A DNA stretch of 33,767 nucleotides, from contig CATKXS010000015.1 of assembly GCA_949841045.1 (NCBI GenBank), positions 1 to 33,767 on the forward strand, written 5' to 3'. Shown piece after piece: positions 1 to 33,767 of this stretch. The stretch comes from an uncultured Clostridia bacterium (lineage in GTDB: Bacteria > Bacillota > Clostridia > Christensenellales > UBA1242). Under the pieces are notes generated by a model. It was not told the origin of the DNA, ran no database searches, and saw only the letters and a program-made list of their open reading frames with translations. Positions within the stretch are counted from its first letter, which is position 1. Each line of letters starts with the position of its first letter. Position numbers and translations under genes: made by a program.

Positions 1-513
1 GACATAATCAAAAAGATACCACTAATCATTTTTGAAGGTGGTTCTCCTTATGGTGTGGAAGGCTTCCCAAATCACATTTCTTTCAATATAAGTTCTGACC
101 CTGAAGCATTCAAGATTATACTTGACAGCAAGATTCCTCTTGTTATGGTACCTTCTTATATGGGAAGAAACAGAGCTTATCTCACAGAAGATTATGTTTA
201 CTCAAAAGTTAAAGGCGTGAACAAAGTTGGCGACTTCTTATTTGAGATGTACGATAAATATTGGGAGCCTGGTTATTCTGACAAGAGAATTGCCACAAAT
301 GATACCTGTGCTTATATTTATCTAACTAATCCAGAATACTTTGACACCAGAAATATTGAGCTTGACGTTGACCTTGAGGATAAACCGGGAAAGACAATCA
401 TCACTTTCAAAGAGGACGGCAAACATAAGTTCGCTTATGACATAAATAGAGAAAAAGTTCTTGACTTCTTATACAAAAGATTAAGGAATTTTGACGGATT
501 TAAATTGAATTAA
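1..513 (+). CDS. Nucleoside hydrolase (IUNH-like), C-terminal part, cut by window start
   Basis: The frame is open to the first base of the window, so this is the C-terminal ~170 residues of a longer protein; the ATG at 55 in the ORF track is internal. Family knowledge: nucleoside hydrolases cleave the N-glycosidic bond of ribonucleosides for purine/pyrimidine salvage. The sequence shows the family pattern NISSDPEAF...IPLVMVP and, later, a segment NDTCAYIYLTNPEYF that aligns with the conserved H-D-P.A..YL.DP..F region. The position usually held by the catalytic His before the Ca-binding Asp reads Asn (ND rather than HD), so substrate range or activity may differ. Full members are ~310 residues. 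It ends just before a strong hairpin terminator. The family call is fairly sure; the substrate is unknown. Confidence 0.72.
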   Translation, partial: DIIKKIPLIIFEGGSPYGVEGFPNHISFNISSDPEAFKIILDSKIPLVMVPSYMGRNRAYLTEDYVYSKVKGVNKVGDFLFEMYDKYWEPGYSDKRIATNDTCAYIYLTNPEYFDTRNIELDVDLEDKPGKTIITFKEDGKHKFAYDINREKVLDFLYKRLRNFDGFKLN

Positions 514-538
514 AAAAAGGGCTGAACGCCCTTTTTTT
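512..538. terminator. Bidirectional intrinsic terminator
   Basis: GGGC-TGAAC-GCCC stem with an A-run on the left and seven T on the right, starting within the stop codon of the nucleoside hydrolase. It can serve this gene on the plus strand and, read in reverse, the convergent glycosyltransferase. A second weak AGCGT/ACGCT hairpin followed by T's lies at 602-624 on the plus strand. Confidence 0.85.
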
Positions 539-631
539 ATAGTCACGCAAAAATAACTCTCAATTTATTTAGTGTTTTAATAATGATAATTTAAGGTTTT
601 TAGCGTATTTTTAACGCTTTTTTAACGATTT

Positions 632-1711
632 TTATGTGTTTTTGCTTAAATTATCAAAATATTCTTGATTATTTTGCACCGCTTGGTCATTTGGCTTAAA
701 TCCTTTTGAGACCTCGTGATAATGCCTTGCCAAAGCAATCTGCCCAAGTTTATCATAACATACGCAAAGTTGCAGGGCTGGCAAAAATGTTACAGTGTCC
801 ATGTTTATAAAACCACCATTTTCTATTTGTGGGCTCATGTCTAAAGCAAGCTTATACCAGTAAATCGCCTTCCTATATTCACACTGCTCAAAGTAAACAT
901 TTCCTATTTCATAAAGTACTTCTCCGCGTGGCAAGTCATAAACAAAAGAACCATAAAGAGCTGTGAGAGAATTTGCATATTTCTTTTTGATTTTATAACA
1001 TTTTCCAATATCTAAACACGCTTCAATATTGTTTTCGCTCCACCCTTTTCCATCAGCGAGGAATCTTGAAAACTCATGGATTGCCTCGTCAATCAAGTTG
1101 TTGAAATATAGTTCTCGTGAATAGTAAAACTGGGCACGAGGCGACAACAGTTCACCCTCTTCAATCATCTTTTTGTAAATACTGAGATTTCTTTGCGACC
1201 TCTCTTTTCTATACTTGCCATGATAAATTTTTATATCATGATTTGTAACAATAATTCCACTTGGAGTAATCACCTCATGAACTCGTTCATGCCAACGGAA
1301 TGCTTTTGAGTTTTTTACAATTCTCTCACGTAGGTATGAAAATGTTGGAGTTAAATTTTCATCATAATCGGCAACGTATGGGCACATGAGAACATCAACG
1401 TCACCCTCCGCCTTCTTCCATTCTTTTATAGCCTTCGCACTTTCAATTGGGACCAGGTCATCACCATCAAGCCACATAATATATTCGTTTTCTGCTTTTT
1501 CAAAAGAAAAATTCCTTGCACTAGCAAAATCATCATTCCAGTCATAAGAATAAATCTTATCGGTATATTTTTTTGCAACCGAGACTGTCTTGTCATTTGA
1601 GCCAGTGTCAACAATTATAATTTCGTCAGCAAAAATGCTGGCATTTTCAAGTGCATGCCCCAGACGTTTTTCTTCATCTCGAACTATCATACATAGTGAA
1701 ATTTTTTTCAT
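632..1711 (-). CDS. Family 2 glycosyltransferase with C-terminal TPR-like helices
   Basis: N-terminal GT-A glycosyltransferase domain (about residues 1-190): the start LCMIVRDEE, then IIIVDTGSNDKT and the metal/nucleotide-binding stretch MWLDGDD near residue 80 are typical of GT2 enzymes of the SunS-like group. The second half (about 195-340) contains repeated helical pairs with TPR character, for example ALYGSFVYDLPRGEVLYEIGN and AIYWYKLALDMSP. There is no signal peptide or membrane segment, so it is probably cytosolic and transfers sugar from a nucleotide donor to a protein or glycan. The start is supported by AAGAGGT six bases upstream. It is divergent from the giant surface-protein gene, which could be a glycosylation target; that is inference only. 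Acceptor and sugar are unknown. Confidence 0.85.
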   Translation of the reverse strand: MKKISLCMIVRDEEKRLGHALENASIFADEIIIVDTGSNDKTVSVAKKYTDKIYSYDWNDDFASARNFSFEKAENEYIMWLDGDDLVPIESAKAIKEWKKAEGDVDVLMCPYVADYDENLTPTFSYLRERIVKNSKAFRWHERVHEVITPSGIIVTNHDIKIYHGKYRKERSQRNLSIYKKMIEEGELLSPRAQFYYSRELYFNNLIDEAIHEFSRFLADGKGWSENNIEACLDIGKCYKIKKKYANSLTALYGSFVYDLPRGEVLYEIGNVYFEQCEYRKAIYWYKLALDMSPQIENGGFINMDTVTFLPALQLCVCYDKLGQIALARHYHEVSKGFKPNDQAVQNNQEYFDNLSKNT

Positions 1712-1737
1712 ATTCTACCTCTTAAACTATGTATGAT
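1686..1737 (-). promoter_or_regulatory. Long stem-loop enclosing the SD and start codon of the glycosyltransferase
   Basis: A perfect 12-bp inverted repeat, ATCATACATAGT (1686-1697) and ACTATGTATGAT (1726-1737), brackets the ribosome binding site and ATG. In the mRNA the 28-nt loop would carry AAGAGGT and AUG. The downstream arm lies in codons 5-9. It could present or mask the initiation region. Function is inferred from structure only. Confidence 0.45.
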
Positions 1738-1923
1738 TTTTAAAAAAATTTTGACAATACAAAGTATGCTATTTAATCTTAAAAGCCCTTCCTTAATACT
1801 TAAGATTCGGCTCTAACATATATTAATATTATTTATTATAAATATTATTTAAATAATTACATAAAATTATTTTGTAATTTTTTTTTAATATGATAAAATT
1901 GAGGTATCTATAAGAGGTGTTTT

Positions 1924-4900
1924 ATGAAGAAATTTTTTGATTCTATAAAAAAACTATCTTTACCGCTTGTGCTTGCTATAGCTTTTTGCGTAGGCGGACT
2001 TGTCGCTTTTAAAAATAGTGACAATTTTCTTAATGCTTCTGCCGTGTTTCAGACAAAAAATGAACTGTCAAACAATCTGCCAGAGTATGTAACTTTTGAC
2101 TCCACTACTGAAAATGACGCATATAGGCTTAGTAATGTGGGCGACACCATTTATCTTTTCCAAAACGAAAGCCATAATGATGTCATCATCGGAAATCAGA
2201 AGATAGTAAGAGACACAATCTCTGTTGGCGGTATAGAAAAAACTGAAACAAACTATTACTATCAGCCAAGCCAAAGCAATGACCAAGTTTACTACTATTT
2301 TGATTTCACCTCTTCACTTTCGCTTTATTACAATTTAACAACAAGAGATTTAGAAAATGGAGAAATAGGAGACAATCTTCTTAGAAGTCAAAGTATTTCT
2401 AATTACATTTCAAGCGTTAATTCAGACACCGAAATTTCTTTCATCCCTCAAAACACTTCATTTACTCCAAAGCAATTCAATTTATCTTTCAAACTTAACA
2501 CACTTCAAGAAGCTATCAGCTTTGACGGAAATGTTGTAAACCTCAAAAATGAGGGTATTTACACCCTTGTCATTCCAGTAATTGAGTACTATACAACTAA
2601 TGGCGGAATAACTTTCACCTCCACTACTCGCGATATTTATTACAATTTCATGATATTTAACGCAAATACATATTTTGACGTTGTGACAGGCAAACCAAGA
2701 ATATCAAACTCAAGCAACGTTCAAGAGGCAATGCTTACAGCATCCAGCGCTTTCTCAACTTACTATTATTATAATTTCTCAAGTGCTGATATGATTGACA
2801 CCCTTCCAAGCATAAGCTTTGACCCAAATAAATTTGCCTTATCAGTTGAATACACTGACCTTGAATTAAATTCTCAACTCATATTCATTGAATACCAAAA
2901 CGAAAAACTTGTTGCTCTAGACGAACAAGGCAATGAACTTAGTGAAGAGGATAATTTCTTGGCTCTTGATATTAACACTCAAAATGCCAACTCAGCATCA
3001 ATTGCTTTCAGTAAAATAGGAAGCTATGATATGCACTTTTCATATCTCTACACTGTAAATAAAAATGGACAAAACCTTGTTTATAATCTTGACTTTGACA
3101 ATCTTTCTTCTAATTCTGTTTTTAGAAACAAGTCTCAAAGAATGTATGTTTACGGCTACGCAACGATGTATTCTGATTATGCCAATATAGACACTCTTAC
3201 AAATCAACCTAAAAATGTTGACTTAAAGACTTATGACACTTTCAATCATTATGTAAATTCTGCTGATATTACAAGCAAGGTAAACAATTACGCAAAAGAC
3301 AAAAATTATTCTTTCTCTAATGACCTTCGCTCTTCAAATCCTTCAAACGCCAATCCTTTTGATATAGTTGACTTAAAAGAGGCGACAGAAGCGGCTATTA
3401 AGAGTCTTAGCATTGTTCCAACTTCAACAAATCAAACACCTATCAAATTCTTGACGAACACAAGAAACACACCTTACAGCAAATTCTATAAGGTGACAAA
3501 TAATGAAGGCGTTGTTAAGCTTGATGAAGGAGTGGACTTTCAAGGTTTCAACCAAAACGACCCAGGCACTTATGTTTATATAATTCAATATCAATTTGAT
3601 TCATTCATGTCAACAAGTGGAACACTACAAAGTGCTTTGTATCATTATCAAATCTTCTACTTTACAGTTACAAACACCTTCCCTACTGTTAGTGTACTCG
3701 ATGGCAATTTCAATGAAGTTTACACAAACGGATTTACAAACAAGAATGTTTACATCTTAAATGATGCAGAAAACAACATTTATGATGCCAAAGTTGATAT
3801 TACATTATCAGCTCAAAACTATGAAACAAAAGCATACTATTTTCAGGATATAAGCATAAAAGAACTAGACGCTTACGGAATTCACTATCAAAACTTTATA
3901 AAATCAACTGATGAAGTTGGTGATAAGCTTTACAATGACAAAGTTGGCGGGAAAAGCGGTGTTTTAATTGAAAACACAAATAGATATGCAAATGCAAAAT
4001 TTACAATCAAAATCACCTCTGCAAACACTGATAAAGCTGGAAGCAGAACATTTACAATCGACACAAACGAAATTAAAAATATAACTTCAAGAAATGTTTC
4101 TCTTGTTTCTTCAACCACCTATCGAATTGGTGACACGTTCTCTAGTTATAACACAAATCAGCCTATGATTTTCTCTTGGGACGAAAAGGCAAGCGGAGCA
4201 AGAACTTATGGATATGTTTCATACATTCCAACAGAGGCAATCAACTACTATTCTTCTCAAGATAGCGACAACTTAAGTGACCTTCTTAGTAGGCTTAATG
4301 CAAGTGACATTCTTCCAGTCTCATACAAAATTGACCTTGCTTCTAAATCACAATGGACAGAATATTCAAACTCACTATCATTTAACAGTCTTATTCAATC
4401 AACTTATGTTAAGACAAATGACGGATTCTATATTTTGGAAGTCTATGACCAGGCCGGCAACTCAAGCTTTAATATCTTCTTAATTGATAAAAGTTCTCCT
4501 CTATTTATTCAAGAAATTTCAAGCCCAACTGGTGTTTCAAGGTCAATCTTCTCAAATAGCGATTGCATTTCAGTACCTGAAACAGGCGTGGACATTTCAA
4601 TTAAGTGGCTTAGTAATAAAGCAATAAAACTTGAAAATATTACCTCAATTTTATCATTACAATCATATCCATATAGTTATGACGTAAATAATGCAAACGA
4701 AAAACTTGGGACATTATTAAATGATTTCTTCAAACTTGAAAACAATGATAATATTACAACCTTAAGCGAAATCACAGTCAATGTTCAAACAGGCAGTAAC
4801 ACAGTAAGCACAGGCATTTCTTCATACAATGGCGAATATCTTGTTATGCCAATAAATAGTCGTGCTTATATCAAAGAAGGTGACTCACCTACTTTTAAAC

Positions 4901-7900
4901 CTTTTGACACAACCGAATATCAAATTAAATTCTTTGATGAGAATGGCAACTTAGTTGCTGACAATACAACATTTAAAATTTTAGTAAGAGATAGTTCAAA
5001 CACTCAAAATGCTGGAGATGAATCTCTCGCTTATAGAAATTATCCAAGCGGACACCTTTCTTTCAATGTAACTTCAGACGCGTCAAAACTCATGGTTTTG
5101 GCAAAAAATAGTTCTGGCGAATATGAATCTCTCGATTTCTCTACATATAGCCTATCAGGGAATTTATATTCGTTTGACAATGACGGGGTGATAAATTACA
5201 CTCATCTCTCAGGTGATGAGAGTTACACTTTGACCGATAAAATGTACAAATTCTCTTATTATACCCCTTCTAATAGCGCTCGCGAATTATACTTAAACTA
5301 CATTCCAGTCGCTGAAAATGGTTCAGTGCTTGAAAGCGTTATCCTCTACTACTACCCTTACGAGCGAAAAGTTCAAAGATATGATGGTGACAAAAATTAC
5401 TATTACTACTATGATTTGAAAGACACTTATACTCAAAAAATCAATATTTTCACTCATTCAGACAAAATTTACGAAACAGGAGCGGAAGAGTTATTCGAGA
5501 TAGCAATAGGCTCAGACAGTCTTCCACTTGCTGGAAAATATGTAATCGAAAGAATTTACAGAGATGATTCTACAACAAATCAATATGATTTCTTTAAAAG
5601 AACACTCTCTATCATCATTGATAATAAAAATCTTATCACTCCACTCGAAGCAGTTACTGACGAGAACAACAACGCTTCTCTTGAGAGTGTTGTTGGTGGA
5701 GATATTGTCCTTAGCATGTATAGCGGTGACAACAATGCATCAATTGAAGTCTCATTCCCTTCTTATAACGAGAATGGTCTTTCAACTGGTTCATTCTATA
5801 CTAAGGAAAACTTCAGCGAAAATGACAGTATTTCAAGTTTCTCAGTATCAAGCAACAAACTTCCATTATCGCTCTACATTCCTCAGTATAAATACACGGT
5901 TGCAAGCAGAAAATCAGTTAACATTTCAAATGGCGCAGAGTACAACGTAGTAAAAAATGATAACTTGTCATATTATGGAAATGCTTACTACACCTTTAAT
6001 TCAGAGACAAATCTTTATGACGTCTACGTTGAAGGCACTTTGGTTGACAGCTTTGGAAGAGAACAGCAAGCAATTGACTATCTCAGCACAACAGAAATAA
6101 AAGAATATCAGCTCCTCGTTGAAGTGAGAGCCACTGTTTACGAAAACAACAGAGAAGTAACTAAATATTACTATTCAAATGGCACAACAACAAATGGTTA
6201 TTTAAGACTTTATGAGGCAAGTGGTAAATTTGGAGCAATATCTAATAATGAACTTCAATATTTCTATCAAAGAGGAAATTATGTTGTAACAATGTACCAA
6301 GCATCAAACATTGGTACAACAAGCAGTTTCTACCTTCTTTATAAATTTGGATTTGAAATTATCTCACAAGCGCCTGATTTTGATGTTATTGGTGCAGATG
6401 GTTATAACCTTACTGCAACTAATCAGCCAAATATTTACTATACAAATTCTGATAGTCTAAAAGTGCAATGGGAAGTCCCAAAGAGCGAATATATAGCGAA
6501 AATTGACGAAAACAACATAACTATTAGAAGTTACCCTAGCGGTTTATTTACTAGGTCAGAAATTATAGATGAAACAACTTCAAAATATTTCACTATTGAC
6601 ACCTCTGCACTTTTAAATGCTAATAATAGTTACATTGAAATCACAATGCAGTATGAAGGTTATAACAGAAATTATTATTCTACTATTACAAAACGCATTT
6701 ACTTCGATAAGTCAATGCCAATTCAAAACCTTCAAAGTCTCATGACTCTCACAGAGCAAGCTACAAATGCATTTACAACCAATTATCAACTTATGTATAT
6801 GCGCGAATACTATGACTATAACAATGAAGAAGTCACACTTTCAAGCATAAGTGAGCTATCAAATATAAGTTATTCTTACTCGCTAAGCAGTGGTTATTTC
6901 AGATATTATAGTTATAACGTGACATCCGATTTCTTCACCTCTACCCTCACTCGCACAATCGCACAGGCGACAAATAATCCTTATGACACACAGTTTATCT
7001 ATTATAGAGAGGTAACAAATCTCAACACTTACATGCAAGTGGACAAAACTTCTTTCTCAGCAGGAAATTATTACTATATTTCAACAAATGAGACTATACT
7101 CGTAAATTGTGGTTACTACGAAATCGTAGAAATGGATTATGCTGGCAATATGGTGGTTTATCTAGTTCAAGTAACTTCATCTAATAGGGCCAATGACCCT
7201 GCCACTGAAAACACTGCTCTCACCTATTCAAACTTACAGACAGGCGAGAACATTGAAATTAGTAATGATGAAATCACAAATGGATACAACATCTATTCGA
7301 CAAGCGGATTTGAAATAAAATCTTTCAATTACAAATCTGACGATTGGGCTTACTTCACAGTTCGACTTGCAGGAGAAAGCGAAGTAAACTATATGAAATC
7401 ACCTTGGCTTGATGACAGTCAAGTATACAGACTCTCATATTCTACAAGTGGCATCAACTTTAGACAAACAAGTCTTGCTTCTATATTTGAAGAAATTCAA
7501 TCTTCTGCAAATAAGCATATGATGACTTTGACAAATAGAATAGAAGGGTCGTCACTTCCAATCTACATTTCAATTATGGACGCTTCACTTTCTACTCAAA
7601 AAGTTGAAGACCCAACCAAGACTTCTGCAATTTTGAACATTTCTATTCCAACCCCTGCCGAAGTTGAAAGTACAACGACAAGTTATATTTTCCCTCAGCA
7701 TATCACAATTTACCAATTTGACAACAATTTAACTGGCGAAAACAAATGGCGTACAATTATGATTGCTGACCAAAACAGTTATGGCACTTGGACACCAACG
7801 GCTGAATTCAGCTCTGCACTTTCTTACATTTCATTCAGGACTCTTGCAGGCAACAGGACTCTTCAGCTTACAATTAATCTTGGTGCAAACTCCTCTCAAA

Positions 7901-10302
7901 AAGTCAAGTATGAGATTGTTGACAATTTTGGAACGGTAACAACAGTTATCCAACTTGCAAATGAAGTAAGTTATAGAGAAATTTCAGGTAACAAGACTAT
8001 ACACAGCCTAACAGAAAATGATGGCTCTATTACCTACCTTTCATCTGATAAAATCAACTTCTCTTACAATGTGCTTCTTTACAATATTAGCGTATTTGAC
8101 AGAGATGGAATTGAAGTTACTGAAGAAATTTATTCAACTATAAATTCAAGCACAAACATTAGAACTCTTGAATTTAATCCAACAAAAGATGCATTCTTCG
8201 ATGATTATTATAAAATTATCGTAAAAGACCTTGAAGAGGACACCGAAATCAAAACTCTTCATGTGAGACTTTACAATAAACTTCCTTTCAGAACTAACAT
8301 TTCAAGTGAAGTTCAAGACGGCGGAATAATCTTCAATGATAAAAATCAACAACCTATTGACGAAAAGAATATTGGTCAAATTCCAAATGCAAGTGTTAAC
8401 TTCAATGGTAAAAATTACTATGCAACTGCCGATTATATTACAACTTTCTCATACAATGTTACTCTCCGTTTCTATAACGGACAAAGTCTTGGCTTTGAAG
8501 GACGTAACCACTATCAAGATGGATATGCATTCAGCGTATACCTCTCAAGCGATAACGGCCAGACATGGGTCAATATAAACAGCGTAAATTCTGATACAAA
8601 TGGTTATACAATTACTGGCGTTGGCGAATATATCGTGCTTGTTAAGTATGATAACGAAGACGTATTCACAGACATGTGCAAACTTTTCTTCTTATCAATT
8701 CTCGACTCTTCATCATCTTACTATTATATTACAGTTGATGGTCTAAATATTGATAAGTCAGATGTCAAATACACTTCTCTCGCTGGAAATACTTACGAAA
8801 TCAACTATATTGTAAGCGTTGATTATCAAGACAAGAACAACCGTCTTAAAATAACCACAAATGAAGATTTAAATGTTGCACTTTCACTTATCACAGTAGA
8901 TAGCACAGGAAGTAATGTAACTGTTGAAATTTATAGATATGAATGCACTGAATCAGTTGGAGAATTTACTATCATTTATATTGCAGAAACAAACAATATT
9001 ATAAGTACTTTCACGTACGAAACATCAACTGGCACTACAACTTCAATTAAAGATTTGAGTTCGGTAATTATTGTTGCTAACAGAGAAACAGAACCAAACT
9101 TTGATAAACTTAGAATCAACTTCTCTTCTAGCTATGGAATTGATTCAAATAAAATCAATATTGAAGTTACAAAACTATTTGATGGAACATATAAAACCAT
9201 TTACAGCCCAGTTTATTCAGACGGTGTTGATAGTTACATTTATCTGCCAGAACCTGGTAGTTACAGACTTAGAGTTTACGACTCATGTTCACCTGCCAAT
9301 GTTCAAACCTTTAATGGTAGCAGATTTATAGACGTAATATTCTTAAGTTCTGTTCCATTTACCGTTACAAGCACTAACGAAAATGGTGAGAATATCACAA
9401 CTGAGCCTATTCAAAAGGCTATATTCAATGGAAACGTTGTAATCAGACCAACTTATCTATCAAGCTATTATCAAGCCTCTAGAATGCCTTCTATAAGCGT
9501 TAAGAGGAATGGTACAGAATACACTGGTTATACACTCTCAAATAACACTTACACGTTCACAGCTTCTGGTTACTACTCTATAATATTCAATGCTACCTCG
9601 ATTACTGGTATTCCTGTTAGAACTGAAGAATATTTCTTCACAATAATAAACCAAAATGAATCAAGATATGCTTTTGAATTTACTGAGTTCGACAAATATT
9701 ACATTGAAAAAGTTGAAAAAAATGGCGTTGATATTACAGACGACCTTGTTTCAATCGGAAATTTCTCAAGTATCACAGTTGACGGAAAGAAATATATAAC
9801 TAATCTTACCCTCAATTATCTTGATGAAAAAACTGGCGGTGGAAGATATAAAATTACCATTAATCCAAACAACAACGAAATGAAAAACACCATCGGTGAA
9901 AACTTTACTTTCAGTCTCTGGATAAATATGGCTACCCCACCTATTAGTGTTTCAATCGGTGAAGGCGAGAAAACTACTAAAAACATTGTAATCACATTCA
10001 ATGTTCAAAATCTCTACCAAGCTGTTGGTGACTGCTATCTTCAAATAGGTACAACTATAAGACAATATAACCGTTCAAATATCAACTCTTATGGCACAAA
10101 CGAGAATATAACAATCCTAAACACTGGAACATATTATATTCAAATCTACACTGCAAGCGGTCAACTTCTCTACTCATATAAAGTAATTAAGTCTGAGCCA
10201 TTAAATGCATTCGCAATTATAGCCATTGTTGTTGGTGTAATCGCTGCTGGTGCAATAGTAGGTATCACCATCGCACTTAGAAAGAGACAAAAGATTAAAT
10301 AG
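1924..10302 (+). CDS. Giant cell-surface protein with Ig-like repeats and C-terminal membrane anchor
   Basis: 2,792 residues, no family recognised as a whole. The N-terminus has a basic start, a hydrophobic core (LPLVLAIAFCVGGLVAF, about 14-30) and a possible cleavage site after NASA. The C-terminus has one membrane helix (AFAIIAIVVGVIAAGAIVG) followed by RKRQKIK, so the protein should be exported and held by a C-terminal anchor with a cytoplasmic basic tail; no LPXTG motif is seen. The ectodomain is rich in Tyr, Ser, Thr and Asn and predicted beta-rich. A recurring Ig-like strand pattern G-x-Y-x-(I/V)...D/Y..GN...F.I appears near residues 211, 364, 548, 834, 1204, 1451, 1730, 2235, 2445, 2549 and 2736, for example GFYILEVYDQAGN and GYYEIVEMDYAGN. 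SD AGAGGTG precedes the ATG. An adhesin or surface-layer role is inference. No good promoter is seen in the 212-bp gap; a TTGACA at 1751 lacks a convincing -10. Confidence 0.85.
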   Translation: MKKFFDSIKKLSLPLVLAIAFCVGGLVAFKNSDNFLNASAVFQTKNELSNNLPEYVTFDSTTENDAYRLSNVGDTIYLFQNESHNDVIIGNQKIVRDTISVGGIEKTETNYYYQPSQSNDQVYYYFDFTSSLSLYYNLTTRDLENGEIGDNLLRSQSISNYISSVNSDTEISFIPQNTSFTPKQFNLSFKLNTLQEAISFDGNVVNLKNEGIYTLVIPVIEYYTTNGGITFTSTTRDIYYNFMIFNANTYFDVVTGKPRISNSSNVQEAMLTASSAFSTYYYYNFSSADMIDTLPSISFDPNKFALSVEYTDLELNSQLIFIEYQNEKLVALDEQGNELSEEDNFLALDINTQNANSASIAFSKIGSYDMHFSYLYTVNKNGQNLVYNLDFDNLSSNSVFRNKSQRMYVYGYATMYSDYANIDTLTNQPKNVDLKTYDTFNHYVNSADITSKVNNYAKDKNYSFSNDLRSSNPSNANPFDIVDLKEATEAAIKSLSIVPTSTNQTPIKFLTNTRNTPYSKFYKVTNNEGVVKLDEGVDFQGFNQNDPGTYVYIIQYQFDSFMSTSGTLQSALYHYQIFYFTVTNTFPTVSVLDGNFNEVYTNGFTNKNVYILNDAENNIYDAKVDITLSAQNYETKAYYFQDISIKELDAYGIHYQNFIKSTDEVGDKLYNDKVGGKSGVLIENTNRYANAKFTIKITSANTDKAGSRTFTIDTNEIKNITSRNVSLVSSTTYRIGDTFSSYNTNQPMIFSWDEKASGARTYGYVSYIPTEAINYYSSQDSDNLSDLLSRLNASDILPVSYKIDLASKSQWTEYSNSLSFNSLIQSTYVKTNDGFYILEVYDQAGNSSFNIFLIDKSSPLFIQEISSPTGVSRSIFSNSDCISVPETGVDISIKWLSNKAIKLENITSILSLQSYPYSYDVNNANEKLGTLLNDFFKLENNDNITTLSEITVNVQTGSNTVSTGISSYNGEYLVMPINSRAYIKEGDSPTFKPFDTTEYQIKFFDENGNLVADNTTFKILVRDSSNTQNAGDESLAYRNYPSGHLSFNVTSDASKLMVLAKNSSGEYESLDFSTYSLSGNLYSFDNDGVINYTHLSGDESYTLTDKMYKFSYYTPSNSARELYLNYIPVAENGSVLESVILYYYPYERKVQRYDGDKNYYYYYDLKDTYTQKINIFTHSDKIYETGAEELFEIAIGSDSLPLAGKYVIERIYRDDSTTNQYDFFKRTLSIIIDNKNLITPLEAVTDENNNASLESVVGGDIVLSMYSGDNNASIEVSFPSYNENGLSTGSFYTKENFSENDSISSFSVSSNKLPLSLYIPQYKYTVASRKSVNISNGAEYNVVKNDNLSYYGNAYYTFNSETNLYDVYVEGTLVDSFGREQQAIDYLSTTEIKEYQLLVEVRATVYENNREVTKYYYSNGTTTNGYLRLYEASGKFGAISNNELQYFYQRGNYVVTMYQASNIGTTSSFYLLYKFGFEIISQAPDFDVIGADGYNLTATNQPNIYYTNSDSLKVQWEVPKSEYIAKIDENNITIRSYPSGLFTRSEIIDETTSKYFTIDTSALLNANNSYIEITMQYEGYNRNYYSTITKRIYFDKSMPIQNLQSLMTLTEQATNAFTTNYQLMYMREYYDYNNEEVTLSSISELSNISYSYSLSSGYFRYYSYNVTSDFFTSTLTRTIAQATNNPYDTQFIYYREVTNLNTYMQVDKTSFSAGNYYYISTNETILVNCGYYEIVEMDYAGNMVVYLVQVTSSNRANDPATENTALTYSNLQTGENIEISNDEITNGYNIYSTSGFEIKSFNYKSDDWAYFTVRLAGESEVNYMKSPWLDDSQVYRLSYSTSGINFRQTSLASIFEEIQSSANKHMMTLTNRIEGSSLPIYISIMDASLSTQKVEDPTKTSAILNISIPTPAEVESTTTSYIFPQHITIYQFDNNLTGENKWRTIMIADQNSYGTWTPTAEFSSALSYISFRTLAGNRTLQLTINLGANSSQKVKYEIVDNFGTVTTVIQLANEVSYREISGNKTIHSLTENDGSITYLSSDKINFSYNVLLYNISVFDRDGIEVTEEIYSTINSSTNIRTLEFNPTKDAFFDDYYKIIVKDLEEDTEIKTLHVRLYNKLPFRTNISSEVQDGGIIFNDKNQQPIDEKNIGQIPNASVNFNGKNYYATADYITTFSYNVTLRFYNGQSLGFEGRNHYQDGYAFSVYLSSDNGQTWVNINSVNSDTNGYTITGVGEYIVLVKYDNEDVFTDMCKLFFLSILDSSSSYYYITVDGLNIDKSDVKYTSLAGNTYEINYIVSVDYQDKNNRLKITTNEDLNVALSLITVDSTGSNVTVEIYRYECTESVGEFTIIYIAETNNIISTFTYETSTGTTTSIKDLSSVIIVANRETEPNFDKLRINFSSSYGIDSNKINIEVTKLFDGTYKTIYSPVYSDGVDSYIYLPEPGSYRLRVYDSCSPANVQTFNGSRFIDVIFLSSVPFTVTSTNENGENITTEPIQKAIFNGNVVIRPTYLSSYYQASRMPSISVKRNGTEYTGYTLSNNTYTFTASGYYSIIFNATSITGIPVRTEEYFFTIINQNESRYAFEFTEFDKYYIEKVEKNGVDITDDLVSIGNFSSITVDGKKYITNLTLNYLDEKTGGGRYKITINPNNNEMKNTIGENFTFSLWINMATPPISVSIGEGEKTTKNIVITFNVQNLYQAVGDCYLQIGTTIRQYNRSNINSYGTNENITILNTGTYYIQIYTASGQLLYSYKVIKSEPLNAFAIIAIVVGVIAAGAIVGITIALRKRQKIK

Positions 10303-10351
10303 TGTTCTACTTCACATAATGTTTATTACAAGTTAAATAAACTTCTACAAG

Positions 10352-10452
10352 GTGCTTAAAGCACTACGAAGTGAACAAATTGTATCTAAGTCACACGAAG
10401 TAAACAAATTGTGTCTAAGACACACGAAGTAAACAAAAAGCGTCTAAGACGC
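10352..10452 (+). repeat. Tandem 29-30 bp repeats, each with a 5-bp stem / TAA-loop hairpin
   Basis: Four units start at 10352, 10382, 10411 and 10440. Their 13-nt palindromes are GTGCT-TAA-AGCAC, GTATC-TAA-GTCAC (two mismatches), GTGTC-TAA-GACAC and GCGTC-TAA-GACGC. The palindromes are separated by a conserved spacer like ACGAAGTAAACAAA. Stem bases change on both sides while the TAA loop is kept, which suggests selection for the fold. A further inverted repeat, GTTTATT/AATAAAC, lies just upstream (10321-10342). The array sits in the 3' untranslated region of the giant gene, directly before the terminator. Confidence 0.8.
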
Positions 10453-10455
10453 ACA

Positions 10456-10489
10456 CAAAAAAACACGGAAATAATTTCCGTGTTTTTTC
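10456..10489. terminator. Strong bidirectional terminator
   Basis: ACACGGAAA-TAA-TTTCCGTGT, a 9-bp stem flanked by A's on the left and T's on the right, between two convergent genes. Its right edge abuts the stop codon of the minus-strand gene. Confidence 0.92.
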
Positions 10490-11887
10490 TTATTGAATTT
10501 CATCCTCGGCAGCAATGAACTTACGTGCATAGTAAAGACTATCTTTTAATCTTAACTGACCATCAGTCACCCCTTTGCCAAAAGGTATACCATATCTTGG
10601 AGTTCTAGCGCTAAAATCTTTCTTTTCTTTAATATTATCCATTATATCGTCTATAAGTTTATTATCATTTTTATTTATAATATATTTTGTAAACTGATTT
10701 TCTATATTTTCATCGTAACGATTATTTACTGCTTTGAACAAATAACTAGATATTAAAACTATGCCTTCAACCTCTTTTGCATCTACAATAGACTTTGCAA
10801 GACACAGACGTTGCTCTTTATTTATTCCATTTACATTTACTGCCATGCTATAAATATTTACAATATCATTTGTATCAAGCATTGCCATAACAAGGTCATC
10901 CATTTGGTCAATATGCTTCTTACCTATTGCATGTGCACAATCGTAAATTTTTTCGCTATCATTACTATAAATAGTTAAATCTACAAATTTTTTAAATGTT
11001 ACTTTGCTTAAACTATCAACCATATCCCTTGCATAAGGTTCTTTTAATAAAACGAAAAAGTTCTCTTTATTTTCCTTTAAAAGTTTATCTACTGTGCGTT
11101 TTAAAGTTGATGTATACTCACCTCTTTTAGCATAATAATACTCTTGCAAAACCTTCAAGCGAGCTTCATCAACTGTTGGAGCCTGAACCTTAGATTTCTT
11201 ATTAACAATTTCTATCTTTTTAAGTTCCCAAGCTTCTTTAAGGGTTCTTTGGAATTTCAATTCTTCAGTACTTACAGCACGGCCAATAGGAATAGCATAG
11301 CCAGGTCTACCTCTGGTTGCTTCATGTCTTTCTTCTATCTTATCAATAATGTTTTTTACTAATTTATTATCATGTTTTTGCAAAATAAAATCGACATATT
11401 CATTCAAAATATCGTAACCATCGCCAGATAATCTATACCCACTTACATGAGAAGATAAAGCAATGATACCACCAATATCTTTTGAGTTTACAATAGTTTT
11501 AGCAAGTTTTGTAAACTGCTCTCTTGAAATGCCATATGTAGACCAAGCCACTCTATAAATATTTCCTAAATCTCTGGTTTTAATTAAAGCATCAACAAGC
11601 GGTTCAAGGAATTCTTTATATTTTCTTCCCATCAAATCAGCGCATTTTACTATCTTTTCTCCGTCGTGAGAAGCAATTGCTAAATCTACAAATTTTCTGA
11701 CACTTTCCCTGCTAAGCCCATCATTAACTATTTCCTGTGCAAACCATAAATCAGCAATTGCAAAAATATTTTTAGGGTCATCTTTAAGAAGTTGATTTAT
11801 AATTGTATATATATAAACATCTACTCTATGACCGTTTACTTTATAATAATTTTCTATACCTTTTAATAAAGCTTCTAATTCTCTCAT
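10490..11887 (-). CDS. Unrecognised helical protein made of two ~235-residue repeats
   Basis: 465 residues, not recognised. The two halves are clear diverged copies with a period of 235 residues. KFVDLAIASHDGEKI (from about residue 65) matches KFVDLTIYSNDSEKI (about 300). Further matched pairs are GNIYRVAWSTYGISREQ with VNIYSMAVNVNGINKEQ, KHDNKLVKNIIDKIEE with KNDNKLIDDIMDNIKE, and GYAIPIGRAVSTEELKF with RYGIPFGKGVTDGQLRL. The sequence is predicted mostly alpha-helical, resembling an alpha-solenoid or scaffold. It has no signal peptide or membrane segment, so it is probably cytoplasmic. The ATG is preceded by GTGGAG. No catalytic motif is visible; function unknown. Confidence 0.8.
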   Translation of the reverse strand: MRELEALLKGIENYYKVNGHRVDVYIYTIINQLLKDDPKNIFAIADLWFAQEIVNDGLSRESVRKFVDLAIASHDGEKIVKCADLMGRKYKEFLEPLVDALIKTRDLGNIYRVAWSTYGISREQFTKLAKTIVNSKDIGGIIALSSHVSGYRLSGDGYDILNEYVDFILQKHDNKLVKNIIDKIEERHEATRGRPGYAIPIGRAVSTEELKFQRTLKEAWELKKIEIVNKKSKVQAPTVDEARLKVLQEYYYAKRGEYTSTLKRTVDKLLKENKENFFVLLKEPYARDMVDSLSKVTFKKFVDLTIYSNDSEKIYDCAHAIGKKHIDQMDDLVMAMLDTNDIVNIYSMAVNVNGINKEQRLCLAKSIVDAKEVEGIVLISSYLFKAVNNRYDENIENQFTKYIINKNDNKLIDDIMDNIKEKKDFSARTPRYGIPFGKGVTDGQLRLKDSLYYARKFIAAEDEIQ

Positions 11888-11944
11888 ATTTAATCTCCAC
11901 TATTAAGTATATCATATAAAAGTCCTCTGGTCAATATGCTCTGC

Positions 11945-11970
11945 AAAAAAAATCACGGATTTAATCCGTG
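11945..11970 (-). terminator. Intrinsic terminator (minus strand)
   Basis: Minus-strand reading: CACGGAT-TAA-ATCCGTG followed by A and eight T's. It lies downstream of the rplA terminator and upstream of the 465-residue gene, so it insulates that gene from ribosomal-operon readthrough. Confidence 0.8.
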
Positions 11971-12032
11971 CACTTCTCAAATCATACTCACTTATTATTT
12001 TTAGCAAATTCCTAGTAAAATAAATTTACAAC

Positions 12033-12062
12033 AAAAAAAGGTAGAAAAATTCTACCCTTTTT
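12033..12062 (-). terminator. Terminator of the rpmG-secE-nusG-rplK-rplA operon
   Basis: GGTAGAA-TTT-TTCTACC stem on the minus strand followed by seven T's, five bases after the rplA stop codon. Confidence 0.88.
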
Positions 12063-12066
12063 ATCA

Positions 12067-12750
12067 TTACATTGTAACGTTAATTTTAAGTCCAGGACCC
12101 ATTGTAGAAGCAATTGAAACATTTCTGAAATATGTTCCTTTTGCTGCTGCTGGTTTAGCTTTAATGAGAGCTTCGATAACTGTATTGAAGTTGTCAATAA
12201 GTTTGTCTTTGCCAAAGCTTACCTTTCCTAAGATTACGTGAACATTGTTTGTTTTATCAAGTCTATATTCAACCTTACCTGCCTTAGAGTCAGAAATTGC
12301 TTTGGTTACATCCATAGTAACAGTTCCGCTCTTTGGGTTTGGCATAAGACCTTTAGGTCCAAGAACTCTTGCCACACGTCCTACAACACCCATCATATCT
12401 GGAGTTGTGATACAAACGTCGAAATCAAGCCATCCGCCTTGAATTTTAGCAACCATTTCTTCAGCGCCAACATAGTCTGCACCAGCTTTAACAGCTTCGT
12501 CAGCCTTGTCACCTTTAGCGATTACTAATACTCTAACACTTTTACCAGTTCCGTGAGGAAGTACGCACACACCTCTAACTTGTTGGTCAGCGTTCTTTCC
12601 ATCAACGCCAAGACGAACGTGTAATTCAACTGATTCGTCAAATTTAGCTTTAGGAAGCTCTAAAAGTTTATCAAAACCGTTTGAAATGTCATAAGATTTT
12701 TGGTCTACCATTGCAAGGCTTTGAGCATATTTTTTTGCTAATTTTTTCAT
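12067..12750 (-). CDS. rplA: 50S ribosomal protein L1
   Basis: 227 residues, the normal length for L1. It binds 23S rRNA at the mobile L1 stalk and in many bacteria represses its own operon. The family signature is present around residues 120-140: [19 protein letters not shown] followed by [11 protein letters not shown]. The N-terminal [15 protein letters not shown] and the C-terminal [16 protein letters not shown] are also typical. The gene lies 10 bp after rplK in the usual rplK-rplA order and is the last gene of the operon, followed by a strong terminator. AAGGAGGGCAAT precedes the ATG. Confidence 0.98.
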
Positions 12751-12760
12751 ATTGCCCTCC

Positions 12761-13189
12761 TTAGTCTACAACAGTAACGCCCATACTGCGAGCGGCACCA
12801 GCAATCATAGACATAGCAGACTCAACTGATGTGCAGTTAAGGTCTGGCATTTTTTGCTCTGCGATTTGTCTGATTTGAGCTTTAGTTATGCTACCGACTT
12901 TTGTTTTGTTTGGCACTGCTGAACCCTTATCAAGTCCAATAGCTTTCTTAATAAGAATAGCTGCTGGTGGGGTTTTGAGTACGAATGAGAAGCTTCTATC
13001 TGCATAGATAGTGACAACTACAGGAATGATAAGTCCTGCCTCTTTTGCTGTCTTGTCATTGAATTCTTTGGTAAATGCACCTAGATTGATTCCATGAGGT
13101 CCAAGAGTTGAACCAACTGGAGGTCCAGGAGTGGCTTTACCAGCTTCGAGTTGTAATTTAACAACTGCTGTAATTTTCTTTTCTGCCAT
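12761..13189 (-). CDS. rplK: 50S ribosomal protein L11
   Basis: 142 residues, full length. L11 forms the GTPase-associated centre with 23S rRNA. The protein shows the N-terminal [18 protein letters not shown] and the C-terminal rRNA-binding stretch with [18 protein letters not shown]. The PPVG segment reads [17 protein letters not shown], slightly different from the common PPVGPALGQHGVNIM. TAAGGAGG precedes the ATG by six bases. The gene sits between nusG and rplA; the 122-bp gap before it carries a candidate L1-binding leader. Confidence 0.98.
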
Positions 13190-13203
13190 TTTTTCCTCCT
13201 TAT

Positions 13204-13241
13204 TGTGGTGTATGAACGGTTGCAGTTCCGTTCTCCCACGA
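13204..13241 (-). promoter_or_regulatory. Candidate L1 autoregulatory leader upstream of rplK
   Basis: Minus-strand reading: GTGGGAGAACGG, a loop, then CCGTTCATACACCAC. This gives a stem GAACGG/CCGTTC (13228-13233 with 13214-13219) and an outer GTGG/CCAC stem separated by an asymmetric internal loop, just before TAAGGAGG of rplK. The GTGGGAG...ACCAC layout resembles the L1-binding leaders I know from rplK-rplA of Firmicutes, which mimic the 23S L1 site. Confidence 0.65.
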
Positions 13242-13254
13242 TTTCAAGATAGTT

Positions 13255-13297
13255 TATAGTCATATCTAAAGGACTATATTTCAAGAGGCAACGCCTC
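13255..13297 (-). other. Two further hairpins in the nusG-rplK gap
   Basis: GAGGC-GTT-GCCTC (13285-13297) and TATAGTC/GACTATA (13255-13261 with 13272-13278) lie between the nusG stop and the L1-type leader. Neither has a T-run. They may be processing or attenuation structures that uncouple rplK-rplA from nusG. Confidence 0.4.
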
Positions 13298-13311
13298 GAA
13301 ATACCATATTA

Positions 13312-13968
13312 TTAGCCCTGAATTTTGTGAATTTGTGAAAGCTGAACATCAACTGTTGTATCTCTACCGAACATTTCAACAACAACTGATGCAACGCCCT
13401 CTTCTGTGTTTACTGAAAGGACAGTTCCAATCATGCTATTGAGAGCGCCTTCAATAATTTCAACTTTATCACCAGCAGTAATATCAACTTCAACTTTGAT
13501 TTTCTCAAGTCTAAGTTTGATAACCTCTTCCTCAGTAAGAGCAAGCGGACGCCCCTTAGGACCTACAAAACCAGTGATACCACGAGTACGAGTTACATTA
13601 TGCCAAAGGTCATCAGCATATTTCATCTTTACAAGAATATAGCAAGGCATCGCCTTTCTTTGAACAAGTTTTTTCTTGCCATTTTTTTCTTCAACAACAT
13701 CTTCCATAGGAATAATAACGTCAAAGATTCTATCTTGAAGATTAAATTTTTCTACAACCGTTTCAAGGTTCTCTTTTGCAACGTTTTCATAACCTGAAAA
13801 TGTGTGAAGAACATACCATTTTGCTTCCAAAGAGTCTACGAATTCTTTATAACCCATTTCGTCTTCGCTAAGTTCACGTTCAATTTCAGTTTGTGGCTCG
13901 CTGTTATCATTGGTCTCATGACTAACAGCTTCCTCATTATTAAAAGTTGTCATATCTTTTTCTTCCAT
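13312..13968 (-). CDS. nusG: Transcription termination/antitermination factor NusG
   Basis: 218 residues. The NGN domain starts near residue 49 (AKWYVLHTFSGYE) and runs to about 155. It includes FDVIIPMEDVVE, the RNA-polymerase-binding core with MPCYILVKM, and FVGPKGRPLAL. The KOW domain follows (GDKVEIIEGALNSMIGTV). NusG binds the RNA polymerase clamp and affects pausing and termination. The ~45-residue acidic N-terminal extension is longer than in B. subtilis (177 residues). A second in-frame Met at position 6 exists, but AGAGGTGG is well placed for the first. The gene begins 12 bp after secE. Confidence 0.96.
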   Translation of the reverse strand: MEEKDMTTFNNEEAVSHETNDNSEPQTEIERELSEDEMGYKEFVDSLEAKWYVLHTFSGYENVAKENLETVVEKFNLQDRIFDVIIPMEDVVEEKNGKKKLVQRKAMPCYILVKMKYADDLWHNVTRTRGITGFVGPKGRPLALTEEEVIKLRLEKIKVEVDITAGDKVEIIEGALNSMIGTVLSVNTEEGVASVVVEMFGRDTTVDVQLSQIHKIQG

Positions 13969-13980
13969 GCTCTGCCACCT

Positions 13981-14322
13981 CTATCTATTTGTCAGAAGCT
14001 TCATAAGAGCTCCTAGACCATAGTCAATTCCAAATATAATAACTGCAAAAACGAGAACAACAACTAAAACAACACCAGTCTTTTTGCAAACTTCGCCAAA
14101 GCTTGGCCAAGTAACCTTTTTAAGTTCAGACAATGTTTCCTTTGTCTTTTTCTTTAAAGAGGTCTTATCTTTCTTTTCCTTACCGCCCTTTTTAGTTTTA
14201 TTTTTTTTGTTCTCTTGTTTTTTTACTTTATCGGTTTTGTCATTGTCTTTAACAGTTTTATTAGCTTCTTCATCTGTTATGTTTTCAGTCGCACTTAAGC
14301 TGTTTTTATTCTTCTTAGACAT
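13981..14322 (-). CDS. secE: Preprotein translocase subunit SecE
   Basis: 113 residues. The C-terminal ~55 residues form the single-helix Gram-positive SecE: the amphipathic LSELKKVTWPSFGEVCKKTG is followed by a membrane helix VVLVVVLVFAVIIFGIDYGL. SecE clamps SecY in the translocon. The first ~60 residues are an unusual Lys/Asp/Asn-rich, probably disordered extension (minimal SecE is ~60 residues). SD GGGGGT precedes the ATG. It lies between rpmG and nusG as in Bacillus. Confidence 0.95.
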   Translation of the reverse strand: MSKKNKNSLSATENITDEEANKTVKDNDKTDKVKKQENKKNKTKKGGKEKKDKTSLKKKTKETLSELKKVTWPSFGEVCKKTGVVLVVVLVFAVIIFGIDYGLGALMKLLTNR

Positions 14323-14333
14323 ATAACCCCCAA

Positions 14334-14495
14334 TTATTTTGTTTCTTTATGAACAGTTCTTTTTCCACATCTTGAACAGAATTTTGTAATTTCAATTCTT
14401 TCAGGATTTGCAGCTGTGTTTTTGCTTGTAGCATAATTTCTTTCTTGACACTCTGTGCAAGCAAGTATGATATTTTTACGTTTTGGTAATGCCAT
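14334..14495 (-). CDS. rpmG: 50S ribosomal protein L33
   Basis: Too short for the ORF track. It translates to 53 residues starting [20 protein letters not shown] and ending [10 protein letters not shown]. Two Cys pairs (CTEC near 13-16 and CSRC near 40-43) mark the zinc-binding form of L33. The ATG is preceded by GGAGAAGG. The stop codon is 11 bp before secE, and the gene is first in the operon rpmG-secE-nusG-rplK-rplA, the Bacillus order. It is transcribed from the consensus promoter at 14546-14574 through the hairpin at 14512-14541. Confidence 0.95.
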
Positions 14496-14511
14496 AATTC
14501 CTTCTCCTAAC

Positions 14512-14541
14512 AAAAAAAACTAACACCCCGAGAGATGTTAG
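14512..14541 (-). terminator. Terminator-like hairpin at the 5' end of the rpmG transcript
   Basis: Minus-strand reading: CTAACATC, loop, GGTGTTAG (with wobble pairs), then eight T's. It starts about five bases after the -10 box of the rpmG promoter, so it is essentially at +1. It could terminate readthrough from the upstream hicB-like gene, act as a very early attenuator, or stabilise the 5' end. Confidence 0.7.
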
Positions 14542-14545
14542 CCTT

Positions 14546-14574
14546 ATTATAACATAACAAATATTTGTTGTCAA
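14546..14574 (-). promoter_or_regulatory. Consensus sigma-A promoter for rpmG-secE-nusG-rplK-rplA
   Basis: TTGACA (14569-14574), 17-bp spacer, TATAAT (14546-14551) on the minus strand, matching consensus at every position. Confidence 0.93.
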
Positions 14575-14602
14575 CTATTTAACCAAAATTTTTTATACTT
14601 AC

Positions 14603-14872
14603 TTAAGTCTCAATTTCAGCGTCAACAAGCATAACAATGTCTTCCTTTTCGCAAGAAGATTTTACTACTTCAAAGTCAGTCGGTTGATTGAAATCTAAGT
14701 CATATTTTTCGATATATGAAAAATAAGCTTTAAGCATTTCTTTCGCGTAAAGATAAGCCTCTTCCATGAAAGAGCCATCAGTTGTAAGCTCAAGGTCAGG
14801 AATTAATACACGATAAACGTCTTCGTCCCTATCCTTAATAAAAATCGCAGGGTAAACAAAACTTTTCATCAA
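14603..14872 (-). CDS. Orphan HicB-like protein
   Basis: 89 residues with the HicB fold pattern: YPAIFIKDRDEDVYRVLIPD, then LTTDGSFMEEAYLYAKEML (about residues 7-48). HicB proteins are usually antitoxins that block the HicA mRNA interferase through this partly degraded RNase-H-like fold. No HicA-like ORF is adjacent on either strand, and there is no C-terminal HTH/RHH DNA-binding domain. It is therefore a solitary member whose role is unclear. AAGGAGC lies seven bases before the first of two Met codons. It has its own extended -10 promoter. Confidence 0.7.
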   Translation of the reverse strand: MMKSFVYPAIFIKDRDEDVYRVLIPDLELTTDGSFMEEAYLYAKEMLKAYFSYIEKYDLDFNQPTDFEVVKSSCEKEDIVMLVDAEIET

Positions 14873-14887
14873 AAGCTCCTTATGAGT

Positions 14888-14915
14888 ATTTTAGCATATA
14901 ATTTATTTTTTTCAA
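14888..14915 (-). promoter_or_regulatory. Promoter of the hicB-like gene
   Basis: TTGAAA (14910-14915), 16-bp spacer, TAAAAT (14888-14893) with an extended TGC element, on the minus strand; 16 bp upstream of the start codon. Confidence 0.65.
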
Positions 14916-15083
14916 AACAAATTTAAGAAATTTTATAACTTTTTTGTTAGGCTATAAATTTAAGATATGCCAAATTTTGACATTTATCCACTCACCCACA
15001 AAAATTTGAACTTTCGACTCATTTTATTTTAAATCTCTTAAAAACTAATAATAATTATTTTATGACAAAGTAAGGAGAATTTT

Positions 15084-15295
15084 ATGGAACAATTTGACCT
15101 TTATAATAAAGATAGAGTCCTTATCAGATAAAAATAAAGTGTAGAGGAAATTTTAAAACTTATTGAAGAAAAAAAATTATCAAATACAACCCTTCACTCA
15201 TTTCAACTATTTTTGACATGAAAGACAACAGAGGCGCTTTTAAAATCTAAAATTAATATGATGCCAACAATAGACTAATTGATTTCAAAAGATAA
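15084..15295 (+). pseudogene. Decayed small gene of unknown family
   Basis: AAGGAG precedes ATG at 15084. The reading runs MEQFDLYNKDRVLIR, stop, K, stop, SVEEILKLIEEKK. At a run of eight A's the coding sense shifts by one base to IIKYNPSLISTIFDMKDN and onward through RGAFKI, stop, N, stop, YDANNRLIDFKR and a final stop. There are four internal TAA codons, each one substitution from GAA, AAA or CAA, plus one frameshift. Restored, it would be about 70 residues. The product is not recognised. A terminator follows. It is the only gene-like content in the ~470 bases between 14873 and 15346. Confidence 0.6.
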
Positions 15296-15298
15296 TTA

Positions 15299-15330
15299 AC
15301 AAAAAAACACCGAATTTTCGGTGTTTTTTG
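15299..15330. terminator. Bidirectional terminator
   Basis: CACCGA-ATTT-TCGGTG with flanking A- and T-runs, between the decayed gene (plus) and the metalloprotease gene (minus). Confidence 0.85.
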
Positions 15331-15346
15331 TTGTTTTTCATAAATT

Positions 15347-16858
15347 TTAAACCAAAATATACTCATCTTCTGGTGCTAGCGCTCTGTCGCGAACATTTTG
15401 AGATATTTTTTCAATCTGAGCTTTTATCTCATTTTCTGGAAGTTTTTCAAGTTCGCCGGCTTTCTTTGCTTCAATAATTCTTGAACATATATTATCAAGT
15501 TCTACAAGATTATCTTCTCCAAAGCGTCTATATACTTTATTAAAATCTTCACTGATTCCACATTCTTTCAAATCCTCTAAATTCTCTTCAAGAAAATCAT
15601 TTAAATAAGGGAATACGCTATGATAAACACTGGCATAAGATTTCTTATTGCAAATTTCAAAACCGTCTTCTCTCATGCGTGCACAAATTTTTTGAGTGAA
15701 GAATTCATTCATAATTTCATCTAAACCATGAAAATCATTGTTTTTATAGTATAGCCCGTTTTTAGCCATGCTTATACCAACTTTAAATTTTTCCATTTTT
15801 TCATCGCAAAACATAAAAGTCTGAACCGCATGCCCCATTTCATGAACAATAGTATCATCGGTAGTTGTCTTACTTGAACCGCCAACAAGAACATAAGACC
15901 TTTTAACTTTGTCGGTAAAACAACTAAAACATAAACCAACTGGTCCTTTTGGCTTATTTAACACACAAGCTCTTAAATCTTCTTCTACATCTTTTGCCTT
16001 TGTTTCAGGGAACACATTGCGTGCATCTAGACAGGCATCTGCAAATCCATTTTTAATGTTGTATAAAAGTTCCTTTCTTGCATGGTCTTCCTTTTGAAAT
16101 TCGGTCATAATCTTAAAAACTAAAAGTCCGCCAAGCACCTTTTTCCCCACAAGATTGTTTAAGTTTTCAGAAATCAAATATTCAGAAACAACATCTCCTG
16201 TTTGGATGTATTCAATTACATTTGCAGTAACTTTTTTAAGATTTACAAGATTTTCATCTGTCTTTGTAAGGTTATATTCTTTCAAAATCTTTTCACTGAT
16301 TTTTTCTTTCCACCTTGAATAGAAAGAACTTTCAATTAAATCAATTTCACTCTTCCAAGGAGCAACACAAAGGCGTTCACGCTCTTCATTAATTTTTCTC
16401 GTCTCATCACGATATTTTTTGTAAATTTCGTCAATTTTGCCGATTTTTTGTGAAAAATCCTTGAAATTATTGTCATTTTTAAGAAATTCTGCTAAATTTT
16501 CAGGTTTTATCCCAAATCCATAATAAGCAAACTGATAGATTTCTGTCTGATAATAACCATTTAAATCGATGTTGTCTTTCCACTTATCAAGGTCCTCAAA
16601 ATCACCAAACCCTAAGTCATTTAACTTTAAGCCCAACTCTTTCTTGCATTTTTTGAAGACATGTCTAAGACTATAATCTATCTTTTCTGCATAGCTCTCA
16701 GCAATTGTATCATGGTCATCTTTAAAAATGTATTTAACATCTTTAAATCTTTCAACAATCTTTTCCCTATTCTCTTCGCCAAAGAACTCGACAAAATATT
16801 CAATTACTTTGTCAAGTTTACCTTCTAATGGATTGTATTGATTTGTAATTTCTGCCAT
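15347..16858 (-). CDS. Putative zinc metalloprotease (HEXXH), family not recognised
   Basis: 503 residues. HEMGH at 339-343 is preceded by DTIV and followed about 40 residues later by LDEIMNEFF (E381/E385). This is the gluzincin layout of HEXXH plus a downstream Glu as third zinc ligand. The N-terminal ~280 residues are charged and helical, as in M3- or M13-type clamshell proteases, but I cannot assign a named family. No signal peptide or membrane helix is visible, so it is probably cytoplasmic or released without a Sec signal. GGGGGAG precedes the ATG. Both a clear promoter and a terminator bracket the gene, so it is monocistronic. Substrate unknown. Confidence 0.75.
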   Translation of the reverse strand: MAEITNQYNPLEGKLDKVIEYFVEFFGEENREKIVERFKDVKYIFKDDHDTIAESYAEKIDYSLRHVFKKCKKELGLKLNDLGFGDFEDLDKWKDNIDLNGYYQTEIYQFAYYGFGIKPENLAEFLKNDNNFKDFSQKIGKIDEIYKKYRDETRKINEERERLCVAPWKSEIDLIESSFYSRWKEKISEKILKEYNLTKTDENLVNLKKVTANVIEYIQTGDVVSEYLISENLNNLVGKKVLGGLLVFKIMTEFQKEDHARKELLYNIKNGFADACLDARNVFPETKAKDVEEDLRACVLNKPKGPVGLCFSCFTDKVKRSYVLVGGSSKTTTDDTIVHEMGHAVQTFMFCDEKMEKFKVGISMAKNGLYYKNNDFHGLDEIMNEFFTQKICARMREDGFEICNKKSYASVYHSVFPYLNDFLEENLEDLKECGISEDFNKVYRRFGEDNLVELDNICSRIIEAKKAGELEKLPENEIKAQIEKISQNVRDRALAPEDEYILV

Positions 16859-16877
16859 GACTCCCCCTTATAATTTG

Positions 16878-16906
16878 ATTATACAATAAAATTATATAGA
16901 TTGCAA
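16878..16906 (-). promoter_or_regulatory. Promoter of the metalloprotease gene
   Basis: TTGCAA (16901-16906), 17-bp spacer, TATAAT (16878-16883) on the minus strand, 19 bp before the start codon. Confidence 0.75.
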
Positions 16907-16915
16907 TATGTATTC

Positions 16916-16951
16916 AAAAAATCACCTCCTTTCGAGATGATTATTTTTATT
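16916..16951. repeat. Left copy of 36-bp direct repeat, terminator-like
   Basis: Identical to 17796-17831 except for one base (CACCTCC versus CACCCCC). It folds as AATCA..CTC/GAG..TGATT with T-rich flanks on both strands, so it can terminate xre1 transcripts on the minus strand. Confidence 0.8.
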
Positions 16952-16987
16952 GACTTGAATAACCTAATTTAATGTGTTGTATTTAAT

Positions 16988-17194
16988 TTAAAAATCCGAA
17001 ATACCTAATAAATAATCTGCACTCACATCAAAAAATATTGCTATACTTTTTAGCATTGTCAAACTAGGTTCAATTTTGCCTGTCTCATACTTCGCGATAG
17101 TAGATTTGTCTACATTAAGTCTTTCTGCAAGTTCAACTTGCGATAACCCCTTCTCCTGCCTCAGGTATTTTAACTTTTGTCCAAATTTTTCCAT
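16988..17194 (-). CDS. XRE-family repressor 1
   Basis: 68 residues forming a single Cro/C1-type helix-turn-helix: FGQKLKYLRQEKGLSQVELA, then VDKSTIAKYETGKIEPS as turn and recognition helix, ending FFDVSADYLLGISDF. There is no dimerisation or sensor domain. It is a close paralogue of XRE 2 (17512-17727), with an identical VDKSTIAKYET segment. SD AGAGGA precedes the ATG. The gene is divergent from the 86-residue ORF. The shared 87-bp region holds two copies of a CTGA...TCAG palindrome; one overlaps a candidate minus-strand -35 (TTTATA 17256-17261, TATACT 17233-17238). Autorepression is likely. Confidence 0.93.
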   Translation of the reverse strand: MEKFGQKLKYLRQEKGLSQVELAERLNVDKSTIAKYETGKIEPSLTMLKSIAIFFDVSADYLLGISDF

Positions 17195-17211
17195 AATTAT
17201 TCCTCTTTTTC

Positions 17212-17240
17212 TTTACATTCTGACAGAAAATCAGTATAAT
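17212..17240 (+). promoter_or_regulatory. Promoter of the 86-residue ORF
   Basis: TTTACA (17212-17217), 17-bp spacer, TATAAT (17235-17240). The spacer is occupied exactly by an operator-like palindrome (17220-17234), and the perfect palindrome lies just past +1. Confidence 0.8.
17220..17234. promoter_or_regulatory. Degenerate operator copy
   Basis: CTGACAGAAAATCAG, 11 of 15 bases identical to the perfect palindrome 31 bp downstream (about three helical turns). It fills the spacer of the plus-strand promoter. Confidence 0.55.
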
Positions 17241-17250
17241 TACTTTAAAA

Positions 17251-17265
17251 CTGATTATAAATCAG
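17251..17265. promoter_or_regulatory. Operator palindrome, copy 1
   Basis: CTGATT-ATA-AATCAG, a perfect 6-bp dyad, identical in all 15 bases to 17768-17782. It lies 16 bp before the 86-residue ORF and 56 bp before xre1. Confidence 0.8.
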
Positions 17266-17281
17266 CGTAAAGGAGGAAAAA

Positions 17282-17542
17282 ATGGACAACTTTTTATATA
17301 CTGCAATAAAAAACGATGTCGAGAGACATCTAAAATATTTGAGAATTTTTGAAATTGATAAAGTATCATTACATATCTGTCCATGTAGATATATAAGAAA
17401 CAGATACTTATTAAAAAATAAAAATAATGTAAAAGAATTATGTGAAATTTTTAATGTCAACAATATTGATGACTTATCTTACGAAATACTAAAACAAATA
17501 TTAAGTGAAAATCAGTATATATCTTCTAAACCCAAAAGATAA
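17282..17542 (+). CDS. 86-residue unknown protein between two XRE repressors
   Basis: Not recognised. It is a real gene: AAAGGAGG lies six bases before ATG, and a good promoter with operators precedes it. The sequence is basic and helical, with HICPC near residues 31-35, a later CEIF, and the basic stretch RYIRNRYLLKNKNN. It has no signal peptide or membrane helix. Its last 31 bp overlap the 3' end of the convergent xre2. Its position between two repressors that appear to share one operator suggests it is the regulated output of the module. A small toxin, an effector or an anti-repressor are all possible; nothing in the sequence decides. Confidence 0.75.
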   Translation: MDNFLYTAIKNDVERHLKYLRIFEIDKVSLHICPCRYIRNRYLLKNKNNVKELCEIFNVNNIDDLSYEILKQILSENQYISSKPKR

Positions 17543-17727
17543 TCAGTACTAACCCTAAAATAAATTGCTAGGGTTTTAACCATATTCACACTAGGCTCTA
17601 TTTTATCAGTTTCATATTTAGCTATTGTAGATTTGTCTACATTTAGTTCCTCTGCGAGCTGAACTTGTGTTAATCCTTTTTCAGCGCGAAGAAGTTTTAA
17701 TCTCTTTCCAAAAGTATTATCTTCCAT
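17512..17727 (-). CDS. XRE-family repressor 2
   Basis: 71 residues, one Cro/C1-type helix-turn-helix: FGKRLKLLRAEKGLTQVQLA, VDKSTIAKYETDKIEPS, ending FRVSTDYLLGLEDIY. It shares the recognition region and overall length with XRE 1, so both probably bind the same palindrome. The ATG lacks a clear Shine-Dalgarno sequence (ATAATATT upstream), unlike almost every other gene here, which hints at low translation. A perfect operator copy lies 41-55 bp upstream and overlaps a candidate -35. Its 3' end overlaps the 86-residue ORF by 31 bp on the opposite strand. Confidence 0.92.
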   Translation of the reverse strand: MEDNTFGKRLKLLRAEKGLTQVQLAEELNVDKSTIAKYETDKIEPSVNMVKTLAIYFRVSTDYLLGLEDIY

Positions 17728-17767
17728 AATATTATTATGACAAAAAATAGGATATAAAAACCAATAA

Positions 17768-17782
17768 CTGATTATAAATCAG
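17768..17782. promoter_or_regulatory. Operator palindrome, copy 2 (upstream of xre2)
   Basis: CTGATTATAAATCAG, identical to copy 1 at 17251-17265 and placed upstream of the second repressor. Confidence 0.8.
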
Positions 17783-17795
17783 TATCAATATAAAT

Positions 17796-17831
17796 AAAAA
17801 ATCACCCCCTTTCGAGATGATTATTTTTATT
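17796..17831. repeat. Right copy of 36-bp direct repeat, terminator-like
   Basis: Same orientation as 16916-16951, 35 of 36 bases identical. On the minus strand it is the terminator of the nucleotidyltransferase gene, whose stop codon it touches. Confidence 0.8.
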
Positions 17832-18739
17832 TAGTTTTCCCACAATCTTTCTGGGTATTTTCCGTTGGCTTTTTGCTCCTTTATAAATTCTTTGAATTCT
17901 TTGAGGTCCTCAGCATATGTAATTCCTCGCCAAACGGATTTAGTTGGTATAACTTCTACTTTTGCTTTGCTATTTTTGACCAAATCACTTAATAATATTG
18001 GTAAAAGATATTCGACTGAAGATAAATCTTCTTTATTTTTCTCTAAGAAATCTATAAAACCTTTTTTTAAATGAGAAAAAATATCTTTGGAAAAAGCAAA
18101 CAAATTCATGTTGACTGGAGTGGCTTTATCTACAACTTGCCAAGCTTCTTGTTTGTTATCTAAAGGTCTCGATATAACCTCGCCATTCTCGTCATGTTTT
18201 ACTTCCGATTCAACCATTCCCATCAGCAAATTATTTTCAACTGAGCAAACTCCTCTTTTTACCGTACCTTTATCAGATAGCGTCTCTCCAAGACGATATG
18301 CAACTAAAGAAAACTCATTTTTCTTCAATTCTCTTTTAAGGAATTTACTTACATCTTCAAATGCTTCTCTGCCATAAAAATCATCTGCGTTTATAACCAC
18401 AAAATTGTCATCAATAGCCTCTTCTGCACAAAGTATGGCATGGGCTGTTCCTAAAGGTTTTACCCTATTTTCTGGTATAACATATTTTTCAGGGACATTT
18501 TTATTGTTTTGAAATGCGTAGACGGTTTTTATTCTTTTTTCTACCCTTTTGCCTACTGTTTCTCTAAAAATATCTAAATTTTCTTCTTTAATGATAAATA
18601 CGACTTTATCAAATCCGCTTTTTATTGCGTCAAAAATTGAGTAATCGAGAATAAAGTTCTTCTCTTCATCGACAGGTTGGAGCTGTTTAAGTCCACCAAA
18701 TCGGCTACCAAGTCCTCCCGCCATAATTACAAGTTCCAT
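17831..18739 (-). CDS. Sugar-phosphate nucleotidyltransferase (NTP_transferase fold)
   Basis: 302 residues. The N-terminal nucleotide-binding loop MAGGLGSRFGGLKQL (from residue 6) and NADDFYG (near 115-121) are the diagnostic motifs of the family that makes NDP-sugars from NTP and sugar-1-phosphate. RVKPLGTAHAILCAEE provides the base/sugar contact region. It lacks the left-handed beta-helix acyltransferase domain of GlmU. The exact sugar cannot be read from sequence. It may feed glycosylation or cell-envelope glycans, but no linked sugar pathway is in the window. AAGAGGT precedes the ATG. Two tandem promoters lie upstream. Confidence 0.88.
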   Translation of the reverse strand: MELVIMAGGLGSRFGGLKQLQPVDEEKNFILDYSIFDAIKSGFDKVVFIIKEENLDIFRETVGKRVEKRIKTVYAFQNNKNVPEKYVIPENRVKPLGTAHAILCAEEAIDDNFVVINADDFYGREAFEDVSKFLKRELKKNEFSLVAYRLGETLSDKGTVKRGVCSVENNLLMGMVESEVKHDENGEVISRPLDNKQEAWQVVDKATPVNMNLFAFSKDIFSHLKKGFIDFLEKNKEDLSSVEYLLPILLSDLVKNSKAKVEVIPTKSVWRGITYAEDLKEFKEFIKEQKANGKYPERLWEN

Positions 18740-18768
18740 AAAAACCTCTTAAATCTTATTTATATTCA

Positions 18769-18798
18769 TTTATATTAAATTTAAATTAAATTTGTCAA
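18769..18798 (-). promoter_or_regulatory. Promoter P2 of the nucleotidyltransferase gene
   Basis: TTGACA (18793-18798), 18-bp spacer, TATAAA (18769-18774) on the minus strand. Confidence 0.7.
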
Positions 18799-18805
18799 TA
18801 CTTCA

Positions 18806-18833
18806 ATTTTACACATATTTTCATTTTTGTCAA
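18806..18833 (-). promoter_or_regulatory. Promoter P1 of the nucleotidyltransferase gene
   Basis: TTGACA (18828-18833), 16-bp spacer, TAAAAT (18806-18811) on the minus strand, 35 bp upstream of P2. Confidence 0.6.
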
Positions 18834-18857
18834 TAACAAAATGCTTGAAATTCTTGG

Positions 18858-18892
18858 CGAAAAAAGACATTACAAAATTAGTAATGCCTTTT
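18858..18892 (-). terminator. secA terminator
   Basis: GGCATTAC...GTAATGTC stem followed by six T's on the minus strand, a few bases after the secA stop. Confidence 0.85.
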
Positions 18893-18897
18893 ATTTT

Positions 18898-21624
18898 TTA
18901 ATCAGCATTTTGCCCACAGCAGTTTTTATATTTCTTACCACTTCCGCATGGGCATGGGTCGTTACGGCCTACTTTTGGCTCATTATTATAAACTGTCTTT
19001 TGAACTTGAAGTTTACCTTTTGCCTTTTGCTTTTCGCGTTCTTCTGGAGTGAGTTCTTTTCCAGTGAACATAATCTTGATTGGTTTTGGTTCTGGCTCAA
19101 CTGGCGCTTGTTGAATTTGAGCATTGAGAAGAATTTTACATGTATTTTCTCTGATTTTTTCAATCATTTTATCAAACATATCAAAGCCTTCTTTCTTGTA
19201 AGCAAGAACTGGGTCTTGTTGACCAAATTGTCTTGAAATAATCTCATCTTTCATAATCTGCATGTCTTCAATTTGGCTCATCCAGTTTATATCAACCATA
19301 CGAAGAAGCACATTTCTTTCGATGTCTTCAAAGTTGACACCAATTCCCGCCACCTCTTTCATACGCTCTTCATAGCGTTTATGAATATTGTCAAGAATTT
19401 TATCCACAACATCATCTACATCGCATTCTTCAACAAAGTCTTCATTGATAAGATTTGTATCTTTTTCAATAAGTCCATTTTCAAGTTCTTTTTTGAGCGC
19501 TTCAATATCCCATTCATAGTATGGTTTTTCATCGCTAATCACTTTTAAAACGCTCTTTCTTACAACGTCTGGGAACATATTCATAATTTGGTCATGAACA
19601 GGCTCGCCGTCAAGCACTTTGTTACGTTCTGCGTATATTATTTCTCTTTGCTTATTCATAACATCGTCAAATTGGAGAACGCTCTTTCTTATGCCAAAGT
19701 TTTGAATTTCAATCTTGCGTTGAGCTTTTTCAACTTGATTAGCTATCATTTTTACTTGGAAAGGTGTATCTTCATCAACTCTAAATATTGCGAAAATTCT
19801 CTTAAGTTTGTCAGAAGCGAAACGTCTTATAAGGTCGTCATCAGGTGAAAGATAGAATACGCTTGAACCTAAATCACCCTGTCTTCCAGAACGGCCTCTA
19901 AGCTGGTTGTCAATACGTCTTGACTCATGTCTTTCTGTACCAATAATGAATAATCCGCCAAGTTTTCTAACCTCTTCTTTCTCTGCATCTGTGACTTGTT
20001 TGTGTTTATCATAAAGTTTTCTATAAGTTTCGCGAGCTTCGTTAAGTTTTTCATCGTCAACAATATTGAAAGCAGTTGCATAAGAGATTTCCTCTTCGCT
20101 GTAACCTTTATCTCTCATTTCCTTTGTAGCCATAAATTCAGGGTTACCGCCAAGCAAAATATCGGTACCACGACCTGCCATGTTTGTGGCGATAGTGACA
20201 GCACCCTTTCTGCCCGCTTGAGCAACAATCTCACTCTCTCTTTCATTGTTCTTAGCGTTGAGAACTTGGTGTTTTATACCCTCCATTTTGAGCGCATGAG
20301 AAATAAGTTCTGATTTATCAATGTTGATTGTACCAACAAGCACTGGTTGTCCAGTCTCAGCACATTCTCTTATTTTAGCAATAATCGCCTTAATCTTTCC
20401 GCGTTCAGATGTGTACATAATGTCTGGATAATCTATACGCTGTTTTGTTCTGTTTGGTGGAATTACTACAACGTCAAGGTTGTAAATTGTTCTAAATTCG
20501 CTCTCTTCTGTCTTAGCAGTACCAGTCATACCAGAAAGTTTGCTATATAATCTAAAGAAGTTTTGGAATGTAATTGTTGCAAATGTTTGGTTTTCGTCCT
20601 TAATTGCAACCCCCTCTTTGGCTTCAATTGCTTGGTGGAGACCAGATGAGAAGCGTCTACCTATAGAAAGACGTCCAGTAAACTCGTCTACAATGATAAC
20701 TTCGCCGTCTTTGACAACATAGTTTTCATCAAGATGCATGATAAAGTTTGCTTTTAAAGCATTGTTGATATAGTGGTTAAGTTCAAGATTTTCAATATCA
20801 GAAAGATTGTTGAGGTGATAAAAAGCCTCAGCCTTTGTAACACCTTTTTCAGTAAGGTTTATCTGCTTAGTTTTAATATCAATTTCAACATCGTCACCCT
20901 CTCTGAGTGTTTTTACAAACTTTTGAGCCTCAACATATCCGTCAGAACTTTTTCCGCCTCTTCCGCTGATAATAAGTGGAGTTCTTGCTTCATCAATAAG
21001 AATGCTATCGACTTCATCGACAACGGCAAAGTTGAGTCCCCTTAAAACTCTTGCATTTTTATTGCCAGCCATATTGTCTCTAAGATAATCAAATCCAAGC
21101 TCGTTATTAGTACAATAGGTAATATCGCACATATATGCAGCTTTCTTCTGCTTGTCATTTTGTCCAGCAAGCGAAACGCCAACTGTAAGCCCTAAGAATT
21201 TATAAATCTTTCCCATCCATTCAGCGTCACGTTTTGCAAGGTAGTCGTTTACTGTAACAACATGCACGCCCTTTCCAGTAAGTGCATTGAGGTAAACTGG
21301 AAGCGTTGCCACCAAAGTTTTACCTTCACCAGTTGCCATTTCAGCAATTCTGCCTTGATGGAGTGCAATGCCACCTATAATCTGAACATAGAAATGTCTC
21401 ATATTGAGAACCCTTGAAGAAGCTTCTCTTGCAACAGCATAAGCTTCTGGCAAAATATCATTTAATGTTTCACCAACTTTGAGCCTATTTTTAAATTCAT
21501 CAGTACAAGCTCTGAGTTGTTCATTTGTATAATCCTTATACTTTTCCTCTAAAGCAATTACTTTATCGGCAATCTTTTTAAGTTTTTTAATTTGAAAGTT
21601 ATTTTCCTTTCCAAAAAGTCCCAT
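18898..21624 (-). CDS. secA: Preprotein translocase ATPase SecA
   Basis: 908 residues, normal length. It drives Sec-dependent export through SecYEG and acts at the inner face of the membrane. Walker A is ATGEGKT at about 97-103, with the Q-motif region and [14 protein letters not shown] just before it. [19 protein letters not shown] gives the DEAD-type Walker B near 205. [26 protein letters not shown] and GRSGRQGD in the second motor domain are diagnostic. The C-terminus carries the zinc SEC-C tail with [20 protein letters not shown] precedes the ATG. It has its own promoter and terminator. It presumably exports the giant surface protein and the lipoprotein of this window. Confidence 0.99.
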
Positions 21625-21654
21625 TTTTTCTCCTTTAATCTTCTCGTAAATAAT

Positions 21655-21682
21655 ATTGTAACTGATTTTTACAAAAAGTCAA
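21655..21682 (-). promoter_or_regulatory. secA promoter
   Basis: TTGACT (21677-21682), 16-bp spacer, TACAAT (21655-21660) on the minus strand, 30 bp before the start codon. Confidence 0.7.
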
Positions 21683-21773
21683 AATAATTTTAAAAATAAA
21701 AAGCATTTTTATCACTATTTTTGCAAAATTTCAATTATTTTTGGCAGAGAATGACCTTTTTAAAGCGCTTTAC

Positions 21774-21802
21774 TTGACAATGATATATAAATAAAGTATA
21801 AT
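21774..21802 (+). promoter_or_regulatory. Consensus promoter of the 1,779-residue gene
   Basis: TTGACA (21774-21779), 17-bp spacer, TATAAT (21797-21802), a perfect sigma-A match, about 40 bp upstream of the ATG. Confidence 0.93.
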
Positions 21803-21843
21803 TTTAAATATATTATATTTATTAAATATAAGAGGAGATTATT

Positions 21844-24800
21844 ATGATAGCTTCAATCACTAATAATATTACACTTAAGAAAAAAGACGGAAATGAGGTT
21901 AAAATCGCTCAAGACCTCCGTATGAACACCGAAAATGAACACCTTTTAAGTCTTAAAGGTACTTTTCCTACTACTATTAAAGAAGAAGACGGCAGTGAAA
22001 GAGTTATGCTTGATTCAAAGTCTATTTTTGATGTTGACCGCAAGGAAGACGGAAAATATTCTATAGTCATAAATGACACTTCTATTTTGAAAGGTAAAGA
22101 CGGCAAGGACCTTGCCACCCTTCTTGGAATTAACACTGATGCCGAAAATAAAACTGCCACTTTGAATATTACCGCACCTCCAAGTACACTCACAATCGCA
22201 AAAAAACATGAGGAAATTTGTTTTAAGATTGTTGCAGAAAGTGGAAAACAATATGTTATAACTTCAAACGCAACTACTATCAGAGTTAAAACTGAAGGCG
22301 AAGAATTTAAATATAGTGCAACAGGCGACACTGCTATTTCAGTTGAAATGCACCCTGATATTATTGATGAATTTTTTGATAAAGATAAAAAATTCTGCAA
22401 AACTTTTGACCAGACAACTTTCACAAACCAAAAAAAGAAAAAAGACTTGCATCCAGAAGATACGTCTATAAAAGAGCCAGACGGTCTTACTGACATGCCA
22501 AAAGCTATCAATAACTTCCCTACAAAAATTCTATCCCTTTATGGTGCAACCATGAAAGGAAATAGCCATGTTATGTTTGGCGCTTCGAGCGAAGCAAATG
22601 GCTATACTCTCACTTCAATCGACCCGCTTGCTGATAAAGAAGGCAGAGCGGATGCTCAACCTTATATTTTTGTAACTAAGAACACAGAAGGCACATCAGC
22701 TTCACCTGCAAAACAAGATAATTATTTACTTATAAATGGTAAAATGCAAAAGTGCGACAATTTCTATCTACAATATGAACAAGAGGGTGAAATTAAAAAG
22801 CCTCAACTTGTTCTTGAAGTGCGTCCTCAAAATTCAAAAACAGGTTCGGTAAAATACTATTCAATTGACCTAAATTATGATAATAAAAAAAATCAACTAT
22901 CTGAAGAATCAATAAAAACCCTAAACCTTCTTGGTGATGTTGGAAATTTCGTTGATACAGCCGCAGATGAATCTCAAATAGTAAATATTCTTTCAAGTGA
23001 TGGCAAAAATCAAATTAAATTTGCAAAGAAAGATGATAGAGATTATGCAAAAGATTATTCATATTCATTAAAGAGCGACAATTACACCCTTGTATCTGAC
23101 GAGCCAAATGATGAAGATGAAACAGTTGGAGGAGATGATTTAGGACCAGAAGAGCCTGAACGCAACGATACTGGTGATACTGATGAACCAGAAAAAGGTA
23201 AGAAGAAAGAAGCCCCTGCTCCAATAATGAAACATAAAAAAGGGTTCAACTACGAAAAACAAGTTGAAGCTTTTGCTGGAGCAATAGAAATTCTTGCTTT
23301 CTTTCTTGGAATTGGCTCTATTCTCACTGGCGGTATTGCCCTTCTTATTGCCGGACTTGTTCTTGGCGGAATTGGCATCACTGGGCAAACATTTGCATCA
23401 AAATTTGTCGCTGAAGAACGCGATATTGCACTTAAAAGATTAGAAGAATACGAACAGCAACAAAGTGAAGATGAAAAATTTGAAGAAAACTTCATGGCAA
23501 ACGAAGCTGCTCTTGACAATGCAATGGGACTTGCTGAGGAAAAAGAAAGCGGACTTGCCGAGATGCTTGCAGATGAAAACTCTCCTGCTCATAAACTTGC
23601 AAATGCATTCGATGAATACGGTGTTGGCTTTGAAAGATTACCAGAAGGCATGACAAGAACAAATGCACTGTCGAGCATAAATGGTTATCAGGCTAAAACA
23701 AAAATGCTCAGTTCTCTTGAACAAATCACTTCAGCTCATGATATTGCAACAAGAAATCAAATGATTGCACAGTTTATGAATACAAACTTTGCTCCAATGC
23801 CAGAAGAAAAGAAAACAGAACTTACTACTGCCCTCTTTGGACCAGAAAAGGCAGATGCAAATACAATTTCTTCAAAAAATGAAGCACTTAAGCCTTTTAT
23901 CACTTCTTTAAGAGAAACAGTTGTATACGAAGAAAGAGAAAAACAACTTTTAGACAAGCAAAGAGATAGTTTGAGTTCTGCTCGTGACAGCTCTATTTTA
24001 AGAACTATTGGCTCAAAGAGTTTTGACAAAGCAAAACGCGAAAAGTTCTTCAATCGTTATTCAGATGTACTTGTAAGAAAAATGTCTACAGACAAGAGTC
24101 TTAATGAAGCAAAAATAAACAACCTTTTAAACAAGATTCCTGAAAATGAGAGGGCTTTTGCCATTGACAAGCTTGCTCTTTCATCAAAAAATATTGAAGA
24201 CACTTTGGCGCTTGTTGAAAAAACAGCTAATGAAAACAGAACAAAAGTTAACACTCTTCAAGATGCTATGGTTTATGTTAAAGCCTTAAACAATCTTAAA
24301 AATAAACCAAACGAATATGTTTCGTTTACAAAAACCCAAGACGACCTTGTTAAGTTATTAGATGCAAGAACTTTAACTTATCGCCAAAATAGTCTTATCG
24401 AAGATAAATATAAATTCCTTGAGACAATAGAAAATAACCTTACTAATTCAGCTGATAATAATGGAAAGAAGAATGTTTTACATGCACTACACTCTCTTAC
24501 TGGAACATATTCTTCAAATGACACCCATAATGATACTTCAAAAATTTTAGCACAAATTCAACAAAATCATCAAGAAATAAGAAATCTTCTCATTTCTCAT
24601 TTCAGCGAAGAGCTAACAGATATATCATGCCTATATGATTCCTCTACTGTACTTCCTAATTCTAAGAAATTAAACCAAGTAGGAAATGAAGGCAACTATA
24701 TTGAGATTGCATCTAAGTATATTAGCGAAAAAGACCCTAAAACTAACGAACTTACCCTTCGTGCAAAAAGACTAAAAGGTCTTATTGATGACTATAACAA

Positions 24801-27183
24801 AAATTCAAAAGAATATTTAAATAATCGTTATAACGCTAATGATTTCAATTCTCTACAAGCATATTTAAAGAGCGAAGTAAAAGACCAGCTCAAAGATGTT
24901 GAAAATGCTAATGAATATTTAGATAATATTGTTTCTGAAAAAGCCATCGAAGATAAAGTAAAATCCTTTAAATCGTCTTATGCAAAAGCTTATATTAATG
25001 AGGATACTAAAAAAGAAATTGCAAAAGCTATGCTTTATGCTGAGGCAGGTCTCAAAAATAAAAACATTTCAAATGTTGATAAAGCCATTTTTGAAAACAG
25101 CATTTCTACCCTTAATCTTGTATTAACAGGTAAATTATTACAAGCAAACATTGATAAAGCTGTTGTTTCATCTTTAGGAGATGAACTTGCAAACAAAAAT
25201 AGAGAAGATGCAATCAAATTGCTTAACAAGACAAGTCAAGACTTTACGAATTCTGCTAAAGGTTATAAAAAACTTTATAACTTAGTCTCTGACCTCAACC
25301 TTTCAAATGACGCCAAAAAAGAAATTAAATTTCAAACTGGCGATAAAAATATCGCTGAAAAAGCTTCAAACATTATAAATGAAGATTTAAAAGACAAAAA
25401 AGCTGACGAAAATGGCCTAACTTATGGAGATATTCTTGAAAAATCTTTATTCAATATGGAAATACTTGAAAAAGAAATTAATAATATGCAATTCTTAACA
25501 GGTGCAGAGCAGCGAAACATTATTGGCGACATCCGCAACATGAAAAATACTCCTGAACTGAAACACAACCCTGCAGCTAGAAAATCTAATTTGGAATTCT
25601 GTTTTTCTCGCCGAATTGACCCAAAAACTTATAAAGAACACAAGAAAGAACTTGATGCTCTAATAAAACTTGCTGGCACTTATGCGGAAGTTAGCATTGC
25701 TAAAGATTTGATTAATAATGAAATTAAGAATGTTAACGAAAGAAGCAAAGCAGTCCTTGAATCTTCTTGTGAAGATGTACTTGGTAAAGAGTATGCAAAC
25801 AGCGAATATAGACGTCTTCAAGTGACTAACGACAAGAACAAAAATGACGAAAAGACATTTGACAATGTTTACAAGCTTATGGTTGAACTTGCTCCTGGCG
25901 AAGATAAGGAAAAAGTTGAAGCAGACCTTAAAAAACTTGTACAAGAAAACCCTGACATGAAAGCTTCAAAAATAGCAAAAAAATTTGGAATTGATAAAGA
26001 TGCACTTGATAAAGGTTTAAAACAAGTTAAAAATAAGGGAATTGACGAAAATACTCAAAAATCAGTTTGGTTAAAAGAAAAAGAAGTAAATGATTCATTA
26101 ATAGTTGTCGAAGAATTTAAGGAAGCTTGGAAACAGGCACTTAGCGGAGATACAAAAAAACTTGAAACATTTATAGAAAACTCTAAGTCAAACAAAGAAC
26201 TTGAAAAACAGCAAAAGAAAGCCGATGAGCAAAAACTTAAAAACCTCAAAGGTGACGAATTAAAGAAGGCCAAAGCTGAAATTGAAGAAGCCAAGAAAGC
26301 TGAGCCTAAAAAGAATAAGAAAGAAATTGAAAAGCAAGATGAAAAAGCCATTGATTATGCTGAACTTTTAGACAATATTGGCCTTCCTGCTGAAGATATT
26401 GAAAAAGTTTTAAATGGTGAAAAGAGATTTGTAATAGACGGGCTCAAAAAGCTTGATAATCTCTCACCTGCCCTAAGAGCTGAAAAACTTCTTGCTGCAA
26501 AAAATGATGAATTAGATGAAATTAAACTTCAGTCTTCGCTTTTAACTGATGCTGATAGAAAAATTGCAAAGGCTTGCAAAAATCTTGAAAAATCAAACAA
26601 AGATGTTCAAGAATACAAAGCCAAAGTTGAACTTATCAAAAAGCTTGAAAAAAGTGGCGTTCCTGAAAAAGTCGTTGACGAAATTTATACAGCATTTGCA
26701 AATGGTGATAAAAAATATTTTGATAAAACAAAAATTGGTGACAAAACTATTAATGAACTACTTGCTGGCTATGAATTTGATGTTACTGATACTGCCCTTT
26801 TAAAACGTCTTGGAATTGACCCAAAAGACATTAAAAATGGAAAGACAAGAAATAGAACACTTAAAGACGCCGAAATGCAAATTCAGATTCAAAACATTTC
26901 AAATCAAATAAAAGTTAATTTCGCTCAAGATAATGCAACTAAAACAGATGTTCAACATGAAGGCGACCTGTCTAAAGAAAAACCTCAAGAGGCAAAAGAA
27001 GGTCTTGGATTCTTCAAAAAACTTATCGATATATTTAAAGATAAATCTGACAAAGCTATTGCAGAGCAAAAAGAAATTGATAAACAAGTTGAAGAAGCAC
27101 ATGCAAATGAACATACTGAAGAAAAAGATTATGAATCAAAGCCTGTAAAAGAAGTTGATGATAGGGAAGCTGAGGTTGAATAA
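21844..27183 (+). CDS. Giant protein with membrane hairpin and long charged helical tail, unrecognised
   Basis: 1,779 residues, family not recognised. Three parts can be seen. Residues 1-~420 look beta-rich, with no signal peptide. An acidic linker follows (DEDETVGGDD, EEPERNDTGDTDEPE), then a short basic patch. At about 480-520 two hydrophobic helices separated by Gly/Thr form a hairpin (ILAFFLGIGSILTGG, then IALLIAGLVLGGIGITG). From about 520 to the end the chain is almost entirely helical and Lys/Glu/Asn-rich, with a KKA/KAE-type coiled coil near 1450-1505. SD AGAGGAG and a perfect promoter suggest strong expression. The lack of a signal peptide suggests a membrane-tethered, largely cytoplasmic scaffold, but topology is uncertain. 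Divergent from secA. Confidence 0.82.
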   Translation: MIASITNNITLKKKDGNEVKIAQDLRMNTENEHLLSLKGTFPTTIKEEDGSERVMLDSKSIFDVDRKEDGKYSIVINDTSILKGKDGKDLATLLGINTDAENKTATLNITAPPSTLTIAKKHEEICFKIVAESGKQYVITSNATTIRVKTEGEEFKYSATGDTAISVEMHPDIIDEFFDKDKKFCKTFDQTTFTNQKKKKDLHPEDTSIKEPDGLTDMPKAINNFPTKILSLYGATMKGNSHVMFGASSEANGYTLTSIDPLADKEGRADAQPYIFVTKNTEGTSASPAKQDNYLLINGKMQKCDNFYLQYEQEGEIKKPQLVLEVRPQNSKTGSVKYYSIDLNYDNKKNQLSEESIKTLNLLGDVGNFVDTAADESQIVNILSSDGKNQIKFAKKDDRDYAKDYSYSLKSDNYTLVSDEPNDEDETVGGDDLGPEEPERNDTGDTDEPEKGKKKEAPAPIMKHKKGFNYEKQVEAFAGAIEILAFFLGIGSILTGGIALLIAGLVLGGIGITGQTFASKFVAEERDIALKRLEEYEQQQSEDEKFEENFMANEAALDNAMGLAEEKESGLAEMLADENSPAHKLANAFDEYGVGFERLPEGMTRTNALSSINGYQAKTKMLSSLEQITSAHDIATRNQMIAQFMNTNFAPMPEEKKTELTTALFGPEKADANTISSKNEALKPFITSLRETVVYEEREKQLLDKQRDSLSSARDSSILRTIGSKSFDKAKREKFFNRYSDVLVRKMSTDKSLNEAKINNLLNKIPENERAFAIDKLALSSKNIEDTLALVEKTANENRTKVNTLQDAMVYVKALNNLKNKPNEYVSFTKTQDDLVKLLDARTLTYRQNSLIEDKYKFLETIENNLTNSADNNGKKNVLHALHSLTGTYSSNDTHNDTSKILAQIQQNHQEIRNLLISHFSEELTDISCLYDSSTVLPNSKKLNQVGNEGNYIEIASKYISEKDPKTNELTLRAKRLKGLIDDYNKNSKEYLNNRYNANDFNSLQAYLKSEVKDQLKDVENANEYLDNIVSEKAIEDKVKSFKSSYAKAYINEDTKKEIAKAMLYAEAGLKNKNISNVDKAIFENSISTLNLVLTGKLLQANIDKAVVSSLGDELANKNREDAIKLLNKTSQDFTNSAKGYKKLYNLVSDLNLSNDAKKEIKFQTGDKNIAEKASNIINEDLKDKKADENGLTYGDILEKSLFNMEILEKEINNMQFLTGAEQRNIIGDIRNMKNTPELKHNPAARKSNLEFCFSRRIDPKTYKEHKKELDALIKLAGTYAEVSIAKDLINNEIKNVNERSKAVLESSCEDVLGKEYANSEYRRLQVTNDKNKNDEKTFDNVYKLMVELAPGEDKEKVEADLKKLVQENPDMKASKIAKKFGIDKDALDKGLKQVKNKGIDENTQKSVWLKEKEVNDSLIVVEEFKEAWKQALSGDTKKLETFIENSKSNKELEKQQKKADEQKLKNLKGDELKKAKAEIEEAKKAEPKKNKKEIEKQDEKAIDYAELLDNIGLPAEDIEKVLNGEKRFVIDGLKKLDNLSPALRAEKLLAAKNDELDEIKLQSSLLTDADRKIAKACKNLEKSNKDVQEYKAKVELIKKLEKSGVPEKVVDEIYTAFANGDKKYFDKTKIGDKTINELLAGYEFDVTDTALLKRLGIDPKDIKNGKTRNRTLKDAEMQIQIQNISNQIKVNFAQDNATKTDVQHEGDLSKEKPQEAKEGLGFFKKLIDIFKDKSDKAIAEQKEIDKQVEEAHANEHTEEKDYESKPVKEVDDREAEVE

Positions 27184-27233
27184 AACTTTACTCTTACTTC
27201 TCATGCTGCAATAACCAAGCAAAATCTATTTAG

Positions 27234-27264
27234 AAAGTTTAACTCCAAGCGGGTTAAACTTTTT
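27234..27264 (+). terminator. Terminator of the 1,779-residue gene
   Basis: AAAGTTTAAC / GTTAAACTTT stem with further inner pairs, followed by T's, 50 bp after the stop codon. The rest of the 241-bp gap is AT-rich with no gene. Confidence 0.75.
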
Positions 27265-27381
27265 AAAGTAGATGAAAAAATTAAAAATCTTTTATTGTTA
27301 ATCATTTTAACGTTTTGCTTAAACTTAATGCGAAACCCAAATTTAAAAATTTATAAATACAAAAATTTACTATTATAAAAA

Positions 27382-27408
27382 GAGCATAATGCTCAGAGCT
27401 TAAAGCTC
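27382..27408 (+). repeat. Two adjacent TAA-loop hairpins in the ychF leader
   Basis: GAGCA-TAA-TGCTC (27382-27394) and GAGCT-TAA-AGCTC (27396-27408) sit 17 bp before the ychF start. They share the 5-bp stem / TAA loop design of the array at 10352-10452, with different stem sequences. Confidence 0.65.
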
Positions 27409-27424
27409 CTTAAAAGGAAAAACT

Positions 27425-28519
27425 ATGAAAATTGGAGTTGTAGGTTTGCCAAATGTTGGCAAAAGCACACTTTTTAATGCAATTACAAATGCTGGCGCTG
27501 AAAGCGCAAACTACCCTTTCTGTACAATCGAGCCAAACGTAGGAATTGTTGACGTACCTGACGAGAGATTAAAAGTTCTCGGCGAGATGTATAATACTCA
27601 AAAAATAACACCTGCCGCAATCGAATTTGTTGACATTGCTGGACTTGTTGCGGGAGCAAGCAAAGGCGAAGGTCTTGGAAATAAGTTCTTAAGTCACATT
27701 CGCGAAGTTGACGCAATTGTACACGTGGTAAGATGTTTTGAAAACGACAAAATAATCCATGTAAATGGCAATATTGACCCACTTCGTGACATTGAAATAA
27801 TAAACCTCGAACTTGCCCTTGCCGACCTTGAACAAGTTACGAAAAAACTTGAACGTGATGCAAAGCTCGTCAAAACTGGCGATAAAAGTTTGGCTATCGG
27901 GGTTAAACTTATGGAAAAAATCAAGAATGCTCTTGAGAACAATCTTCCAGCTCGTGCTGTTGAAATCGAAAACGATGAAGAAGAGAAAATTATCAAAAAT
28001 CTTCAACTTTTGACAGCAAAACCAGTGATTTATGTGGCAAATATAAGCGAAAACGACATTACAAAGGAAGAAAACTGTTTTGTAAAAGCTGTTCGTGAGT
28101 TTGCTGAAAAAGAAGGCTCTGGCGTAATCACCCTCGCAGCTAAGATTGAAGAAGAACTTGCAAGTCTTGACAGCGAAGAAAAAGAAATGTTTAAAGAAGA
28201 ACTTGGACTTAAAGAAAGCGGTCTTGAAAAACTTGTTAAAGCAAGTTATGACCTTCTTGGACTTATGAGTTACCTCACCGCTGGCGAAAAGGAAGTAAGA
28301 GCTTGGACAATCAAAAAAGGCACAAAAGCGCCTGGTGCTGCCGGCAAAATCCACACCGATTTTGAAAAAGGCTTCATTAAAGCTGAAATCGTATCTTATA
28401 ATGACCTAGTTGAAGCAGGCTCATTTGTCAAAGCAAAAGAAAAAGGTCGTGTCCGCATTGAAGGAAAAGACTATGTTGTTCAAGATGGCGATGTTATCCT
28501 CTTCAGATTTAATGTCTAG
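27425..28519 (+). CDS. ychF: Redox-regulated ATPase YchF (OLA1 family)
   Basis: 364 residues, full length. It is a TRAFAC GTPase-fold protein that prefers ATP and binds ribosomes. G1 is GLPNVGKST (7-15), and the next conserved segment is NYPFCTIEPNVGIVDVPDERL. The G3 region is FVDIAGLVAGASKGEGLGN, and the G4 equivalent NISE replaces NKxD, the mark of ATP specificity. The C-terminal TGS domain ends with DYVVQDGDVILFRFNV. AAAAGGA lies a few bases before ATG. mrnC starts eight bases after its stop, so the two are probably co-transcribed. Confidence 0.97.
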   Translation: MKIGVVGLPNVGKSTLFNAITNAGAESANYPFCTIEPNVGIVDVPDERLKVLGEMYNTQKITPAAIEFVDIAGLVAGASKGEGLGNKFLSHIREVDAIVHVVRCFENDKIIHVNGNIDPLRDIEIINLELALADLEQVTKKLERDAKLVKTGDKSLAIGVKLMEKIKNALENNLPARAVEIENDEEEKIIKNLQLLTAKPVIYVANISENDITKEENCFVKAVREFAEKEGSGVITLAAKIEEELASLDSEEKEMFKEELGLKESGLEKLVKASYDLLGLMSYLTAGEKEVRAWTIKKGTKAPGAAGKIHTDFEKGFIKAEIVSYNDLVEAGSFVKAKEKGRVRIEGKDYVVQDGDVILFRFNV

Positions 28520-28526
28520 GTGGCAC

Positions 28527-28928
28527 ATGGAAAACAAGATTTTAGAAAAACTCCTAAATACCAATCTTCTTCCACTTGCATTCCTCGGCGACAGCGTTCA
28601 TACATTATTTGTTCGAGAATATTGCCTCAAAATTGCCAACTTAAAACTTGACGAATATAACCGAAGAGCTTCTTCACTTTGCAAAGCCTCATCGCAGGCA
28701 AAGGCACTCGAGGGCATTACGCCCTTCCTCAATGAAAATGAAGAAAATATTGTGAGACGTGCTCGAAATGCAAAATCAAAACATCATGCTAAAAATGCCT
28801 CTGTCAGCGATTATAGCCACGCAACGGCATTTGAAGCGTTAATCGGATATTTATATTTAAGTGGCGATAAAAAAAGGCTAAATGAAATTCTAGAAATTTC
28901 TCTAACCTCTTTAGAAAATAAAAATTGA
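28527..28928 (+). CDS. mrnC: Mini-ribonuclease III (23S rRNA maturation)
   Basis: 133 residues from the chosen ATG at 28527. The ORF track starts earlier inside ychF, but AGGTGG directly before 28527 fits, while the in-frame ATG at 28512 has no SD. MrnC is an RNase III catalytic domain without a dsRNA-binding domain that processes 23S rRNA ends. FLGDSVHTLFVR carries the catalytic Asp (D22), and HATAFEALIGYLYLSG carries the catalytic Glu (E103). NAKSKHHAKNASVSDY is the typical basic middle. It ends in TGA, showing the standard code. It follows ychF by eight bases; in Bacillus mrnC precedes rlmB. Confidence 0.93.
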   Translation: MENKILEKLLNTNLLPLAFLGDSVHTLFVREYCLKIANLKLDEYNRRASSLCKASSQAKALEGITPFLNENEENIVRRARNAKSKHHAKNASVSDYSHATAFEALIGYLYLSGDKKRLNEILEISLTSLENKN

Positions 28929-28980
28929 TATTTTATTAAAGCTTTTTATTGAACTTGAATGATTAATTAAATCACAAACA

Positions 28981-29009
28981 AAAAAGACTTGAAATTCAAG
29001 TCTTTTTTT
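28981..29009. terminator. Bidirectional terminator
   Basis: GACTTGA-AAT-TCAAGTC with flanking A5 and T7, between convergent mrnC and the lipoprotein gene. Confidence 0.9.
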
Positions 29010-29012
29010 ATT

Positions 29013-29342
29013 TTAATGGAAGCATACGTCACAAACGAATTCATATTCACTTTCTGATGGTCTAGTTTCAGATGCAACAAATTGACTTGTTGTTCTTGTA
29101 ATACCACAATTAAGTCTTATGTCTGGCGTTGGGAATATCCCTCCATCTCCCATAGGTAATGTCGCAATCAAATCTCCCTTATGCAAAGTGTTTTGATATA
29201 CAATAAATTGATTTTCCTTAAATCTATAAGAACTTGGGCTATTGCAACTCATTTCACAACCTGCAAGACCAAATGCAGAAAGTACAACTAAAACAGGAAC
29301 AATCACGGTTGGTGTTAATTTTTTAAGAATACCTTTTTTCAT
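29013..29342 (-). CDS. Small secreted lipoprotein, function unknown
   Basis: 109 residues. The N-terminus is basic (MKKGILKKL), then a hydrophobic core VIVPVLVVLSAFG and lipobox LAGC at 26-29, so signal peptidase II should cleave before Cys29 and the protein should be anchored to the outer face of the membrane. The mature part is about 80 residues, with Cys also at 33, near 80, and in CDVC near the end, which could form disulfides or bind metal. No domain is recognised. SD AAGGAGA and a perfect consensus promoter suggest strong expression. Confidence 0.82.
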   Translation of the reverse strand: MKKGILKKLTPTVIVPVLVVLSAFGLAGCEMSCNSPSSYRFKENQFIVYQNTLHKGDLIATLPMGDGGIFPTPDIRLNCGITRTTSQFVASETRPSESEYEFVCDVCFH

Positions 29343-29364
29343 ATATCTTTCTCCTTATATATAA

Positions 29365-29393
29365 ATTATACTAAAAAATATTTACAATGTCAA
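29365..29393 (-). promoter_or_regulatory. Consensus promoter of the lipoprotein gene
   Basis: TTGACA (29388-29393), 17-bp spacer, TATAAT (29365-29370) on the minus strand, 22 bp before the start codon. Confidence 0.92.
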
Positions 29394-29424
29394 TACTTTA
29401 TTTTTTAATAACGTCAAAAATAAA

Positions 29425-29453
29425 TTGATATTTTTTCTTTTTTATGCTAAACT
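29425..29453 (+). promoter_or_regulatory. Candidate promoter of rlmB-sigH
   Basis: TTGATA (29425-29430), 17-bp spacer, TAAACT (29448-29453); moderate match, back to back with the lipoprotein promoter. Confidence 0.45.
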
Positions 29454-29470
29454 TTTTGTTGGAGAAAAAT

Positions 29471-30193
29471 ATGTTAATTGAAGGAAAAAATGCAGTTAGA
29501 CAGGCGCTTCTTAGCGAAAACACTATAAACAAAATATTTATTGATAAAAACTACTCATCTCGCAAAGACGAAATAATATCTCTTGCATCTCAAAATAGAG
29601 TTAAAATTGAATATATGCCAAAGGTTGCCCTTGACAAAATGTCAAAAACAAACCACCATCAGGGTTATATTGCCGAAATCACCGACTTTAAATACTCATC
29701 AGTTGATGAAATTTTAGAGCTTGCAAAAGAGAGAAATGAAAAGCCTTTTATAGTTCTTCTTGACGGGATTGTTGACCCACACAATTTTGGTGCAATTATT
29801 CGCTCTTGCGAGTGTGCTGGTGTGCATGGAATTATCATTCCAAAAGACCGCTCAATTTCAGTCAATGAAACAGTTATTCATACAAGCACTGGCGCAGTGT
29901 CAGAAATGAAAATTGCAAGAGTTGTTAATCTTAAATCAGCAATCACCTACCTACAAGAAAATGATGTTTGGGTTTTTGCGGCTGAGGCTGGTGGCGAAGA
30001 TATTTACAGCAAAAACTTAAATATTCCACTCGCAGTCATAATCGGCTCTGAGGGAAAAGGCGTTAAACAATCTATTCTCAATTATACTGACGGCGTGATT
30101 GCCCTTCCGCTTAAAGGCAAAGTCAACTCACTCAACGCAAGCGTCGCATGTGGAATTATAATCTTTGAAGCGTTAAGACAGAGGTTAAAATGA
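29471..30193 (+). CDS. rlmB: SpoU-family 2'-O-methyltransferase, RlmB-like
   Basis: 240 residues from ATG 29471. The ORF-track start 27 bp earlier lacks an SD, whereas GGAGAAAAAT precedes this one. The N-terminal L30e-like substrate-binding domain begins IEGKNAVRQALLS. The trefoil-knot SPOUT domain has motif 1 (LLDGIVDPHNFGAIIRSCEC), motif 2 (AVIIGSEGKGV) and motif 3 (LNASVACGIIIFEALRQR). RlmB methylates a G in the 23S peptidyl-transferase region; other TrmH-family targets are possible. Its TGA stop overlaps the sigH ATG (ATGA), so the two are translationally coupled. This adjacency resembles Bacillus rlmB-yacP-sigH without yacP. Confidence 0.92.
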   Translation: MLIEGKNAVRQALLSENTINKIFIDKNYSSRKDEIISLASQNRVKIEYMPKVALDKMSKTNHHQGYIAEITDFKYSSVDEILELAKERNEKPFIVLLDGIVDPHNFGAIIRSCECAGVHGIIIPKDRSISVNETVIHTSTGAVSEMKIARVVNLKSAITYLQENDVWVFAAEAGGEDIYSKNLNIPLAVIIGSEGKGVKQSILNYTDGVIALPLKGKVNSLNASVACGIIIFEALRQRLK

Positions 30194-30777
30194 CAGACGA
30201 AGAACTTTCAATAAAAGCAAAACAAGGCAATGAAGATGCACTTAATACCTTACTCGCCAAATATAAAAACCTTGTAAACAAATTATCGAGAAGCTATTTT
30301 CTCATTGGCGGAGACATGGAGGACATTGTTCAAGAAGGAATGATTGGACTTTATAAAGCCATTATGCATTACGAACCGCAAAAATCTGCCACTTTTAAAA
30401 CTTTTGCTTACACCTGCATAAAACACCAAATACAAAATGCTGTTAAACTTGCAAGTTCAGAGAAAAATAAAGTCTTATCTTCTGCCTTCTTTATCGGTGA
30501 TGAATTTGGCGAAGAAAACGAAAATATTGAACTTGAACTCCCTTCTGATTTGCCTTCGCCAGACGATAAACTTCTCGAAAAGGAAAGATTTGAAGAGACA
30601 AAGGCGCTCATGCTTAAAACTCTTTCACCGCTTGAAGTCAAAATCTTACTCTTATATCTTGGTGGATATAGTTACAATGAGATTTCGCAAATGGCTGGAA
30701 TTAGCAAAAAAAGTATTGATAACGGGCTTAGCCGAATTAAAAACAAACTTTCATTTTTAAAAAATGACAACAAATAA
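30190..30777 (+). CDS. sigH: RNA polymerase sigma factor, SigH (Spo0H)-like
   Basis: 195 residues. Region 2 (about 20-90) has YFLIGGDMEDIVQEGMIGLY and the -10-binding stretch FKTFAYTCIKHQIQNAVK, both very close to SigH. Region 4 (about 135-190) has LSPLEVKILLLYLGGYSYNEISQ and the helix-turn-helix AGISKKSIDNGLSRIKNKL. In Bacillus and Clostridium SigH starts sporulation or competence and stationary-phase transcription. The ATG lies inside the rlmB stop (4-bp overlap). In Bacillus the next genes would be rpmG-secE-nusG; here they are elsewhere. A weak hairpin follows the stop. Confidence 0.88.
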   Translation: MTDEELSIKAKQGNEDALNTLLAKYKNLVNKLSRSYFLIGGDMEDIVQEGMIGLYKAIMHYEPQKSATFKTFAYTCIKHQIQNAVKLASSEKNKVLSSAFFIGDEFGEENENIELELPSDLPSPDDKLLEKERFEETKALMLKTLSPLEVKILLLYLGGYSYNEISQMAGISKKSIDNGLSRIKNKLSFLKNDNK

Positions 30778-30794
30778 CAAGTAAAACTTGTTTT
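30776..30794 (+). terminator. Weak hairpin after sigH
   Basis: AACAAG-TAAAA-CTTGTT then TT; it begins in the sigH stop codon, with only a short T-tract. Confidence 0.4.
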
Positions 30795-30845
30795 AAAATA
30801 AAAAATATCAATTAAAAAATCATTAAAAAATTACTGGAGGAATAT

Positions 30846-32852
30846 ATGGAAAATTTTGTCAGACCAAGACCAACCTTTCCAAGTAAAGCCGTTATAACAT
30901 GCGGTATGCCGTACGGCAATAAAGAATTACACTTTGCACACGTTGGACTTTCACTTCGCGCTGATACTTTTGCACGGTTTATGCGTGACCGCATCGGCAA
31001 AGACAATGTCGTGTTTGTATCTGGAACAGACTGCTACGGCTCGCCTGCTCTTGAATATTTTAGAGCAAAAAAGGAAAGCGGCGAAATTGACGATGATAGC
31101 GTAAAAGATTTTGTTGAGCGTAATCATCATAGTCATGTAGACACCTTGAATGCTTTTGGCGTGAACTTCAACTTTTTTGGAGCATCTGCACTTGAACCTG
31201 CCAGCACAATTCATAACCAAATGAGCCATGATTTTATAACAAAACTTAGCGAAGCTGGCATGGTATCAACAAGACATTCTTGGCAATTTTATGACGAAGA
31301 ACACAAGTGTCTTTTGAATGGCAGGCAGGTAATAGGAAAATGCCCTATTGAGGGTTGCACAAGTGAAAAAGGTTACGCTGACGAATGCGACCTTGGACAT
31401 CAATATCTTCCTCAAGACCTCATTGACCCAATAAGCACGCTCAGCGGTAAGACACCAAAACTTGTAAAGTGCGAAAACTTATATTTCGACCTTGAAAAAT
31501 GTGGTGATTTATTAAACGAATGGATTGCATCAATCGAAAAAGAAAAGGAAACACCTTCATTTCTTGTTAAAGATATAAAAGAATTCTTTAAAAAGCCTGA
31601 AGTCTATATAAAGAAAGACTACTTTGAAAAGTTTAACGAAATTCGCGCCCTTCTTCCTGCTTTTGAAGAACTTGAACGCAAGCCAAGTACTCCAAGTATG
31701 ACAATCGTGTTTTCTAGTCTTGCCGACCGCGAAAAAGCATGCGAAATCATGGCAAAAAATGATATTCATTATAGAACAGGAAAGACACTCACCCCATTCA
31801 GACTTTCTGGAGACATTTCTTGGGGCGTGCCATGTCCAGAGATAAATGGCGTTAAAAATCAGACATTTTATGTATGGCCAGAAAGCCTTTGGGCACCTAT
31901 TTCATTTACAAAAACATACCTTAAAAGCATCGGCAAAAATGAGGACGAATGGAAAAAATATTGGTGCTCATCTGACGCACGCGTATTCCAATTTTTGGGC
32001 GAAGATAATATATATTTCTATGGTCCTGCCCAGCAGGCTATGTTCCTTTTCTCGCAAGGGAAAGAGCCTGTTTATCCAGCACCAAACGGAAGTCTGCAAA
32101 ATACAACTATTGTACCTATAAAATTCCTTTTATTTATGAACACTGTTGCCTCTTCTTCTGGCAAAATCAAGCCACCTCTTGCAAAAGAACTTCTGTCTTA
32201 TTACACCCCTGACCAATTCCGTCTACACTTCCTTGCAATGAATCTTGGAAACAACACTGTTTCATTCAATCCAAAACCATTCAATCCAAATGCAAAGGAA
32301 GATGATATTGACCCTGTTATAACTGAAGGCAATCTTCTCACAAATGTTTACAACCGCATACTCAGAACAGTTTTCTATTCAACTCAAAATTTTCTTAACG
32401 GCATTATCCCACAAGGAAAAGTGGACTATAGCGTTATGGAAGAATGCAAAAAGACAATCTTAAATTACGAAAGATTTATGTATGAGAGAAAATTCCACCA
32501 GGCCTACAACACTGTTGATGTGTTCGTGAGAAATATAAACAAATACTGGGTAAAAGAAATAAAAAATGACCTCGACATCGAGGCACTAGAAAAACTTACA
32601 ATCAATGCTATGCAATACATTTTTGTAGCAAACATTCTCCTTCACCCTATGACTAGTGGCACAGAAAAAGTCGCTGATTATATCGGCTTTGACAAAGATA
32701 AATGTTTCAGTTGGAATTATATATTTGATGACTTCTATAAAGTCCTTGACCCAACAAGAGAAAACAAACTCACCTTCTTAAAAGAAAGAGAAGATTTCTT
32801 CAAAAAACACCAAGCTCAACTTGATGAACTTGCTAAGAAAAACATGGCTTAA
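30846..32852 (+). CDS. Methionyl-tRNA synthetase-like class I enzyme, divergent
   Basis: 668 residues. It is a class I synthetase with MetRS features: CGMPYGNKELHFAHVG holds the HIGH-type motif (HFAH, 29-32). FVSGTDCYGSPALEY, the zinc-knuckle region CPIEGC...ECDLGH and DISWGVPCP also match MetRS. Three things are odd. The last zinc ligand is His, not Cys. The KMSKS loop reads ASSSGKIKPP (about 435-444) and lacks the usual first Lys. About 70 extra residues sit before DISWGVP. There is no C-terminal EMAP tRNA-binding domain. It may be a paralogue with altered function rather than the housekeeping MetRS. GGAGG precedes the ATG. Its stop lies inside the terminator shared with the convergent gene. 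Confidence 0.85.
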   Translation: MENFVRPRPTFPSKAVITCGMPYGNKELHFAHVGLSLRADTFARFMRDRIGKDNVVFVSGTDCYGSPALEYFRAKKESGEIDDDSVKDFVERNHHSHVDTLNAFGVNFNFFGASALEPASTIHNQMSHDFITKLSEAGMVSTRHSWQFYDEEHKCLLNGRQVIGKCPIEGCTSEKGYADECDLGHQYLPQDLIDPISTLSGKTPKLVKCENLYFDLEKCGDLLNEWIASIEKEKETPSFLVKDIKEFFKKPEVYIKKDYFEKFNEIRALLPAFEELERKPSTPSMTIVFSSLADREKACEIMAKNDIHYRTGKTLTPFRLSGDISWGVPCPEINGVKNQTFYVWPESLWAPISFTKTYLKSIGKNEDEWKKYWCSSDARVFQFLGEDNIYFYGPAQQAMFLFSQGKEPVYPAPNGSLQNTTIVPIKFLLFMNTVASSSGKIKPPLAKELLSYYTPDQFRLHFLAMNLGNNTVSFNPKPFNPNAKEDDIDPVITEGNLLTNVYNRILRTVFYSTQNFLNGIIPQGKVDYSVMEECKKTILNYERFMYERKFHQAYNTVDVFVRNINKYWVKEIKNDLDIEALEKLTINAMQYIFVANILLHPMTSGTEKVADYIGFDKDKCFSWNYIFDDFYKVLDPTRENKLTFLKEREDFFKKHQAQLDELAKKNMA

Positions 32853-32872
32853 AATTTAAGCCTTGTTTTTTT
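32841..32872. terminator. Bidirectional terminator containing both stop codons
   Basis: GGCTTAA-AAT-TTAAGCC with outer AACA/TGTT pairs and T-runs on both strands. The MetRS-like stop (32850-32852) and the Spo0A-like stop (32856-32858) lie within the stem-loop, three bases apart. Confidence 0.88.
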
Positions 32873-33257
32873 GAAGTTCATACTCACTACAAAACTTTCG
32901 TCTAAGTTCATCAAGGCGGACAATCTCGATAATTATGGAAATAAGCTCACTGTTTGAAAATCTAAACTTATTATCGTATACAATCGCACCATAATATGTA
33001 TTAATACTAAGTAGCCCACCCGCGTCATATGCATTTTCAATACACTTTCTTATGTTCCGCTCAATTGACGCCTCTTTAGTGTTATACTGCTTAGCTAAAA
33101 TTGGATACACCTCAGTTGTCAGCTTTGAGCACCTTTTGTTTTCTTTTAAATAATAAAGCACCGCTGACCTTATAAAATCAAAGCCTTGTACCTGCGGTTG
33201 AATTTTAAAACTAAGCATAAGTTTAGTCACCTTCTCAAACAATTCGTCATCAGTCAT
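32856..33257 (-). CDS. Stand-alone Spo0A-type DNA-binding protein (no receiver domain)
   Basis: 133 residues from ATG 33257. The track begins at an upstream GTG, but GGAGGTGG lies ideally before this ATG. The whole chain matches the Spo0A C-terminal effector domain: GFDFIRSAVLYYLKE aligns with GYLYLREAI, LTTEVYPILAKQYNT with ITKVLYPDIAKKFNT, ASIERNIRKCIENAYDAG with the recognition-helix region SRVERAIRHAIEVAWSRG, and FSNSELISIIIEIVRLDE with the conserved C-terminus. The phosphoacceptor receiver domain is absent, so it cannot be switched by a Spo0F/Spo0B-type phosphorelay in the usual way. It may act constitutively or compete with a full Spo0A. It is near sigH, a classic Spo0A partner. Confidence 0.85.
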   Translation of the reverse strand: MTDDELFEKVTKLMLSFKIQPQVQGFDFIRSAVLYYLKENKRCSKLTTEVYPILAKQYNTKEASIERNIRKCIENAYDAGGLLSINTYYGAIVYDNKFRFSNSELISIIIEIVRLDELRRKFCSEYELQKNKA

Positions 33258-33275
33258 AATCACCACCTCCTGCGA

Positions 33276-33308
33276 TATTTTACAAAATTAATAGATTTTT
33301 GTAAAATA
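33276..33308 (-). promoter_or_regulatory. Promoter of the Spo0A-like gene inside a 12-bp inverted repeat
   Basis: TATTTTACAAAA (33276-33287) and TTTTGTAAAATA (33297-33308) are perfect inverted copies. On the minus strand one arm holds the -35 (TTTACA, 33300-33305) and the other the -10 (TAAAAT, 33277-33282) with a 17-bp spacer. The arms resemble the 0A-box (TTTTGTCGAA) in TTTTGT and the final AA. Confidence 0.6.
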
Positions 33309-33326
33309 ATTTTAACAAGTTTTTTC

Positions 33327-33352
33327 AAAAAAGGGCAAAATGCTCTTTTTTT
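33327..33352. terminator. Terminator-like hairpin in a divergent intergenic region
   Basis: AGGGC-AAAAT-GCTCT with A6 before and T7 after, placed between two divergent genes where no terminator is expected. Confidence 0.6.
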
Positions 33353-33475
33353 GTTTATTTTTTTACTAGAAATTTATCGTAAAATTAAAAAAAATTGATT
33401 ATTATCAAAAAAAATCTCCCTATTTATTTTTTAATCTTAAAGTTTTTAAGTATACTTATCTTAAGGAGAAAAACT

Positions 33476-33767
33476 ATGAGTAAAATTTGGAATTATCAAA
33501 ATAGAGAAGAAATTTTTGATTTCTGCGAAGACTATAAAAAATTTCTGTCAGAGAACAAAACAGAACGCGAATGCGTAATGACAATTAGAGAAATGGCAAA
33601 AGAGCATGGTTATCGCGATTTGAAGGATTTAATTACAACAAACACACCGCTCTATCCTGGTGACAAGGTTTATGCAACAAATCTTGATAAATGCATCTTC
33701 CTTTTCCAAATCGGAAAACGTCCTCTCAGCGAAGGCATGAGAATTCTTGGAAGTCACATCGACTCGC
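33476..33767 (+). CDS. M18 family aminopeptidase, N-terminal part, cut by window end
   Basis: 97 residues before the window ends. It begins MSKIWNYQNREEIFDFCEDY and continues through FLSENKTERECV, NTPLYPGDKVYATNLDK and ending LGSHIDS, which is the first metal-ligand region of M18 (aspartyl aminopeptidase-like) enzymes, where SHxD supplies a zinc ligand. M18 enzymes are cytosolic dodecameric zinc aminopeptidases that remove N-terminal residues from peptides. AAGGAG lies eight bases before the ATG. A TATACT at 33451 may be its -10. The C-terminal two-thirds are outside the window. Confidence 0.85.
   Translation, partial: MSKIWNYQNREEIFDFCEDYKKFLSENKTERECVMTIREMAKEHGYRDLKDLITTNTPLYPGDKVYATNLDKCIFLFQIGKRPLSEGMRILGSHIDS

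Follow-up and report, generated by a model that had tools for sequence, protein, structure and literature searches.

The window (the whole 33,767-nt stretch analysed, from the 1.16-Mb genome of an uncultured gut Clostridia bacterium, hereafter G000) contains a short array of palindromes with the loop TAA, placed between the stop codon of a 2792-aa ORF and a bidirectional intrinsic terminator that adjoins the array (Table 1). This terminator lies between the 2792-aa ORF and a convergent 465-aa ORF on the minus strand. ORF calls were mechanical. The 2792-aa ORF had no Pfam match, a 1779-aa ORF elsewhere in the window had no NCBIfam match, and a 668-aa ORF resembles methionyl-tRNA synthetase at scores far below curated cut-offs.

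Table 1. Coordinates of the array, the adjoining terminator and other features of the window
Feature	Position	Strand	Basis
2792-aa ORF	1924..10302		mechanical ORF call
Hairpin 1, GTGCT-TAA-AGCAC, without ACGAAGT spacer upstream	10352..10364	+	sequence; palindrome census
Unit 2, spacer ACGAAGTGAACAAATT + GTATC-TAA-GTCAC, 3/5 pairs left	10366..10394 (hairpin 10382-10394)	+	sequence; covariance-model match 1.6e-7
Unit 3, spacer ACGAAGTAAACAAATT + GTGTC-TAA-GACAC	10395..10423 (hairpin 10411-10423)	+	sequence; covariance-model match 2.3e-9
Unit 4, spacer ACGAAGTAAACAAAAA + GCGTC-TAA-GACGC	10424..10452 (hairpin 10440-10452)	+	sequence; covariance model; terminator scan
Bidirectional intrinsic terminator, adjoins array	10458..10488	.	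15-nt perfect inverted repeat with A-run and T-run
1779-aa ORF	21844..27183		mechanical ORF call
Two TAA-loop hairpins back to back, GAGCA-TAA-TGCTC, A, GAGCT-TAA-AGCTC	27382..27408	+	palindrome census
668-aa ORF	30846..32852		mechanical ORF call

The four N5-TAA-N5' palindromes that a sequence-only reading of this DNA had described are present, at successive distances of 30, 29 and 29 bp, and the 29-nt period was recovered by TRF (10366-10454, 3.1 copies, 88% matches). Three of the four hairpins belong to exact 29-bp units made of a spacer (ACGAAGTRAACAAANN) and a 13-bp palindrome. The spacer ACGAAGTRAACAAA precedes these three, and the sequence 5' of hairpin 1 does not match it. As that reading also noted, one unit has lost pairing: two of the five pairs are gone from the hairpin of unit 2. 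On the minus strand, the hairpin of unit 4 is followed by TTTTTGTTTA, which makes it a weak terminator-like site.

The possibility that AT-rich sequence produces such palindromes at random, with no link to the spacer, was not borne out. A perfect N5-TAA-N5' hairpin was found 1-3 nt downstream in 40 of 71 spacer sites (<=1 mismatch) versus 657 of ~1.0 million other positions (0.00066), figures that measure association and not genome-wide density, since they rest on stretches mostly chosen for holding copies and on searches that scored the best 150 candidates per genome. Spacer motifs with shuffled column order (5 versions) had a hairpin at 0 of 56 sites. A chance origin of the association between spacer and palindrome is therefore excluded, and the kept TAA loop and its link to the spacer hold. 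In 80 kb of the host genome chosen regardless of matches, TAA loops were not enriched compared with other triloops (11/5101; 21.6 vs 22.6 per 10,000), so that this sample shows no general preference for the TAA loop. Taken with the spacer-linked hairpins, this points to a clustered, specific repeat family and not to a general AT-rich feature.

We looked for the unit in other genomes with a covariance model built from 22 units, scoring the best 150 candidates per genome. Among these candidates, ~30 strong full-length units were found in the window genome and ~38 strong units in a rabbit-gut MAG, 'uncultured Clostridia bacterium Lapin-030 bin48' (G061), while 22 same-genus and 14 same-order genomes gave only weak or partial matches among their best 150 candidates each. 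When 84,980 species genomes were scanned by pattern, possibly without records of the window's own genome, repeated matches came from one assembly, Lapin-030 bin48. The other matches are taken as chance: those in Anaerolineales, Prosthecobacter, Bacteroidetes and Hymenobacter (one per record), and that in Firmicutes ADurb.Bin193, which had no hairpin after the spacer. SecA of the window genome and SecA of G061 share 79-85% identity, compared with 68, 73 and 84% for three same-genus genomes. These values lie within or above the same-genus range and suggest that the similarity of the two hosts is at the level of the genus.

The units form ~12 arrays in the window genome and ~13 in G061, nearly all outside ORFs, at unrelated genes and mostly behind gene 3' ends. 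In both genomes we thus find what characterizes small interspersed palindromic repeats, namely many short copies at unrelated intergenic sites. This bears on the earlier placement of the array in the 3' UTR of the giant gene. For plus-strand transcripts the term is a fair positional one, given that the array lies between the stop codon and the terminator; with unrelated genes adjoining the ~25 arrays of the two genomes, the position is not specific to this gene, and the window array is probably not a device of the giant gene. Palindromes without the spacer occur in the relative G002 as isolated hairpins that are often terminator-like. In this species without spacer arrays, isolated GTGCATAATGCAC and GTGCCTAAGGCAC hairpins were seen, several of them terminator-like and behind stop codons.

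Other hairpin repeats were seen alongside the family. The back-to-back pair in the window (Table 1) has a 14-nt period, stems one base pair apart and no spacer, and lies ~16 nt upstream of the ychF start; similar back-to-back triplets occur in the same genome at C25:9895-9935. A second modular repeat of ~71-80 bp is found on contigs C1, C3, C7 and C28 of G000, in places in tandem; in it TTCGTTCC is followed by a hairpin, a further hairpin with a TTA loop (either GCAAACTTAGTTTGC or GCGGATTATCCGC), TATCGTAAA and AT-rich sequence. Its counterpart in G061 has GGAGACTTAGTCTCC and similar linkers, adjoining ACGAAGT units. A second element pattern had no match in IMG/VR; the pattern TTTATCGTNNRCTATA, written for the ACGATA-type sister element, was too strict and misses even the host genome.

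Orthologous sites showed the arrays present in one species and absent from close relatives. Downstream of ftsZ, the window genome has a terminator, then ~5 hairpins over ~150 bp, then the next gene; in G010, whose FtsZ is 93% identical and whose next gene is the same, no array was found at this site, only a different terminator. Similarly, the hisS-uvrC gap of the window genome holds four hairpins, each running into 5-8 T, and the same gap in G010 and G002 holds no array but a single unrelated terminator. Both comparisons show array absence with differing flanks and not a clean, base-precise insertion. This presence/absence polymorphism would result from either recent gain in the window genome or loss in the relatives.

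The orientation of the arrays relative to genes differed between the two species. In the gaps between tandem genes, the TTA strand is the sense strand in 7/7 arrays of G000 (one judged from the strand of a 16S rRNA gene), whereas the TAA strand is the sense strand in 6/6 arrays of G061 (7:0 vs 0:6; Fisher p 0.0006). The other arrays that could be placed are in gaps between convergent genes or at the ends of contigs, with no clear divergent-gene case among them, and one array is directly upstream of the rpmH promoter region. This reversal is at odds with one conserved RNA function tied to a single strand.

To evaluate the stems, we used 46 distinct units picked by spacer and loop, with no pairing requirement. 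Across these units 93.9% of stem cells were paired, and in 44 cells both sides of the stem had changed. None of 500 shuffles was paired as highly, and slid controls gave 8-47%. The paired variation of the stems proposed earlier is thus real across copies, but the step from compensation to proof of selection on structure is not supported. The stems fall into recurring types (GTGCA, GTGCC and GCGTC make up 32/60 units, and GTGTC with GTGGC 7 more), and the main types are common to both species. Identical 16-nt spacers carry different cassettes, up to 3 base pairs apart, and spacer divergence did not predict stem distance or stem type across units. The stems are thus a few recurring cassettes swapped whole between identical spacers, which leaves few independent compensatory events.

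Chimeric hairpins, with half of each of two types (such as GCGTC/GGCAC, GTGTC/GGCAC and GTGCA/GGCAC), show the loss of pairing that recombination would cause, and one hairpin (GTGGC-TTA-GCCAC at C8:6383 of G000) carries an inverted loop on a normally oriented spacer. Single mismatches were symmetric (GT/TG 4 vs CA/AC 6, in a small sample of 14 single-mismatch hairpins), with no sign of an RNA wobble preference on either strand. A single template-switching step has been reported to produce both double changes that keep pairing and inverted loops (PMC8794818). Replacement of the whole hairpin, via recombination between units or template switching, explains the cassettes, the chimeras, the flipped loop and the mismatches. 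Cassette exchange or template switching at the DNA level therefore fits the stem data at least as well as RNA selection.

We consider it likely that a family of small interspersed palindromic DNA repeats, whose units spread and are exchanged at the DNA level, accounts for the array as one of its copies, and we read the TAA-loop family as a new family of this kind. Each repeat unit would combine a palindrome cassette of 13 bp (N5-TAA-N5') with an A-rich spacer of 16 bp (ACGNAGTRAAYARAAA). Such units would multiply locally into 29-bp tandem arrays and become scattered over intergenic regions, mostly at gene 3' ends beside terminators, where added DNA would do little harm. Recombination, slippage or template switching may serve both their spread and their exchange between copies. 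Stems would stay paired because replacement or correction acts on the hairpin as a whole (arm templating arm), more than through RNA selection. Some copies in the window genome are probably also weak intrinsic terminators on the TTA strand, where the hairpin is followed by TTTTT. Several points nonetheless count against a DNA repeat. Neither a transposase nor any other mover was identified, and the unit was found in no phage or virus. The uniform orientation within each species is left unexplained by neutral spread alone, and, in the case of old copies, conservation of the TAA loop and of portions of the spacer exceeds what neutral DNA should show. The site comparisons would also agree with a loss of the arrays in the relatives.

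Read on the TTA strand, the array could be a series of tandem weak intrinsic terminators (5-bp hairpin, UUA loop and U-rich tract, TTTTTGTTYACTTCGT), serving as back-ups that catch read-through past the main terminator of the 465-aa minus-strand gene. A terminator scan of the window array gave two minus-strand sites vs 0.1 expected. The uniform TTA-sense orientation in the window genome and the T runs behind each hairpin of the hisS-uvrC gap would suit this role, and isolated copies in the window genome and G002 directly follow stop codons and are flanked on either side by A/T tracts. Measured against an intrinsic terminator, however, the U-tract and orientation are as required in G000 but the stem is short (5 bp only; -3.9 to -5.6 kcal/mol as RNA) and the orientation is reversed in G061. 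A strong terminator already precedes several arrays, the window array on its minus strand folds no better than shuffles (z -1.1), and the loop and distal spacer are conserved although termination does not need them. With 7:0 here but 0:6 in G061, termination would be at most a local co-option, and we regard it as an unlikely account of the array; since the TTA strand in the window genome does provide hairpin and T-tract, weak termination there may plausibly be a by-product or a co-option. Alternatively, RNA from the TAA strand might form a structured element or an array of protein-binding hairpins, such as a sponge for a protein or a 3' UTR element for stability or processing. This would agree with the strong paired variation around a fixed loop, with a plus strand that folds better than shuffles in the window array (z -2.6) and with the TAA strand being co-directional with the upstream gene in G061. 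We find this doubtful, and more so than termination: the orientation to genes is reversed in the other species, the wobble preference is absent on the TAA strand, cassette sharing leaves few independent compensatory events, and the array at rpmH is directly upstream of a promoter region. Rfam 15 had no family match in the window at the gathering score and none at the arrays of seven other loci with E up to 1.

Mobilization of REP/BIME-type repeats by a RAYT (TnpA-REP, a Y1 transposase) would likewise yield short, clustered intergenic palindromes in tens of copies. REPs typically have a guide tetranucleotide and a bulged stem; neither was seen here. Y1_Tnp (PF01797) is absent from both host genomes and G002, and the same search found none in G010, G029 and G017, with control genomes positive as expected. 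A resident RAYT origin is thus largely refuted (~5% of the genome is missing from the assembly), and we give the REP/RAYT explanation hardly any weight. In another same-genus genome, G032, a Y1 transposase match with one internal stop was seen at C4:81612-81968; this genome also holds the GCAAACTTAGTTTGC element. A phage origin was rejected on the basis of IMG/VR, where the one unit-pattern match lies inside unrelated sequence without the palindrome of the unit.

Covariation is what is normally taken to prove that an RNA structure is functional. Such arguments meet a useful warning case in a dispersed DNA repeat with both strong paired variation and signs of DNA copying. It is conceivable, though we lean against it, that the palindrome cassettes are self-correcting, their arms copied from each other or replaced whole, so that covariation arises without RNA selection. 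If true, this would be a bacterial example of covariation from mutation and recombination alone. The TAA-loop family is well suited to the study of template switching in bacteria. In addition, it is a marker of recent genome change in an uncultured genus of the gut, where it could mislead RNA-motif or terminator prediction.

Small repeats of comparable habit are known from several systems. Among them are BOX, RUP and SPRITE of Streptococcus pneumoniae (PMC3049150), which are also small, interspersed, intergenic and modular, with an inner module (boxB) in variable tandem number, and SPRITE is terminator-like and enriched at gene 3' ends; their modules are longer, and the comparison is one of descriptions and not of sequences or stem cassettes. 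REPs and REPINs with their RAYT (PMC3116915, PMC8266576) share dispersed intergenic palindromes able to fold into hairpins, but the host genomes here are without RAYT, and a TAA triloop with an ACGNAGT spacer replaces the REP layout. In the organelle DNA of Volvox carteri, short intergenic palindromes are regarded as selfish DNA (PMC2670323). They run through intergenic DNA in clusters and nested within each other, with loops of 3-5 nt that are usually TAAA or TTTA; they differ in being organellar and in having longer stems (average element ~50 nt), and no 29-bp tandem unit of spacer and hairpin was seen in their description. Hairpin-forming and double-hairpin elements of mitochondria (PMC2800124 and its references) are likewise repeated and inserted in tandem in intergenic DNA, with stem types that differ by complementary substitutions. 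In the sponge elements, however, the stems are conserved and the loops vary, whereas in the TAA-loop family the loops are fixed and the stems vary.
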